This document shows, piece by piece, positions 1-64,000 of a stretch of 64,000 nt of DNA (the first letter of the stretch is position 1; every line of letters begins with the position of its first letter). The stretch spans positions 3,368,226-3,432,225 of the forward strand of contig NZ_CM001441.1 of the NCBI RefSeq assembly GCF_000244895.1, given 5' to 3'. The translations under genes were made by a program, and so were the position numbers. The DNA is from Desulfosporosinus youngiae DSM 17734. Its GTDB lineage: Bacteria > Bacillota > Desulfitobacteriia > Desulfitobacteriales > Desulfitobacteriaceae. The notes under the pieces were generated by a model. The model was not told the origin of the DNA, did not search any database, and saw nothing but the letters and a program-made list of their open reading frames with translations.

Positions 1-78
1 GTAACACTATGGGCACTATCGGAGGGATATGAATAAATATCTGATAATTAATTTAAACTTTGACCCTGCAGACAATTG

Positions 79-660
79 TCAAGCCTCCAACGTCTTTTCA
101 GAGAGTCCGTCAAAAAAAACAGAGAGGGCATGGTTCAACTCCTGATGCAAATCTCCCGTACCGGAAACAAACCAGCGGATAAAATGCTGCACCATCATTC
201 CTTCCAAGCTTTCCGCCAGAAAAGCAGGATCAAACTCACGGCTGATTTCACCATTTTGCTGCCCAACCGTTAGGATAGCTAATAAACCGTAATGCAAGCT
301 CATATCATAATCTGCCCCTTCACGACTCCGCACAGTGACCCAGGCAATTTCACGATCCTTTGTCATAAAATCAGCCCAATCTTGAAGAAGGGTCCCTAAC
401 CGCTGTCGTGTGCCTATACTGGGCTTTTGACGCCCCTTATTGGCAAGATCCTGCCATGTTCGTCTGGAAAACTCCGTAATCACGGCTTCTTTTGTAGGAA
501 AATAGTTATAAAACGTTCCTTTACCTACATCGGCCTTCTGCGTAATTTGTTCAACAGATGTAGCTGAAAACCCTTGCCTACGAAAAAGCTGCATAGCATT
601 GGAGAATATCCGTTCGCGAGTTTCTTTTTTCTTACGCTCTCTGCGAGACAACTCTTTCAC
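79..660 (-). CDS. TetR/AcrR-family transcriptional regulator
   Basis: A 193-residue one-component repressor. Residues about 12-58 form the TetR helix-turn-helix, including the family-typical segment VGKGTFYNYFPTKEAV. The rest is the variable ligand-binding and dimerisation half, so the inducer cannot be read from sequence. The start is GTG, with a G-rich Shine-Dalgarno run about 8 bases upstream. TetR repressors usually control a neighbouring gene and themselves. No efflux or detoxification gene sits beside it here, so its target may lie beyond the left edge. The inverted repeat at 773-788 is a candidate operator. The family call is firm; the function is unknown. Confidence 0.9.
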   Translation of the reverse strand: MKELSRRERKKKETRERIFSNAMQLFRRQGFSATSVEQITQKADVGKGTFYNYFPTKEAVITEFSRRTWQDLANKGRQKPSIGTRQRLGTLLQDWADFMTKDREIAWVTVRSREGADYDMSLHYGLLAILTVGQQNGEISREFDPAFLAESLEGMMVQHFIRWFVSGTGDLHQELNHALSVFFDGLSEKTLEA

Positions 661-772
661 TTTAGAATCCCCCCTTATCCCAATATCAGTAAGAAAAAAC
701 TATAATTATCTATTCTAGATTTTACATTTTTTTCCTTCTGTTAAAAGGGGATATCTACAAATTATTTAGTTG

Positions 773-788
773 GTTGAACGTGTTCAAC
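773..788. promoter_or_regulatory. inverted repeat, possible TetR operator
   Basis: GTTGAAC-GT-GTTCAAC is a perfect 7+7 inverted repeat with a 2-base centre. It lies about 110 bases upstream of the tetR start and overlaps the last codons of the glycerate kinase gene. Size and symmetry fit a TetR-dimer operator, but nothing ties it to this regulator beyond proximity. Confidence 0.35.
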
Positions 789-1944
789 TTCGGTTCAGTT
801 TTGAAGCGGACTTCCATCCAAGTTTCCAGACCGAGAGGATCCTCCAAACTTCCCTTTCCAATTGTTCTTGAGCTTTGGCAAAGGCTTCTTCTAAAGAAGC
901 AGGCCCTTCGGAAATACTAAAGCAACTCTCAATCCCTTGATCTGAGAGAAGATTTGGGGGCCCTTCTACAGATCCCGATACAACCAACACCGGGACATCA
1001 TACTTTTGGGCCAAGGCTGCAACACCTACCGGTACTTTTCCGTAAGCTGTCTGAAAATCGGTCCTTCCTTCACCTGTTAATACTAAATCAGCACCTTTGA
1101 TTTTTTCCTCTGCTTTAGATACTTCTAAGACGATTTGCGACCCCGGCCGCAATTCTGCGCCCAAAAAACCGACGGCACCTGCACCAAGTCCTCCGGCAGC
1201 GCCGCCTCCTGCTAATTCCAGCAGATTTCTGCCTGCAACAGCACTAAGACATTCCCCATAATTTTTCAAAGCCCCATCCAGTTTCTGAACCTCTTCCGGG
1301 TTAGCACCCTTTTGCGGACCATAAACAGCGCTGGCACCTTCCGGTCCACAAAGGGGATTTTGAACATCACAAGCTACTTCAATTCTTACCTTTGAGAGAA
1401 AGGGACTCAGTTCTGACATATCTATGCAGGCAAGCTGGGCAAGGGCCGCTCCCCCAGGAGGCAACTCCTTACCCCGGGAATCCAGTAATTTGGCTCCTAA
1501 GGCGACAGCAAGACCTGCTCCGCCGTCATTAGTCGCACTTCCTCCAATACCGAGCAAAATTTTATTCACACCACGTTCTAAGGCATCCTTAATAAGCAAA
1601 CCTGTTCCATAGGTAGAGGTTACGGATGGGTTCTTTTCATCATCCGCTAAAAGGGTCAGCCCGGAAGCCGCAGCCATTTCAATAATGGCGGTCGAACCAT
1701 TATCGATAAGACCATACATTGCCTCAATTGGACGGCCAAGCGGATCTGTAACCTTCACTTTAACCTCTGCTCCGCGGACCGCACTTAGGATAGCTTCTAC
1801 AGTCCCTTCCCCCCCATCGGCCATCGGGATCATATGGATCTCACTTTCCGGATAGACCCGCTGAACTCCTCTGCGCATAGCTTGGGCAACGTTTAAGGCA
1901 TTCAGACAACCCTTGAACGAGTCGGGTGCAATGACAATCCGCAT
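784..1944 (-). CDS. glxK: glycerate kinase (family 1)
   Basis: Phosphorylates D-glycerate with ATP in the cytoplasm, feeding glyoxylate/glycerate carbon into glycolysis. The protein is 386 residues from MRIVIAPDSFKG, the family's usual length. The N-terminal APDSFKG motif and the glycine-rich GIGGSATNDGGAG segment are typical of the GlxK/GarK family. An upstream in-frame extension exists, but GAGGAG lies just before the ATG at 1944, so the shorter start is chosen. It lies 7 bases downstream of a small membrane-protein gene and is probably co-transcribed with it. Which product (2- or 3-phosphoglycerate) cannot be decided here. Confidence 0.92.
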   Translation of the reverse strand: MRIVIAPDSFKGCLNALNVAQAMRRGVQRVYPESEIHMIPMADGGEGTVEAILSAVRGAEVKVKVTDPLGRPIEAMYGLIDNGSTAIIEMAAASGLTLLADDEKNPSVTSTYGTGLLIKDALERGVNKILLGIGGSATNDGGAGLAVALGAKLLDSRGKELPPGGAALAQLACIDMSELSPFLSKVRIEVACDVQNPLCGPEGASAVYGPQKGANPEEVQKLDGALKNYGECLSAVAGRNLLELAGGGAAGGLGAGAVGFLGAELRPGSQIVLEVSKAEEKIKGADLVLTGEGRTDFQTAYGKVPVGVAALAQKYDVPVLVVSGSVEGPPNLLSDQGIESCFSISEGPASLEEAFAKAQEQLEREVWRILSVWKLGWKSASKLNRS

Positions 1945-1951
1945 TATTATT

Positions 1952-2287
1952 TCACTCCTCAGACTGAGCGCGCCGCCCAAAATACAGACCAAGTTTAAGT
2001 ACAACAACCAGACTAACGAAGTCTAAAACAACTAAAATCACGCTTTCAATGGGATACCCGACCAAGCGGGCAATCAGATAGGATAAAAGGTTAAATATAA
2101 AGGCCGCAAGATAGGCTGTCCGCAAATCCTCATTTTCCGGGCGATATCCTACTAAAAAGCCCAGCGGATAAAAGACTGAAAAATTAAACGCCAGCTGATT
2201 TAGTATGCCACCCATCACGAAAAACTCTTCCCAAAAAATATAAAGAAGACCTAAAATAAGTTGATAGCGCCAAAAAGCTAAATTCAT
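1952..2287 (-). CDS. small hypothetical membrane protein
   Basis: About 111 residues with three or four hydrophobic segments: one at the N-terminus (WRYQLILGLLYIFW), one around residues 25-48, one near 60-75 and a strong one near 82-103. A short charged C-terminal tail follows. No family is recognised. The ATG at 2287 is preferred to an upstream GTG because GGAGG sits 5 bases before it, whereas it abuts the GTG. It precedes glycerate kinase by 7 bases, suggesting one transcript. Residues such as WEEFF near the N-terminus are notable, but no catalytic motif is evident. Confidence 0.7.
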   Translation of the reverse strand: MNLAFWRYQLILGLLYIFWEEFFVMGGILNQLAFNFSVFYPLGFLVGYRPENEDLRTAYLAAFIFNLLSYLIARLVGYPIESVILVVLDFVSLVVVLKLGLYFGRRAQSEE

Positions 2288-2403
2288 GCGCACCTCCCCA
2301 AACTATACAGAAGCCTTTGCTTGTGCTAATTTCTCAGCTTAGGCGCTCAGTAGTAATAACTTGTGATTAAATTAGGGAGAGAGCTACACTCCCTCCCCGT
2401 TCT

Positions 2404-3915
<1,512 letters not shown>

Positions 3916-3976
3916 CTAAAAATTAAACCGTCCTATGTCTTCTGGAATTATCTAAGTTTGTAATTCTATTTACTAT

Positions 3977-4016
3977 ATAAAAAAATGGGCATTATACACA
4001 ATACATGCGAATGCCC
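3977..4016 (-). terminator. rho-independent terminator of the 81-residue gene
   Basis: Read on the minus strand, GGGCATT...AATGCCC forms a hairpin followed by seven T. It lies about 10 bases after the stop of the gene at 4027-4272. Confidence 0.75.
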
Positions 4017-4026
4017 TTTCCATTTG

Positions 4027-4272
4027 TTAGTGTCCCATTATGCAGTTCAGGCCAATTTCAGACTCAAAATGTTCACGCAAGTTGCGAATGGTTCCTTCTG
4101 GAACGGCAAACTCCGTTGCCATTTCCATGTCACTGCGATTGTTTTGCAGTCCTTCGATAAAGGCATCATAATTCACATTGACTTCGCTTGTTTTCTCTTT
4201 AAGACTAGAATCCATGCTCCACGGAGCAAAATTAAAGTAAGATTGATTATCGCCGTCCTTATCACGGATCAT
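4027..4272 (-). CDS. small hypothetical protein with a possible HTH-like segment
   Basis: 81 residues, acidic N-terminal half, no signal or membrane segment. The C-terminal part (MEMATEFAVPEGTIRNLREH) has the spacing of a short helix-turn-helix, as in sigma region 4 or Trp-repressor-like folds, but this is inference. The ATG at 4272 is chosen because AAAGGAGGA precedes it by 7 bases; a TTG two codons upstream is poorly spaced. It has its own terminator and lies between guaB and a divergently transcribed HD-domain gene. I do not recognise the family. Confidence 0.7.
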   Translation of the reverse strand: MIRDKDGDNQSYFNFAPWSMDSSLKEKTSEVNVNYDAFIEGLQNNRSDMEMATEFAVPEGTIRNLREHFESEIGLNCIMGH

Positions 4273-4453
4273 CGACAATTCCTCCTTTCATCCTTAGATT
4301 TTCCCATTCCCATTAACAATATTCGGATAAAGTTCCGGAAAAAGCTCTGCCCCTAGAACGTCAAAGAATACGGCCAAACAACTTAGCGGTATACCTAATC
4401 ACTTAGGAAATGGGATCGGCAGCAATTCTGTCTAATGATATACTTCCCTTGGC

Positions 4454-4482
4454 TTGTCAAACAAGGTTTAGATTATTATGAT
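4454..4482 (+). promoter_or_regulatory. sigma-A promoter of the HD-domain gene
   Basis: TTGTCA, 17 bases, TATGAT. The start codon follows 20 bases after the -10, with AAGGAGG between. Confidence 0.7.
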
Positions 4483-4502
4483 AGGAAAGAAGGAGGGCAA
4501 TC

Positions 4503-5003
4503 ATGTTGTACCGCATAAATCAATTCATTCTCGCTGTCTTTCCTCGTATTAATCCTTCTGAGAAAAATTGGGCCTTAGGTTATTTATCTCCTGAGGCGAA
4601 AGAACTTTTCCTTCAACAATCCCTGCCGGAGCAACGGCACGCTATTAACGTGGCTAAGAGTATACTTGAAACAAACCCTCCCATATCCTTAGAAGATTTA
4701 CAAAACCTTATTACCGCCGCACTCCTCCATGATTGCGGAAAATCCCTTGTCTCTATCCGTCTCTGGCAAAGGGTCTACATAGTCTTAATGCAAAAAACAC
4801 CCCAATCTCTGCGCTCCCGCCTTGAAAAAGGACGCTCGGTTTTTGCGTTTTCCTTAAGGATTGATGTTCAACACGCCTTATGGGGGGAATCCTTAGCCAA
4901 AAAAGCAGGACTGAATTCGGCCGTTTGCCTCTTAATACGCGAACATCATACTCCCAGTACATATTTAGGCCGTATACTTGAACAAGCAGATAATATGCAC
5001 TAG
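4503..5003 (+). CDS. HD-domain protein (putative metal-dependent phosphohydrolase)
   Basis: 166 residues with an HD fold. ALLHDCGKS supplies the HD pair, RHAINVAKS an upstream His, and REHHTP plus LEQADNMH the later His/Asp positions. Such proteins hydrolyse phosphomonoesters or phosphodiesters (nucleotides or second messengers); the substrate is not predictable. It has its own sigma-A-like promoter and an AAGGAGG ribosome site. It is one of the few plus-strand genes here, and its stop codon directly abuts structured repeat copy A. That repeat may therefore be transcribed as its 3' extension. Confidence 0.85.
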   Translation: MLYRINQFILAVFPRINPSEKNWALGYLSPEAKELFLQQSLPEQRHAINVAKSILETNPPISLEDLQNLITAALLHDCGKSLVSIRLWQRVYIVLMQKTPQSLRSRLEKGRSVFAFSLRIDVQHALWGESLAKKAGLNSAVCLLIREHHTPSTYLGRILEQADNMH

Positions 5004-5011
5004 TGGATATT

Positions 5012-5402
5012 ATTTGCTGGTGCTGCGTCAGCAGCATGGGCGGCTACTCTGAAAAATAAAAGACCCTAAAGACATGCAGAAAAATCCCCAAACCCGCAAG
5101 CAGGGCAGCTTCGGCCACAGAAGCGAACCCATTGCATGGAGAGGCGGTAAAAGCCCACAAGACGGTGCGGGGATACGGAGCCACGGGTTCACATCAGGTA
5201 TTACCCGGAGGTTTGGCGGAGTCCCGCACCGGCGAGTGGGCGAGCCTCGGAGTGCTGCGGTGAGCGGATGTGGACGAAGCTGCCCAACCCGGAAGCACTC
5301 ACATTTTCATCCTCTGATGTTGCTGCGGCAGCGGCATGGCAGGCTACTCTAAAAAAGACCCTCTTCTTCATCATCTGCCGGTGCTGTTTATAACGGCATG
5401 GA
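5012..5402 (+). repeat. structured intergenic repeat, copy A (non-coding RNA candidate)
   Basis: This gene-free stretch is homologous to 15118-15509. Shared blocks include ATGGAGAGG, AGGTATTACCC, GAGGTTTGGC, AGTGGGCGAGCCTCGGAGTG and TTTTCATCCTCTG. A long-range stem pairs 5103-5118 with 5270-5285 (15 of 16 pairs). Inside it, 5164-5172 pairs with 5222-5230. A small hairpin with tail GGCTACTCT occurs at 5021-5036 and 5321-5336, and a more degenerate one at 5382-5398. Open frames across it are short, unsupported by ribosome sites and not conserved between the copies, so I treat it as non-coding. It matches no RNA family I recognise. Confidence 0.7.
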
Positions 5403-5410
5403 CCTCTAAA

Positions 5411-5452
5411 TAGTATTAAAAAAGCATGAGTCCCCCAAACGGTTACTCATGC
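5411..5452 (-). terminator. terminator of the coiled-coil gene
   Basis: GCATGAGT...ACTCATGC hairpin overlapping the stop codon of the gene at 5447-5713, followed on the minus strand by TTTTTTAATA. Confidence 0.7.
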
Positions 5453-5713
5453 CTTTTGCACAGATGACTGCATCTTATCCTGGAGTTCTACTATTTCCCT
5501 ATTCTTAGAAAAAATCCACTTTGCAAAACGTTTGTTATCTCGTTGCAAGCGAACATTTTCCCTTTCAAGATGGCGAACTAAGGCCACCTTTTCCCGTTCA
5601 ACCTTTTCTAACAAATTCATTAGCACCCGGCGACTTACTCTTAAGTGTTCGACACGCTGTTCTAATTCTCCAACACGAGCCCTAAGCAACTTTATTTCGT
5701 CCGTTGAATTCAA
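5447..5713 (-). CDS. small coiled-coil protein
   Basis: 88 residues, almost entirely predicted coiled coil: heptad-like runs of Leu, Val, Glu and Arg from about residue 5 to 82 (for example LLRARVGELEQRVEHLR). No membrane segment and no enzymatic motif. The start is TTG, with a G7 run about 8 bases upstream serving as Shine-Dalgarno. It resembles small structural or adaptor proteins such as SlyX- or ZapB-like helices by composition only; no homology is claimed. Its own terminator overlaps the stop codon. Confidence 0.65.
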   Translation of the reverse strand: MNSTDEIKLLRARVGELEQRVEHLRVSRRVLMNLLEKVEREKVALVRHLERENVRLQRDNKRFAKWIFSKNREIVELQDKMQSSVQKA

Positions 5714-5791
5714 TCCAAACGCCCCCCCGGCTCTATCAATGATAATAGTCTATGCCGGAAAAACACATTTTAAACCCAAAATTCAAAAGAC

Positions 5792-6655
5792 TCATTCAGA
5801 GGTTGAGATATCTCTAGGAAACTTGGCAAGTTCCTGAATTTTCTGCAGAACGCTAAGGGACGTACCCCACCGTCCAAGCTCTACTCCGGGCTTACGAACT
5901 TCCCCATGAAAATCTGATCCTCCGGTCATAAGTAAATTATATTGCTGGGCAAGGGCCTGATATCTGGCAACATCAGCTGATGAGTGCTCAGAATGGGAAA
6001 CCTCAATTCCCTGCAATCCGAATTTAACCCAAGTCGATATTTCACCTTCAAGCCGCTGCATTCCGGGGTGGGCGAGAACCGGGATACCGTGTGCTTCCCG
6101 GATCAAGGCTATTCCCTCTTCTGTGGTTAATCTGTAGCGCGGAACGTAGGCTGGAGCTCCTATACCTATGAAACGCTCAAACGCTTCCTGGATACTTCCT
6201 ACAAAGCCACGCTCCAGCAATACGTGAGCAATGTGCGGACGACCAATAGATTCCCCTTGTGCTAACTGCCGGACTTCATCCTCACCAATTCGAATTCCTT
6301 GGGCAGACAGTCGCTGGATAATATCAAGCATGCGTTGTTCACGAGCCTCACGTATGGTCTTAAGCTTATTTATCAAATAGCCCGCTGCGGGATCAAGCTC
6401 ATAGCCAAGGATATGGATTTCTTTTCCCTGCCAATCCGTGTTAAGTTCGATCCCTTTAAGTATTTGTATCTTATAATCTGCTCCTGCTTCCTCTGCTTCC
6501 TTCCAGCCCTGTATTGTATCATGGTCTGTGATTCCTATACCTTTTAAGCCTAACTCTGCTGCTAAACAAATAAGTTCTTTCGGTGACAGTAATCCGTCGG
6601 ACGCAGTTGTATGGCAGTGTAAATCTGCCTCGAATAGAGAGCCTGCTGCAGCCAT
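5792..6655 (-). CDS. PHP-domain phosphoesterase (TrpH/YciV-like)
   Basis: 287 residues of the PHP family. Metal-binding motifs run in order: DLHCHTTASDG near the N-terminus, GITDHDT at about residue 40, VLAHPG and GGSDFHG towards the C-terminus. Close relatives hydrolyse 3',5'-nucleotide bisphosphates or act as 5'-3' exonucleases on short RNA (RNase AM). The substrate here is inferred, not shown. ATG start with GAGGT upstream. It is encoded 40 bases after the M19 dipeptidase gene on the same strand, so co-transcription is possible, though the functions are unrelated. Confidence 0.88.
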   Translation of the reverse strand: MAAAGSLFEADLHCHTTASDGLLSPKELICLAAELGLKGIGITDHDTIQGWKEAEEAGADYKIQILKGIELNTDWQGKEIHILGYELDPAAGYLINKLKTIREAREQRMLDIIQRLSAQGIRIGEDEVRQLAQGESIGRPHIAHVLLERGFVGSIQEAFERFIGIGAPAYVPRYRLTTEEGIALIREAHGIPVLAHPGMQRLEGEISTWVKFGLQGIEVSHSEHSSADVARYQALAQQYNLLMTGGSDFHGEVRKPGVELGRWGTSLSVLQKIQELAKFPRDISTSE

Positions 6656-6695
6656 GTTAAAACCTCATTTCTAATGGTTACCCCAATCTTTCCTT

Positions 6696-7649
6696 CTATT
6701 TTAACACGTCCGTGAGTAACCGCATAAAATTACGCCCCACAATCTGTTCAACCTCTTTTGCAGAAAAACCTGCTTTTATCAAGTCCTCAATAAGATAGGG
6801 ATAATCCCCCACATGCTCCAGCCCTATAGGCACTTCACTGATTCCATCAAAGTCAGAGCCTAAACCCACCGCCTCAACCCCTGCTACTTCAGCAATATGA
6901 CAAATATGGCGAATCACATCTTCTCGGGTTACCGGACCGGTTTCTTTAAGAAACCGCGGATAAAAGTTCACCCCTACAACCCCTTTATGCTTCGCCAGAG
7001 CACGTAATTGTTGATCCGTTAAATTCCGGGGATGGTTACATAAGGATTTGGCACAGGAATGACTGGCGGCAATTGGGGACTTTGATAATTCCAAGACATG
7101 CCAAAACCCGGCTTCATTAAGATGAGAAACATCGATAAGCATTCCCAGCTCATTCATACGCAAAACAACCTCTTGTCCGAGCCTGGTCAGCCTGTTTTGG
7201 CTTTGCGGCACACCGACACCATCTGCCAAAGCATTCCGTTGATTCCAGGTTAAGCCTAAAGCCCTTACTCCTAATTGATAGATTTTATCGAGCATAAAGA
7301 GGTTTTGCCCTAAGATTTCTCCGCCCTCAACACTAAGCAGGATACCAATACGTTCACGGTCAGGTATTCGTGTAAGGTCGGATTTTCCTAGTACGAGAAA
7401 GACTTGATCCGAATAATCCGCAATGAATCGCTGCGCTCCTTCTATTAGTTGCAAGCCCCTGGATGTTGACCTTGCCGGTTTATACTCTGTCTCAATAAAG
7501 GCTGCCAGAAACTGCAGGGATACTCCCGCTCTCAAGGCACGCCGTGTATCCCACTGCCCGCCTTCCGAAGGATCTTGCAAGGTCCTTTCACCATCGACAA
7601 AGTGGATTAAGCTATCACAATGACCGTCAATAATGTAAGGATTGTTCAT
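6696..7649 (-). CDS. membrane-dipeptidase-type peptidase M19
   Basis: 317 residues of the renal-dipeptidase family, binuclear zinc enzymes that cleave dipeptides, including some with a D-residue. Visible ligand motifs: IDGHCDS (HxD), the Glu in SVEGGE, DVSHLN, AASHSCAKSL and GLGSDFDG. No signal peptide or anchor, so it is probably cytoplasmic. The ATG at 7649 is chosen because GGGAGG is 8-9 bases upstream; longer starts lack spacing. It lies downstream of spoVS but is separated from it by a strong terminator. Related enzymes occur in spore-formers, but no sporulation role follows from the sequence. Confidence 0.92.
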   Translation of the reverse strand: MNNPYIIDGHCDSLIHFVDGERTLQDPSEGGQWDTRRALRAGVSLQFLAAFIETEYKPARSTSRGLQLIEGAQRFIADYSDQVFLVLGKSDLTRIPDRERIGILLSVEGGEILGQNLFMLDKIYQLGVRALGLTWNQRNALADGVGVPQSQNRLTRLGQEVVLRMNELGMLIDVSHLNEAGFWHVLELSKSPIAASHSCAKSLCNHPRNLTDQQLRALAKHKGVVGVNFYPRFLKETGPVTREDVIRHICHIAEVAGVEAVGLGSDFDGISEVPIGLEHVGDYPYLIEDLIKAGFSAKEVEQIVGRNFMRLLTDVLK

Positions 7650-7671
7650 CAGCATAACCTCCCTGTTAAGT

Positions 7672-7717
7672 AATAAATCACCTGTCTGCTTATGAATAAG
7701 CAAACAGGTGATTTATT
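7672..7717. terminator. bidirectional-type terminator hairpin after spoVS
   Basis: AATAAATCACCTGT ... ACAGGTGATTTATT with further inner pairing (TGCTTAT/ATAAGCA). It lies 16 bases past the spoVS stop and upstream of the dipeptidase gene. Confidence 0.8.
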
Positions 7718-7732
7718 ATACCACCAATAACC

Positions 7733-7993
7733 TTAGCGTGACTGGACTATCAATTTGATGGCTGTTCTTTCTTCTCCTTCAATCATTACGTCTGTAAAGG
7801 CAGGAATGCATACCAGATCTACGCCGCTGGGAGCTACAAAACCACGAGCAATAGCAACAGCCTTTACAGCTTGATTCAGAGCACCGGCCCCAATAGCTTG
7901 CAGCTCAGCGCCGCCTTTTTCACGAAGTACTCCCGCAAGAGCACCTGCAACCGCATTCGGGCTTGATTTTGCTGAGACTTTTAATACTTCCAT
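7733..7993 (-). CDS. spoVS: stage V sporulation protein S
   Basis: 86 residues from MEVLKVSAKSSPNAVAGA, the highly conserved SpoVS family (Alba-like fold). In Bacillus its loss affects spore coat and septation timing. The whole family signature is present, including GAGALNQAVKAVAIARG and ERTAIKL. A 14-codon upstream extension is rejected because GGAGGA lies just before the ATG at 7993. Downstream of ymdB and rny as in Bacillus, which supports both the identification and an endospore-forming host. Confidence 0.97.
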   Translation of the reverse strand: MEVLKVSAKSSPNAVAGALAGVLREKGGAELQAIGAGALNQAVKAVAIARGFVAPSGVDLVCIPAFTDVMIEGEERTAIKLIVQSR

Positions 7994-8188
7994 AAACACA
8001 TCCTCCTGCTCGAATTCATTTACAAGTATTACCACAACTTAGAATATATGTATTCGCGAGCAAGCAGACAAAATCCTCTATTACGCATAAAGAATTTTCA
8101 GATTTCTATGGTCATAGTATCTAAACATCTGACATCAAGACCGTTTAAGGTTACAATTCCTGCTTCCTTCATCCTTAGCCGCTTCGTT

Positions 8189-8971
8189 TCAAGTATCGGC
8201 AAATCGTTGAATAGCTTCAATTTGCCGGGTCTTTCCAGTATCTTCATCAATATCTAAAACGACAGCATTCATCTGTATCGGTCCATTTGCTAATTCAAAC
8301 TTCGCGGGCAGCTGGGTTAAGAAACGATTGATTATGATTTCTTTCTTAACTCCTAAGACAGAGTCTCGCGGTCCGGTCATGCCGACATCTGTGATGTAAG
8401 CTGTACCCTGGTGAAGTAAGCGGGCATCCGCTGTCTGAATATGAGTATGTGTACCTATTACCGCACTGACTTTTCCATCGAGAAACCAACCCAAGGCAAC
8501 CTTTTCCGATGTCGCCTCGGCATGAAAATCTACGATAATAATCGGAGTTTCTTGTTTCATCTGATTAATCCAGCGTATTGCTCCACTAAAAGGGTCATCG
8601 AGAGAAGGTAAGAATACACGTCCCGAAAGATTAAGGATACCGATTTTTTTACCCATCGCACGCAAAAAACCATGTCCCTGACCCGGTGCTCCAACTGGGT
8701 AATTAGCCGGTCGTACGATGCGGGATTCACGATCAATAAAGTTCATTATATCCTTATTGTCCCAAACATGATTTCCCATTGTTAAAAATTGAATTCCATT
8801 ATTATATAGTTCATCAGCTATCTCTTTGGTTAGTCCTTTCCCAGCCGCAGCATTTTCACCATTTGCAATCGTTACATCGATCTTATGCTCTAGTTGAAGT
8901 GGATTTAAAAACCGTTTTACTGCTTCTCTTCCAGGCTTTCCGACAATATCTCCAATAAAAAGTATGCGCAA
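8189..8971 (-). CDS. ymdB: YmdB-family metallophosphoesterase
   Basis: 260 residues of the TIGR00282 calcineurin-like family. In Bacillus subtilis YmdB is a 2',3'-cyclic nucleotide phosphodiesterase affecting biofilm and motility decisions. Metal-ligand motifs: FIGDIVGKPGR at the N-terminus, NGENAAAGKG, GNHVWDN, DFHAEATSEK and GTHTHIQTADARL. The start is TTG with AAGGAGGAA about 8 bases upstream. It lies downstream of rny, as in Bacillus, but separated by one extra hypothetical gene. Assignment is strong. Confidence 0.93.
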   Translation of the reverse strand: MRILFIGDIVGKPGREAVKRFLNPLQLEHKIDVTIANGENAAAGKGLTKEIADELYNNGIQFLTMGNHVWDNKDIMNFIDRESRIVRPANYPVGAPGQGHGFLRAMGKKIGILNLSGRVFLPSLDDPFSGAIRWINQMKQETPIIIVDFHAEATSEKVALGWFLDGKVSAVIGTHTHIQTADARLLHQGTAYITDVGMTGPRDSVLGVKKEIIINRFLTQLPAKFELANGPIQMNAVVLDIDEDTGKTRQIEAIQRFADT

Positions 8972-9113
8972 CTATTGTTTCCTCCTTCAAATAGCTAAAT
9001 TAACTATTATATATAGGATACCATTATTTCACCAGGATAATAACCATTGCATTCAAAGTCTTGGTTGCAGAAAATTTCACATGCTGCCGTAATTAGCATG
9101 CTAGCTAAAGGAA

Positions 9114-9677
9114 CTAGTTTTTGAAAACTAATACTTTTCCTTCTTCCCGCAACGCAACAACATTCTTATTTATTTCCTTGCTCTGAATGGAAGACAGCAT
9201 CTGAGTTATTATTTCTTCCTGATAAATTTGTTCATCTTCAGGCAGGTAAATTTCATCATACACTAATTGGTGTTTATAATTCCTTTTTAAAAGCTCAACA
9301 ATAAGTCCCACTTCACGTTGACTCATACTATCAACATCACGAGTTATGGTAATCATACAAAAGCCTTCCTCATTTCGACAGGCAATAGCAAACATTCGCA
9401 TCCTCTGCCCCTCAAGTTGATGGAAAAATTCTATAGCGGGTTGCAGAAAGTCTTGGACAGTCGCATCATCTTGAGCCTGAGTAACCATAAATGTAAACTT
9501 TAAGGCATGTTGTTCACGCCAATAATGTACTGATCCTACCTCAGAATATCTCATTAGGATCGAAGTCAATAATCCAACTCCATCCTGTGAACGCCCTCCA
9601 TCTTTATAGGTCAAATTACTTAACATCCTTGTTTTCGCCCTCTCTTTTACGCTGTCTATCAAACTACTATTCGGCAT
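9114..9677 (-). CDS. hypothetical protein between rny and ymdB
   Basis: 187 residues, soluble, no signal peptide. The central part (about 55-150) alternates beta-like and helical stretches; the C-terminus is rich in Glu and Gln (EDEQIYQEEIITQML). No known domain or catalytic motif is recognised. ATG start with AGGAG 11 bases upstream. Its position between two genes that are neighbours in Bacillus is unusual and suggests a lineage-specific insertion, possibly linked to RNA metabolism or signalling by context only. Confidence 0.7.
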   Translation of the reverse strand: MPNSSLIDSVKERAKTRMLSNLTYKDGGRSQDGVGLLTSILMRYSEVGSVHYWREQHALKFTFMVTQAQDDATVQDFLQPAIEFFHQLEGQRMRMFAIACRNEEGFCMITITRDVDSMSQREVGLIVELLKRNYKHQLVYDEIYLPEDEQIYQEEIITQMLSSIQSKEINKNVVALREEGKVLVFKN

Positions 9678-9823
9678 TGGGAAGCAAACTCCTGCTCTGA
9701 CTCCGCTGATTTGAACTGGTCATTTATGGATAGACCCTCACAGAGTAGAAAACCGGCTGGCGAAAACTGACCTGCCAGAAAATAAACGACCCAGGTTCTA
9801 GCTTTCTGGCAGCAAATACAAAA

Positions 9824-9850
9824 ATCAGGCGACCCTCTGGATCGCCTGAT
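9824..9850 (-). terminator. rny terminator
   Basis: ATCAGGCGA ... TCGCCTGAT hairpin about 20 bases past the rny stop, followed on the minus strand by TTTTGTATTT. Confidence 0.75.
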
Positions 9851-9871
9851 CAAACATTTTACAATAAATAA

Positions 9872-11419
9872 TTATTTCGCGAAGTCAACTGCCCGAGTTT
9901 CACGGATAACGACAACCTTAATTTGTCCCGGATACTCAAGTTCTTCTTCTATTCGCTTACTGATCTCACGAGCAACACGCGGAGCGAGCACATCGTCGAT
10001 TTTATCGGGTTTAACGATAATGCGAACTTCCCGCCCGGCTTGAATAGCAAAACATTTTTCAACTCCTTCAAAACTCTCAGCAATCTCTTCGAGTTTTTGA
10101 AGGCGCTTAATATAGGTTTCAAGGGTTTCTCTGCGAGCTCCCGGCCTGGCAGCAGAAACTGCATCTGCAGCAGCCACAAGTACTGCTACGATGGTTTTGG
10201 GTTCAACATCGTTATGATGTGCTTCAATGGCATGAGTAACATCACTGGATTCCTTATACTTTCTTACCATGTCGACCCCGATTTGCACATGAGTCCCTTC
10301 CATATCGTGATCCACTGCCTTACCGATATCATGCAACAAACCAGCGCGTTTAGCAAGTTGAATATCGACACCTAACTCAGCTGCCATTAATCCGGCTAAA
10401 TGAGAGACTTCTGTCGAGTGCTTCAAGACATTTTGTCCGTAACTTGTTCGGAATTTTAACCGGCCAAGCAAACGTATCAGCTCAGGGTGCAACCCATGCA
10501 CACCCGTCTCAAACGTCGCCTGTTCCCCTTCCTCACGAATCTTTTGATCAACTTCCTTCTGAGCCTTTTCCACCATCTCTTCTATTCTCGCTGGGTGAAT
10601 GCGGCCATCAGCAATCAGTTTTTCAAGGGCAATACGAGCAACTTCCCGGCGGATTGGGTCAAATCCTGACAAGATTACAGCTTCAGGAGTATCATCAATG
10701 ATAAGATCAATCCCTGTCATGGTTTCTAAGGTACGGATATTGCGTCCCTCACGGCCAATAATCCGTCCTTTCATTTCGTCGCTTGGCAATGCTACCACGG
10801 ATACCGTCGTTTCAGCTACATGATCCGCTGCGCATCGCTGTATCGCTAAGGCAATAATATTCTTTGCCCTTTTCTCAGCTTCTTCCTTGGCACGAGTCTC
10901 AATTTCCTTAATCAGAATTGCAGATTCATAGCGAACGTCTTCTTCGACGCGTTTAAGTAACAATTGTTTGGCTTCTTCCGATGTCATGCCTGATAAACGT
11001 TCTAGTTCAGCTTGTTCCTTGCCAACGATCTGATTCAATTCTTCTTTTAGCTGTTCCACTTCGTTTTCTTTACGGTGCAGATTTTCCTCTTTGCGTTCCA
11101 ATGACTCGATTTTACGGTCTAAACTCTCTTCTTTTTGGAGCAGGCGCCGCTCTAACCGTTGAAGTTCATTGCGTCGTTCGCGGGTTTCTTTCTCTACTTC
11201 ATTGCGAATATGCATGACTTCTTCTTTAGCCGCCACCACAGATTCCCTTTTCTTACTTTCAGCGGCCGCATGAGCGTTTTCAACAATTCGTTTTGCTTCT
11301 TCTTCTGCAGATCCGATAGTCTTTTCTGCAGTATTTTTACGAAAAAGCCAACCGACTGAAACGCCTATACCTAATCCCACTAAAATGGAGATCAATCCGG
11401 TAATAATAAGTTCCATCAT
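9872..11419 (-). CDS. rny: ribonuclease Y
   Basis: Membrane-anchored endoribonuclease that initiates mRNA decay in Firmicutes. 515 residues: a single N-terminal membrane helix (about 4-23), a long charged coiled coil (30-165), a KH domain with [15 protein letters not shown] near residue 205, and an HD domain with [12 protein letters not shown] and [11 protein letters not shown] near 330-365. The ATG at 11419 is chosen; a GTG three codons upstream abuts AGGAGG and is too close. It follows recA-recX, but a terminator lies only about 50 bases before its start, so it needs its own promoter or readthrough. Confidence 0.96.
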
Positions 11420-11469
11420 ACGTCTATACACCTCCTTTGTTAATCAACTTTAAACTCTATTATTTGCAT

Positions 11470-11494
11470 AAAAAAAACTGGTTCCAAAACCAGT
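11470..11494 (-). terminator. strong terminator just upstream of rny
   Basis: ACTGGTT-TTGG-AACCAGT followed by eight T on the minus strand, about 50 bases before the rny start. It ends either a transcript from the recA-recX side or a short leader/small RNA within 11495-11620, where a second hairpin (AAACAGG/CCTGTTT, near 11516-11540) lies. Confidence 0.75.
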
Positions 11495-11621
11495 CACTTT
11501 AAGCATAACCTTTAAAACAGGCATCTTATCCTGTTTCCTACAACTCTCGCTCGCTAGTCAAAAAAACCCATATTTTAGAGCTAACTACAACGAAATCTAT
11601 AAGAAAACCTTTAAAGGTTAA

Positions 11622-11655
11622 ATCTTAACAGAGACAGGTCTCTGTTAAGATTTTA
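11622..11655. terminator. perfect 16-bp-arm palindrome downstream of recX
   Basis: AAATCTTAACAGAGAC-AG-GTCTCTGTTAAGATTT has sixteen perfect pairs around a 2-base centre, 66 bases past the recX stop. It is a probable end point of the recA-recX transcript. The T-run on the minus strand is weak, so a protein-binding palindrome is also possible. Confidence 0.55.
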
Positions 11656-11720
11656 ATATCAATTGCAATCAATGTCAAGCTTGTCCTAAATCGGTAAATT
11701 CTATGCAATCAGTCTATATC

Positions 11721-12263
11721 TCAATTATCTTCATTTTTATCCTGTTGAATACTATAAAGTACATTCCGTACCATGTCTGAGGGATACCCCCGTTGGATAA
11801 GCTTCCGGGCAATCTTTTGCCGGAGCCATAGTTCACGGGGAGTCGTTTCCTTTGTCTTATCCGCTGTATTTCTATGTTCCCAGCGCTTGTTCTCTTGTAC
11901 CCACCAACGCTCGGCGAGAGTTTGGCATTGCTCCAGCTCATCATCACTGGAATAGGTTTCTCCCAGGGCTTGTTCAATTAATTGAGGCTCCAATCCTCTA
12001 TTTTGCATATCCCGTTGAACCCGTCGCCGGGGATAACGCTTAAGACGGCTCTCAGAATACCTAAGAGCCAGTTCCTGGTCGTTTAGATAGCCCCATTCCA
12101 GAATCGTTGCCAACACTTCATCAATTTCCGAGCTTTCATAGCCTTTATCCTTAAGACGTGTCTCTAATTCGTAATGAGTCAGTGCCCGGCGGGATAATAA
12201 ATCAAGCGCAGTTTCCTTAGCGCTTTTGCGAGGTTTAGATTTCGTCAAAGGTACCATCTTCAT
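11721..12263 (-). CDS. recX: RecX regulatory protein
   Basis: Binds and modulates RecA filaments. 180 residues built of three-helix RecX repeats, recognisable in [39 protein letters not shown] and [19 protein letters not shown]. The start overlaps the end of recA by 29 bases and has no strong ribosome site, which points to translational coupling to recA. An insertion around residues 105-145 is Glu/Lys-rich compared with short RecX proteins. With recA it forms one SOS-controlled unit. Confidence 0.92.
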
Positions 12264-13275
12264 CCGGAGAAGTTGGGGCGGCTGCAGGAGCCAAGTTGGC
12301 CCGGATCTTTTGCTCTATTTCAAGGGCTATTTCCGGATGCTGCTTGAGGTGTTCTTTGACATTCTCCCGACCTTGCCCTAACCGCTCTCCATTATACGAA
12401 TACCAAGCCCCCGATTTCGCGATGACCTCAAATTCTGTACCTATATCGACAAGACTGCCTTCCCGGGAAATACCTTCTCCGTACATAATATCAAAATCAG
12501 CTGTTTTAAAGGGCGGCGCAACTTTATTCTTGACAACTTTAACCCGGGTTTTATTGCCGATAACATCCTGGCCTTGTTTAATGGCCTCCTGGCGACGTAT
12601 CTCCATTCTAATTGAGGCGTAGAACTTCAAAGCGCGGCCACCCGTAGTTGTCTCCGGATTACCAAACATAACCCCTATTTTTTCCCTAACTTGATTAATA
12701 AAAATCACGCAGGTATTACTCTTACTGATAGACCCTGTCAACTTACGTAAAGCCTGTGACATGAGCCGGGCGTGCAAGCCGACATGATTATCCCCCATTT
12801 CCCCTTCAATCTCGGCACGGGGAACTAAAGCCGCTACGGAGTCCACAACAACCACATCTACCGCGGCACTGCGCACCAGGGCTTCGCAGATTTCCAAGCC
12901 CTGTTCTCCTGTATCCGGCTGAGCTACGAGCAAATCATCAATATTAACACCTAATGCTCTGGCATAGACCGGATCAAGGGCATGCTCAGCATCAATGAAG
13001 GCAACAGCACCACCTAATTTCTGAGCTTCAGCAATAATATGAAGGGCTACGGTTGTTTTTCCTGAAGATTCCGGTCCATAAATTTCGATGACCCGTCCCC
13101 GCGGCACCCCTCCAACTCCTAAGGCAAGGTCTATCGCCAAAGAACCCGTAGGGATAACATCGATAAACCTATCCGCCGTAGATTCCCCAAGTTTCATGAT
13201 CGAACCTTTACCGAACTGCTTTTCAATCTGGGCAAGTGCATTGTCAAGTGCCTTCAGCTTATTCGTTTCGGCCAT
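12235..13275 (-). CDS. recA: recombinase A
   Basis: 346-residue RecA: strand exchange, homologous recombination and activation of LexA self-cleavage. N-terminal [15 protein letters not shown], Walker [10 protein letters not shown] near residue 66, Walker [11 protein letters not shown], the L2 region near GGRALKF and an acidic C-terminus are all present, with no intein. ATG at 13275 with GAGGAGG upstream; an 11-codon upstream extension is rejected. The promoter (13349-13378) is near-consensus and carries a LexA box right after the -10, so SOS induction is expected. recX overlaps its 3' end. Confidence 0.98.
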
Positions 13276-13328
13276 TCTATTATCCTCCTCATCTTGGATA
13301 TAACGCATTTAGCATCTAATTTCTCAGC

Positions 13329-13342
13329 AAAACGTCTGTTCG
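13329..13342 (-). promoter_or_regulatory. LexA (SOS/Cheo) box of recA
   Basis: CGAACAGACGTTTT matches the Gram-positive consensus CGAACRNRYGTTYC at 13 of 14 positions. It sits immediately downstream of the recA -10, where LexA would block transcription. Confidence 0.85.
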
Positions 13343-13348
13343 GTTCTT

Positions 13349-13378
13349 ATTATAGATGCCCGCCTTAACACTTGTCAA
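13349..13378 (-). promoter_or_regulatory. recA sigma-A promoter
   Basis: TTGACA, 18 bases, TATAAT on the minus strand: both hexamers are perfect consensus. It drives recA-recX. Confidence 0.88.
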
Positions 13379-13430
13379 TTTGTTTATTCCGCTGCCGACA
13401 ATAAAACAAACTATTTTACATTCTTATGGA

Positions 13431-13600
13431 GTGAACTACACACCACCTAAGAGGTGGGTGCTTCCTGCTCAACCTAGCTATTGCTAGGAGTATCAACAGG
13501 CTAACCCCGTAATCCCTACGGTTCTTTGAGTGCTAACTTATCCTGTCAAGGCAAGTAGTCTCAACCCTTCGTCTCTGATATTTTTAGAGGCATTATAGTC
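13431..13600 (-). ncRNA. candidate TnpB reRNA/omegaRNA region
   Basis: In this family a guide RNA covers the 3' end of tnpB and the right end of the element, with the guide copied from the flank. The segment from the tnpB 3' end to the CCACCT-CTT-AGGTGG hairpin at the right end fits that layout. The flank at about 13410-13430 would then supply the guide. This is placed by analogy with known TnpB systems, not by recognised sequence identity. Confidence 0.4.
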
Positions 13601-14662
13601 TCGATCAACCGTGCATCCACAGTTGGAACAAGTCCACTCTTTATCGGACAGTTCCAACTCCTTGTTTATCTCACCACAGTAATGACAGGCTTTGGAGGAA
13701 GGAAACCATTTATCAACTTTGACTAATAATTTTCCTTCATTCTCTAGCTTGTATTTTAGGAATGTCGTGAACATGCCCCAAGCATTGTCACCGACTGATT
13801 TTCCGAAATTCAAACATTGGCTCATGGCTTTCATATTTAAGTCTTCAATTACTATTGCATCATAGCTCTCCACTAATTCTCTTGACCTCTTATGGAGGAA
13901 ATCTTTTCTGCAATTGGCAACCTTTTCATGCACCTTGGCAACTTTGACCCTTTGCTTACGTCGGTTCTTGCTTCCCTTGGTACACTTGGCTAACTTGCGT
14001 TGCTCTCTTGCAAGTTTCTCTAATGCTTTACGGTAGAATCTTGGATACTCTGCCCTCTCACATTGGCTATCTGTATAAAGGTTTTTCATATCAAAGTCTA
14101 ACCCTAAAACATTTTCCCTTGTTGGAGAGATTGGTTGTACATCTTGAAAGAATTCAACCAAGATACTCACATAATAGTTGCCAGAGGGTGATTTAGATAT
14201 GGTACAAGACTTAATAATTTGATTGCCGGGTATTTCGCGGTGTTGTTTCAACTTAACAAAACCAAGCTTTGGAAGTTTGATTTGCTTATCTCTAAACCTA
14301 ATATTGTTGTTGACGTTATTGGTTGTGTAAGAATTCTTATCTCTATGTTTAGCTTTGAACTTTGGGAATCCAATACTTTTATCTCTAAAGAAGTTGTTGT
14401 AGGCAGTTTGCAAATTCATTTGCGCATTTGCCAAGGCTAGGGAATCAACTTCTTTTAGCCAGACAAATACAGCCTTATATTTAGCAGGAGTCGGTGACTT
14501 ATACTTCTTCAGTTCAGCTTCATTATCTTTGAATTGCTCGTATAGCTCAATTCGTTCCTCTAACATTTTGTTGTAGACGAACCTTACACAGCCAAATGTT
14601 TTGGCAAATAATAGTTCCTGTTCCTTAGTTGGATACAACCTAAAATTATAAGCCTTGTTCAC
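13538..14662 (-). CDS. tnpB: TnpB RNA-guided endonuclease (IS605 OrfB family)
   Basis: 374 residues, full length. An N-terminal helical/wedge region begins NKAYNFRLYPTKEQE. The RuvC catalytic residues are present: Asp in LGLDFDMKNL, Glu in IVIEDLNMKAM and Asp in DRDYNASKNI. A CxxC...CxxC zinc ribbon (CHYCGE...CSNCG) lies before the last one. TnpB nucleases cut DNA guided by an RNA made from the element's right end and help retain the element. No frameshift or missing catalytic residue, so it looks active; without tnpA it depends on a transposase supplied from elsewhere. Confidence 0.93.
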   Translation of the reverse strand: MNKAYNFRLYPTKEQELLFAKTFGCVRFVYNKMLEERIELYEQFKDNEAELKKYKSPTPAKYKAVFVWLKEVDSLALANAQMNLQTAYNNFFRDKSIGFPKFKAKHRDKNSYTTNNVNNNIRFRDKQIKLPKLGFVKLKQHREIPGNQIIKSCTISKSPSGNYYVSILVEFFQDVQPISPTRENVLGLDFDMKNLYTDSQCERAEYPRFYRKALEKLAREQRKLAKCTKGSKNRRKQRVKVAKVHEKVANCRKDFLHKRSRELVESYDAIVIEDLNMKAMSQCLNFGKSVGDNAWGMFTTFLKYKLENEGKLLVKVDKWFPSSKACHYCGEINKELELSDKEWTCSNCGCTVDRDYNASKNIRDEGLRLLALTG

Positions 14663-14998
14663 ACCTTATCACCCCCTTAATTTTCAATATATCTCTTAAT
14701 ACTTCAATGGGAACTCCACCCGTTGTCACCAAGCAAAAACTTCTTGATCAAAAGTATTCCTTCCGTAACTGTTTTCTTAGAAGGGGAAATTCCTTCTTCC
14801 CCCAAGCCATCAGCCTTCCAGAAATTACTACTGATTGTAATTATATAATAGGTACAACAAATAACAAGAAGATATCGCAAATTCATCCCTCACCTAACGA
14901 GGTGGGAGAATTCTTTGTGAACATAGGTTAAATAAGCCATCAGTGGGGATGCATGAATTGCCCCCACGTTTAGAAAACTCGGCTGACGCCAAGACTTT

Positions 14999-15062
14999 CA
15001 TGCTTGTCCCAAAATCTCAAAATCCCAAACGTTTGGGATTTTGAGATTTTGGGACAAGCATG
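14999..15062. repeat. perfect 64-bp palindrome (element Y, copy 1)
   Basis: Two 32-base arms meet at CCCAAAC|GTTTGGG with no loop and no mismatch. It is followed by GGCCGCTATAT, then AGCAAGTAAAAGGGTACCC. The same core and tail recur after the palindrome at 44377-44432. It immediately precedes structured repeat copy B. It is too perfect and too long for an ordinary terminator and has no gene reading into it on the plus strand. Confidence 0.9.
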
Positions 15063-15117
15063 GCCGCTATATCGATTAGCAAGTAAAAGGGTACCCTATG
15101 ATGGCACCCCAAAAACT

Positions 15118-15509
15118 TTCTACTCTGAAAAACACCCCAAAAACATTCAAAGAATCTGTAGACCTCAAAGGAAGGCAGCTTCTCCCACAGGAGTGAACTC
15201 ATCGCATGGAGAGGTTTTAACCACAAACCCTATACTTATCTTACAAGGTATTACCCAGAGGTTTGGCACGAAAGTGTCCGGTGGACACTTTCGCCGAAGC
15301 GGCAATCTCCAAAGAAGACTTATCCGCTGAAGGTAGCTCCCGCGCCGGTAAGTGGGCGAGCCTCGGAGTGCTGAGTGACGAAGACACTGTCTTCGCACGA
15401 ATTAGCTTTTCTTACAGGATGTGGGAGAAGCTGCCCGACCTGGACACAGCTCCTTTTCATCCTCTGCTGGTGTCGCATCAGCGGCATGGCAGGCTACTTT
15501 GAAAAATTA
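15118..15509 (+). repeat. structured intergenic repeat, copy B (non-coding RNA candidate)
   Basis: Homologue of 5012-5402, in a gene-free stretch. The long-range stem pairs 15174-15188 with 15421-15435 (15 of 15), with a base-pair exchange relative to copy A. The terminal hairpin is at 15471-15486, followed by GGCAGGCTACTTTGAAAAA. Copy B carries extra internal hairpins not found in A: an 11-bp stem CGAAAGTGTCC/GGACACTTTCG (about 15269-15293), and CGAAGACA/TGTCTTCG (about 15379-15395). The interior therefore grows or shrinks by hairpins while the frame is kept. Open frames across it look accidental. Confidence 0.7.
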
Positions 15510-15561
15510 ATAAATCTTTCATTTATCACTAACGCCGCCATACGGCATAAAAGCCTAATCT

Positions 15562-15594
15562 ATTTAAAAAGCTAACCCAGTCAAGGTTAGCTTT
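15562..15594 (-). terminator. terminator of the DEAD-box helicase gene
   Basis: AAGCTAACC ... GGTTAGCTT hairpin with TTTTTAAATA after it on the minus strand, about 30 bases past the helicase stop. Confidence 0.75.
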
Positions 15595-15624
15595 CTAAAG
15601 GAACCGCAGATTAACGCTCAAAAC

Positions 15625-17232
15625 TCAGATTTCACGTACCTTCGCCGGCTCAACACTCACTTTACGCCCTTTAATCATTGTCTGATGCATACAGCTCTGA
15701 ACCCGGGAAGCATATTTTTCCGGTATCTCCACAAAGGTAAACTTATCATAAATATTTATGGTTCCGATACAACTCCCGGAAATTCCGCTTTGATCAGCAA
15801 TCCAACGGATAATATCCTGAGGACGGATTTGTTGAATTCTGCCTATATTTATAAAAAAGCGGACCATTCCTGCTGCTGCACCTGTATTTCCAAAAAGACG
15901 CTCATCAGAATCCTTACTTTCCAATTCATCCACACTTGCTCCCTCGATGGCATATTTCAAGGCAGCAGCAGCCACATCCATGGAATCATATTCCTGAAGC
16001 AAGTCTCCGACAATCGCACGATAGCTGCCTAAACGGTTGCTTTGCATCAGCTTAATAAGTTGGTGCTTAAGATTTTCTGCTTGACGTTCGCTTATATCAG
16101 CCAATGAGGGCAGCTCTTGCCTGCGAATTCTGGTTTTAATAAGATTCTCAATCAGCCGCAGCTGGCGGTATTCCTTTGGAGAAATCAGAGTTATTGCCTG
16201 ACCTTTGCGCCCGACACGCCCGGTTCGTCCTATCCGGTGCACATAGGATACCGGATCCTGAGGAATATCAAAGTTAATAACATGGGTGACGTTATTGATA
16301 TCCAAGCCCCGGGCCGCAACATCCGTGGCCACTAATAATTCAGTTTTTCCATCTCTGAACCTCTTCATGACCCGGTCCCGCTGTTGTTGGCTTAAGTCTC
16401 CATGCAAGGCATCGGCAAAATATCCCCGGGCTTCAAGGGAAACGACTAACTCATCGACCCCCCGTTTGGTACGGCAGAATATGATGCCCTGCCCGATATC
16501 CTCCGTATCAATGATCCGGCCTAAAGCATCTACTTTAATACTTTCCCTGGTCTCATAGAAAACCTGATCAATGAGCGGAACGGTTAGTTCATCACGGCTA
16601 ACTGTTACAGAGCGGGGAGCATTCATATAGGTCTGGGCCAATTTTCGGATTCCCGGAGGCATAGTTGCTGAAAAAAGCAGAACCTGACGACCTTCTTCAG
16701 GCACCTCTCTCAGCAGACTCTCTATGTCGTCAATAAAGCCCATATCCAGCATTTCGTCAGCTTCATCAAGAACCACCATTTTCACATGCTGGAGACGAAG
16801 TGTGCCGCGATTTAAATGATCTAACAAGCGTCCGGGAGTTCCTACGACGACTTGATATCCCATCCTCAAGGCTCTGATCTGGCGGTCAATAGGTTGCCCG
16901 CCGTAAATCGGCAATGGCTTTACATGCCTGTACTTGCCGAGTTTCGCGATCTCCTCAGAAACTTGGATTGCCAGTTCCCGGGTAGGCGTGACAATCAGCG
17001 CTTGCACCGCCTGGAATTTTGAATTAACCTTTTCCGTAATGGGAATTCCAAAAGCAGCCGTTTTACCGGTTCCTGTTTGAGCCTGACCGATTAGGTCGAC
17101 ACCGTCAAGGGCAACCGGAATGGCCTGTTTTTGAATGGGAGAAGGCTCTTCAAACCCCATCTCTGAAAGTGCCTGTAAAAGTTGTTTGCTTAACTGTATA
17201 TCTCCAAAGGTATGTAACCGTTCAACCATCAC
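15625..17232 (-). CDS. DEAD-box RNA helicase (DbpA/CshA-like)
   Basis: 535-residue ATP-dependent RNA helicase. Q motif GFEEPSPIQKQAIP, Walker A AQTGTGKT, PTRELAIQV, DEAD box VLDEADEMLD, SAT motif and HRIGRTGR are all in order within the first ~370 residues. A C-terminal region of about 70 residues ending near KGRKVSVEPAKVREI resembles the DbpA RNA-binding domain, which targets 23S rRNA in relatives. A role in ribosome assembly or RNA turnover is inferred. It begins 17 bases after cinA and probably shares its transcript. Confidence 0.93.
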   Translation of the reverse strand: MMVERLHTFGDIQLSKQLLQALSEMGFEEPSPIQKQAIPVALDGVDLIGQAQTGTGKTAAFGIPITEKVNSKFQAVQALIVTPTRELAIQVSEEIAKLGKYRHVKPLPIYGGQPIDRQIRALRMGYQVVVGTPGRLLDHLNRGTLRLQHVKMVVLDEADEMLDMGFIDDIESLLREVPEEGRQVLLFSATMPPGIRKLAQTYMNAPRSVTVSRDELTVPLIDQVFYETRESIKVDALGRIIDTEDIGQGIIFCRTKRGVDELVVSLEARGYFADALHGDLSQQQRDRVMKRFRDGKTELLVATDVAARGLDINNVTHVINFDIPQDPVSYVHRIGRTGRVGRKGQAITLISPKEYRQLRLIENLIKTRIRRQELPSLADISERQAENLKHQLIKLMQSNRLGSYRAIVGDLLQEYDSMDVAAAALKYAIEGASVDELESKDSDERLFGNTGAAAGMVRFFINIGRIQQIRPQDIIRWIADQSGISGSCIGTINIYDKFTFVEIPEKYASRVQSCMHQTMIKGRKVSVEPAKVREI

Positions 17233-17249
17233 CTAATTGTAATCTCCTT

Positions 17250-18494
17250 TCACTGTTTAACATATAGGCGTACTTTATTAAGGGCAGCTTGGACAGTCAA
17301 CTGACGAACAGACTCCCGTTCACCGTAGAACTGAAATTTTTCCGCATGAACCCCCTCGGACGTGGCGATACCGATATAAACAAGCCCCACTGGTTTTAGA
17401 TCACTGCCTCCGTCAGGCCCTGCTATTCCGGTCGTTGAGACAGCCAGATCTGATCCCGTCCTGGAACGGATTCCTTCTGCCATTTCCTTAGCAACCTCTT
17501 CGCTCACCGCTCCGAATGCTTTCAGGCTTTCCTCACCAACTCCCAGAAGACTTTGTTTTAAAGAATTAGAATAACTCACAACTCCGCCTAAATAGAAGCT
17601 GGAACTTCCCGGCTCCTGGGTCAGTGCAGCACCAAGTAAACCTCCCGTGCACGATTCTGCCGTCGAAATAGTAAGATTCTGATGACTTAGTGCCTGTCCG
17701 ACAATCCCCATCATTGTCTCTTGATCCTTACCAAATACTTTATTTCCTAAACGGCGTCGGATTTCCTGTTCAACGTCATCCAGAATCTTTGCAGCCTGAC
17801 CGGATTCCATTTCCGAACTTCTCGCCACCAAACGAATATGCATTTCTGCCCGTTTAGCTAATAAGGCCACAGTCAGGTTCGGCAGATCCATCAGTTCAGC
17901 GAGTACTTTCTCAATGGCCGATTCCCCGATTCCAAAAACCTTCAGGACACGCTCATTCATCCGCTCGGCATTCGATCCGGAGATCTCCGCTAATTCCGGC
18001 CACACATAGTTATTGAACATAGGTTCCATTTCAAAGGGAGGACCAGGCAATATAATAATTATCTTATTATTTTTTTCTATGATTGCACCAGGGGCAGTTC
18101 CTATAGGGTTCGGTAAAATTTTTGAGCCTTGAGGGAAAAGAGCTTGTTTCTCATTGCTGGAAGGCATCGGAGCTTTTCTGCGACCGAAAAACTGCTTAAT
18201 TTGTTCTAAACTTGAGGAATCCATTTCCATCTTCAAATCTAAAACTTTGGCAACCAGTTCCTTGGTTAAGTCATCTGCAGTAGGGCCTAATCCCCCTGTG
18301 GTAATGACCAGGTCAGAACGTTCGATCGCCTGGTGCAAAACCTGCTCTAAGCGTTGGGAATTGTCCCCTACGGTCGTATGATAATCTACTTCAATACCTA
18401 TAGACGACAGTTTTCCCGTCAAATAGTGAGCACTGGTATTAAGGGTTTCTCCAAGTAATAACTCAGTCCCAGTTGAGACAATTTCAGCCTTCAT
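17250..18494 (-). CDS. cinA: CinA (NMN deamidase / MoaB-like, competence-damage protein)
   Basis: 414 residues: an N-terminal molybdopterin-binding-like domain (about 1-170, with STGTELLLGET and TTGGLGPTADDLT) and a C-terminal CinA/PncC domain (about 255-414, with TAESCTGGLLG and TTGIAGPDGG). PncC-type domains deamidate nicotinamide mononucleotide in NAD recycling. The ATG at 18494 is chosen over a GTG four codons upstream that overlaps the ribosome site. cinA usually stands directly before recA; here a helicase, repeat B and a tnpB element lie between them. Confidence 0.95.
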   Translation of the reverse strand: MKAEIVSTGTELLLGETLNTSAHYLTGKLSSIGIEVDYHTTVGDNSQRLEQVLHQAIERSDLVITTGGLGPTADDLTKELVAKVLDLKMEMDSSSLEQIKQFFGRRKAPMPSSNEKQALFPQGSKILPNPIGTAPGAIIEKNNKIIIILPGPPFEMEPMFNNYVWPELAEISGSNAERMNERVLKVFGIGESAIEKVLAELMDLPNLTVALLAKRAEMHIRLVARSSEMESGQAAKILDDVEQEIRRRLGNKVFGKDQETMMGIVGQALSHQNLTISTAESCTGGLLGAALTQEPGSSSFYLGGVVSYSNSLKQSLLGVGEESLKAFGAVSEEVAKEMAEGIRSRTGSDLAVSTTGIAGPDGGSDLKPVGLVYIGIATSEGVHAEKFQFYGERESVRQLTVQAALNKVRLYVKQ

Positions 18495-18720
18495 ATAGTT
18501 TATCACTCTCCCATAGTCAACGCAAATACGTAGTTCATGTTAAATATTTGTAGTTTTAACTTAGACTGTCTGACATCGAACTACGACCATTCTCTTGATT
18601 AATTATTTCTGATCCAGCTCGAAAATATCCTTCTTTCGCGAGCAAACTATTAAATTTAAGTTATGCTGGGCTTCATGCCATTTTGGCTCCCATCTGAGGA
18701 TTAAGCCTAAATTAGTATAG

Positions 18721-18767
18721 AAAAAATCCTCCGATAGCTGATAATCTCAGCTATCGGAGGATTTTTT
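18721..18767. terminator. strong terminator after the FtsH-like gene
   Basis: AAAAAATCCTCCGATAGCTG pairs perfectly with the mirrored arm ending GGAGGATTTTTT around a short loop. It touches the stop codon of the protease gene. The T-run serves either direction. Confidence 0.88.
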
Positions 18768-20236
18768 CAGGCTGCGTTTTTTAGATAGGTTCGCAAAGTA
18801 TCGCCAGTTAAGGTTTCTTCAGCCACAAGAATCTCAGTGATCCCTAATAAGGATTGTTGGTTGTTCTCAATAATCTTCATCGTCCGTTCTTCAAGTTCCG
18901 CCAGGATATCCTTGGTAACAGCCTGGCGTTTATCCGCATTTAAGAGGGAGACATCTGTAACTCCCAAAGAAGACATTCCTGCAAGAAGCATCTTCTCCAC
19001 AAGATTTAAGGCTTGTTCATAATCACCCGCTGCTCCGGTACTCCGTGTACCTAAAATCTGCTCTTCTGCCAATGCTCCCGCTAAAGCAACCATAATCTGT
19101 TCTTCCAGCATTACCTGTGTATAAAGATACAAATCATCCTTTGGATAATGCCGGACATAGCCTAAAGCGTTTCCCCTTGAGCGGATCGATATCTGCGAAA
19201 CGGAGTTTGGACGAACTGTTTCGGCAAGGATCGCATGCCCGCTCTCATGGATGGCAATACGGCGTAATTCTTCAGAGGTTGGTTTCCGGTCAAGTTTTTC
19301 TCCCAACATCACTTTTTCGACAGCTTCATGTAAGTGGCGCTTATTAATCTCCTCAGCCTCCTCACGCAAAGCGAGAATAGCTGCTTCATTGGTGACATTC
19401 TCTAAATGAGCACCTGAAAAACCGAATGTTTCGTGGGCAATTTCTTCCAAACTAACCTCTTCAGCTAAGGGCTTATTTTTGGTGTGAATTTGCAAGATAG
19501 CCAGACGTCCTTCTTTATCAGGAAGGTCTACTTTCACCTGCCGGTCAAACCGCCCCGGACGAAGCAATGCCGCATCTAAGGCCTCCGGGCGATTGGTTGC
19601 AGCCATGACAAGGACATGAGGACCTTGATCTACTTTCAAGCCATCCATTTCTATTAAAAGTTGATTAAGGGTCTGATCATATTCATGGTGGGAAACATTA
19701 CTTCCACGCTTGGCCCCTAAGATATCCATTTCATCGATAAAAATAATCGCGCTGGACTTCTTTTCCTTGCGTACCATTTCACGTGCTCTGCGAAACAAGC
19801 CCCGTACACGTTCCGCTCCCACACCGGCATACATTTCCACAAATTCACTCCCTGATACCGAAAGGAATGCTGAGTTTGTATATCTTGCCGCTGCTTTGGC
19901 TAATAAGGTTTTTCCGGTCCCCGTTGGACCGGATAATAATATTCCCTTTAAGGGACGAATTCCTAAGGCTTTCATGCGATCTGAGTATAATAGAAAGTCC
20001 AGAGCTTCCTGCAATTCCTTTTTAGCGACGCTTTGTCCTCCAATATCCTCGAAATCAACCCCCGAGGTGGCTATGGCTACTCCGTTGCCGTTTTTTACGA
20101 TTTGACGGGAAAGGACAAACTTCCAAACAACATAAGCAGTCACAAAAAGCAGACCTACCGGGAACACGTTATATCCCATAACCATCAAAAAGGCAAAAAC
20201 CCCTATAGCCAGACCTATTAAGACGTCTAATTTCAT
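18767..20236 (-). CDS. short FtsH-like AAA+ membrane metalloprotease
   Basis: 489 residues against about 610-650 for housekeeping FtsH. Two closely spaced N-terminal membrane helices (about 5-22 and 25-43) lack the usual extracytoplasmic domain. Then come the AAA+ module with GPTGTGKT, IIFIDEMDIL and RPGRFDRQV, and the zinc-protease domain with HESGH and a downstream GAAGDYEQA Asp region. All catalytic residues are present. It is likely a paralogue dedicated to a specific membrane or sporulation substrate. It is encoded 32 bases after a single-pass membrane protein that may be a partner. Confidence 0.88.
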   Translation of the reverse strand: MKLDVLIGLAIGVFAFLMVMGYNVFPVGLLFVTAYVVWKFVLSRQIVKNGNGVAIATSGVDFEDIGGQSVAKKELQEALDFLLYSDRMKALGIRPLKGILLSGPTGTGKTLLAKAAARYTNSAFLSVSGSEFVEMYAGVGAERVRGLFRRAREMVRKEKKSSAIIFIDEMDILGAKRGSNVSHHEYDQTLNQLLIEMDGLKVDQGPHVLVMAATNRPEALDAALLRPGRFDRQVKVDLPDKEGRLAILQIHTKNKPLAEEVSLEEIAHETFGFSGAHLENVTNEAAILALREEAEEINKRHLHEAVEKVMLGEKLDRKPTSEELRRIAIHESGHAILAETVRPNSVSQISIRSRGNALGYVRHYPKDDLYLYTQVMLEEQIMVALAGALAEEQILGTRSTGAAGDYEQALNLVEKMLLAGMSSLGVTDVSLLNADKRQAVTKDILAELEERTMKIIENNQQSLLGITEILVAEETLTGDTLRTYLKNAA

Positions 20237-20268
20237 ACGAACGTTCTCCCTCTCTTACGTAATATCTA

Positions 20269-20787
20269 TCATCCTTCTTCAGTCGGCAGAAACTTCTTTT
20301 GCCCATTCCGTTCAATCACCTCAATCAATTGAGCTTGCTCTTGATTAAGGATCACATAGATAGCATCACTATCCATTTCTAATTCTATTTGTACGCCTGC
20401 CTTTTCAGCTTGATTTCTAACACTTTGTTCCATTTCCGTAAAATTCCCACGTGCAATTCCCTCTTGTAGGGCAAACTGAATTTGCCCAAATAATTTCTCA
20501 AGAGAGCTATTTCTTCGATCGATGAATCGTATCGGGACATTATCCGCGACCTCTGCAAGTGTTTGACTGGCTTTACGAAGGCCGGTCAGCTGATCAGTCT
20601 CCACAACCATCTCTTTCAGACTATTCTTATTAACAACTTTAGCAGAAACCACACCGGGAATTTGCTGACTCTGATTTAAAATAGAAACATCGACCCACTT
20701 TTTCTGATATACAATTTTGCCCCCTAATAGCAGTCCAAATATTAGAAGTCCAACAAAGCTGATTAGCAGTATTCGGCGATTTGTCAT
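20269..20787 (-). CDS. hypothetical single-pass membrane protein
   Basis: 172 residues: an N-terminal membrane anchor (ILLISFVGLLIFGLLLGG, about 5-24) and an extracytoplasmic region of mixed beta/alpha character, no Cys lipobox. No family recognised. ATG at 20787 with GGAGGAAA upstream; an ATG five codons further up lies inside the ribosome site. It lies 32 bases upstream of the short FtsH-like protease and is probably co-transcribed with it. Because that FtsH lacks its own periplasmic domain, this protein could supply it or be a substrate; this is inference only. Confidence 0.7.
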   Translation of the reverse strand: MTNRRILLISFVGLLIFGLLLGGKIVYQKKWVDVSILNQSQQIPGVVSAKVVNKNSLKEMVVETDQLTGLRKASQTLAEVADNVPIRFIDRRNSSLEKLFGQIQFALQEGIARGNFTEMEQSVRNQAEKAGVQIELEMDSDAIYVILNQEQAQLIEVIERNGQKKFLPTEEG

Positions 20788-20903
20788 AACATTTTCCTCC
20801 ATTTGCTACACTTCATGCTATATCGACATTATAGCACGTTGTATATCACACAGAAAAACTATTCTATAACCAAATGAGGAATAATCAGGCAGATAGTATC
20901 AAA

Positions 20904-20931
20904 ATGGGCGCCAATCTTATGAATGGCACCC
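20904..20931 (-). terminator. weak hairpin downstream of pgsA
   Basis: GGGCGCC ... GGCACCC with one mismatch, 65 bases past the pgsA stop. The T-run is poor, so it is only a possible end of the rimO-pgsA transcript. Confidence 0.3.
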
Positions 20932-20995
20932 GTTTCTGTAAACACAGCAATAACGTAAATATGCACTTGATTCTCTCTAATTTGTATCCCCTAGT

Positions 20996-21553
20996 TCACT
21001 TGCGCAGCAATTTACGTGATTTAAGCAAATAATCAAACCCCGAAATAACTGTGAAAAACAGGGCTATGTACAACAGGGGCTGACCAATATGAATACCAAT
21101 GAGTGAAAGAGGCCAATCCTTCAGAAGGATTGCGGAAATCGCAATGACTTGAGTAATCGTTTTAATTTTACCAAGTTTACTGGCGCTAATTACAACCCTG
21201 TCCACCGCTGCAATAGCCCGCAATCCTGTCACCGCAAACTCTCTGGCTAAGATGATCCAGGCAATCCAGGCTGTCACCTCTCCAAGCTGAACTAAAGAAA
21301 TGAGTGCGGCGGAAACCAAGAGTTTATCAGCTAAGGGATCCATAAATTTGCCCAAGTTCGTAACCTGATTCCGCCTGCGAGCAATATAGCCATCCAAACC
21401 ATCTGTAGCAGCAGCCAGGATAAAAATCACAGCCGCCACTAGGTCTTGATGGGGAAACAGAGTATAACCTTTAGGGACCTTCAGCAGTAAAAAGCTCATA
21501 AACACCGGTATTAATATAATCCGGGCTAGAGTTAAGCGATTGGGTAAATTCAC
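20996..21553 (-). CDS. pgsA: CDP-diacylglycerol-glycerol-3-phosphate 3-phosphatidyltransferase
   Basis: Makes phosphatidylglycerol phosphate, the precursor of phosphatidylglycerol and cardiolipin, in the membrane. 185 residues, several membrane helices, and the CDP-alcohol phosphatidyltransferase signature DGLDGYIARR...GKFMDPLADK (D..DG..AR........G...D...D) complete. GTG start overlapping the rimO stop by four bases (GTGA), so the two are translationally coupled. In Bacillus pgsA follows ymfM; here ymfM is about 11 kb away. Confidence 0.96.
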   Translation of the reverse strand: MNLPNRLTLARIILIPVFMSFLLLKVPKGYTLFPHQDLVAAVIFILAAATDGLDGYIARRRNQVTNLGKFMDPLADKLLVSAALISLVQLGEVTAWIAWIILAREFAVTGLRAIAAVDRVVISASKLGKIKTITQVIAISAILLKDWPLSLIGIHIGQPLLYIALFFTVISGFDYLLKSRKLLRK

Positions 21554-22881
21554 GAGACAACCACTCCCATTAAATCGTAGTTATCCGCCTCAATAATGCG
21601 AACTTTGATCATATCTCCCACATTTAGTGAGGTCTGAGTATCAGGGATATAGACCTGCCCGTCAATTTCAGGAGCGTCCCCTTCTGTTCGCCCCATCCAC
21701 CGTCCATCCGGTAGTTTCATTTCCAGCAGCACGGTTACAACCCGGCCAAGCCATCGCCGCAGCCGCTGCCGGGATATGGATTGTTGTATTTGCATTATAT
21801 GATCTCTGCGCTGTTCGCGAACCTCTGGTGGAATCTGATCCTCTCTTTGACCCGCCGGCGTATTTTCTTCCTGAGAATAGGAAAACACTCCAAGCCGGTC
21901 AAATTGAACCCGTTGAATAAAATCAACCATCGTTTGAAATTCTTGCTCAGTTTCACCCGGGAAACCAGTGATCATGGTCGTTCGAATGGTTATTTCCGGC
22001 ATAGCCGTCCGTAATTTTTCGATCAACGTTTCGGCTTGCTCTATGGTACCGCGCCGATTCATATCTTTCAGGATCTTATTGTCCGCATGTTGTAAGGGCA
22101 AATCAATATATTTGCAGACTTTTGGTTCCTGCCGCATAGTTTCGATCAATTCATCGGTAAAACGCTCCGGATAGCAATACATCAAGCGAATCCATTCGAT
22201 TCCCTCAATGCCTGCCAGCTTGCGAATGAGTTGAGGAAGACGGAGTTCCTTATAGAGATCCTGCCCATAGCGCGTGGTATCTTGCCCCATAACAAGGATT
22301 TCCTTAACTCCCTGAGCAGCCATCTCCTGTACTTCGAGTATCACCGATTCCTCCGTGCGACTGCGAAAATGTCCGCGGACATAAGGAATGACACAATAGG
22401 TGCAGTAATTATCACAGCCCTCTGCAACCTTGACATAAGCTAAATAATCCGGCGTAGATCGAATTCTCGCCATCTGCTCAGTGTGGAGAAAATCCGGCGC
22501 GCCTTCTTTGATCAAAGAGGTTCGTGATCCTTCGGCAGTCTCAACTAGTTTGGTAATTTCATCAATATTTCCTGTTCCAAGCACACCATCTAATTCCGGG
22601 ATATCCTGCATTAATTCGGAACCATAGCGCTGAGCCAGACAACCCGTCGCAATCAGGGTTCGGCAAGCACCGGTTTTCTTAAGACTCGCCATTTCAAAAA
22701 TCGCTTCAATGGATTCTTCCTTGGCAGATTGAATAAAAGTACAAGTATTTACAATAATAACATCCGCTTCTTCAGGGTTTTCGATAAATATGTGATTTTG
22801 GGCCAGTAATCCTGACATTACTTCGCTGTCCACCTGATTTTTCGGACATCCCAAAGTGACAACTGCAACTTTCTTAGTCAA
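21550..22881 (-). CDS. rimO: ribosomal protein S12 methylthiotransferase
   Basis: Radical-SAM enzyme adding a methylthio group to an Asp of ribosomal protein S12. 443 residues: an N-terminal UPF0004 domain with three cluster cysteines (LGCPKNQVDSE, NTCTF, TGCLAQRYG), a radical-SAM core with CDNYCTYC, and a C-terminal TRAM domain. The opening VTLGCPKNQVDSE is characteristic of RimO rather than MiaB. TTG start with GAGGTG upstream. It is coupled to pgsA by a four-base overlap. Confidence 0.95.
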   Translation of the reverse strand: MTKKVAVVTLGCPKNQVDSEVMSGLLAQNHIFIENPEEADVIIVNTCTFIQSAKEESIEAIFEMASLKKTGACRTLIATGCLAQRYGSELMQDIPELDGVLGTGNIDEITKLVETAEGSRTSLIKEGAPDFLHTEQMARIRSTPDYLAYVKVAEGCDNYCTYCVIPYVRGHFRSRTEESVILEVQEMAAQGVKEILVMGQDTTRYGQDLYKELRLPQLIRKLAGIEGIEWIRLMYCYPERFTDELIETMRQEPKVCKYIDLPLQHADNKILKDMNRRGTIEQAETLIEKLRTAMPEITIRTTMITGFPGETEQEFQTMVDFIQRVQFDRLGVFSYSQEENTPAGQREDQIPPEVREQRRDHIMQIQQSISRQRLRRWLGRVVTVLLEMKLPDGRWMGRTEGDAPEIDGQVYIPDTQTSLNVGDMIKVRIIEADNYDLMGVVVS

Positions 22882-22988
22882 CGTTACACCTCATATCATT
22901 GGTCTGCTTTTATTAGTATAAACCAACACCTCAACAAGGTCAAAAAATATTGTAGTTAAACTATCTGCCGCGCCGCCTCAAGGCCGAA

Positions 22989-23639
22989 TTATTTATTTAA
23001 GTCCTGTCTCCCTGCCGTAGCAATATAGATGACATTTTCTCCGATATTGGTGGCATGATCAGCGAACCGTTCAAGATATCTGCCTACAAACGCTAAGTAC
23101 ATGCCTTGATCCAAGACGTCCGGATTTTCTGTCATGATAATTAACAAATCCCGCAAAACTTTATTATAAAGTTTGTCCACTTGGTCGTCTTGAACGGCCA
23201 AATCATGGGCAAGTTCCATATCCTCCCCAGCGTAGGCTTCCAGGCCTTGTTTCATCATTGCCAGAGCCTTTTCGGCCATATGGGGAATATCAACCAGCTC
23301 TTTTAATAAGGGCCCTTCTATTCTACGTACAATCTTAGCAATATCAATGGCCAGATCCCCCATCCGTTCCAGATCCGTCGATATTTTCATAGCTGAAATA
23401 ATCTTCCGCAAGTCCTTGGCTACCGGCTGCTGGGTAGCGATTAAACGTACACATTCATCATCGACCTGACGTTCATAATCATTGATTTTCTGATCCTCTG
23501 TTATCCAAAATTCTGCCTGTCCCCGGTCTAGGGTTATCAAGGTTTGCATACACCCCTGAAGAATGCGCTCAACTTCCCCTCCCATATCTTTAAGCCGTTG
23601 TATTAAAACAAGCTGTCCTTCATTTAGCGACTGACGCAT
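22989..23639 (-). CDS. phoU: phosphate-transport regulator PhoU
   Basis: 216 residues of two three-helix PhoU repeats, each with the metal-binding E/DxxxD pattern (for example DLERMGDLAIDIA and YLERFADHATNIGE). It links Pst transport to the PhoR-PhoB/PhoP signalling state. The ATG at 23639 is preferred, with AAGGAGGG upstream, over an 8-codon extension that would overlap pstB. It is the last gene of the pst operon; no clear terminator follows before rimO, so some readthrough is possible. Confidence 0.95.
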   Translation of the reverse strand: MRQSLNEGQLVLIQRLKDMGGEVERILQGCMQTLITLDRGQAEFWITEDQKINDYERQVDDECVRLIATQQPVAKDLRKIISAMKISTDLERMGDLAIDIAKIVRRIEGPLLKELVDIPHMAEKALAMMKQGLEAYAGEDMELAHDLAVQDDQVDKLYNKVLRDLLIIMTENPDVLDQGMYLAFVGRYLERFADHATNIGENVIYIATAGRQDLNK

Positions 23640-23655
23640 TTTTTTCCCTCCTTCA

Positions 23656-24408
23656 TCATCCAAAACGACCCGTTATGTAATCCTCTGTCCGCTTATCCTT
23701 CGGATTGGTAAAAATACCCGAAGTCGGTCCATGTTCTATCAGTTCCCCACTAAGGAAAAATGCGGTGGAATCTGCTATTCGCGCTGCCTGCTGCATATTG
23801 TGGGTTACAATGAGGATGGTGTAATCTTCTTTCAGCTGCCTGATTAATTCCTCGATGTGCAAGGTCGCAATGGGATCTAAGGCCGAGGCCGGCTCATCCA
23901 TGAGCAAAACAGACGGTTCTACTGCTAAAGCTCTGGCAATACAAAGGCGCTGCTGTTGTCCGCCTGACAAGCTCATGCCTGAATAATTTAAACGGTCTTT
24001 TACTTCATCCCACAAAGCTGCCATACGCAAACTTTTCTCCGCGATGCCTTGTAAGGTTTGCTTGTCCCGCATCCCATTAAGCCGGACTCCGGCAACGACA
24101 TTCTCATAGATGCTCATGGAAGGAAAGGGATTAGGCTTTTGAAATACCATCCCTACCATTTTCCGCAACACTACAGGGTCTTGCTCATAAATGCTTTTAC
24201 CGTCTAAAATAATTTCCCCTTTAACCTTCGCACCTGACAGTGTCTCGTGCATACGATTAATACAGCGGACAAAGGTTGATTTCCCGCACCCCGACGGACC
24301 AATAATCGCTGTCACATGATTCGATATAATTTCCATATTTATGCCTTTCAGGGTCTGATTAGACCCATACCAGGCTTCCAGCTGACGAACACTTAAGCTA
24401 TGACTCAT
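23656..24408 (-). CDS. pstB: phosphate ABC transporter ATP-binding protein
   Basis: 250 residues. Walker [14 protein letters not shown]-loop near [12 protein letters not shown]-type segment, ABC signature LSGGQQQRL, Walker [14 protein letters not shown] and the switch His in VTHNMQQ. The FQKPNPFP and [14 protein letters not shown] contexts are PstB-specific. Cytoplasmic ATPase of the high-affinity phosphate importer, between pstA (15 bases upstream) and phoU. Confidence 0.97.
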
Positions 24409-24423
24409 CCGTACTCCCCCCTC

Positions 24424-25260
24424 CTAGCTGCTTCGAGACCGAAATGCAAACCGTGCCGCTAAATTCAAAATGATCACCATTAGTATCAATACTAAAGATC
24501 CTGCCCAAGCCAGTTGGTGCCACTCTTTATAGGGAGAAGTAGCATACTGAAAGATTTGAACCGGCAAAGAAGCTGTCGGTTCATTCAGAGAGCGTGCCCA
24601 ATATTGGTTGCCTAAGGCGGTGAATAACAAAGGAGCTGTTTCTCCGGCCACACGTGCTACTGCCAGCATCGCCCCAGTGATAATTCCTTTGGCAGCGGTA
24701 GGCAATACAATTCGCAAAATAGTTTTCCCTTTAGAAATTCCCAAAGCATAACCTGCTTCCCTGATTGAATGAGAAACAAGCTTTAACATTTCCTCCGTCG
24801 ATCGAATGATTAAGGGGATCATAATAATTGCCAGAGCAAGCCCTCCGGCCAGAGCCGAAAAATTCCCCATTTTCAAAACCACTGCCGTATATATAACAAT
24901 TCCGACAATAATTGAGGGGATTCCCGTTAGAACATCGGTTGCAAAACGAACAGCTGTACTCAGCCAACTGTGGCGATCATATTCTGTCAAATAAATTGCC
25001 GCAAGGATACCCATTGGAATACCAATCAGGCTGGCAAGCAAAACCATGATCAAGGTACCTACAATGGCATTGGCCATGCCTCCTCCCGGCAAACCCATTG
25101 CTTTAGGTAAACTGACAAAAAACTGCATATTCAAGGCACTCAACCCATTTTTCAAAACATAACCAAGGACTCCGAACAGTGGAATCAAGGCAATAATGGT
25201 CGCTGCAATAAAGACACCCAGCATCAGATAATTCCGATATTTACGGAAAACATCATTCAT
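24424..25260 (-). CDS. pstA: phosphate ABC transporter permease PstA
   Basis: 278 residues with about six membrane helices. The cytoplasmic EAA-type loop is visible in IREAGYALGISKGKTILRIVLPTA. The ATG at 25260 is chosen with GGGAGG 9 bases upstream; it overlaps the pstC stop by four bases, so translation is coupled. Forms the membrane channel of the Pst system with PstC. Confidence 0.95.
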   Translation of the reverse strand: MNDVFRKYRNYLMLGVFIAATIIALIPLFGVLGYVLKNGLSALNMQFFVSLPKAMGLPGGGMANAIVGTLIMVLLASLIGIPMGILAAIYLTEYDRHSWLSTAVRFATDVLTGIPSIIVGIVIYTAVVLKMGNFSALAGGLALAIIMIPLIIRSTEEMLKLVSHSIREAGYALGISKGKTILRIVLPTAAKGIITGAMLAVARVAGETAPLLFTALGNQYWARSLNEPTASLPVQIFQYATSPYKEWHQLAWAGSLVLILMVIILNLAARFAFRSRSS

Positions 25261-26201
25261 ACAAGGCTGCCTCCCTTCGGACCACGCGCTACGGACCAAA
25301 CAAGAAGTCGGGCAAAAAAATTAAGAACGAGAGTGATTCCAAATAATATCAGCCCTATTTCAACGAGTGCACTTAAATAAAGGTCATATGTAGCTTCCGT
25401 AAACTCGTTGGCAATTACCGCTGCCATAGAATAAGCAGGCGCAAATAAGGAGGGAAGGATATCAGGGCGATTACCGATGACCATTGTTACAGCCATCGTC
25501 TCACCTAGTGCCCGGCCTAAACCAAGCATAATTCCCCCCATAATGCCTGATTTGGCATAGGGCAGCACGGCTACCCGAATCATCTCCCACTTTGTTGCTC
25601 CTAAAGCCAGAGCAGCTTCCCGCTGCATATCAGGCACAGCGGCCATCACCTCTCTGGAGATGGCCGCAATCGTAGGCAAAATCATCACTGCCAGAATCAA
25701 TCCTCCGGCTAACATACCAAAGCCGACAGGAGTACCCTGAAAGAGTGGGATAAACCCTAACCACTTAGCCAGCCCAGGTTCAACCGTTTCCTTAAGCCAG
25801 GGGGCCAGGACAAAAATCCCCCATAATCCGTAGACAACACTGGGAATCGCAGCCAGCATCTCTACTAAAAAACCAACCACAGCACGAAACCTCGACTCAG
25901 CCATTTCATTCAAGAAAATTGCTACTCCCAGACCAATTGGGGCCGCCAGGAGCAAGGCCAGCAGAGAAGTGACTAATGTTCCATATATAAAGGGAAGCGC
26001 TCCAAATTGTTCCTTTACCGGGTCCCAAACACGGCTGGTAAGGAAGCCAAGTCCAAATGTTTGAATGCTTGGGCGTGCCCCATCGTACGTCTGCCAGCCC
26101 ATCCAAACCATGAGTACCAAGACACCCATAGCCATTAAGAGTGTCAGGAATCTCAAAATTTGATCCCCTATCGAAGCTGTAAGTTTATGTGTCTTACTCA
26201 T
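25257..26201 (-). CDS. pstC: phosphate ABC transporter permease PstC
   Basis: 314 residues, about six membrane helices. EAA-type loop MQREAALALGATKWEMIRVAVLP followed by the conserved LGRALGETMAV region typical of PstC. ATG at 26201 with AAAGGATC upstream; a longer in-frame extension is rejected. It starts 34 bases after pstS and its stop overlaps pstA. Confidence 0.95.
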   Translation of the reverse strand: MSKTHKLTASIGDQILRFLTLLMAMGVLVLMVWMGWQTYDGARPSIQTFGLGFLTSRVWDPVKEQFGALPFIYGTLVTSLLALLLAAPIGLGVAIFLNEMAESRFRAVVGFLVEMLAAIPSVVYGLWGIFVLAPWLKETVEPGLAKWLGFIPLFQGTPVGFGMLAGGLILAVMILPTIAAISREVMAAVPDMQREAALALGATKWEMIRVAVLPYAKSGIMGGIMLGLGRALGETMAVTMVIGNRPDILPSLFAPAYSMAAVIANEFTEATYDLYLSALVEIGLILFGITLVLNFFARLLVWSVARGPKGGSLV

Positions 26202-26235
26202 ATTCTCTGATCCTTTCGCCGTCCTCATTCAGCCT

Positions 26236-27324
26236 TTACTTCAATAAAGGCTGCCCCTGAAACGTGATCGATTTAAGCATCCCTTCTTCACGACCAACTA
26301 AATCCCCGGGCAGTTTTGCATAGTGCAGCCCTTCAGCAAGAGCCTGCCCATCATGAATAGCCCAATTTATGAAATTAACTAATGCTGCACCTTTGGCTTT
26401 ATCCGTTTGATCCTGATATAGTAATGCCCAGGCAAAGCCGGCAATGGGATAAGCATCAGGTCCCGGAGCATTGACGATTGATACTCTCATATCATCTGGA
26501 ATGGTTGCTCCGGCTGCGGCCGCAGATGTTGATTGAAGATTAGGAGCTATCCATTTTCCTTCTTTGTTTTTCAGCATGGCATAGGGCAAGTTATTTTGTA
26601 CAGCATAGGCTAGCTCCAGATATCCGATTGCTCCGGAGGTTTGCTGAATAACACCGGCAACACCGGAATTCCCTTTGCCGCCAAGCCCCGCCGGCCAATT
26701 TAATGAAGTCCCTTTGCCTACCTTGCTTGACCATTCCGGACTGATGCTGTTAAGATAATCTGAAAATATATAGGTTGTGCCGCTCCCATCAGAACGATGT
26801 GCCACTGTAATTTTTGCATCCGGCAAAGATACACCCGGATTATCCGCTGCAATGGTTTGATCGTTCCAATTTGTAATTTTCCCCAGAAAAATGTCCGCCA
26901 GCACCGCAGGACTAATTTTTAAATCCTTTGGTACATCGGGAAGATTATAGGTGACGGCTACAGCCCCCAATGTCAAGGGAATGTGTAATAATTTACCGCC
27001 TTTTGCTGCCTTAAGCTGGTCATCTGTCATTAATCCATCGGTTGCTCCAAAATCGATGGTTTGCTCTGAAACTTGCTTAATCCCTGCGCCGCTGCCCGTA
27101 CTCTGATAGTTAATCGTAATGTTTGGATTTTGCTTGCGGTACTCTTCTATTTGTTGATTTAAGAGAGGATAGACAAACGAACTGCCCGACCCCGTCAGAC
27201 TTGCTTTCCCGGTGTTTTCTTGTCCTGCCGGCGTACCCGGAGTCTTGTCTCCGCACCCGGCAAGGGCAAGAACTAATACCATCCATAGTAAGCAGGTTAA
27301 AAACTTTTCTTTTTTTCTAAACAT
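26236..27324 (-). CDS. pstS: phosphate-binding lipoprotein PstS
   Basis: 362-residue substrate-binding protein of the Pst importer. Signal peptide with lipobox LAGC (Cys near residue 23), then the phosphate-binding motifs SLTGSGSSFVYPLL, STGSGAGIKQ, FGATD and HRSDGSGTTYIFSDYL. First gene of pstSCAB-phoU; a candidate Pho box lies about 65-85 bases upstream of the ATG. Confidence 0.97.
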   Translation of the reverse strand: MFRKKEKFLTCLLWMVLVLALAGCGDKTPGTPAGQENTGKASLTGSGSSFVYPLLNQQIEEYRKQNPNITINYQSTGSGAGIKQVSEQTIDFGATDGLMTDDQLKAAKGGKLLHIPLTLGAVAVTYNLPDVPKDLKISPAVLADIFLGKITNWNDQTIAADNPGVSLPDAKITVAHRSDGSGTTYIFSDYLNSISPEWSSKVGKGTSLNWPAGLGGKGNSGVAGVIQQTSGAIGYLELAYAVQNNLPYAMLKNKEGKWIAPNLQSTSAAAAGATIPDDMRVSIVNAPGPDAYPIAGFAWALLYQDQTDKAKGAALVNFINWAIHDGQALAEGLHYAKLPGDLVGREEGMLKSITFQGQPLLK

Positions 27325-27359
27325 AACATTCCCCTTATTTCATTAATAGTCTTGGTTAG

Positions 27360-27406
27360 ATTATCGAAACGTCTTAAAATTGGCTCTGTGTAAAGTTTGC
27401 GTTAAA
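27360..27406 (-). promoter_or_regulatory. putative Pho-box and -10 of the pst operon
   Basis: On the minus strand TTTAAC and TTTACA occur as an approximately 11-12-base-spaced direct repeat (27388-27406), resembling the PhoP TTAACA repeat. A GATAAT -10 lies at 27360-27365, so the repeat would overlap the -35 position, as in phosphate-starvation promoters. Only two repeats are visible. Confidence 0.4.
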
Positions 27407-27492
27407 TGGCTACATTTAATGTATAAGGGTTTAAAGGAACTGTCATTAATATTGGCGAATTAAGTTCCATCAAGCTTTGTGAGGTGTCAGGT

Positions 27493-28134
27493 GTGTTTGA
27501 CGAAAATGAAACCATAGAACCTATGGACACATGCGGTTGTGGGGATATAGGATATTTAACCGCTCGAACGGTTCCCATCGACCTAGCCCACGGCGTAGGG
27601 CGCATAGATAAGGTTCCCGTCTACCATTGCAGATCCGCTTACTGTCAGGAATTTTCTCTTCCTCCAGTTGTTTCCCGCCGTCTGGAAACCATTGCGGAAC
27701 AGATGGAAGAGACACAAGCAACGGAAACGACTTATACCTGGCAGGACAAAGAAATACCCGTTCAGGATTCAGGCACCCAGCCAGACCAGACCGCCCTGGA
27801 TCAGACGACGGACGAACTTGCTTTACAAGCCTTTACTCTTCAGTTTGTCAACCGGCAGTACGAAGATGCTCGGGTCGTACAGATCGTACCCGGCCAGGCT
27901 ATCCTTTTCCGCAGCAAACTTGAGGATTCCGAATACTACCTGCTTCGTTATGAGGAAGATAGCCGCACGGAAGGGATTTGGTTTTCCTTTCTGAAATTCT
28001 ATTATGATGAACCAAACTTAACCTACGAAGATTTTCTGGAATGGTCCGAAGATGGACACCTTAAAGAATTAGGGAGAATTATTCTGGATGAGGTTGAAGA
28101 TACACTCATCGATGAGTTCGGTGAGTGGACATAA
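27493..28134 (+). CDS. hypothetical protein with N-terminal Cys motifs
   Basis: About 213 residues, divergent from pstS. The N-terminal region MDTCGCGDIG...VYHCRSAYCQEF has two Cys pairs, in an arrangement like a small zinc ribbon (YgiT/MqsA-type arrangement). The middle is Gln/Thr-rich and the C-terminal half strongly acidic (EVEDTLIDEFGEW). No enzymatic motif. The GTG at 27493 is preferred because GAGG lies 8 bases upstream; a GTG three codons earlier overlaps that site. Function unknown. Confidence 0.7.
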   Translation: MFDENETIEPMDTCGCGDIGYLTARTVPIDLAHGVGRIDKVPVYHCRSAYCQEFSLPPVVSRRLETIAEQMEETQATETTYTWQDKEIPVQDSGTQPDQTALDQTTDELALQAFTLQFVNRQYEDARVVQIVPGQAILFRSKLEDSEYYLLRYEEDSRTEGIWFSFLKFYYDEPNLTYEDFLEWSEDGHLKELGRIILDEVEDTLIDEFGEWT

Positions 28135-28137
28135 TAC

Positions 28138-28199
28138 AAAACGCGGGGACAGGGTACTGTTTTGCCTTTCGGCGAAACAGTGCACCTGTCCCCGCGTTT
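28138..28199. repeat. long imperfect palindrome (REP-like) between convergent genes
   Basis: AAACGCGGGGACAGG pairs with CCTGTCCCCGCGTTT, and inside it ACTGTTTTGCC pairs with GGCGAAACAGT (one G-U) around a TTTC loop. The whole is a roughly 62-base hairpin. GGGGACAGG...CTGTCCCC palindromes of this kind recur in many genomes as REP/RAYT-type repeats. It could also stop transcription from both convergent genes. Confidence 0.7.
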
Positions 28200-28207
28200 C
28201 GTCTTGG

Positions 28208-30304
28208 TTATTTTCGTTTTTGTTTAGCTTTAGGTTTTATCTTCGTTGGCGGGGATTTCAGACTCCCGGCATTCTTTGAGCGCTCTGATTTGCCTGCTGT
28301 GCTTTTATGAGGTGCTTCAGCATTCCTGATATCCCTGAACCGGCCTGACTTTCCTGATCTATCTTTATTGGCCTTTCCTGACTGTTCTTTGACCGGCGTA
28401 TCTTTGGCTTGGACATCCTTACCCCAAGCATCCTTTTTCTTCATGCCGGATCGTCTTGGACGTTTAGCTCTCCCGATACCAGTCTCTTTCTGATCATCAC
28501 GCCCATAATTTCCAGGCCGTATCAGACACTTTGGTCCATGCCCAATTAGATCTTCACGATGTGCTGCACGTAAAGCTTTTTCAACTAAGGCATAGTTTTT
28601 GGGATTCCGGTACTGAATTAAAGCCCTCTGCATAGCCTTCTCATGCATGCTGCGGGGGACATAAACCGCTTGCATCGTCCTGGGATCCAAACCGGAGTAA
28701 TACATGCAAGTAGAAAGGGTTCCTGGGGTTGGAATAAAATCCTGTACTTGTTCAGGATTCACGCCCATGTCCCGAACATACTCCGCCAGTTCGACGGCTT
28801 CTTTAAGCGTGCTTCCAGGGTGTGAGGACATCAGATAAGGCACAAGGTATTGTTTTTTTCCTAATCTCTCATTCGTCTTGCGGAACTCCTGCACAAACTC
28901 TTCATACACACCCTTGCCTGGTTTGCCCATTAGGTTCAGAACCGTATCACTAACGTGTTCAGGCGCAACTTTTAATTGACCACTGACATGGTGCTCGCAA
29001 AGTTCGCGGATAAATTTGGATTTTCGATCGGCCAACACCGCATCATAACGGATGCCGGAACGAACGAATACTTTTTTCACCCTTGGTAAGTTACGCAAAC
29101 GACGCAAGAGATCAATGTATTCCTCATGATCATTTTCCAAATTAGCGCATGGCTCAGGAAATAGACACTGTTTGTGTGAACAAGCTCCCTTGGTTAATTG
29201 TTTCTTGCAGGCCGGACGCCGGAAGTTGGCCGTCGGACCCCCTACATCATGGATGTATCCTTTAAAGCGGGAATTCCAAGTCATTTTCTCTGCTTCTCTG
29301 GTAATTGATTCTGCGCTTCTGCTTTGAATGATGCGCCCTTGATGAAAAGTTAAGGCACAAAAAGAGCATGACCCAAAACATCCTCTCACACTGGTCAAAC
29401 TAAACTCTACTTCCTCTATAGCCGGGACTCCCCCTTGTTCCTCATAGGATGGATGATAGGTTCCCATAAACGGCAGGGCATAAACAGCATCCATTTCGGC
29501 TTGGGTTAAAGGAAGTGCAGGCTTATTTTGCAGCACGCTTTTTCGTCCATGAGCTTGAACCATAGGCTTTCCTAAAAAAGGATCCTGTTGGTTATATTGC
29601 ACCCAAAAAGCTTCAGCATATTTTTTCTTATCCTTAAGGACTTCGTCGAAGCCCGGAAGAACCAGGGCATCATGGGGTACGGCCTCTCCTCTCAAAGGTA
29701 CCATAGTACCCCTTACATCCCATATCTGGTCAATCTGTTCCCCGTTATTAAGACGTTCCGCAACCTCTACGATCGACGTTTCTCCCATGCCAAAGACCAA
29801 TAAGTCCGCCTGACTGTCCAAAAGAATGGACCTTCGAACCTCATTGCTCCAATAATCGTAATGGGCAAAGCGTCTCAAGGAAGCTTCAATCCCTCCTATA
29901 ATCACTGGAATACCGGGTAAAGCTTCCCTGACCCGATTTGCATAGACAATAGTAGCCCGATCGGGACGCAGACCAGATTCTCCGCCGGGAGAATAAGCGT
30001 CTTGATGTCGTTTTTTCTTAGCCGCTGTATAGTGATTGACCATAGAATCCAGATTCCCGCCGGATATCAAACAAGCCAAGCGGGGTTTTCCCATCACCCG
30101 GAAATCCTCAAGATTCTTCCAATCAGGCTGAGCCACAATTCCCACCCGGAAACCGTGCTTTTCCAGAACACGAGCGATAATAGCAATCCCAAAACTCGGA
30201 TGATCCACATAGGCATCTCCGGTAATCAGAAGAAAATCCAGTTCATTCCAGCCAACCGTCTCCATATCCCGTCGATTCATAGGCAAAAAATTTCGTGTAC
30301 GCAT
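28208..30304 (-). CDS. ygiQ: YgiQ-family radical SAM protein
   Basis: 698 residues of the UPF0313/YgiQ family. An N-terminal B12-binding-like domain (about 20-200) is followed by a radical-SAM core with [10 protein letters not shown] near residue 310. A lysine- and arginine-rich low-complexity tail makes up the last ~95 residues. The reaction is not known. ATG at 30304 with AAGGGGAG upstream. The tail is rich in [13 protein letters not shown]-like segments and probably disordered, perhaps RNA-binding. It is convergent with the 27493 gene and lies downstream of motAB. Confidence 0.92.
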
Positions 30305-30340
30305 AGTCTCCCCTTTCTATAGTCAACAACACCGGTTGGA

Positions 30341-31120
30341 TCATGGAATAATAGCTTTAGCTTCTATGGTATTTCGAATAATATTCACTTCAACGCGCCG
30401 GTTTTTTGCACGGCCCTCCGGCGTTTCATTGCTGGCAATCGGTTGATACTCACCATATCCAATGGAACGAAATCGAGCTTGATTAAGGTCATTGGAATTC
30501 AACAGATATTTCATAAAGTTCAAAGACCGTCTTGAGCTTAAATCCCAATTCGAATCAAATTCGTGATTTTTAATCGGGATATTATCAGTATGCCCAGCTA
30601 CTTCAACTTTGTAACCTGGATACATGCTTAGCATGTCTGAAATGACCGAAGCCAGTTTTTGAGCCTCTGGTTTTACGACAGCCATTCCTGAATCAAATAA
30701 AGCATAATCTTGAATCGTGATCTTCAGCATATCGCTTGTCACATTAGTCTGAAGTTGCATAGTCAGGCCGTTTTCCGAAATAAAAAGATCAAGCTTTTTC
30801 TTAATGGCTTCCATATCCTGTTTTTCTCTGTTTATTTGATTATCCAGGGCTTGGTCTTGGCCATAATCATGAATGTTTTTAATATCTTTAGCCGGAATAT
30901 CCTCAATTGATATGCTATTTGATTCCTCAAAAACATTGATCCCCCCATTGAAAGCACTGTTCAAGCCATGCATAATCTGAGCATATTTTTTTTCATCAAC
31001 CTGACTGGATGCAAATAATATGATAAATAATGCCAATAATAACGTTAACAAATCTGCATAGGGGAGTAACCATGCTTCATCTGCGTGTTCTTCATGGTGT
31101 TCTTTTTTATGCTTGTTCAA
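30341..31120 (-). CDS. motB: flagellar stator protein MotB
   Basis: 259 residues: a short basic/His-rich N-terminus, one membrane helix with the proton-carrying Asp in LLPYADLLTLLLALF, a linker, and a C-terminal OmpA-like peptidoglycan-binding domain (VEVAGHTDNIP ... SSRRSLNFMKYL ... GRAKNRRVEV). With MotA it forms the proton-driven stator. The TTG at 31120 is chosen because GAGGG is 9 bases upstream; a TTG three codons earlier abuts it. Overlaps motA by 14 bases. Confidence 0.93.
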   Translation of the reverse strand: MNKHKKEHHEEHADEAWLLPYADLLTLLLALFIILFASSQVDEKKYAQIMHGLNSAFNGGINVFEESNSISIEDIPAKDIKNIHDYGQDQALDNQINREKQDMEAIKKKLDLFISENGLTMQLQTNVTSDMLKITIQDYALFDSGMAVVKPEAQKLASVISDMLSMYPGYKVEVAGHTDNIPIKNHEFDSNWDLSSRRSLNFMKYLLNSNDLNQARFRSIGYGEYQPIASNETPEGRAKNRRVEVNIIRNTIEAKAIIP

Positions 31121-31895
31121 GTTTATCAACCCTCATAACTTTGCGTTCAGTCGGAGTAAGGAAGACTGCTAATCGTTGGTTAATGGACAATACAGGCTCA
31201 CCTGCTTGAATGGCTAAGAGCCCTTCTGCCATCATCGTCTTGAGCAGTGCCTCTTTTTTAGATTTTTGCTTTAATTTATTGGCCATAGGATGCCACAAGA
31301 CATAACCCGTAAAAATACCCAGCAAGGTTGCCACGAAAGCAGCGGAAATCAAATGTCCTAATGCCTCTATTTCATTAAGATTACCCAAGGCGGCAATCAA
31401 GCCTACGACTGCACCCAGAACTCCCAGGGTCGGTGCATAAGTTCCTGCCTGAGTAAAGATAAGCGCACCTTGTCTGTGCCGCTCCTCCATTGATGTAATA
31501 TTTTCCATAAGGACTTCACGAATAAACGTCGGGTCATTCCCGTCAATGACCATGCGCATTCCTTCTCTCAGAAACTCATCTTCAACCTCCTCTGCCTTGC
31601 TTTCCAGGGAAAGCAAGCCCTCTCGCCGACTGATCGTTGCCCATTCGCCGATCTGATTAATCAGCTCAGTTTTTGAGACCAATGCTTGGGTAGTAAACAT
31701 TATCTTAAAGAGCTTTGGTACTTTATTCAGGTCCTCCATTGGAAAACCAACAAATATACATGCCACGGTACCCCCTAAAATAATTAAAATTGCAGCGGGG
31801 TTCAGCAAAGCCGAAAGGCTAGCACCTTTCAGGACCATTCCGGCACCGATGGCAATGACCGCTGCTATCAAACCAATGTAGGTTGATTTCTCCAT
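31107..31895 (-). CDS. motA: flagellar stator protein MotA
   Basis: 262 residues, four membrane helices (about 4-22, 30-50, 145-170, 178-200) with a large cytoplasmic loop between helices 2 and 3 that contacts the rotor. Typical MotA pattern in GTYAPTLGVLGAVVGLI and VATLLGIFTGYV. ATG start. First gene of motAB; a sigma-D-like -10 lies upstream. No other flagellar gene is in the window. Confidence 0.94.
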   Translation of the reverse strand: MEKSTYIGLIAAVIAIGAGMVLKGASLSALLNPAAILIILGGTVACIFVGFPMEDLNKVPKLFKIMFTTQALVSKTELINQIGEWATISRREGLLSLESKAEEVEDEFLREGMRMVIDGNDPTFIREVLMENITSMEERHRQGALIFTQAGTYAPTLGVLGAVVGLIAALGNLNEIEALGHLISAAFVATLLGIFTGYVLWHPMANKLKQKSKKEALLKTMMAEGLLAIQAGEPVLSINQRLAVFLTPTERKVMRVDKLEQA

Positions 31896-31944
31896 TGTAA
31901 ATTTTCCTTTCCCTACCCGTTAATTAATTATTAATTACTATTCA

Positions 31945-31968
31945 ATATCGGTTCGACGAATTCCTTTA
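31945..31968 (-). promoter_or_regulatory. possible sigma-D (SigD/FliA) promoter of motAB
   Basis: ACCGATAT matches the sigma-D -10 (GCCGATAT) at 7 of 8 positions. A TAAA lies only 12 bases upstream instead of about 15, so the match is incomplete. Confidence 0.35.
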
Positions 31969-32030
31969 AATTTGTTATCTCCGGCGAAATATATCAAACT
32001 ATGAAGCATTAGCCACCTAACCTGTTCCAT

Positions 32031-32060
32031 AAAAATGCTTGGCAAATTGCCAAGCATTTT
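32031..32060. terminator. yajQ terminator
   Basis: AAAATGCTTGGCAA-A-TTGCCAAGCATTTT is a near-perfect hairpin with T-runs on both strands, 21 bases past the yajQ stop. It separates that transcript from motAB. Confidence 0.85.
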
Positions 32061-32081
32061 ACATCCTATGAACTTTACTCC

Positions 32082-32573
32082 TTATCGGAAATTAATAAAC
32101 TGAAGTTCAATTCCAAAGTCCTCTTTGCGCAAAAGGGCAATCGCTGCTTGCAGATCATCTTTATTCTTGCCAGACACTCTGATCTCTTCGCCCTGAATTG
32201 AACTTACAACTTTTAGCTTGCTATCTTTCAAAGCCTTAATCATTAACTTTGACTTTTCCTGGGCAATCCCTTGAACTAACTTAACTTCCTGCTTTACTGT
32301 ATCACCGGCCGCTGCCTGAGGCTTTCCATAGTCTAAGGCTCTTAATGAGACTCCTCGTTTGACGAGTTTTCCCTCTAGAATGTCAACCACATTAGTCAAC
32401 TTGAAATCATCATCAGAGACCAAAATTATCTTTTCTCCCTCAAGCTTTATGGACGACTTGCTGTTTTTAAAATCAAACCGTTGGGCAAGCTCTTTCTGCG
32501 CCTGTTGTACCGCATTCGTAACCTCGGGCATGTCTACTTTGGAAACAATATCGAATGAAGAATCTTTAGCCAA
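32082..32573 (-). CDS. yajQ: YajQ-family nucleotide-binding protein
   Basis: 163 residues of two ferredoxin-like YajQ domains; members bind cyclic di-GMP or nucleotides and act as effector proteins. The conserved opening AKDSSFDIVSKVDMPEV follows a TTG start with AAAGGAGAG upstream. The longer frame reaching an upstream ATG has no ribosome site and is rejected. QRFDFKNSKSSI and GEEIRVSGKNKDDLQ are family-typical. Lies between rodZ/ymfM and motA, and near a GGDEF/HD-GYP gene, a plausible but unproven c-di-GMP context. Confidence 0.92.
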   Translation of the reverse strand: MAKDSSFDIVSKVDMPEVTNAVQQAQKELAQRFDFKNSKSSIKLEGEKIILVSDDDFKLTNVVDILEGKLVKRGVSLRALDYGKPQAAAGDTVKQEVKLVQGIAQEKSKLMIKALKDSKLKVVSSIQGEEIRVSGKNKDDLQAAIALLRKEDFGIELQFINFR

Positions 32574-32609
32574 ACTAAACTCTCCTTTATAATTTTTCAA
32601 CTAAATTAA

Positions 32610-33377
32610 TCAAAGCTTATTCAAAGTCTCTTTTGTTAAAACAACATTGCGGAGAACTTCGCCGGGTTTCCCTAAACTCGGCATAGCTTTACCATTCAAT
32701 GTAACTGTAAGTCCTCCTGCATTCCCAATCGAGACCAGCTCAATTTTATCGATACCTTTAACCTCTTTACTTGTTCCGGCTGCGAACGTTCCTTGAAAAG
32801 GTGCCTGTCCATCGATTTTTATCTCAATCCAGCAGGCTTGAGTAAAAACCAGCTGTGCTGTTAAGCCATCCTGAGGAGAGGCTACCACATCCGGAGGTGA
32901 ACTTTTGCCAGGCGTTTCAGGTGAGGTCGCGGGAGGAGGGGTTGTCTCTGTATTCGGGGAGCTAATCATGGGCGGTGAGGTATACCCAGGATCAGGAACA
33001 CTTCCCTCCGGTTGGTACCAAATTTTGATGCCGATTGCCAAGGCAATTGCCGCTAAAGCCATACTTCCTATAATCACCGGCCTGACCCGCAATGAGTGAG
33101 ATTTAACCATCCTGTCCGGTATTTCAATGACAGGTGCAGGCTCCGGCTTAATTGAAGAACTGTAAAGTTCAATAATCTCATCTGGATTTATACCCAATTG
33201 TTTTGAATAGGTTCGCAAATACCCCTTCACATAAGTAGCCCCGGGGATTATTCCATATTCCTCTTCTTCCAGAGCCTGAATATAGCGAACACGTATTTTG
33301 GTGATTTCCTCAGTCTCTAATAAGCTCCACCCTTTTTCTTCCCGAGCGGTCCGAAGCATTTGACCTTCTCCTGCCAT
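32610..33377 (-). CDS. ymfM: RodZ/YmfM-like HTH membrane protein
   Basis: 255 residues: an N-terminal HTH_25 domain (about 5-70, LRTAREEKGWSLLETEEITK...RYIQALEEEEY), one membrane helix near 98-116 (PVIIGSMALAAIALAIGI), a Pro/Ser/Thr-rich linker, and an extracytoplasmic DUF4115 domain. This is the RodZ architecture, which links MreB to the elongation machinery. ATG with GGGGG 8 bases upstream. It follows ymfK as in Bacillus. Confidence 0.9.
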   Translation of the reverse strand: MAGEGQMLRTAREEKGWSLLETEEITKIRVRYIQALEEEEYGIIPGATYVKGYLRTYSKQLGINPDEIIELYSSSIKPEPAPVIEIPDRMVKSHSLRVRPVIIGSMALAAIALAIGIKIWYQPEGSVPDPGYTSPPMISSPNTETTPPPATSPETPGKSSPPDVVASPQDGLTAQLVFTQACWIEIKIDGQAPFQGTFAAGTSKEVKGIDKIELVSIGNAGGLTVTLNGKAMPSLGKPGEVLRNVVLTKETLNKL

Positions 33378-33402
33378 TGCTAAAACCCCCTTTCTATCTC
33401 TG

Positions 33403-34188
33403 TTAACTCATATCGAATGCTGTGAAACTCATAGAGATATCCTCTAAACGAATCACATCTTCTTCATGATGGCGGATTTCAATAATAAAATCAAAGTCAA
33501 CTTCAAAACGCCCATCCCGCATAAAAATGTCCGGATGTTCGATAAGTTTAATCGTCGGCATTTGCAGGGTCTTCTCTATTAAGGACCAATGTGCATCATT
33601 TCCGCGCGTAGTACTTGTAATACCATCAATCAGAAAAATACTGTTCTTGGCTTCATCAAGTAATAACTCGGTTCGTAATGCTTGACGAATGATTGTCGAA
33701 GACAATAATATCCACCGTTTATTGGCATACACACAGGCTGCTATAGCTGCTTCTGTTTTACCAACACGAGGCATACCCCTTATCCCAATGACATGATTTC
33801 CGCCTTCTAATAAAGTATCTCCTAAAAAGTCAACCAGCACACCTAATTCTTCACGAACAAAGCGATAAGTTGGCGGATTAGTTTCCGCCATACCCAAACG
33901 CTTTCCATGACGCAGGGCAATCCGGTCTAATAAGGTGGGCTGTCGAAAGGCCGTCACTTTAATAGCTTCTACTTCATTAAGCACTTCATATAAAGCTTTT
34001 AATTTCCTCTGCGAATGAGTCTCTAATAGAAGCCCCCGGCTAATATCTTCGATCCCGGTAACTGTTAGAATATTAATACCCAGCATTCCAATCAAGGTTG
34101 AGACAGCGCCAAGTAATCCCGGTTTATTTTGCTGAATATCGTACTCTAGATACAGAAGATTTTCCGCCTTGTTGGGCCACCTTCTCAT
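33403..34188 (-). CDS. ymfK: YmfK-like DUF3388 protein (ACT-like plus P-loop)
   Basis: About 261 residues. The N-terminal ~75 residues resemble an ACT-type regulatory fold (LEYDIQQNKPGLLGAVSTLIG). A following P-loop GIRGMPRVGKTEA at about residue 140 suggests nucleotide binding. Known from Bacillus next to ymfM; the function is not established. The ATG at 34188 has GGAG about 10 bases upstream and overlaps the 3' end of selU by 65 bases, an unusually long overlap. A start further inside is possible. Confidence 0.8.
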   Translation of the reverse strand: MRRWPNKAENLLYLEYDIQQNKPGLLGAVSTLIGMLGINILTVTGIEDISRGLLLETHSQRKLKALYEVLNEVEAIKVTAFRQPTLLDRIALRHGKRLGMAETNPPTYRFVREELGVLVDFLGDTLLEGGNHVIGIRGMPRVGKTEAAIAACVYANKRWILLSSTIIRQALRTELLLDEAKNSIFLIDGITSTTRGNDAHWSLIEKTLQMPTIKLIEHPDIFMRDGRFEVDFDFIIEIRHHEEDVIRLEDISMSFTAFDMS

Positions 34189-35206
34189 CAAGATAGCACT
34201 CCAACTCCCTTAGCGCCTTCACCGGCTCTTCATAGTTTATATAAAACGCATAGTCGGAACTTGGTTCATTTGGATAAGCATAAAGTTTGTCATAATAGTC
34301 CACCAGTAATTGCTCCGTAAACTCTTCCAGACAATTCGATTCCAATAACGTCCGTAATTCTTGGACTTTCACATGCCCCAATGTTTTTATCAGCCTCTCC
34401 AAGGCCACACTAATTTCCTGAAAGGCATCAGGCACAGAAGTATACTCATTGATAAGTCGTTGAACCCGATTTTTTATGGAATCATATTGGAGGATTTGAA
34501 TTCCCTCTTGCATCGCTGAAAAGAAACTGGGCGGCAAGGTTACTCTTCCGATTCGTTTACTCTCACACTCTACAATAATATAAGAAAATTCTCCAAGAGT
34601 TGCAAGTTCCTCAAACAATAATCCTTCAAATTTTTTTTGGGACGGCGGATTCCCTAAACCCATGGCCCCAAAAACAGATCCCCGGTTATTGGCAAGCTTC
34701 TCCAGATCTATGGCCGGATACCCTTCAGCCCTTAAACGGCGCAAAAACTCAGTTTTTCCAACTCCCGTATTTCCCCGGAGCACTACAACCTGAAACGGAA
34801 GTTTCTTTTGAAAAAACTCAACGACTTGACTGCGATAGGCTTTATATCCTCCCTGCAAACGGTAAATAGGAATACCCATCAAATCGGCTACCGTCGCCAG
34901 AGATTTGCTCCGCATGCCGCCTCTCCAGCAAAAAAGAACCAGTGGACCTTTTTTCGCAAGTTCTTCTACCTGTTTGACCAGGCCGGAAAGTTTCGGACTA
35001 ATTATACTTAAACCAAGTTCCCGGGCCAAACCGGGTGAAGCTTGTGTGTATGTCGTACCAATTTCAGCACGTTCTTGATTATTAAAAAGAGGCAGATTCA
35101 CGGCACCGGGAATGGTTGCTTCAGCGTATTCCCCCTCAGAACGCACATCAATCAGAATCGGCTTGTCTAAAGTCTGAAGTTCTTCTACATTGATCTCCTT
35201 AATCAT
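34124..35206 (-). CDS. selU: tRNA 2-selenouridine synthase
   Basis: 360 residues (SelU/MnmH/YbbB). Converts 2-thiouridine of the tRNA wobble position to 2-selenouridine, via a geranylated intermediate, using selenophosphate. An N-terminal rhodanese domain with the catalytic Cys in LFCWRGGMRSKS (about residue 97) is followed by a P-loop domain GNTGVGKTEFLRRL near residue 145. ATG at 35206 with AAGGA upstream. Its presence inside the ftsK-ymfK-ymfM block is not the Bacillus arrangement and implies the cell makes selenophosphate; selD is not in the window. Confidence 0.92.
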   Translation of the reverse strand: MIKEINVEELQTLDKPILIDVRSEGEYAEATIPGAVNLPLFNNQERAEIGTTYTQASPGLARELGLSIISPKLSGLVKQVEELAKKGPLVLFCWRGGMRSKSLATVADLMGIPIYRLQGGYKAYRSQVVEFFQKKLPFQVVVLRGNTGVGKTEFLRRLRAEGYPAIDLEKLANNRGSVFGAMGLGNPPSQKKFEGLLFEELATLGEFSYIIVECESKRIGRVTLPPSFFSAMQEGIQILQYDSIKNRVQRLINEYTSVPDAFQEISVALERLIKTLGHVKVQELRTLLESNCLEEFTEQLLVDYYDKLYAYPNEPSSDYAFYINYEEPVKALRELECYLDEKVAQQGGKSSVSRVRYSAK

Positions 35207-35271
35207 CCTTAATTCCTTCCAGTTCGATATACTACTAATGTTATCATAAATCCTTCGCAAGGAATATGCAA

Positions 35272-37635
35272 CTAGTGTACAGCTTCATCCATCCATTGGC
35301 CATATTTTAATTCAAACTGACCTCTGGTCATCAGCACCTCTCTGGGCTTGGAGCCTTCGTATCCACCGACAACCCCTTTAGTTTCAAGAAAGTCCATCAA
35401 CCGGGCGGCTCTTGTATACCCAATGCGCAAACGGCGTTGTAAAAGAGAGACAGAAGCTGTTCCGCCTTCAATGAAAAGCTGGGCAGCCTGATAAAAGAGT
35501 TCATCTTCCATCTCTTCCTTTTTAATATCCCCCAGATCCAGGTTAGGTATTTCCTGATATTCCGGCTTAGCTTGGTTTTGCAGGAAGGACACAACATTTT
35601 CTACTTCCTTATCTCCTAAATAACACCCCTGGACACGAAGGGGTTTGCTTGACCCCATGGGGTAATAAAGCATGTCCCCCCGGCCTAAAAGTTTTTCCGC
35701 ACCGTTCATATCCAGAATCGTTCTGGAATCTGTTTGAGAGGAAACTGCAAAAGCAATACGCGAAGGAATGTTTGCTTTAATAAGGCCTGTAATCACATCA
35801 ACGGACGGACGCTGAGTCGCAACAATTAAGTGAATACCTGCCGCACGTGCCATTTGGGCTAAACGGCAAATCGCATCCTCTACATCACCCGGCGCAACCA
35901 TCATTAGATCCGCTAATTCATCAATAATCACTACCACATAGGGCAGCGGCGGATGCTCATCGAGCTTATCCTGAATGCGCAGAAAGTTATAACGAACGAT
36001 ATCTCTAACTCCGGCAGCAGCAAATAGTTCATAGCGGGTCTCCATTTCAGTCACGATCCACTTCAAAGCACCCGCCGCCTTCCTGGAGTCCGTGACAACC
36101 GGAGCAATCAAATGAGGTATTCCGTTATAGTTCGCCAGTTCAACCATCTTAGGATCCACTAACAGAAACTTTACTTCATCGGGACGGGCATTAAACAATA
36201 TACTGTGAATCAAGGTATTGATACATACGGATTTTCCGGAGCCTGTTGCCCCCGCGATCAGAAGATGGGGCATCTTTGTCAAGTCCGCAACAACCGGGGT
36301 TCCTGTAATATCTTTGCCCAGACATAAAGCCAATTTACTGGGAGTACCTTGATATTCCGGCGTTTCAAGAACTTCCCGGAAATGCACCATTGAGATTTCT
36401 TTGTTCGGCACCTCAATCCCTACCACGGATTTCCCGGGGATAGGCGCTTCGATACGCACATCGGCAGAAGCTAAACTTAAAGCGATATCATCGGCTAAAT
36501 TTGTTATCTTACTCACTTTCACGCCTGGTGCAGGCTGTGCTTCATATCGTGTAATAGCAGGGCCTTGTGTGACCTGAGTCACTTTTATCTTCACTCCGAA
36601 ACTGCCCAAGGTTTCCTCAAGGATCTTTACATTGTCAGCTAAATCCTTATTAAGCCTCGGATTTTTTATTTTCAGAGCTTTATTTAACAACGCAACTTGA
36701 GGAAGCTGAAAATTCCCATCTTCCCGGGTCTGACGGGAAACTGGAGTACTTGTCACTTTCCCGGGAGGCATAATCGTATTTTCGAGCACTGTATTGGACA
36801 TTTTCTCAAAACCGATCTGTCCTTTGGGGGGGATGTTCGTTTCTTGAAGCTCATTATGATCTTCAAGAGTCTTGATAACCAGCGGTCGTTCCGCTACATC
36901 CGGGTCGAGGGCTCGTGTGCTGCTTTTTACTGTATTGCTCTTTTTGGTCTGTATTTTTGTATCTGCTTTTAAATCCGCTTGCGTACCTGAGCCTTTGTTA
37001 TGAGAGTCCTCAGGGTCTGAATTCTTGAGGACATCGATAAAATCGCCCATTTGGTGCTTCATCCATTGCCCTGATTCTTTCCCAACCTGACCTACTTCTT
37101 GAACTCCTTTGATCAACGAACGATTGGTAATCAGCAATGCCCCCATAAGGGCAGCCATAATTAGGACAACATAGCTTCCTGTAATACCGATGGTTGTTTT
37201 TAAAAGGATTGCAACACCGGCACCTATAAGTCCGCCGCCATGCCCTAATATACCTTCATCAACCATTTCCGCACTGGAAAAAGCCTCTATATCCGGCAAC
37301 TGAAGGTGGAGAATCCCGAGAAAAACAAGCCAGAGAAGGATTATTCCACCGGCTTTAGATCCAACACGAAGGGTTTGCTTGTTCATAAACGCAAGTCCCC
37401 AGGCCCCTGCCATGAGAGGAATACTGACTCGTCCGCTTCCTGCAAGCACTGTTAAAAGGTGTTTGATTTGCCCGCCAACCACGCCAATTTTATCTGAGAA
37501 AAGCGTGACCAATCCCAAGCAAGCCATCCCCACAATAAAAACTCCGATCACTTCATTGCGTATTGTCTCTGTTAAGGAAGTTACTCTCATATTCACCTGC
37601 TTGTTAACCGTGCGGCGTTTTTTTGCCTTCGCCAA
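35272..37635 (-). CDS. spoIIIE: DNA translocase FtsK/SpoIIIE
   Basis: 787 residues: four or five N-terminal membrane helices (to about 185), a variable charged linker (to about 310), the alpha/beta motor domain with Walker [11 protein letters not shown] and Walker [12 protein letters not shown], and a C-terminal winged-helix gamma domain ([18 protein letters not shown]). Pumps chromosomal DNA through the septum; SpoIIIE does so into the forespore. A TTG start with GGAGG 8 bases upstream is preferred to a longer frame with no ribosome site. Next to tepA, as in Bacillus. Confidence 0.95.
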
Positions 37636-37746
37636 GAACCAATCCTCCAAACATAAAAAATTAATGGGGCTCTCAAAAGTTGTCCACACTATATATAAAT
37701 TCCACACCTTGAGTGCATATTCCTGTTTTGTTCCGAAAAATACGTT

Positions 37747-37768
37747 AAAAAGCAGCTTTCGCTGCTTT
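37747..37768 (-). terminator. tepA terminator
   Basis: AAAAGCAGC-TTTC-GCTGCTTTT, 17 bases past the tepA stop, with TTTTT following on the minus strand. Confidence 0.8.
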
Positions 37769-37784
37769 TCCCGTTGCTAAAACT

Positions 37785-38480
37785 TCACTCTTCAGATTTC
37801 GAAGCAATCAAATCATTGAGTTCTTTAAAGGCTTCCCTGACTCCTCCAACGGCTTGTATCAACCCAGCTTTCACTGCTTCATTTCCAATTAGGATGGTTC
37901 CAATATCTTGGGCTAATTCTCCTGTAGTAAACATGAACTGTTCTAATCTTTCTGGAGTAATTTCTGAATGAGAATAAATGAATTGATTAATCCGTTCTTG
38001 CATTTTACGTAAATAATCAAACTGCTGATGTCCATTAATCACTAATCCAGTATACCGGATCGGGTGAACAGTCATGGTCCCTGTCGGGGCAATAAAGCTT
38101 TTTGTACAACTTACAGCAATAGGAATTCCAATACTATGCCCGCCGCCAAGAACTAAGGATACAGAAGGCTTGCTTAAACTGCTGAGCATTTCAGCAATTG
38201 CTAATCCCGCTTCTACATCACCGCCCGCAGTATTTAAGATCACCAGAATTCCTTCAGTATTTGGGTTTTGCTCAACTGCCAATAGTTGAGGGATGATATG
38301 CTCATATTTAGTCGTCTTGGATTGGGCGGGTAAGATTTGATGCCCCTCGATTTGCCCAATGATCGGTAAACAATAGATTCGCTCTGTTGCACTGGGGATT
38401 TGAATCTGTCCTAATTCTTTCAAATTGGATAAAGCAATATTCTTATCTTCCTCAGGTGAAGCCGTTTCATTAGAAAGCAC
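37785..38480 (-). CDS. tepA: TepA-like ClpP-family serine protease
   Basis: About 231 residues of the ClpP/crotonase fold. The nucleophile Ser is in GGGHSIGIPIAV and the catalytic His is in TMTVHPIRYTG. In Bacillus TepA (YmfB) is linked to germination and degradation of spore proteins. A GTG start at 38480 with AAGGGGG upstream is preferred; a TTG 20 codons upstream lacks a ribosome site. Adjacent upstream gene of spoIIIE, matching Bacillus order, but a terminator separates them. Confidence 0.88.
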   Translation of the reverse strand: MLSNETASPEEDKNIALSNLKELGQIQIPSATERIYCLPIIGQIEGHQILPAQSKTTKYEHIIPQLLAVEQNPNTEGILVILNTAGGDVEAGLAIAEMLSSLSKPSVSLVLGGGHSIGIPIAVSCTKSFIAPTGTMTVHPIRYTGLVINGHQQFDYLRKMQERINQFIYSHSEITPERLEQFMFTTGELAQDIGTILIGNEAVKAGLIQAVGGVREAFKELNDLIASKSEE

Positions 38481-38647
38481 CCGTGAAACCCCCTTCTCTA
38501 AGTCAAGAACCCCTCTTCGCTGTCCACTACCTAATCTCAAATCAAGGTATCGGATATTATGAGTAGTTCTCTGTTATTATGGAGGTTTATTGCCGAAATC
38601 ATACCTTTCTGTTAAAGATCCAAAGTCCCGAAATCAATTGAACCGGT

Positions 38648-41143
38648 TTATCCGGCCTGACTGTCATTTACAGCAGGTTTGTTTAATACGGCCTCAACAA
38701 ATACCTTTAAAATTTCCAAGTCGAACTGGATACCTGCATTTTTTTGTAGTTCTTCAAGAGCAGTCTCTTCCGGCAACGCACTGCGATAACTCCTTTCACT
38801 AGTCATTGCATCATAGGCATCAGCTATAGCTATGATTCTCGCTTGCAGCGGTATTGCTTCCCCCTTTAAGCCTTTCGGATAACCCATACCATTCCATTTT
38901 TCATGATGACACAAAACGTATTCCGCTATTTCTGACATATCATTGACGGTACTAAGTATTCTGTAACCTATCTCCGGATGCCGCTTTATTTCTTCCCATT
39001 CATCCTCCGTTAATTTTCCCGGCTTATTTAAAGTGGTCTCCTCTATGGCAATTTTCCCTATATCATGAAGCAGCCCGACTGTTTCAAGCTCCTCAATATC
39101 CCCTTCCGGTAAACCAAGAGCTTTCCCAATAGTTTTGCATAATCCCGAAACTCTGTAAGAGTGCTGTTCTTCTCGTTTATTTTTTTCGTGAAGAGTACTA
39201 ATGATGGCCTTAATGGTCTTTCCTCTCATGCTTGGACTTTCAAAGAGCTTTTTCTTATACATTCGATCTTCAGCCTTTTTAAATATTTCCAAAATATTCT
39301 CTTGCGGATCATGCTTAGTTTCCCAACCAAAGGAAATAGATAGTTCTATCGGGCTTACTTTTTCTAATTTGGAGTAGCCTTTGATACGTTTAACGACCTG
39401 CTCTGTTTCTTTATTGCCTGTCTTAGGTAACAGGATAACAAATTCATCCCCCCCAAGCCTTGCAATAATATCACCTGACCGGCAGCCTTTTGCCAGAGTT
39501 GAACCTACTTTCTGCAAGAGTTTATCCCCCATAGTATGGCCAAATGAATCATTGATAAGCTTTAACCCGTTCACATCAGCCATAACTATGGTTAGCGGAA
39601 GATTCCCCGCTGCATCCAGCCGCTTTAATTCCTCTTCAAAGAACCTTCTATTATATAACCCTGTCAGTACGTCATTGTAGCTTAAATACTCAAGCTCCTT
39701 TTCCAATTGTTTATGCTCACTAACATCTCTTAACAATCCATGAAAAACTTGTTTGCCATGGAGTAGAATAGAAGTCAACATGATTTCAACCGGAAACTCA
39801 AGACCATTCTCTTTCTTATGCCACCATTCGAATTTTACTTCACCTGTGGTCTCGGCCTGCTTATTGATAACCCGGGCTTTTTCTTGGGAGAGAACCCCAT
39901 CAGGTTGATGTTCCGGCGAAAGCTCCCAGAGATGTTTCCCGATGATTATTTCTTTAGAAGCAAATCCTAATAATTTGATGGTAGCTGGATTACAATCGAT
40001 AATCTTATTTCCTTCCATTATTAGAATTGAATCCGACGAACCCTCAAACAGCTTTCTAAAAGTGTATTCACTAGCCACTACTTGTTGGACGTAAGCTTGG
40101 AGTTCTTCATTTTTTCTCCGCAAATCATACATTAATCTAATATCTTGAATAACAAGAATGACACCAAGGAGATCGTGCAGTTTATCATCAATGATTTGCT
40201 TGTAGGAAATATTAACTGGAATTCTCCCGCCGCTTTTCTGCAATAGATTTATATCATTAAATTTACTGCTTTCTTTCAACGAGTTTAATAAAATTTGTCT
40301 TCTTTTCTCTTCAAGAATTACATCAATATCCTGGTTTATCAGTTCATCTTCTCTAAATTCCAGTAAACTCAAAGTATGTTTAGATATCTTAATAATCTTA
40401 CCTTCTGAATTTAACAATATGACCATATCCATAATTTCTTTAACAACTTCTTCAAATATGAATCGTTCCGGTAACCTTAAAAACTTATATTTAGTAATCA
40501 CTCTATAAGTCCCTAAAATCATAATAATGGAATATAATTGCCCCATTAGTGGAAATTGAATTCCTGCAACGACCGGGAGTATGGTTTGAGTCAACAGATT
40601 TAAACTAAAAGGAATCCCGCTGCAGGCAACTAATATAAAGGATTGCTTTTTAATTCTGACATTATTACTTTTTAAACCCCAAAAGAGCAAGGTCAGTATA
40701 CTGATTAATAAGAACGAAAAATTATATAGGAAATTTCCTATATAAAAAGTATGGGTAATAAATTCTGAAGTCTCAATGCCTTCCCCAAACAAAAAAATTG
40801 CCATGTAAAAGAAAATTCCTGCTGGCAAAAATATCAAAACCCTGACAACTCGATTATTTACAATTGAACTCTCCGTTATTAAAAGAACTAAAAACAGGGT
40901 TAGAGCACTGAAACTGCACCACCCCAGAGCCGATATCTTGTTCCACAAGGAAAAGCTGATTTTATCCTGGGCAATATAGGCGAAAGAATAAGCAAAGGAC
41001 CATATGGCGTAACTAGTACATAAAAGTAAAAATACTTTATGAACCATCGATTTTGGGTTTTGGGTGAAGGTATAAATACCAATGTATGCATACACAACAA
41101 CAGAAACTAATGATACTGCCGAAAACAAACTCTCTGTATCCAT
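38648..41143 (-). CDS. membrane PAS-PAS-GGDEF-HD-GYP protein
   Basis: 831 residues. About seven N-terminal membrane helices (to ~230) form a sensor module. Two PAS domains follow (about 245-350 and 375-490), then GGDEF (about 500-655, intact RLGGDEFVILLP) and HD-GYP (about 665-825, with LLHDIGKIAI and HHEKWNGMGYPKGL). Both a cyclic-di-GMP synthesis site and a degradation site look catalytically complete. The substrate binding of HD-GYP also fits other cyclic dinucleotides. ATG at 41143. No two-component receiver; the signal is probably membrane-related or redox via PAS. Confidence 0.92.
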   Translation of the reverse strand: MDTESLFSAVSLVSVVVYAYIGIYTFTQNPKSMVHKVFLLLCTSYAIWSFAYSFAYIAQDKISFSLWNKISALGWCSFSALTLFLVLLITESSIVNNRVVRVLIFLPAGIFFYMAIFLFGEGIETSEFITHTFYIGNFLYNFSFLLISILTLLFWGLKSNNVRIKKQSFILVACSGIPFSLNLLTQTILPVVAGIQFPLMGQLYSIIMILGTYRVITKYKFLRLPERFIFEEVVKEIMDMVILLNSEGKIIKISKHTLSLLEFREDELINQDIDVILEEKRRQILLNSLKESSKFNDINLLQKSGGRIPVNISYKQIIDDKLHDLLGVILVIQDIRLMYDLRRKNEELQAYVQQVVASEYTFRKLFEGSSDSILIMEGNKIIDCNPATIKLLGFASKEIIIGKHLWELSPEHQPDGVLSQEKARVINKQAETTGEVKFEWWHKKENGLEFPVEIMLTSILLHGKQVFHGLLRDVSEHKQLEKELEYLSYNDVLTGLYNRRFFEEELKRLDAAGNLPLTIVMADVNGLKLINDSFGHTMGDKLLQKVGSTLAKGCRSGDIIARLGGDEFVILLPKTGNKETEQVVKRIKGYSKLEKVSPIELSISFGWETKHDPQENILEIFKKAEDRMYKKKLFESPSMRGKTIKAIISTLHEKNKREEQHSYRVSGLCKTIGKALGLPEGDIEELETVGLLHDIGKIAIEETTLNKPGKLTEDEWEEIKRHPEIGYRILSTVNDMSEIAEYVLCHHEKWNGMGYPKGLKGEAIPLQARIIAIADAYDAMTSERSYRSALPEETALEELQKNAGIQFDLEILKVFVEAVLNKPAVNDSQAG

Positions 41144-41298
41144 TTCCTCTCTCAACCTCAAATATTTTAGAATATCTCCAGATTATATTGATGCCCCTTA
41201 AATAGCAAGGGGTACTTTCTGCTTTGTAAGCCTCTTTTGGAAAGCTTCCATCATACTGATGCAAGCACTCCAATCAGGTATGATAACCAGGGTTTAAT

Positions 41299-41949
41299 TT
41301 AATGGTTCAGTAAGTTTCGATATACGTTTAAGCCCTCGATCACCTCATCCAAGGGTAAATTTCCGCTTTCTAACTCTTCTTGTGTCTTCATCCTAAGCCT
41401 TTCATAAAAGGCGAAACCTTCATCGACTATTTCGTCCTTATTTGTCTTTATCATGTTGAAGAGTACATCTTCCGCCTTGTCGTACCGACCATTAAATTCA
41501 TAATACCGAAAGATTAATAGATTACTTTCCTTCGGAAGCTTGTATTGTTTTATGACATTGATAATTTCATGAATGGCTTGGGATTTATTTTGGGTGGTAT
41601 CTGATCTTTGATCTAAAGATACTTCAATAAAGATATTGAGACTTTTAAGATATAAAGCAAAACTTCTGGCCGTATCATCTTCAGAGACCTCTGCACTAAG
41701 CTTCAACATTTCAGCAAGTGCAAAACACTTTTCGGTATTGATCTCTTTGCCGCCACTAATTATACTGATCAAATCTCTATGCGAAAGCTTGAGTATTGTG
41801 TGCTCACTCATACCCGTTAAATCATAAATTGCTCCATTAAGCATTTGTTGACATTCTTCAATTTTGGTCTTGGATTTTGAGCTAAGAAGTGTGGCCACAG
41901 CCAACGTTAATTGTTTAATCATCTTAATAATATAATCTTTTTGATACAT
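41299..41949 (-). CDS. DUF6483-like hypothetical protein
   Basis: 216 residues, all-helical, no membrane segment. The N-terminal part (MYQKDYIIKMIKQLTLAVATLL) resembles DUF6483 proteins of Firmicutes. The rest contains TPR-like pairs (ESNLLIFRYYEFNGRYDKAEDVLF). Function unknown; TPR-like helices suggest protein-protein interaction. Starts with ATG; AGGTAAT upstream is only a moderate ribosome site. Lies after a 260-base gap from the plus-strand gene at 42210. Confidence 0.7.
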   Translation of the reverse strand: MYQKDYIIKMIKQLTLAVATLLSSKSKTKIEECQQMLNGAIYDLTGMSEHTILKLSHRDLISIISGGKEINTEKCFALAEMLKLSAEVSEDDTARSFALYLKSLNIFIEVSLDQRSDTTQNKSQAIHEIINVIKQYKLPKESNLLIFRYYEFNGRYDKAEDVLFNMIKTNKDEIVDEGFAFYERLRMKTQEELESGNLPLDEVIEGLNVYRNLLNH

Positions 41950-42209
41950 ATTACCTCCACAGCCCGCTCTCTGTTTGATAGGTAAAGCATTATGATTTTA
42001 TTATACCATGGATAGCCTGGGATACATGCTAACTTCTAAGATGCTCATAGGGTTGTGGCATTCCCTAATTTCATGTACAAGCATTCCAAAGCGCCTGGCT
42101 TGGCTCATACTACGGCTAACCTTAAGCCGTAAATATGACCATTGTTCAAATTAAATAAAATCATTATTGAAAGGTTATTCTAACACCATCACTAAAAAGG
42201 AGCTACGAG

Positions 42210-42665
42210 ATGGCGATAAAATATATTCCTTTCTTCTACACGTTGATTTTTAGTATGATTCTTGTTTCGGTAGTACCCAAAGCAGAAATTCGCAGACTCT
42301 CAATTTACGGAATTATCTTCGGAGCAATATTTGATGTAATACTTGTAACTATTGCAAATATTACCGGATCATTTACATACATCAATTATGAGCCATTTGG
42401 ACTTATGGGCATACATTTTCTTGCCCCAATTAGTTGGGCCATCTTCTTTATATTATATTTCTATTTCTTGCCCGACAAGCGATATTATATTTATCTTTAC
42501 ATTATTTCAGGGATATTTTACAGTATAATGTTCTGCCAAATGATTACGAAGCTTGGTGTTTTGAAACTTTCCCATGGAATAATAGACTCCATCATACCCT
42601 TTGTTTTTTGGTTTCCTTTAGCTACCTGGGGCTATTTTAGGTTAAGAGAACGATTTGAGAATTGA
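42210..42665 (+). CDS. CBO0543-like integral membrane protein
   Basis: 151 residues with four or five membrane helices covering nearly the whole chain. The pattern (short N-terminus, KAEIRRLSIYG loop, C-terminal WFPLATWGYFRLRERF) resembles the CBO0543 family of small Clostridia/Bacilli membrane proteins, a family with no known role. AAAGGAG lies upstream of the ATG. Transcribed alone on the plus strand between minus-strand genes. Confidence 0.7.
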   Translation: MAIKYIPFFYTLIFSMILVSVVPKAEIRRLSIYGIIFGAIFDVILVTIANITGSFTYINYEPFGLMGIHFLAPISWAIFFILYFYFLPDKRYYIYLYIISGIFYSIMFCQMITKLGVLKLSHGIIDSIIPFVFWFPLATWGYFRLRERFEN

Positions 42666-42688
42666 ACTACGTGTATGGCTGAACGTAA

Positions 42689-42716
42689 AGAGACTACCTC
42701 GTTAGAGATAGTCTCT
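42689..42716. terminator. hairpin between convergent genes
   Basis: AGAGACTA ... TAGTCTCT, 24 bases past the plus-strand stop, with no strong T-run on either side. Possible terminator. Confidence 0.45.
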
Positions 42717-42754
42717 CGCTTGTTACCTGACGATATGATAGTCAAACTTTTTCC

Positions 42755-43063
42755 TTATTCCTCTTTTATGCTTTGAATAAATTCCCCATTAATAAGTTCA
42801 TTACCCTTTTTTGTTTCTACTTCAAGCCAGTTTTCATTGACTTCAATAATAATTCCCCTGACATTAGTTCCAAAAGTCCCTGTAGTTATTAAGCATTTCT
42901 TGCCGATATATTTTTTTAGGAGATCGTTTGTCATCTTTGCAACACCTTTCCGTTTCCTGACTTTTAAGAGTACCGCCTTATGTACTGCACGTTGCTGAGG
43001 CAGAATGATAACAAAAATAATGAACAGTGGTAAATAGATTGCAATCCACGACCCTGTGTTCAA
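42755..43063 (-). CDS. small membrane protein with DUF6897-like domain
   Basis: 102 residues: an N-terminal membrane helix (IAIYLPLFIIFVIILPQQR, YajC-like in layout), a basic stretch, then a small beta domain (LLKKYIGKKCLITTGTFGT) resembling DUF6897. TTG start with GGGG close by. An internal ATG at 42934 has AAAGGTG 8 bases upstream, so a 59-residue soluble form could also be made from the same frame. Function unknown. Confidence 0.65.
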   Translation of the reverse strand: MNTGSWIAIYLPLFIIFVIILPQQRAVHKAVLLKVRKRKGVAKMTNDLLKKYIGKKCLITTGTFGTNVRGIIIEVNENWLEVETKKGNELINGEFIQSIKEE

Positions 43064-43090
43064 TCGACCCCATCCTTCATAAAGAATTTA

Positions 43091-43951
43091 TTAAATCCCT
43101 TCAGACCAGCTTACAACATACTCGGTGTCTTGAGGTGTACTTATCTCGGGATCACTAATCAGCCATTTCCCATCAATGCCCAGTTCTTTAGCTGTCATTT
43201 CAAAATGACACATAGCAATTCCCATATCTACTCTTTGCAAATCATAGGCTAAAAACTTCGCATATCCCTTTGTGTGCTGGAGATAGAAATGAATCTGATT
43301 AGAATCCTTCACAATCCGCCAAGGTTGCTTGTTAGATGCAGAAGGCGCAAGCCGAATCATTTCCAAAGGAGTTTCGTAACTCCCTGCCTCTGGCTCAGCT
43401 AAAGGCTGGCCAAACTTCCTAAGGAAGAAAAGCTCCTCCCATCTTTTTCTGTTATTTGATCCGGCAGTAAATCTCATAGCAGAATCAATCAGACTCTTTC
43501 TGCTACTGGGATACCCGATCGGTGAGATACAGGGCAATATCTCATAATCCTTTTGCCCAATTGCTTTAGCAAATTCACTTTTCTTAAAAGTTCCCCCAAG
43601 CCAACATGTGCCTAACCCTAAAGATGTTGCATATAAAATTACTTTTTCTAAAGAATATCCCAAATCCTCTAAATCTCTGTGAGCTTTTTTGACTACCCCA
43701 ACAATATAGGCCGAGGCACCCCTTATCACTCCATATGTCCCAAGCCTGGCATTCGATCCTTTACGAGCATGATCGCTTTCTATCAGTTTAAATCTCACAG
43801 AGCTTCCAAATGGACCGCTCGAATTCTGAATAAATCCACTCAATTTTTCGTTTATCTCAAGCGTCAGAGGTTGGTCTGAATAAGTTCGGATAGATATTCT
43901 CTTTCTGATTATTTCAGTTACCGGCATACCGAATAATTGCGAATCTGTCAC
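43091..43951 (-). CDS. nitroreductase-like flavoprotein
   Basis: 286 residues in two nitroreductase-like halves, as in the putative TM-nitroreductase group. RKRISIRTYSDQPL at the N-terminus and MIRLAPSASNKQPWRIVKD in the second half supply the FMN-binding motifs. Predicted NAD(P)H-dependent FMN oxidoreductase; substrate unknown. GTG start with GGGGGAG upstream. It stands downstream of a terminator and separate from the 25-codon gene at 44134. Confidence 0.88.
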   Translation of the reverse strand: MTDSQLFGMPVTEIIRKRISIRTYSDQPLTLEINEKLSGFIQNSSGPFGSSVRFKLIESDHARKGSNARLGTYGVIRGASAYIVGVVKKAHRDLEDLGYSLEKVILYATSLGLGTCWLGGTFKKSEFAKAIGQKDYEILPCISPIGYPSSRKSLIDSAMRFTAGSNNRKRWEELFFLRKFGQPLAEPEAGSYETPLEMIRLAPSASNKQPWRIVKDSNQIHFYLQHTKGYAKFLAYDLQRVDMGIAMCHFEMTAKELGIDGKWLISDPEISTPQDTEYVVSWSEGI

Positions 43952-44061
43952 CTTAACTCCCCCAAGATTTTAATCTTAAAATCCTAACAACTATTATTAC
44001 AAGCTTATTTTATTGCTTACACTCATTATAACAAAACATGAATATTTAAGGTCAATTCACT

Positions 44062-44093
44062 AAAAAAATAGACCCCGGACTAATACCGAAGTC
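44062..44093 (-). terminator. terminator of the 25-residue gene
   Basis: On the minus strand GACTTCGG-TATTAGT-CCGGGGTC followed by TATTTTTTT, about 40 bases past the small gene's stop. Confidence 0.8.
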
Positions 44094-44133
44094 GTCTAGA
44101 TAGATATAAATCATCTGCATTTTAAGATTGGAA

Positions 44134-44211
44134 CTAAGATATTGGAGTAATTGTCTTTTTCTCGGACTTCTTCTTCATTTTTTCCTTGTTCTTAGGATTT
44201 TTGTCTCCCAC
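44134..44211 (-). CDS. 25-residue lysine-rich small protein
   Basis: A short gene: GTG start with GGAGGTG 5 bases upstream, 25 codons, TAG stop, and a clear terminator 40 bases on. The product begins MGDKNPKNKEKMKKK and ends TITPIS; it is strongly basic with nine or ten Lys. The MGDKxPKxKxK opening recalls small Lys-rich hypothetical proteins of Firmicutes; this is from memory and not checked. Ribosome site plus terminator argue for a genuine gene. Nucleic-acid binding is possible by charge alone. Confidence 0.7.
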   Translation of the reverse strand: MGDKNPKNKEKMKKKSEKKTITPIS

Positions 44212-44376
44212 AAAAACACCTCCAATCACTTATTACCCCTAGTATTGCAGAAACGGCATTATTCCATACACAGTAATCCATATCCAACCCGCCTATAGCA
44301 AAGGCCCTGCCTCTGGCTCCACGTAATTCCGTTTAATCGGTTTTAGCCTGTGCTTAGAGATTAAGCCGGTGCCAGA

Positions 44377-44432
44377 CGGCCATGCTTATTCCAAAATCCC
44401 AAACGTTTGGGATTTTGGAATAAGCATGGCCG
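44377..44432. repeat. perfect 56-bp palindrome (element Y, copy 2)
   Basis: Two 28-base arms meet at CCCAAAC|GTTTGGG without mismatch. The tail GGCCGCTATAT, AGCAAGTGAAAGGGTGCCCC matches that after the palindrome at 14999-15062. The outer arms differ between copies (CTTATTCC here, CTTGTCCC there), yet both stay self-complementary. It lies 48 bases past the ggt stop, where it might also end that transcript. Confidence 0.9.
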
Positions 44433-44480
44433 CTATATGGACCAGCAAGTGAAAGGGTGCCCCCTATTATCCCCCCTAAA

Positions 44481-46091
44481 TTACCACATAGCAATGTGCC
44501 CATCGGCTCTTGGCTCAGTGCCGCCGACTAATATTCCCTCTTTATTTCTCCAAATGATTTGCCCCCGTCCAAAGCCAGCCGTATTTACCGACCATCTGAT
44601 ATCATGTCCCCTGCGAATAAGTTCTTCTGCAACCTGATTTGAGAAAGCGTGTTCAATCTCGACCGTTTTTCCATTAATCCATTGCCACCGGGGTGCATCT
44701 AGGGATGCTTGAGGATTTAAATGATAATCGAGAGTGTTCATAATAACCTGAACATGTCCTTGAGGTTGCATAAATGCACCCATAACTCCAAAGGGGCCAA
44801 TTGGAAGGTGCCCCTTAGTTAAGAAACCTGGAATAATAGTATGATATGGCTTTTTACCGGGTTCAAGACAATTAGCATGGCTGGGATCAAGGGAAAAATT
44901 ATTCCCGCGGTTATGAAGGCAAATCCCTGTTCCTGGGACGACTAAGCCGGAGCCAAAGTCCAAATAATTGCTCTGAATAAAGGAAACCATATTTCCCTCA
45001 CTATCTGCTGCTGCCAAATAGACAGTTCCCCCTTTATGAGGGTTACCCGGTTCAGGCTGTAACGCTTTTTCTCCAATGAGTTTCCGGCGTTCCATGGCAT
45101 ATCCATCAGAAAGGAGATCTTCAATCCTTAATGTCATCCGGGAGGGGTCGGCTATGTACTTTTTCCCGTCAGCAAAAGCCAGCTTCAGAGCCTCTATTTG
45201 GCGATGATAGGAATCTGCGCTCTCTTTTATCCCGAAGTCAAACCCTTTCAGAATATTTAAGGCCAGCAAAGCCACCAGTCCATGTCCATTGGGAGGAATC
45301 TCCCAGACCTCATAACCACGATAATTAATAGAGATCGGAGTTACCCATTCCGGCTTGTAAGCCGCTAAATCTTCTTTTCTCAAGAAACCACCATATCGTT
45401 GAGAAAAATGATCGATCTGGTCAGCAATAGCACCACAATAAAACGAGTGCGCCTGTGTTTCCGCTATCGATTGTAATGTGCGGGCATGATCAGCTGAACT
45501 CCAAATCTCTCCAATTTTCGGAGTACGTCCTTGCGGTGCAAATGTCTTAAACCAGTTTTGATATTGTTCTTCTTTAAGATCTTGTGCGTAGCGCTGGAAA
45601 GCGATCTCCCAATTCCTTCCGACCGTCGGAGAAATGGGAAAACCTTGTTGGGCATAGGTTATGGCTGGTGCCATTGTTTCGGTCAGAGGCAGTTTACCAA
45701 AACGGGAGGATAATTCTGCCCAGGCGGCAGGGGCGCCTGGAACGGTGACCGGAAACCATCCATAGGCGGGCATTTCTTGATACCCGGCTTTTTCTAGGGC
45801 TTGCAATGTGAGTAACTGCGGCGCGGGACCGCTGGCATTAAGACCATAAAGTTGACCCTTTGACCAGACTAAGGCAAATGCATCCCCGCCGATACCATTC
45901 GAGGTCGGTTCAACGACCGTCAGACATACTGCTGCGGCAATTGCAGCATCTATTGCATTTCCTCCTTTTCTTAAGACAGCCAATCCAGCTTCTGCTGCAA
46001 GGGGCTGAGAAGTGGCCACCATACCGTTTTTGGCATATACGGTCATTCGGCGTGATGGATAAGGATTATGAAGTGTGTCAATATTTAGCAT
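44481..46091 (-). CDS. ggt: gamma-glutamyltransferase (YwrD-like)
   Basis: 536 residues of the N-terminal-nucleophile GGT family. Transfers or hydrolyses gamma-glutamyl groups from glutathione-like or polyglutamate substrates after self-cleavage at a Thr, here in the GGTVYLAAAD segment near residue 360. MVATSQPLAAEAGLAVLRKG and NGIGGDAFALVW are family hallmarks. No signal peptide, so intracellular like YwrD. ATG at 46091 with AAAGGAGA about 10 bases upstream; a longer frame is rejected. Confidence 0.93.
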   Translation of the reverse strand: MLNIDTLHNPYPSRRMTVYAKNGMVATSQPLAAEAGLAVLRKGGNAIDAAIAAAVCLTVVEPTSNGIGGDAFALVWSKGQLYGLNASGPAPQLLTLQALEKAGYQEMPAYGWFPVTVPGAPAAWAELSSRFGKLPLTETMAPAITYAQQGFPISPTVGRNWEIAFQRYAQDLKEEQYQNWFKTFAPQGRTPKIGEIWSSADHARTLQSIAETQAHSFYCGAIADQIDHFSQRYGGFLRKEDLAAYKPEWVTPISINYRGYEVWEIPPNGHGLVALLALNILKGFDFGIKESADSYHRQIEALKLAFADGKKYIADPSRMTLRIEDLLSDGYAMERRKLIGEKALQPEPGNPHKGGTVYLAAADSEGNMVSFIQSNYLDFGSGLVVPGTGICLHNRGNNFSLDPSHANCLEPGKKPYHTIIPGFLTKGHLPIGPFGVMGAFMQPQGHVQVIMNTLDYHLNPQASLDAPRWQWINGKTVEIEHAFSNQVAEELIRRGHDIRWSVNTAGFGRGQIIWRNKEGILVGGTEPRADGHIAMW

Positions 46092-46380
46092 TTGCAGGTA
46101 TTCTCCTTTTACGAGATATTTCATGAATTCTACTTCTATATAATTAATAACTACAACAGGGTAAATAAATACTTCCTGTAGTCTTAATACCAAGACGACC
46201 TCTAAATGCACCGATTATATCACTAATATCCTGCCTGAATAAATATGAAGTTTTTGTATGATAATATGGCCAAAATATGTTAGTGTAAAGGGAAGTGGTT
46301 TTCATCATTACTGCGGACGATATTAGAACTAAACTATAAAGAAATGTTGTGTTGAGCTTGAATAGAATGGAACTAGAACT

Positions 46381-47274
46381 ATGAAATCATATAATAGCTA
46401 TTCGATTGCTGAGGAACATCAAGGCTTTACCGTGGAAGTCTACTTAAAACAGGTTCTTAATTATTCAGGAAGGAAAATACAGAAGCTGACTCGGCAAAAA
46501 GGAATTTTACTTAACAAAAAGAAGGTTTTCTTGCAGCGAAAAATTAAATCCGGAGATATTTTGCGGGTAGCGACCCTCGAGGATTTTTCCTACGGGGTTG
46601 AACCAGAACAAGGGCCATTAGAAATATTGTATGAAGATGACTATCTTATCGTATTGAATAAGCCAACTGGTCTATTAGTACACCCGGCCGGTCAAACCTC
46701 ACGGGGTACCTTAAGTAACTACCTCGCCTATTATTATCAAGAGCAGAATGCAATTAACACAGTTCGTCCAATACACCGCCTCGACAGAGAAACTTCGGGA
46801 TGTATTGTTTTCGCCAAAGACAGCCATACCCAAGCCCTATTAGATAAATCTCTAAAAATTAGAAGCCTGAAGCGCACTTACAGAGCCGTGGTAAATGGAA
46901 TTGTGAATCCTCCGCTCGGAACAATCAATGCGCCGATCGGCCCACATCCTACTAAACCGAATCGCCGCGCAGTTAACCAAAAAGGGGACCCGGCAATAAC
47001 TCATTACAAAACACTTCAAAGCTTTTCTGAAGCTTCCTTGTTGGAACTAACCTTAGACACTGGCAGGACTCATCAGATCCGTGTTCATTTAGCATATTTG
47101 GGACATCCCATTATCGGAGACAGGATGTACGGGAAAGGCTCAGCTCTCATAACAGGTCAAGCTTTACATGCCTTCTCTTTACGCTTCCCACATCCCGTTG
47201 AGCAGGGTGAGATTATGGTTGAAGCATCGTATCCAACAAATTTTTTACGAGTTCTGGAGAATTACTCAACTTAA
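46381..47274 (+). CDS. RluA-family pseudouridine synthase
   Basis: 297 residues: a short N-terminal S4-like region (about 15-75, LKQVLNYSGRKIQKLTRQKG) and the RluA catalytic domain with the Asp nucleophile in RPIHRLDRETSG (about residue 135-145). LDTGRTHQIRVHLAYLGHPIIGD is the family's second signature. It modifies uridines in rRNA or tRNA; RluD-like or YhcT/YlyB-like target cannot be separated here. ATG start without a strong ribosome site. Confidence 0.93.
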   Translation: MKSYNSYSIAEEHQGFTVEVYLKQVLNYSGRKIQKLTRQKGILLNKKKVFLQRKIKSGDILRVATLEDFSYGVEPEQGPLEILYEDDYLIVLNKPTGLLVHPAGQTSRGTLSNYLAYYYQEQNAINTVRPIHRLDRETSGCIVFAKDSHTQALLDKSLKIRSLKRTYRAVVNGIVNPPLGTINAPIGPHPTKPNRRAVNQKGDPAITHYKTLQSFSEASLLELTLDTGRTHQIRVHLAYLGHPIIGDRMYGKGSALITGQALHAFSLRFPHPVEQGEIMVEASYPTNFLRVLENYST

Positions 47275-47457
47275 AGCGCTTCGGGGGATCACTTTCGCGT
47301 GAAGGACTGGTAAATAAGAGTTCATCACCATGAATTTCTTACTTAACTGGTATGGAAATATACTTAACCTTTTGCCTATTGCATATACTAGTCAGAATTA
47401 TTATGATATTCAAATAAACCCATTGAACACTGTTGATTTATCAAAAGGAGGTAAATT

Positions 47458-48216
47458 ATGAAACTTCAAGGAAAAGTAGCCGTCATCACAGGCGCTGCAT
47501 CTGGTATGGGAAAAGCAATTGCCCTGGTTTACGCCCAAGAAGGTGCCAAAGTAGTCGTATCGGATATAAATTTTGAAGGAGCAAATCAAACGGTTTCTGA
47601 GATTGTCTCCAATGGCGGTATGGCAACTGCCGTAGCGACTAATGTAACCAAAGAAGACGATGTTCAGAATCTGATTGATACTGCAGTCAAGGTTTATGGA
47701 ACTTTAGATATTCTCGTCAACAATGCCGGGGTTATGGATAATTTTTATCCTGCTGCAGAGGTAACGGATGAACTTTGGGAACGAACCTTTGCCATTAATA
47801 CGACTGGCCCAATGCGCACCATTAGAAAAGCACTTCCCATTTTCATTGAAAAGGGAAGTGGAGTCATCGTAAATGTTGCTTCCGCAGGAGGTTTATTTGG
47901 TTCGAGAGCGGGCGCGGCATACACATCTTCAAAACATGCTGTTGTGGGACTGACTAAAAATGTAGGCTTTCAATATGCTCCTTTAGGAATTCGTTGTAAT
48001 GCAATTGCTCCGGGGGGAGTTAACACGAATATTGGTGCTACTATAAGCGCTCCCAATGAGTTTGGTATGGCAAGAGCCATGGCCGGAATAAATCTAAATC
48101 CCCGCATGGGTGAGTCAGAAGAAATCGCTAGAGTTGCACTATTCTTAGCCTCCGATGATTCAAGTTTTGTGAACGGAACCGTAATTACAGCCGATGCAGG
48201 CTGGACGGCCTATTAA
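47458..48216 (+). CDS. SDR-family NAD(P)-dependent oxidoreductase
   Basis: 252-residue classical short-chain dehydrogenase. Cofactor motif TGAASGMGKA, NNAG in LVNNAGVMDN, catalytic Ser in VNVASAGG and YxxxK in YTSSKHAVVGL. The Asp at the end of strand 2 (VVSDINFEG) favours NAD over NADP. Substrate unknown (FabG-like or glucose-dehydrogenase-like by pattern only). AAAAGGAGG lies 6 bases before the ATG. It stands alone with no pathway neighbours. Confidence 0.93.
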   Translation: MKLQGKVAVITGAASGMGKAIALVYAQEGAKVVVSDINFEGANQTVSEIVSNGGMATAVATNVTKEDDVQNLIDTAVKVYGTLDILVNNAGVMDNFYPAAEVTDELWERTFAINTTGPMRTIRKALPIFIEKGSGVIVNVASAGGLFGSRAGAAYTSSKHAVVGLTKNVGFQYAPLGIRCNAIAPGGVNTNIGATISAPNEFGMARAMAGINLNPRMGESEEIARVALFLASDDSSFVNGTVITADAGWTAY

Positions 48217-48339
48217 TCTAATCTTGTAGTTTAGCCGATTGCTAAAATCCTATAGCATGTTTAGTCAAAGCTTAATCTCGTATTTGCAGGAAAAAGTGTA
48301 AGCATTTGAACAATACACCACTGAGAACTAATGTTATGT

Positions 48340-48702
48340 CTAGAGTATTTTGGCCCCAAAAGGTATGAGCCCCAGTTTCGCAAATTTAAAATGCTGCAAC
48401 CCAAATGGTATGCCGATAATTGTTATACAAAATATTGCACCTATCACAAGATGGGCGATAGCAAATTCCCAACCAAAAACAACCAGCCAGATGATATTAA
48501 AAATTAGCCCTCCCGCTCCGAAGTGTCCAAGCTCTATTTCTTTTCCAAAAGGCCACAATACAAACATGGAAATCTTGAAACATTGAAGACCAAATGGTAT
48601 GCCGATGAATGTTAAACACAATAATAAGCCTGCTAAAAACCAAATAATTGCTGCAATAATACCCCCAAATAATAACCAGATTAAATTACCGATAAGGTTC
48701 AT
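48340..48702 (-). CDS. YccF-domain membrane protein
   Basis: 120 residues with two internal repeats, each ending in the YccF motif FIGIPFGLQCFKI / IIGIPFGLQHFKF followed by a PFGK or PFGA turn. Four membrane segments. The family is widespread with no defined activity. ATG with GGGAGGTAGGCT upstream. It is encoded 13 bases after another small membrane protein and is probably in one transcript with it. Confidence 0.9.
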   Translation of the reverse strand: MNLIGNLIWLLFGGIIAAIIWFLAGLLLCLTFIGIPFGLQCFKISMFVLWPFGKEIELGHFGAGGLIFNIIWLVVFGWEFAIAHLVIGAIFCITIIGIPFGLQHFKFAKLGLIPFGAKIL

Positions 48703-48715
48703 AGCCTACCTCCCT

Positions 48716-48889
48716 CTAATTTGGCAGCACCGTCTGGAGTATAGGTAATCCATAATAAACAAGTATAATGATAACAGCTATAGTAATGGCCAATTTGAAC
48801 AATTTTTTAAGGATAAAACCTACTGCCAGAATCCCTAAACCCCCCATCAATACAGCTTGTAACCCCAGCCCTCCAAAAAAATTCTCCAT
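48716..48889 (-). CDS. small membrane protein upstream of yccF
   Basis: 57 residues, two hydrophobic segments (LQAVLMGGLGILAVGFILKK and LAITIAVIIILVYYGLPIL) separated by a short basic turn. No family recognised. Either ATG at 48889 or 48898 could be used; GAAGGAGAG lies 11 or 2 bases upstream respectively. Gene spacing of 13 bases links it to the YccF gene. Confidence 0.65.
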   Translation of the reverse strand: MENFFGGLGLQAVLMGGLGILAVGFILKKLFKLAITIAVIIILVYYGLPILQTVLPN

Positions 48890-49093
48890 AAGTAACATCT
48901 CTCCTTCTACACATATTCCCGGCAAACATTATAATTCTTCAGAATGACAATATTTCAGGGATAACGTGCTAATTACATTTTACTTATTATCATAACACGC
49001 GCTTACAAAAGAAGAAATAACCATTACTCCCAGAATACTTCCTTTACTGGATAACCTGATCAGAATCCAACTTTAGGCCTGACCGAGTCACTT

Positions 49094-49124
49094 AAAAACA
49101 CCGCAGCCAGCTTGCGGTGTTTTT
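49094..49124. terminator. orphan terminator-like hairpin in the 48890-49284 gap
   Basis: AAAAACACCGCA-GCCAGCT-TGCGGTGTTTTT is a near-perfect hairpin with T-runs both ways. No annotated gene reads into it: the left neighbours run away on the minus strand and the right neighbour runs away on the plus strand. The rest of the 395-base gap shows no ORF or known RNA. Confidence 0.75.
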
Positions 49125-49284
49125 TATGGTGGAAGAACCAAAAATCCTATTCGTTGCCATGTTATCTCTTGAAGTGTCACTTAACTTGCTGAAGGAAATT
49201 ATGATTTGTCATAGAATATTCTTTATACAAGAATTATGCAGTTTCTGTTTAAAAAGGTAAATCCTATCTGAAAGGGGTAATACC

Positions 49285-50085
49285 ATGTCAAAACTCGATA
49301 ATCCCATTGAACTCTATAAGTTGCTCCCCAAATCAAATTGCAGACAGTGCGGGCAAGCCACCTGCTTAGCCTTTGCCGCTGAGGTAATTAAAGGGCAGAA
49401 GCGTCTCAATCAATGCCCCCATCTGGAAAACAATATCCTTGAGGAACTTGACGGAAAAATAATCAAACAAGCGACTCCCGAAGATCAACTTAAGCAAGCC
49501 CTTGAGCCTTTGAAAAAGGAAATTCTTAAAATAAATTTTGCTGAGTCAGTCAAACGATTAGAGGCCAAACTTACTGACGATAAGCTGACCATTAAGTGTC
49601 TTGGCAAGAACTTCACCGTCGATCCAAAGGGAACTATTGTCTCAGACTGTCACATCAATGTCTGGGTGAGTGTCCCTTTACTAAATTATATTATTTACAG
49701 TGCAGGGAACGATCCTTCCGGCAAATGGGTCCCTTTCAGGGAACTAAGCAGTCAAACCGTATGGAATTCGTTTTTTGAACAGAGATTTGAAAAACCTTTA
49801 AAACAACTTGTGGATAGTTATCCTGATCTGATTGAGGATTTGATTGTAATTTTTAACGGAAAACCAGTTGAAACCAGCTTCTCCTCCGATATTTCCCTTG
49901 TCTTGCATCCCCTCCCCAAGGTTCCGATGCTCATTTGTTATAAAAAACCGGAAGAAGATCTGGAATCTAAGCTTAATGTTTTCTTCGATGCGACAGCGGA
50001 GGACAACCTTAAGATTGATTCAATCTATAGGCTTTGCGTTGGACTTTTGGTGATGTTTCAAAAGATCACTTCCAGGCACATTTAA
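49285..50085 (+). CDS. DUF3786 protein with CFeSP-like 4Fe-4S motif
   Basis: 266 residues. The N-terminal segment NCRQCGQATCLAFAAEV plus a later Cys (LNQCPHL) gives C-x2-C-x4-C-x16-C, the 4Fe-4S motif of the corrinoid/iron-sulfur protein large subunit and related proteins. The remainder is a DUF3786 domain. Found in anaerobes using corrinoid or C1 metabolism; role undefined. ATG with GGGG 7 bases upstream. Its stop overlaps the end of the convergent amidohydrolase gene by four bases. Confidence 0.88.
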   Translation: MSKLDNPIELYKLLPKSNCRQCGQATCLAFAAEVIKGQKRLNQCPHLENNILEELDGKIIKQATPEDQLKQALEPLKKEILKINFAESVKRLEAKLTDDKLTIKCLGKNFTVDPKGTIVSDCHINVWVSVPLLNYIIYSAGNDPSGKWVPFRELSSQTVWNSFFEQRFEKPLKQLVDSYPDLIEDLIVIFNGKPVETSFSSDISLVLHPLPKVPMLICYKKPEEDLESKLNVFFDATAEDNLKIDSIYRLCVGLLVMFQKITSRHI

Positions 50086-51260
50086 GCCAAACCTTTACCT
50101 AAGTTATTAACCAGTTGTAATAGATTCATAGGCGTTCCAATTTCTAACCTGCCCAGTTCAGGCCTGCCCAGGATTCGAGCGTTTTCATGCGTCGCCATCC
50201 CATAGACCTCCCGCCTGGGAATTCCGGCTTGAACCATCCACTCAAACTCATCATACAAGCTTTCAGCATGGGGTACCCGATACGCACCGGCATCTGTCCC
50301 TATACCCAGCCGGACATGTAAACCATAAGCTTCCTGGATCTTAGATAGTTGTGATTCCAGAATACGTTTTAAGGTATCAATCTCCTGAGAGGAGTAACGA
50401 TCGGCTGGATATTTCAGAATATTGCCGATTGGTGCTACCGTTGGAACCCAGGCAATGTTTTTTTCTTTCATTAATTCAAGCTGCTTAGTCCTTATGTAAT
50501 ATCCATGTTCAACCGAATCCACACCCGCAGCAATTGCTGCAGAAATCCCCTCTTCCCCACTGGCATGGGCCATAACAAGTATGCCTCGTTCATGAGCGGA
50601 CTTGACCAACTCACTTAATTCCTCAACCATCCATTGAGTTGGGCCGACTCTCTGAAAATCATCAAACCGAATCAATCCCGTCACGATAACTTTGAGTTGA
50701 TCCAGGCCTTGCCTAAAGAAGTCGCTCTCCTTTTCCCGCCACTCTAAGAGATCCTTGAAGCCACGCCCCAGAAAACGTCCATACATTCCCGCCCGGTTCA
50801 CAGCTTCGTGTACAGATACGACAGCAGGTCCGGACCAGACTCCTTCATTCACCCTATTTTTCGCCTTCCAGGAAAATCCCGGTAAGTCACCGCCGTCACG
50901 AACAGCCACAATCCCCATTTCAAGATACCGCTGTAAAAACCTTTTGACCTTATCCTCGATTAATAAAGGCTGAGCCCAATTTTCCAAACACTGATAAAAG
51001 TCAAGACTGTCTAAAGCCAGATGCACATGGGCATCTGAAAATCCGGGCATCAGAAAATAGGAATCCCAACGCAGCGCTTTTTCAGGATAATCCTCTAAAT
51101 GATTTAAGGGCTCCAATGAGCTGACCTTACCATCCTTCCACTGTAAACGTACGGGCTGAGAACACAAATCTTGTTCAGAACTCCAATACCCGGCGATAAT
51201 TCCTTCTCCCGTACTGGGAATTTCAAAGATTTTCTGTTCTGCACTACACGAAATATGCAT
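50082..51260 (-). CDS. amidohydrolase-family protein
   Basis: 392 residues of the metal-dependent amidohydrolase superfamily (imidazolonepropionase/prolidase-like branch). Metal motif GFSDAHVHLALDS (HxH), a His in VMAHASGEEG, SVEHGYYI, and Asp in LGIGTDAGAYRVPHAES. Hydrolyses a C-N or C-O bond of an unidentified small molecule. ATG start. Convergent with the DUF3786 gene, overlapping at the stops. Confidence 0.88.
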   Translation of the reverse strand: MHISCSAEQKIFEIPSTGEGIIAGYWSSEQDLCSQPVRLQWKDGKVSSLEPLNHLEDYPEKALRWDSYFLMPGFSDAHVHLALDSLDFYQCLENWAQPLLIEDKVKRFLQRYLEMGIVAVRDGGDLPGFSWKAKNRVNEGVWSGPAVVSVHEAVNRAGMYGRFLGRGFKDLLEWREKESDFFRQGLDQLKVIVTGLIRFDDFQRVGPTQWMVEELSELVKSAHERGILVMAHASGEEGISAAIAAGVDSVEHGYYIRTKQLELMKEKNIAWVPTVAPIGNILKYPADRYSSQEIDTLKRILESQLSKIQEAYGLHVRLGIGTDAGAYRVPHAESLYDEFEWMVQAGIPRREVYGMATHENARILGRPELGRLEIGTPMNLLQLVNNLGKGLA

Positions 51261-51375
51261 TAACTCATTTAACTCCTCTCTGTTTCCGCCATTTTCCTAT
51301 GGTCATTTCTATAGAAAAATCCCCGTAGTTTGGTTCTCAGATAGCACAAGCAATTAAACACCCCTTCACTTATAA

Positions 51376-51418
51376 GAGCAAGAAGCACCCATAGCACAAG
51401 GGTTTAGCTTCTTGCTCT
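51376..51418 (-). terminator. aminotransferase terminator
   Basis: GAGCAAGAAGC ... GCTTCTTGCTC with inner ACCC/GGGT pairing, about 50 bases past the aminotransferase stop. T-run weak. Confidence 0.6.
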
Positions 51419-51468
51419 CATTCGTGTACCTAGAAACATATTATAGCTAAGCGTAAATACTGCACTTC

Positions 51469-52656
51469 TTATTTCTTCAGTTCTTCAATTAATGCCTTAA
51501 AGCCCGGTAATGCTTTCTCAATGGTAGTATAAGCAACACAATAGGCAATACGAACATAACCTGGGCAGCCAAATGCACTGCCTGGAACGATAAGAATATT
51601 TTTCTTATTAGCCAAACTGCAGAACTCAGCATCATTCTCAATGGGGGATTTAACAAACATGTAAAATGCCCCTTCAGGCTTAATGCATTCGTAACCATAG
51701 GCTAAGAGTTCATTGTAAAATAATTCCCGATTCCTGTTATAGGCCTCAAGATTCACCTTGGCATCTAAGCACTTGGCAATGACGCGCTGAAATAATGATG
51801 GGGCATTGACAAACCCTAGAATGCGATTGGCAATATTAGCGGCCGAAATGATATTTTCAAAATCAGCAGCCTGATCAGAAATCACTAAATAGCCTATTCT
51901 TTCTCCCGGTAAGGAAAGAGATTTGCTGAAGGAGTAGCCAATAATCGTGTTTGCATAATACTTCGAAAGATAGGGCACTTCAGCATTATCATAGGCAAGT
52001 TCCCGATATGGCTCGTCGGAAACGATATAAATATCTGTTCCAAATTCTTTTTGCTTCTCTCTCAGTATTTCCGAGAGCTTGATAATGGTATCTTCCGAAT
52101 AGATGACACCTGTTGGGTTATTGGGGGAATTAATAATAACCACTTTAGTTTTAGAGGTGATTTTCTCTTTGAATTCCGTAAGATTAGGCTGGAAATCAAT
52201 GGTATTAGGGGATATTACGACTAACTCTGCCCCATAATTTTTAACATAGCTTCTATATTCTCCGAAAAAAGGAGCAAAGGTAATGACCTCGTCCATTGGG
52301 TTAAGTAAGGTTTTAAAAATAACGTTTAAACCGCCGGCGGCACCAACCGTCATAATAATATTTTTTTGAGTAAATGCGGTGCCAAATTTCTGATTGATCG
52401 ATTTAGCAATCACTTCTCTCACATCTTCAAAGCCGGAATTATTCATATACCCGTGAATACCCATACTATTTTCATCATTGACGATTTCCAAAATTGCCTT
52501 TTTTACTTCTTCGGGCGGTTCAACATTGGGGTTTCCCAGGCTAAAATCAAAGACATTTTCCGCACCATGAATTCCTGCCAGCCGTTTTCCTTCCTCAAAC
52601 ATAGCTCGAATAACAGAACTGTTTTGTACTTGCTCCTGCATTTTTTGGGATATCAT
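51469..52656 (-). CDS. PLP-dependent aminotransferase (class I/II)
   Basis: 395 residues, fold type I. NPNVEPPEEVKKAI near the N-terminus, NSPNNPTGVIYSED, SDEPYRELAYD, and the PLP lysine in GYSFSKSLSLPGERIGYL. Belongs to the aspartate/aromatic aminotransferase group (PatA/AspC-like). The amino-group donor cannot be assigned. ATG start with AAAGG about 11 bases upstream. Monocistronic by context, with a downstream terminator. Confidence 0.93.
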   Translation of the reverse strand: MISQKMQEQVQNSSVIRAMFEEGKRLAGIHGAENVFDFSLGNPNVEPPEEVKKAILEIVNDENSMGIHGYMNNSGFEDVREVIAKSINQKFGTAFTQKNIIMTVGAAGGLNVIFKTLLNPMDEVITFAPFFGEYRSYVKNYGAELVVISPNTIDFQPNLTEFKEKITSKTKVVIINSPNNPTGVIYSEDTIIKLSEILREKQKEFGTDIYIVSDEPYRELAYDNAEVPYLSKYYANTIIGYSFSKSLSLPGERIGYLVISDQAADFENIISAANIANRILGFVNAPSLFQRVIAKCLDAKVNLEAYNRNRELFYNELLAYGYECIKPEGAFYMFVKSPIENDAEFCSLANKKNILIVPGSAFGCPGYVRIAYCVAYTTIEKALPGFKALIEELKK

Positions 52657-52984
52657 TAATGATCATACCTTTCTTTTTAGCTTTACTTAACAATGGGATG
52701 TACTGAACCTTGTACATTACTGGAACGCTGCGATTAAGCCTGATTTACCAGCATGTTGCAATGGATGCCCATATGTAATGGATGATAGAGTCTGTCCGGT
52801 TCCAGAGCGAGAAATCGAGCATCAGGAAGGTTGTCCACATGCGTTGTCCTATATTAGGCACTTTTCATCTTACATAGTATTATAACATAATTCAGGTGAC
52901 TTTCTTAGTATTGAAGTTACCGCTTATATAACATGGATTTCCTATTGCTCCATTTAAAAAAGTGCACCCTTTAGATCGCCGCCC
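52657..52984. other. 328-base intergenic region, nothing recognised
   Basis: Holds the upstream region of the aminotransferase gene. I see no ORF with a ribosome site, no strong hairpin and no known RNA motif. Confidence 0.6.
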
Positions 52985-53590
52985 CTAAGGATAAAATTTC
53001 TTCGGTTTTATAAAGCAATAGTAACCTATGACCGATGTAGTAAAAGCCGCCAGGATTTTTACAATCAGATCTGTAGCGGTGTCCTCAAGTCCGCCCTTAA
53101 TCATGTTTGTTTTAAGCAGATAATCCCCCGTGAACTCAAACACTTCCCATAATGTGCCTAAAGCAATGGAAAAGCTAAATGCGAAAATTACTGCAAAAAA
53201 GCCGAATCGCTTGGTTGTCGTTTCTCTTTCCTTTATAATAATCCCTTTGATTATATGTAAGGCAGTTATAACCGCATAACTTCCAAATATAGCGTGAAGA
53301 AGTAAATCCCACCACCAAAGCATATGATAAAAGTTCCGAATTTCCCCCAAGTACTGGGCGAGAAAAATAAATACTAAGGCCATTATCTGAAAGCCGGAAG
53401 GTAGAACGACCATCTTCATGTCAGCAATACGAGTGATTATAAAAGGAAGCATAAGGCAGACCATAGCGAGCATGGTCAAAGCTACATTCTTCCATTCTCC
53501 CGATACAGTACTAAGGATGGCCGTAACCACTAGAATCAACTCAAACAACAATGCCAGTCCAACTGATAGCTTATTGTACTGATTCGTCAT
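52985..53590 (-). CDS. hypothetical polytopic membrane protein
   Basis: 201 residues with six membrane helices. HMLWWWDLLLHAIFGSYAV and GTLWEVFEFTGDYLL contain charged residues within or near helices, as in the YjdF/DUF2238 group, to which it may belong. No function known. ATG with AAAGGGAG upstream. It lies 30 bases downstream of the MutL-like gene and may be co-transcribed with it. Confidence 0.75.
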   Translation of the reverse strand: MTNQYNKLSVGLALLFELILVVTAILSTVSGEWKNVALTMLAMVCLMLPFIITRIADMKMVVLPSGFQIMALVFIFLAQYLGEIRNFYHMLWWWDLLLHAIFGSYAVITALHIIKGIIIKERETTTKRFGFFAVIFAFSFSIALGTLWEVFEFTGDYLLKTNMIKGGLEDTATDLIVKILAAFTTSVIGYYCFIKPKKFYP

Positions 53591-53620
53591 TTATGCAACT
53601 CCCTTTGAGATGGTCAGCCT

Positions 53621-54517
53621 CTAATTCTCCACTCCAAATGATTCGCGCAACAGCTGCCAGGCACCTGCCCGAAAACCCATTGCTAACGCTCCCAAGGGAG
53701 CCATTATGCAGTCTTTATCTAACAACATTGCTATGCCCTCTTGTGAAAAAGCACCACCAGCAATCCCCTTAATACTTTCTCTCATAATATCCAGGCCATT
53801 GGGCAGCTGAGTGAGCGCCAGACCTGTTCCGACAATCCACCTAATCCGGAAATCCTCTCCTGCGATACTGGCCAATTGATCACTCGCCCCATTTAAAATT
53901 CTTAATCGTTCACTGTGTCGCTGCAACGCATTAGACACAGCCGCTGCAGCCAGCTCCGAACTAAGGGCTATCTCTTCTGCTGTCTCTGGTTTGGGTTTTA
54001 AAAATTTTTCCCAATCCCGCCCGTGATGCTCCATAATTTTCTTTGCACCGATGAGTTCTACTAAGGCCGTAGCCTGCTTAGCCACTCCGAGATCTTCTTC
54101 AATGGTATGCTGAGCCTGTCGTTTCGAAGTTACCGAATATACTGCCGACGCTGCACTTCCAATATCAAACACCAGCACATCACCCACTTCTTCATAAATC
54201 AGTTGGGCTGCCTGCATAATAGCTTCCGAAGTAGTCAGGATCTTGCCCTTCAACACAATTTCTCCCTCTTGAATAGCGCTCTCAATGGGCAATGAACTCG
54301 TAACATAAAAGGGCGTATCTCTCAATGAACCAAGCGGCCCAATCTCTTGCTCTAAATCTGTTACGGCCATTTTTATTCCCATCCCGATATCTCCATTACC
54401 TGCTGTCGCCGGAGAAATCCCCTGGCCAAGTAACTTGGGATTCTCAGTAGCCAAATCACCAAAGGCATTGACGACCGTTGTCTCATTTCCAATTTCTGCA
54501 ACTAAAACCTTTTGCAT
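53621..54517 (-). CDS. short MutL/GlmL-like ASKHA-fold protein
   Basis: 298 residues. EIGNETTVVNAFG and LVFDIGSAASAVYSV are the two phosphate-loop motifs of an actin-like ATPase, with a C-terminal GLALTQLPNGLDIM segment. This matches the glutamate-mutase-associated MutL/GlmL family, which is usually about 450 residues, so this is a short version. MutL-type proteins are thought to help reactivate B12 mutases. No mutase gene lies here, so the role is open. ATG start. Confidence 0.65.
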   Translation of the reverse strand: MQKVLVAEIGNETTVVNAFGDLATENPKLLGQGISPATAGNGDIGMGIKMAVTDLEQEIGPLGSLRDTPFYVTSSLPIESAIQEGEIVLKGKILTTSEAIMQAAQLIYEEVGDVLVFDIGSAASAVYSVTSKRQAQHTIEEDLGVAKQATALVELIGAKKIMEHHGRDWEKFLKPKPETAEEIALSSELAAAAVSNALQRHSERLRILNGASDQLASIAGEDFRIRWIVGTGLALTQLPNGLDIMRESIKGIAGGAFSQEGIAMLLDKDCIMAPLGALAMGFRAGAWQLLRESFGVEN

Positions 54518-54720
54518 AGTACCTCTCCCTCACTTTGACTTTTCAGGTAATCATATCGTGCCCCGAAACTGAAAAAGCTTGCAGTCATCTTGTGCAAAAT
54601 TCCTCAGGCGGATATAAATGGCAGCAAAACCAACAACTTGTACTATATTTTTATGTAGTCAGCATGTATACTTCACTACGAGGCCTTGAAGGTAGCAAGC
54701 ACAGGAAAGGGGTAGTTTAA

Positions 54721-55380
54721 GTGAAAAAAAGCATTATCCTAATGGCCTTAATAGTCCTTACGTTTTTCGCCTCAGCTTCCGTGACCCAAGCTGCAACATT
54801 AAAGGTCGGATCAGCTGGTTCAGAAATCCGCCTGTTGCAATCAGAACTCCAAGCCATGAATTATGATGTGGGCCCGGTCGACGGCATTTTTGGAACTAGA
54901 ACCAAAGCTGCTGTAATAGCGTTTCAACGTGATAACAATCTAGTAGCAGATGGAATTGTCGGGCCACAAACTCAAGCGGCTTTAAAGAAATCAACGGTTT
55001 CACCTTCATCCCGGGAAAAAACTCAGCAAATAATCAGTACTGCCAAGAGTTTTTTAGGCGTTCCCTATAAATGGGGAGGAACCACTCCGGCAGGATTTGA
55101 CTGCTCAGGATTTACACGTTATGTTTTTGCCAGCCAAAGTATTGATTTGCCGCGTGTCAGTGCTGATCAATACAAAGTTGGAACCCCGGTAAGTTTTAAC
55201 AATCTCATCCCCGGTGATTTAGTTTTCTTTAACCTTACCTCAGGAACAAACGTTAGCCATGTCGGTATCTATCTCGGAAACAATGAATTTATCAGTGCAA
55301 CGAGCAGTAAGGGAATTGCTGTCTACAGCTTTACTCCCTATTGGACCAAGGCCTATGTAGGGGCCAAACGTGTCTATTAG
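54721..55380 (+). CDS. secreted NlpC/P60 peptidoglycan hydrolase
   Basis: 219 residues: a signal peptide ending SVTQA-AT (about residue 24), a peptidoglycan-binding-1 domain (28-90, LQSELQAMNYDVGPVDGIFG), and an NlpC/P60 catalytic domain with the Cys in FDCSGFTRYVF and His in VSHVGIYLG. Cleaves gamma-D-Glu-diamino-acid bonds in wall peptides. GTG start with GGAAAGGGG upstream. No c-di-AMP riboswitch is seen in the leader. It has a terminator about 100 bases downstream. Confidence 0.95.
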   Translation: MKKSIILMALIVLTFFASASVTQAATLKVGSAGSEIRLLQSELQAMNYDVGPVDGIFGTRTKAAVIAFQRDNNLVADGIVGPQTQAALKKSTVSPSSREKTQQIISTAKSFLGVPYKWGGTTPAGFDCSGFTRYVFASQSIDLPRVSADQYKVGTPVSFNNLIPGDLVFFNLTSGTNVSHVGIYLGNNEFISATSSKGIAVYSFTPYWTKAYVGAKRVY

Positions 55381-55478
55381 TTCTAACTTGAATTTAATCC
55401 GGAAGGTAACCTTACCCATTACAAAGAGGCTGTGCGAAACCATAATTCTCAAACTTCAAAGTAATTACAGGTAACAAG

Positions 55479-55526
55479 AGGCGTTCTTCTCTCACGCTAA
55501 ACGTGGGATAAGGACGCCTTTCTTTC
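55479..55526 (+). terminator. nlpC/P60 gene terminator
   Basis: AGGCGTTCTTCTCTCACG pairs with CGTGGGATAAGGACGCCT (17 of 18 including G-U) around CTAAA, then TTTCTTTC. About 100 bases past the stop. Confidence 0.8.
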
Positions 55527-55638
55527 AGGATTATTCAGACCTTTCCAATGTCACTTATAAAATTCAACGTTATCTTTGGCTAACTTCTCTTCCCAATCCA
55601 TCATTATTTTTTGTGACTATTCAGGTACTCAGTTAATC

Positions 55639-55873
55639 AACCACAGATTACACAGATTACACAGATTAGCACAGATTTAAAAAATACATTTTTAGCTCTA
55701 AACTACCTATCGCTTGTAACGCAATTGATATTCACCAAAGTTGATAAAAGGCCGATTTAATCCTGTAGCTTTGCGATAATTGATAATTATCGCTTCTTCA
55801 TTGACTCCCATCTCCGCCATTTTTCTATACGTAATCCTTCTTAATCTGTGAAATCTGTGTTAATCTGTGGTTC
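55639..55873. repeat. inverted ACAGATT-repeat pair flanking a gene relic
   Basis: Left: AACCACAGATTACACAGATT plus a further unit at 55639-55680. Right: the reverse complement type at 55842-55873 (TTAATCTGTGAAATCTGTG and more). Tandem 9-10-base units of this kind flank scattered gene relics in many bacteria. Between them lies the short GxxExxY-like fragment described separately. Confidence 0.75.
55707..55820 (-). pseudogene. remnant of a GxxExxY-family gene
   Basis: 37 codons on the minus strand. NYRKATGLNRPFINFGEYQL and the last residues YKR resemble the C-terminus of GxxExxY proteins (pattern NYLKATG...LLINFG...YKR). The N-terminal ~85 residues, including the name-giving motif, are missing. 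Bounded by inverted ACAGATT repeats often seen beside this family. Recognition is from memory of the family; a profile search would settle it. Confidence 0.55.
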
Positions 55874-56071
55874 CCCGTTCAGAATTCAAGAGTTTCCAAC
55901 ACCTCGATCGTGAAGCTTCTTGGTTCAAGCATCCTGATCAAATCCGGGATTGTTTGATTTATCCAAGAAACGAACATACTACGATGATTATATTAATCTC
56001 AATTTAGTTTTTATAAATTTGCCGTGACGTTTTAATCTCTTAGCCGTTTTAGTTAATGAGGAGGTGAAAAA

Positions 56072-56581
56072 GTGACCACGAAGAAAAGCTCATTTAATGA
56101 ATATGGGATGGAAACCTGGTACCAACAAACAGTTAAGAAACTATATAGTTTCACATACTCTCTTCTTCAGAACCGGGAAGAGGCGGAAGATATCACTCAA
56201 GAAACCTATTTTCGCTGCCTGAGGAGAGATACCAAGAGTTTTCCGCCCTATCCCTATCTAAAAAAGGTTGCCCGCAATCTAATTTACGACCGGTATCGCC
56301 ATTGGCAGAAAATCGGCAGCCAGATGGACGATCACTCTCTGACCGAAGATGTTTCTGCCACCGAAGAAAATTGGGAGACTCGAGCCTTAGTACAGGAACT
56401 CATGAACCAACTTCCGGAGCAATATAGGCAGGTTTTAGAACTCCGCATTATTGAAGGATATTCGCGCAAAGAAACAGCGGAACGAATGGAACGCAGTGAG
56501 GATGCCATTCGTGGTTTACAGTATAGAGCGCTTCAAGCTTTACGTGATTTATTTAAAGCCGCAGACGGGAATGGAGGATAA
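56072..56581 (+). CDS. ECF-type RNA polymerase sigma factor
   Basis: 169 residues. Region 2 (about 10-75) with REEAEDITQETYFRCLRR and region 4 (about 110-160) with LPEQYRQVLELRIIEGYSRK and the helix-turn-helix ERMERSEDAIRGLQYRAL. No region 3. GTG start with GAGGTG upstream. Five bases before its anti-sigma-like partner, so co-transcribed and probably controlled by it. The trigger is unknown; the envelope genes alongside make wall or membrane stress plausible. Confidence 0.92.
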   Translation: MTTKKSSFNEYGMETWYQQTVKKLYSFTYSLLQNREEAEDITQETYFRCLRRDTKSFPPYPYLKKVARNLIYDRYRHWQKIGSQMDDHSLTEDVSATEENWETRALVQELMNQLPEQYRQVLELRIIEGYSRKETAERMERSEDAIRGLQYRALQALRDLFKAADGNGG

Positions 56582-56586
56582 AAACT

Positions 56587-58095
56587 ATGAAAACAAAGGA
56601 CACCTTCGCTCAAAGTTCTCCGGAGCAAGAATTAGACGATTTTATTGATGCTCTGAATCTGGAACTAAGGCCTAAGGAAAGCACCCATGACGATGTCGCG
56701 GAACTGCAGTCCCTAACGAGAAACATTAAAAACCTGCGTCCGGCTGCAGAACCTCGTGAACAGTTCACTCGCCAATTACAGGAAAACCTCAGAAAAACAA
56801 ACAAGCCTCAGAAAAAATTCTTACCCTGGGGTGCGCTCGTAGCCAGTATCTTAGTTGTTATTTTCTTAATATCCCCCTGGTCTCATTCGAACAAAGATCT
56901 TGTCTTGGCAATGGAACAGGAAGTAAAACAGCTTCAAAACTATCATGGAATTCTTGAAAAGGTCAGTACAAATGCAGCCGGCGAAACTCAGCTCATCCAG
57001 CGGACTGAGATTTGGTCTGAGGGAAATAAATATGCTACCCAAAGCGAAGATAACATAATAACGGTCAACAACGGAGAACAGCGTTGGAAGACTCAGGCTA
57101 ATAATCAAGAAATCACTTTACTGCCTATCTATCTTGACCCACATGATTTCGATTTAAAGAAAGAAGCAGCCAGAGCACAACAATATCCCCACAAAATCGC
57201 AGGTACAGACACCGTTGCAGGTCGTGCCGCTACCCGTCTGGAAATAGCTCCTCCCGGCGGTTTGACCTACTATTTGTGGATTGATAAAGAAACACATTTG
57301 CCAATCCAGCTTCAAACCGCTATGCAAAAATCCCTGCGCACGACTTATACATTTGTGACTCTGGAAACAAATGTTCAAGTTCCTAATTCAACCTTCAACT
57401 ATAATCTGCCGGAGGGATATCGAATCATTGACCAGAATCCTGATAAGCCCGCAGCTGACTTAGAGGAAGCAGTCGCCTTGAGTAACCTCTCTCCGCTCCA
57501 GCCCTCAGATAAACCTCTGCGCTTCTTTGCCTCCCCTAACCGAATCGTCCTTGACTTCGATGATACAATTGTTATCGAGTCTAAAGCAACGACCCCCTTT
57601 ATTCTCTCCCCTCTGGCAACCCTTGGGCAGATAGAAGGAAGCCCCTTGGAAATTTTGCCGGATAGCCTTCGCTGGCAGCAAAACGGACTGGAAATAAACA
57701 TTCAAGGACAACGAACTGAGGAACTGGCCAAACAATTAGCCAAAACTATTGTTATCCCCCAACCCGGCCAAGTCCTTCCGGATCAACCCTCAGTTAAAGT
57801 AGAGATCGACATGGAGGTCGTTAAAAACAATCAACAACAAGTTGATGCCGGAAGCAGCCCTTGGCAGCTCGACCCTGTACAGGTGGCCTTCACCTTTGCC
57901 GCACTGCAGATATCCCCGGAAGGAATCCAAGGTGAACCTCCCCTTGATTTCAATTCTCTCAAAATAACCTCAAATACAGGTACAGATGCCAGGATTGAAC
58001 TATCTGAAGGTCCTGTCAAAACGGTTTATTTGAAACGATTAATCCGTCAGGACCAAAGCGGCATTTGGACAGTTACAGGCTATGACCCCAGGTAA
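56587..58095 (+). CDS. membrane anti-sigma factor with RseB/LolA-like domain
   Basis: 502 residues: a cytoplasmic N-terminus (about 1-78, predicted to bind the sigma factor), one membrane helix (PWGALVASILVVIFLIS, about 80-97), then a large extracytoplasmic region. Residues about 110-280 resemble the MucB/RseB or LolA beta domain (TATRLEIAPPGGLTYYLWID-like segments). The ~200-residue C-terminal part is unrecognised. It starts 5 bases after the sigma gene. The call rests on context and topology. Confidence 0.8.
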   Translation: MKTKDTFAQSSPEQELDDFIDALNLELRPKESTHDDVAELQSLTRNIKNLRPAAEPREQFTRQLQENLRKTNKPQKKFLPWGALVASILVVIFLISPWSHSNKDLVLAMEQEVKQLQNYHGILEKVSTNAAGETQLIQRTEIWSEGNKYATQSEDNIITVNNGEQRWKTQANNQEITLLPIYLDPHDFDLKKEAARAQQYPHKIAGTDTVAGRAATRLEIAPPGGLTYYLWIDKETHLPIQLQTAMQKSLRTTYTFVTLETNVQVPNSTFNYNLPEGYRIIDQNPDKPAADLEEAVALSNLSPLQPSDKPLRFFASPNRIVLDFDDTIVIESKATTPFILSPLATLGQIEGSPLEILPDSLRWQQNGLEINIQGQRTEELAKQLAKTIVIPQPGQVLPDQPSVKVEIDMEVVKNNQQQVDAGSSPWQLDPVQVAFTFAALQISPEGIQGEPPLDFNSLKITSNTGTDARIELSEGPVKTVYLKRLIRQDQSGIWTVTGYDPR

Positions 58096-58112
58096 AAAAA
58101 CTTTCTAATAGT

Positions 58113-58152
58113 ATAAAAAAAGGGGCCCCGGAAAGGATTTCCGGGACCCCTT
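58113..58152 (-). terminator. nagZ-like gene terminator
   Basis: AAGGGGCCCCGGAAA pairs with TTTCCGGGACCCCTT (one mismatch). On the minus strand TTTTTTTATA follows. Lies between the convergent anti-sigma and hydrolase genes. Confidence 0.8.
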
Positions 58153-58185
58153 GCCGTTTCCGGCAAAAGGAATGATTTTTAGTTT

Positions 58186-59397
58186 CTATGGTTTTAGGGA
58201 TGGGAAATCCCTGTAGAGTACTTCAATCTTATGGTTGATACTTAACGGATTCACCGATTCGATTGACCTATCGGAGAGGGCGTACTCCCCTTTTAATTTC
58301 AATACCCTATAAACACTTTGATCTATCCTCTCCAGAGAAATCCTTCCTGTTTGGGCGGCCGTTTGCATTGCTTTAAGTACAGCCTCTTGTTTAGCATACT
58401 CATGACATACTAATACCATATCACTGCCGGCATTTATGGATGTTATTGCAGCTTCACTAAGATCATAATTATTGACGATCGCCCCCATCGTCAGATCGTC
58501 GGTTATAATTACCCCATCAAACAACATTTCTTTGCGCAGAATATCCGAAATAATGATTTTCGAAAACGAGGCGGGATACTCGGAATCGATTTTTGGCAAG
58601 AGGATATGCGCCAGCATAATTGCATCAACCTTGTTTTCGACAGCCTTATAGAAAGGGACTAATTCAAGACTTTTTAACCTGTTCAGATCGTGATTAATAA
58701 CAGGCAGCCCAACATGAGAATCAACGAAAGTATCCCCATGCCCCGGAAAGTGTTTGACAACAGAGATAATATTCTGCGACCGGAGTCCCTTCATGGTCTG
58801 AATGCCAAGCTTACTAACCAGAGTTGGGTTATCTCCAAAAGCCCGATCTCCTATCACCTGATTTTGAGGATTACTGAAAACGTCCAGAACCGGCGCAAAA
58901 TTGGTATTCAGCCCAAAGGATTTTAATTCTTCTCCGACGATGCCACCCAGCCGGTAGGAAAGTTCATCACTATTCAGCTCACCAATTCGCCGGCTCGACG
59001 GAAGCTTTGTGAATTCGGACGGCATTCGGGAAACTCTGCCCCCCTCTTCATCAACGGCTAACATTAAAGGCAGTTTGTTAACCGAATTTGTTTCTTTCAA
59101 TGAATTTATTAAGGACAGCAGTTGGTTGGCATCCTTGACATTTTTTTTAAAAAATACAAAACCGCCCACATGATACTCTTGAAGCAGCCGCGCCGAATTA
59201 AGGTCATTTTCATATGTGTCAACGCCCGCCATGACCAATTGGCCGACCTTTTCCTCCAAGCTCATCCCCTTAATTTGTTCTTGAATGGGATCAATATCTT
59301 CCGTATTTTTCCGGTTATCCATGGTCGTAACATATCCATACCCCAGGATAGCCAATAAAGCAAGGACAAGGATTAAAAGCAAATAGTTCTTACGCAT
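58186..59397 (-). CDS. nagZ: glycoside hydrolase family 3 (NagZ-like beta-N-acetylhexosaminidase)
   Basis: 403 residues with an N-terminal membrane anchor or signal (LLLILVLALLAILGYGYV). GH3 features: AVDEEGGRVSRMP, KHFPGHGDTFVDSHVGLP (the His/Asp general-acid loop of NagZ types) and the nucleophile Asp in VIITDDLTMGAI. Removes terminal GlcNAc from cell-wall glycan. ATG with GGGGG upstream. It stands upstream of a terminator, downstream of a lipoprotein gene. Confidence 0.93.
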   Translation of the reverse strand: MRKNYLLLILVLALLAILGYGYVTTMDNRKNTEDIDPIQEQIKGMSLEEKVGQLVMAGVDTYENDLNSARLLQEYHVGGFVFFKKNVKDANQLLSLINSLKETNSVNKLPLMLAVDEEGGRVSRMPSEFTKLPSSRRIGELNSDELSYRLGGIVGEELKSFGLNTNFAPVLDVFSNPQNQVIGDRAFGDNPTLVSKLGIQTMKGLRSQNIISVVKHFPGHGDTFVDSHVGLPVINHDLNRLKSLELVPFYKAVENKVDAIMLAHILLPKIDSEYPASFSKIIISDILRKEMLFDGVIITDDLTMGAIVNNYDLSEAAITSINAGSDMVLVCHEYAKQEAVLKAMQTAAQTGRISLERIDQSVYRVLKLKGEYALSDRSIESVNPLSINHKIEVLYRDFPSLKP

Positions 59398-59484
59398 TTT
59401 TCCCCCTTTACCCTATCTTATAGATAGTTCCAGAAAATTTCCAACGACAAATTATACTATACTAATGAATAATACACAGAACAC

Positions 59485-59520
59485 AGCCCATAATCCTCAC
59501 TTTTTCCGGGATTATGGGCT
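59485..59520 (-). terminator. hairpin after the 59556 lipoprotein gene
   Basis: AGCCCATAATCC ... GGATTATGGGCT, 12 perfect pairs, about 35 bases past the lipoprotein stop. Confidence 0.65.
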
Positions 59521-59555
59521 TACTTTTCCCTGTTTATTGAATTCTTAGCTATTTT

Positions 59556-60422
59556 CTAGTCTATAAAATTGTCCCTGGTTAAGCGAATCATTTCTACTCT
59601 GGAATCCGCCTTCACATTCTGGTTTAACAGGGAGTTATCCGCTTTGTCCAGGTCAAAAATGATTAATTGCCCCTCCCCCAGCTCATAAAAACCTTCAAGC
59701 ATTCCTTCTCCGTGCCGGCTTTCCATCTGTTTATAGTCTGAACCGTAGTTATCAAACACGTCTTTGGCCATATCCCCCGTTTTAACTCCCCGATTTGTCG
59801 GAAATTGTGCCGAGGTGGTCTCAAGTTCGAGTACCTGTCCTGAGTTCTTTCCTATAATAATAGTCATCCCATTATCATAGACCCTTCGCTTCCAAGCTTC
59901 CGGAAAATGACCAGGTTCATCATAAACTTCTTCCTTAAAGGCACTCCCTAATACCTTGTCAACCTGACTCTGACTATCTCCTAACCGGATTCCGCCTAGG
60001 CTCGCGCGCTTATCCGCTTGTTCATCGTTCAGTATCGTGATCTCACCGGCAGTTGCCTGGACAGGGTATGATTCAGCGACCGGTCCAATGAAGCTCACTT
60101 CGACTCTTTGATCTTTCTTTAAGGAATCAAATATAGCGTTTACCTCTTGGTCTGCAGTCTTTTCGTAGATTCTGGTCTTTTGAGTCACTTTAATTGATGC
60201 CTTATCGTAAGGCTTAAAACCCGTTTCCCCTTCCACGTAAATGGTTCCGAGTATATCCCCGGATTGATTTCTGGTCACGCTGATAACAGTACCAAGAATG
60301 TCTATTTGCTTGGCATCTTGGGGATTCCCTGAGTCTTGGGGCTTGGCAGCATCGCATCCGGAAAGGACTAAAACACTTACAAGCGAGATAGCGATGGTTT
60401 TGATTACTTTACTTACGTTCAT
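59556..60422 (-). CDS. hypothetical lipoprotein
   Basis: 288 residues. Signal peptide with lipobox LSGC (Cys at residue 23). A first extracellular region (about 40-130) has beta/OB-like character (VISVTRNQSGDILGTIYVEG). A second (about 135-288) resembles DUF4309-type SmpA-like segments (LGGIRLGDSQSQVDKVLGSA). No catalytic motif. ATG with GGAGGG upstream. Surface-anchored; function unknown. Confidence 0.75.
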   Translation of the reverse strand: MNVSKVIKTIAISLVSVLVLSGCDAAKPQDSGNPQDAKQIDILGTVISVTRNQSGDILGTIYVEGETGFKPYDKASIKVTQKTRIYEKTADQEVNAIFDSLKKDQRVEVSFIGPVAESYPVQATAGEITILNDEQADKRASLGGIRLGDSQSQVDKVLGSAFKEEVYDEPGHFPEAWKRRVYDNGMTIIIGKNSGQVLELETTSAQFPTNRGVKTGDMAKDVFDNYGSDYKQMESRHGEGMLEGFYELGEGQLIIFDLDKADNSLLNQNVKADSRVEMIRLTRDNFID

Positions 60423-60550
60423 TTAACCCTCCGTAAACGTCATTGTTTTATTACCTAGTGATCTGCTTTATCACTACCTATATTCTTATAGACGGAAGTT
60501 AGTTAGTGATTCTGACATTAAAATCATTCCGATTATCGGACGATAAACCG

Positions 60551-61264
60551 CTAAAATCTCTTATTGCTGTTGCTTTGTTCATTGGTAATAACTATTATTT
60601 GATGTTTGACTTTTTTTATTACCGGCCCCAAGCCGGGGGCCTTTAGCAGTTCGCCCAATCTCTCCATGTTTACGTAAAAAACCAGGTCAAAAATTAACCC
60701 TCCTAATAGTATAGCGGATAAGAGATCTAAAATAACATGTTGCTTAATAAATTGAGTTGCTAAAATGATTAGGATAGCGTTAATATAAACAAACGTTACA
60801 TTTAAGTAATTTTTAGCCGGATACTTGTTAATTGCTTTAATCATTAGAAAACTTAACAGGACATGAATACTTGGAAAGGCATTATAAGGTTGGTCGTTAC
60901 TATATATAAAAGCTGTCAGCATCGTCAGCAGGTCATCGCCAATAAGTTCAGGCCTGGGAACATGTGTCTGAAAAAAGAAATAGATTCCGTATGATATCAA
61001 TAATCCAAGATTAATTGACAGCAACGTCCGGTAATAGATGTTCTTATCCTTAAAACAAAAGTAAGTTAAGGTTCCAAATATGAAAAAATACCAAGCTATA
61101 TAAGGTAAAATAAAAAGTTTTATAAATGGGACTCCCTGATCTATATCTGTAACCAGGCTATGGATGCCTCGATCCCCATTATTGAGCAGACAATATAGGA
61201 TATTAGAAATTGGAATCGACAACATTAAGAAAAGAGGCATCAGACCTTTAATCTTTTTCTGCAT
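60551..61264 (-). CDS. PAP2-family phosphatase-like membrane protein
   Basis: 237 residues with six membrane helices. FPSIHVLLSFLM gives the SxxH part of the PAP2 core and QHVILDLLSAILLG the H...D part. The first PAP2 motif (KX6RP) is partly visible as HVPRP. Likely dephosphorylates lipid phosphates or acts as an inositolphosphotransferase-like enzyme. ATG with AAGGAAG upstream. It follows the MGDG-synthase-like gene by 35 bases, suggesting a membrane-lipid pair. Confidence 0.85.
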   Translation of the reverse strand: MQKKIKGLMPLFLMLSIPISNILYCLLNNGDRGIHSLVTDIDQGVPFIKLFILPYIAWYFFIFGTLTYFCFKDKNIYYRTLLSINLGLLISYGIYFFFQTHVPRPELIGDDLLTMLTAFIYSNDQPYNAFPSIHVLLSFLMIKAINKYPAKNYLNVTFVYINAILIILATQFIKQHVILDLLSAILLGGLIFDLVFYVNMERLGELLKAPGLGPVIKKVKHQIIVITNEQSNSNKRF

Positions 61265-61299
61265 CTATATCTTCCTTTCGGCTGACTATCTCCTTGGAA

Positions 61300-62448
61300 T
61301 CATCCAGTTCTTTGGGTTTTGCTTGAATTCGCCACTAATTGAAGCATCTGATTAACCGTTTGTTCTGCCGAATGACCCATTAAAGCAGATCTTGCTTTCT
61401 CCCTCATTTTCTCAAGTTCCTCCGGATGGCTTATAAAACACTTAAGTAATCCTTCCAATTCCTTGTCTGAACCTGCGGCCTGTCCCGCACCGATGCGCTG
61501 CACAAAGTTTGCATTTTCTTCTTCCTGACCCGGTATAGGCTTATAGATAACGAGCGGCAGGTCCATCGTTAGTGCTTCAGTGACAGTTAAACCTCCGGAC
61601 TTGGTTATAATTAGATCCGCTGCGGACATTAATTCCTCCATATTATCAACATACCCTAAGATAATCAGGGGATTAAGGGCACTGGCAACGAGATCTTGCA
61701 AAGAATGATACAATTTTTTATTATTCCCGCATACAATAATTGACTGTACCGGTGGTCCTGAATCTGCAAGTGTTGTACAGATTTTTCTCGTGCTTTCCCA
61801 GTTACCATAGGACCCCATTACAAGAAAGGTCGGCAGACCCGGTTTAAGTCCCAGAGCAGAGATAATCTCTTCCCGATCCTTCTTTTTTTCAAATTTTGGA
61901 CTAATCGGGATTCCTGTCACATGTATTCGTTGTTCAAGGATTCCCGCTGTCACTAACATTTCCTTAACCTCTTCACAAGCCACCATATACCCATCCACAC
62001 CTGGATGGATCCAATGACCGTGAACCGTGTAGTCCGTAATGACCGTGACCACCGGAACCTGTAATATATGCTCTAATCTCAGCTGAGCCAGGATCGAAGA
62101 GACTGTTGGATAAGTGCAGACGATCAGATCAGGATCAAATTCCTGAATGTATTTGAGAAAATCAGAGCGGCCTAATAGATTCAAAAAACGCTGAATTTTC
62201 GACTTAGGACTCAGCTTGGAGGTTTGCTTATATAATTTCCCCCATAGTTTTGGCGAATGTTTGATCAACTCAAAGTATAGTTTTTTAATCACGCTATTAA
62301 AGCGCTTACTCAGGAAATCCCCAAAATCTATATGTGTCACAATTGCTGAAGGTTCCTTGATACGTATTTCCTCAATAACTGCTTCAGCAGCCCGAAAATG
62401 TCCATTTCCAAAGGCTGCAGAAAACACAAGAATTCGTAAATGCTTCAA
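61300..62448 (-). CDS. MGDG-synthase/UgtP-like glycosyltransferase
   Basis: 382 residues, GT28/GT-B fold. N-terminal FGNGHFRAAEAVIEEI is the diacylglycerol-glucosyltransferase/MGDG synthase motif. The C-terminal nucleotide-sugar site is GYVDNMEELMSAADLIITKSGG. Transfers a sugar to diacylglycerol, giving glycolipids for membrane or lipoteichoic-acid anchors. TTG start with GAGGGGGG 6 bases upstream. Probably co-transcribed with the PAP2 gene. Confidence 0.9.
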   Translation of the reverse strand: MKHLRILVFSAAFGNGHFRAAEAVIEEIRIKEPSAIVTHIDFGDFLSKRFNSVIKKLYFELIKHSPKLWGKLYKQTSKLSPKSKIQRFLNLLGRSDFLKYIQEFDPDLIVCTYPTVSSILAQLRLEHILQVPVVTVITDYTVHGHWIHPGVDGYMVACEEVKEMLVTAGILEQRIHVTGIPISPKFEKKKDREEIISALGLKPGLPTFLVMGSYGNWESTRKICTTLADSGPPVQSIIVCGNNKKLYHSLQDLVASALNPLIILGYVDNMEELMSAADLIITKSGGLTVTEALTMDLPLVIYKPIPGQEEENANFVQRIGAGQAAGSDKELEGLLKCFISHPEELEKMREKARSALMGHSAEQTVNQMLQLVANSSKTQRTG

Positions 62449-62740
62449 CGATAGCCCCCCTCAAAAATCGTTTCCGGCTCAAACGTCCTAAACACGCCGC
62501 TGCCAGCTGTTTAACTCTTTAATATAGAGTGATGCAGCTTCAGCAAAAGGACATCAGCCATAACTGCATTATAAGGTGTAGTTCTTAAAATAAAGTAAGT
62601 CAAATTATTAGGAATTTCTTAAAATCAAATTAAAAACATCTTTAATACTTCACTAAGGCCACACTATGTGTTTTTTCTTATAGCAGCTGAAAGCGCTGCC
62701 CCTTTGAATCATCTTGGAAATAATACTTCTTAAAACCAAA

Positions 62741-62766
62741 AAAACGACTGAATTTCATCAGTCGCT
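62741..62766 (-). terminator. terminator of the kinase-like gene
   Basis: CGACTGA-AATTCA-type loop-TCAGTCG, then TTTTTT on the minus strand, about 55 bases past the stop. The rest of the 62449-62819 gap shows no ORF or known RNA. Confidence 0.7.
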
Positions 62767-62819
62767 ACAATATTTTTGCTTCAAACACTTATTAACATTA
62801 ATGATTATTTTTACATTCC

Positions 62820-63491
62820 CTATCTGCTCATTCGGAAAAGAACAATGATCGCCTTGACAAAGTCTTGAACATTAAAACTTTCAGGCTTTGTCAGGTTATA
62901 CCACTTTCGTGCAGTTTCAATCAGCAGGAGCGGAAGAGCTTTACCATCAAATAAGTGATAGTATTCCATATACCCTTCTTTTAAGTATTCCCACCTTCGA
63001 TCGTTTCCCGGTTTCATATACTCAGAGACATCAAGAAGTTTAGCTCTGCCTTCATGAAGGATTATATTCTTTAAATGAATATCTCTCGGGTTTAGTCCTT
63101 TGCTTAATCCATAGCTAATTGCGTTGTCGACATCCAAAATAACCTGGTGTGGTATATGAATCCCTTGCCATAGACAATCGTAGAGAGTTACCCCTTCTTC
63201 AAAACTAATCACAAGGTAATTTAATCCTCTGCCATAATACACTGGGAAATACTCTGAACGGCCCAGTTTTTGATAAACCTCAATCTCACTTTCTAACTTC
63301 CCTAGCTTATCATTGCTAAATACTTTAAAAGCATACTGTGGCTCAGACAAAGAACGAAATACGGCAGCGTCAGTCCCCACACCGATGCACTCGAATTCAT
63401 TCGAACTTCCCTCTACAGTAACAAGCTCATTTTTCCCATTCGCTGAGACGCTTAATCCAGATAATTCTCTTTCCGCGATATCCCACTCCAA
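62820..63491 (-). CDS. protein-kinase-like protein
   Basis: 223 residues with a reduced kinase fold. VGTDAAVFRSLSEPQYAFKVF has the nucleotide-binding Lys, PRDIHLKNIILHEG the catalytic HxDxxxxN-like loop (here RDIHLKN) and AKLLDVSEYM the DFG-like Asp. It resembles the YrzF/lipopolysaccharide-kinase-like group. Target unknown. TTG start with AAAGGGTG upstream. The DFG Phe is replaced by Val, common in small atypical kinases. Confidence 0.75.
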   Translation of the reverse strand: MEWDIAERELSGLSVSANGKNELVTVEGSSNEFECIGVGTDAAVFRSLSEPQYAFKVFSNDKLGKLESEIEVYQKLGRSEYFPVYYGRGLNYLVISFEEGVTLYDCLWQGIHIPHQVILDVDNAISYGLSKGLNPRDIHLKNIILHEGRAKLLDVSEYMKPGNDRRWEYLKEGYMEYYHLFDGKALPLLLIETARKWYNLTKPESFNVQDFVKAIIVLFRMSR

Positions 63492-63581
63492 TTAATTCAC
63501 ACCCTTTTTCTGCCGTTGCCCCTACCTTCACAAACTCTCGCACATAGGATGATTGTATTGAGTGATCATTTATCTATCTTT

Positions 63582-63610
63582 AAAGGCCGCCAGAAAATTG
63601 GCGGCCTTTA
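63582..63610 (-). terminator. proA terminator
   Basis: AAAGGCCGCCA-GAAAATT-GGCGGCCTTT, about 120 bases past the proA stop. Confidence 0.65.
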
Positions 63611-63731
63611 ATTTCTGCATCATTCTTATTTTATATTAAGGTAAAAACCTGCCATCCCAGCCACTCCTTAAAATGGACCCACAATACCAAGCTAAGAATA
63701 ACTTAATCATCAGCAAAAGTCCAGCCAATAA

Positions 63732-64000
63732 TTATTTTACAACATGTCCGTCTCCATAGACCATATACTTAATCGTCGTCAATTCTTTCAGACCCATAGG
63801 TCCACGGGCATGTAACTTCTGAGTGCTAATTCCTATCTCCGCCCCAAAGCCAAAACGTCCTCCATCCGTAAAGCGGGTTGAAGCATTTACGTATACAGCA
63901 GCCGCATCAACTTCTTTTAAAAACCGTTGAGCTTTGGTATAGTTCTCGGTAATAATTGTTTCAGAATGCTTGGTAGAGTATTGGAAGATATGATCCAGTG
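63732..64000 (-). CDS. proA: gamma-glutamyl phosphate reductase, 3' part only
   Basis: The C-terminal ~88 residues of ProA, which reduces gamma-glutamyl phosphate to glutamate-5-semialdehyde for proline synthesis. [36 protein letters not shown] and [11 protein letters not shown] are highly diagnostic. The 5' part lies beyond the right edge, so there is no start in the window. Stop TAA at 63732-63734. proB would be expected nearby outside. Confidence 0.93.

Follow-up and report, generated by a model that had tools for sequence, protein, structure and literature searches.

A folded, modular repeat of Desulfosporosinus with hairpin modules at fixed internal sites

The Rickettsia palindromic elements are small palindromes found inserted within other sequences that have a function or a fold. 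The BOX elements of Streptococcus have the composition boxA-(boxB)n-boxC and are described, in the available sections of PMC3049150, as modular, folded, intergenic and probably parasitic. Prokaryotic MITEs are short, non-coding, base-paired and non-autonomous (available sections of PMC10969869). The REPs measure 20–40 bp (available sections of PMC3733652).

The window, a stretch of 64,000 nucleotides from Desulfosporosinus youngiae DSM 17734, contains two copies of a folded repeat, copies A and B (Table 1). BOX elements are probably the nearest described kind, as judged from architecture. Like BOX, as presented in the sections of PMC3049150 at hand, the repeat is interspersed, intergenic, folded and probably parasitic, its ends are constant while the modules between them vary in number, and it is sometimes inserted in other repeats; among 145 copies, a variable count of discrete modules was found between constant parts. 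Unlike BOX, it has two or more module types, each with its own fixed sites, the modules can be inverted and can nest in themselves, and module 2 is common to other families, the comparison with these parts of the BOX description being one of architecture and not of sequence. With the MITEs, as far as the same sections of PMC10969869 describe them, it has in common that it is short, non-coding, base-paired and probably non-autonomous. Unlike them it is internally modular. The GTAG REPs, in the parts of PMC3733652 and PMC2817692 available, resemble it in having a high copy number, in lying between genes and, for many but not all copies of the repeat, in a GTAG-tagged end hairpin; in the repeat, however, the core is about 190 nt, and no REP-associated tyrosine transposase (RAYT) is shown flanked by it. 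Measured against these parts of the two papers, GTAG REPs have only the end motif and abundance in common with the repeat. The word stems 'desulf' and 'firmicutes' are absent from the available texts of both.

The palindromes of the Rickettsia elements, by their general description, differ from those described here, which occupy set positions within a repeat and can lie one inside another. Open-licence literature searches gave no title naming these repeats.

Anatomy and core fold

Table 1. Positions, within the window, of the repeat copies, their parts and their neighbours.
Feature	Position	Strand	Description
tnpB gene	13538..14662	-	neighbour, outside the element
64-bp perfect palindrome	14999..15062	.	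neighbour from another repeat family, outside the element
Copy B	15120..15506	+	5' end motif CTACTCTGAAAAA, 3' end motif GGCTACTTTGAAAAA; ends read by many-copy comparison
Outer stem P1, 5' arm	15174..15189	+	16 bp, 100% complementary to 15420-15435
Outer stem P1, 3' arm	15420..15435	+	pairs with 15174-15189
Module 1 of copy B	15268..15337	+	70 nt; opens with 11-bp hairpin 15269-15279/15283-15293 (100%)
Module 2 of copy B	15379..15416	+	opens with CGAAGACA/TGTCTTCG, 15379-15386/15388-15395 (100%)
Segment H of copy B (3' terminal hairpin)	15458..15506	+	reverse complement starts GTAG
Copy A	5044..5356	+	module-free; bounds approximate

The sequence-only reading held that copy B has the same frame of conserved blocks as copy A, with an 11-bp stem and a second stem added. 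Repeat comparison bears this out: the two copies have two common blocks, at 85% (D1) and 92% (D6) identity, copy A lacks the two inserts, and both extra stems are present in copy B with full complementarity. The arms of the second stem are only one base apart, and therefore a few of its inner pairs must open in a real strand. The outer stem is perfectly paired as described, but it is one base pair longer than the 15 bp given.

The borders of copy B, read from a comparison of many copies, are candidate transposition ends. Read by eye, the end motifs are similar and direct, not inverted (CTAC[CT]CTGAAAAA), and one end is missing in many copies. Segment H is common to copy B, copy A (family D1) and another repeat located upstream of several copies. 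One H segment (5004–5056) precedes copy A and another (5304–5356) closes it. A longer relative of the element, containing ACCCGGAGGTTCGGACGCG, carries module 2 and an H segment (L132, L182 on the minus strand, and L040) and often lies directly upstream of the element.

Copy B had also been placed beside a 64-bp palindrome and a tnpB gene. The positions are correct, but neither is regularly found with the element: an arm of the palindrome family adjoins three of 80 copies examined in the D. youngiae genome, copy B among them, and a tnpB-like gene adjoins only copy B. Both look like bystanders. The palindrome belongs to a separate repeat family, arms of which are also found beside the copies L005 and L085 of this genome. 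It has a common centre with a 56-bp palindrome at 44377–44432, and about 75 bases of the right flank are 79% identical between the two.

The stretch of copy B folds with a z score of −4.46, and none of 100 shuffles folds equally well. The score is −2.99 for its reverse strand and −2.75 for copy A. The core is a long imperfect hairpin with compensatory changes. The alignment contains 34 of 65 insert-free cores, 17 of 47 from D. youngiae and 17 of the 18 that other genomes supplied, where a single row was dropped for bad length; copies with long gaps were excluded from one analysis step. Across these 34 cores, the five helices are paired in 92.4% of cells, compared to 87.9 ± 0.3 after shuffling, and 68 cells are changed on both sides, compared to 19.4 ± 4.3; slid structures are paired at 31–44%. 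Covariation exceeds that of 500 out of 500 shuffles by five measures. RNAalifold gives a single long imperfect hairpin of 56 pairs, 16 of which are changed on both sides. The counts for P5 are low, as its arms are partly out of register in the MAFFT alignment. In copies from the genomes G032 and G034 the frame is the same although the letters of the stems differ. Copies without the outer stem would have spoken against the sequence-only reading. None is seen among the 34 aligned cores, where P1 is 97.4% paired, although these copies were selected for having both sides of the stem.

A drawn pseudoknot between GYGAACCC and GGGTTCAC is a poor fit, with a pair broken in 16 of the 34 sequences. Stronger covariation is seen when the same base is paired in a nested way (C-G 15, U-A 10, U-G 5). 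Counted over 112 cores, G-T and A-C cells stand at 76:27 in P1, 8:4 in P3, 16:9 in P4, 55:41 in P5 and 24:89 in the drawn pseudoknot. Neither strand is clearly favored as RNA by these cells.

Modules at fixed sites, within and outside the element

Module 1 takes the place of a tetranucleotide that is found in insert-free copies. In 145 copies, the gap between the landmarks around site 1 is 24–25 nt (83 copies), 88–92 nt (50), 154–156 nt (10), 221 nt (1) or 367 nt (1), the last (L037) being a tandem artefact. The gap at site 2 is 7–10 nt (81 copies), 43–48 nt (49), 78–82 nt (14) or 116 nt (1). The gap sizes are thus quantised, and the element lengthens in net steps of about 66 nt with module 1 and about 36 nt with module 2, with 0–3 module copies possible at the fixed internal sites. 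A third site has a long gap in seven of the 145 copies, one of which (L152, D. youngiae) is a run of N. The sequence-only reading had proposed a comparison of many copies to see which inner stems are optional; these gaps show that those of modules 1 and 2 both are. In the D. youngiae genome, 20 copies have both modules, seven the first only, six the second only and 47 neither (p = 3e-8), a value to be taken as a guide since the copies are related.

The 12 two-module copies seen for site 1 have the order X X' Y' Y, which places one module in the loop of another, and a copy of genome G026 (L041) reads X X' X'' Y'' Y' Y. Module 2 is found inverted within the loop of module 2 (L184, and a copy of G007). 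In the RNAalifold fold, none of the three insertion sites lies in a paired column; with 43% of the columns unpaired, this is weak evidence taken alone. Module 1 could form either of two stems that cross each other, and the GCTATCT stem is missing in the G032 types. Between genomes, module 1 has an identity of 0.920 compared to 0.784 for the surrounding core (48 copies, 756 pairs), and is the higher of the two in 98% of the pairs. Three copies in G032, from another genus (L203, L205 and L206), have an extra module of their own, a CGTGA...AAACCTTCCGGTGGAAGGTTT...TCACGCCCGAAGGT hairpin, in two different places.

All 29 strong matches of module 1 in the D. youngiae genome overlap a core copy of the family of copy B; weaker partial matches are located elsewhere in this genome. 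A module-1-like unit is found in another folded sequence of genome G017, and at L275 a hairpin resembling module 1 is located close to a RAYT gene. Exact copies of the module-2 palindrome number 44 in the D. youngiae genome, and there are 69 at up to two mismatches compared to three for a reversed control. The contexts of 30 exact copies are the family of copy B (family 1) in 17, family 3 in 11 (assigned by one or both sides), family 2, a longer relative, in one, and a joint of family 3 and family 1 in one. In the chimera L125, family 3 on the left and the family of copy B on the right are joined exactly at module 2. Family 3 is a second short repeat, AAAGAAAACTTGGCTGGC...TATACTTTCTG, which carries module 2 at varying internal positions (L119, L123, L135 and L145 in D. 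youngiae; L052 and L054–L057 in relatives).

The inserts are separate modules that come and go at their sites, and not simply the peripheral growth of one RNA. The idea of growth by self-complementary inserts therefore survives in part: a folded core tolerates inserts at fixed places, but mere peripheral growth of a single RNA does not describe what is seen. Unrelated insertions as inner segments would have counted against that idea, and this is half the case: the modules are discrete and nest, and further repeat families contain module 2 as well.

Dispersal and turnover in place

The D. youngiae genome was searched as a single contig of 5.66 Mb. With copy B as the query at least 77 matches were obtained at E ≤ 0.001 (40 of 148 candidates scored; several per copy possible), and with copy A at least 63 (40 of 115 candidates scored). 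By landmark motifs, there are at least 82 copies in this genome and 169 across a sample of 16 genomes; a recount found zero double-counted copies, and the copy numbers are lower bounds. In genome G006, draft contigs end inside or close to the repeats at L316, L317, L318, L322, L331 and L332, and drafts therefore undercount them.

The repeat was matched in 34 of 60 relatives, with D. youngiae itself counted among the 60: in 27 of the 29 Desulfosporosinus genomes, five of seven from other genera of the family, and two of 24 from outside the family, both weakly. The pattern of the junction between core and module 1 is found in 22 stretches among named genomes, 21 of them from Desulfosporosinus; the remaining one, L372 from a Rubellimicrobium MAG, matches by chance. 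Two exact patterns have 0 matches in viral contigs, plasmids and phages give no blastn match at E ≤ 1e-5, and searching named genomes with recX as the anchor gave no result.

Copy B is located in the gap between recA and a helicase gene, and is absent from the orthologous site in all 19 congeners with recA in view. Most simply, this suggests that copy B was recently inserted there. In this gap genome G003 has a copy of its own, in the opposite orientation and with other modules, and G009 apparently has a different repeat; the remaining 17 congeners have no landmark match. Copies in D. youngiae are dispersed over both strands, and the strands of the neighboring genes show no bias (39 vs 40 on each side; 79 copies, simple ORF calls), which speaks against a cis-regulatory element.

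Orthologous copies were paired by their flanks on both sides. The cores of L034 in genome G011 and its counterpart in G007 are 0.934 identical, with 0.877 and 0.869 for the best sampled paralogs. In the two copies module 1 is present or absent, module 2 is single or nested, and site 3 is empty or filled. Between L297 of G007 and L196 of G006 (cores 0.952, paralogs 0.874 and 0.895), the difference is one module 2. L325 of G006 and L190 of G007 differ at sites 1 and 2, a pair for which a paralog is equally close (0.921 vs 0.886 and 0.925). Orthologous copies with cores 93–95% identical are thus unlike in their modules, which indicates that modules turn over in place. At two further sites, the core identity is 0.645–0.843 while the flanks are at 92–95%, and core replacement or re-insertion therefore seems to occur as well. 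The candidate empty sites from which a target duplication could be read may be deletions, both in G006, where the site is seemingly clean, and in G007, where an apparent 5' remnant is kept at the L181 site.

Mode of spread and other explanations

Copy B probably belongs to a mobile repeat, non-coding and non-autonomous, whose copies have multiplied in Desulfosporosinus and in genera related to it, and the best reading of the repeat is as a BOX/MITE-like element of unusual modularity. No host function is required to account for it. The unit would move as DNA, with an enzyme from a gene elsewhere acting on it in trans; no transposase was linked to the repeat. The fold would be the substrate of that enzyme, or of processes that replicate or repair a folded strand, and the foldback structure would be retained because mobility requires it. 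Modules most likely pass between copies and families by short-tract recombination or by template switching at hairpins, which would yield sharp borders, nesting and an occasional chimera.

Insertion of modules guided by structure is a less likely route. In such a hairpin-in-hairpin mobile system, small folded modules would be inserted, by a process that recognises structure, into loops, both those of larger folded repeats and those of other such modules. Orientation and family would not matter, and the nested strands would grow in fixed steps. We regard this as a tentative possibility, and an unlikely one.

The conservation of the fold across genera, and of module 1 above that of the core, could also mean an RNA function. 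Under this explanation, a family of functional structured RNA genes, multi-copy by chance, would have a protein partner or a regulatory role, and the modules would be peripheral RNA domains. The detailed covarying fold with its conserved loop sequences, the frame held in G032 and G034 despite other stem letters, and the strong conservation of module 1 all agree with it. However, the copies have neither strand nor position bias, they vary between species at the recA-helicase site, and their G-T and A-C cells are without a clear strand preference. In addition, Rfam has 0 matches at the gathering score in the window, and permissive scans gave sub-threshold matches only. An RNA gene family is in our judgement rather improbable.

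We give still less credence to a REP-type element moved by a RAYT. In many copies, though not in every one, the reverse complement of the end segment opens with GTAG and a hairpin comes next. One RAYT-like gene is present in the D. youngiae genome (NF047646, with 65.1 bits against a cut-off of 80), and RAYT matches occur in 27 of the 34 genomes that have the repeat compared to six of the 26 that lack it. Within the genus, however, the association is marginal (22, 5, 0, 2; p = 0.05), and the single-contig genome G003 has many copies of the repeat and no RAYT match. Six end-segment matches in 30 RAYT loci read as chance, and none of these loci was shown to be flanked by (inverted) copies of the repeat. 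A Y1/RAYT partner for the repeat was not supported on testing.

An OMEGA-type guide RNA, linked to TnpB or of the IscB/IsrB HEARO kind, might be suggested by a long folded repeat that adjoins a tnpB gene, and HEARO RNAs can be multi-copy, but this is highly improbable and largely refuted: PF14239 has no match in the D. youngiae genome and matches in just five of 60 relatives, the HEARO covariance model has no match at E ≤ 1 in the D. youngiae genome, and a tnpB-like gene is located at one of 80 copies.

Copy B is a real, little-understood mobile repeat, not a one-off RNA, and single loci of this kind should not be called new RNA genes. Hairpin insertion is a proposed growth route for large RNAs, and the orthologous copies of this repeat are a natural record of a folded RNA or DNA growing by hairpin insertion at fixed points. 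If the insertion is guided by structure, it would indicate an undescribed process of transposition or repair.
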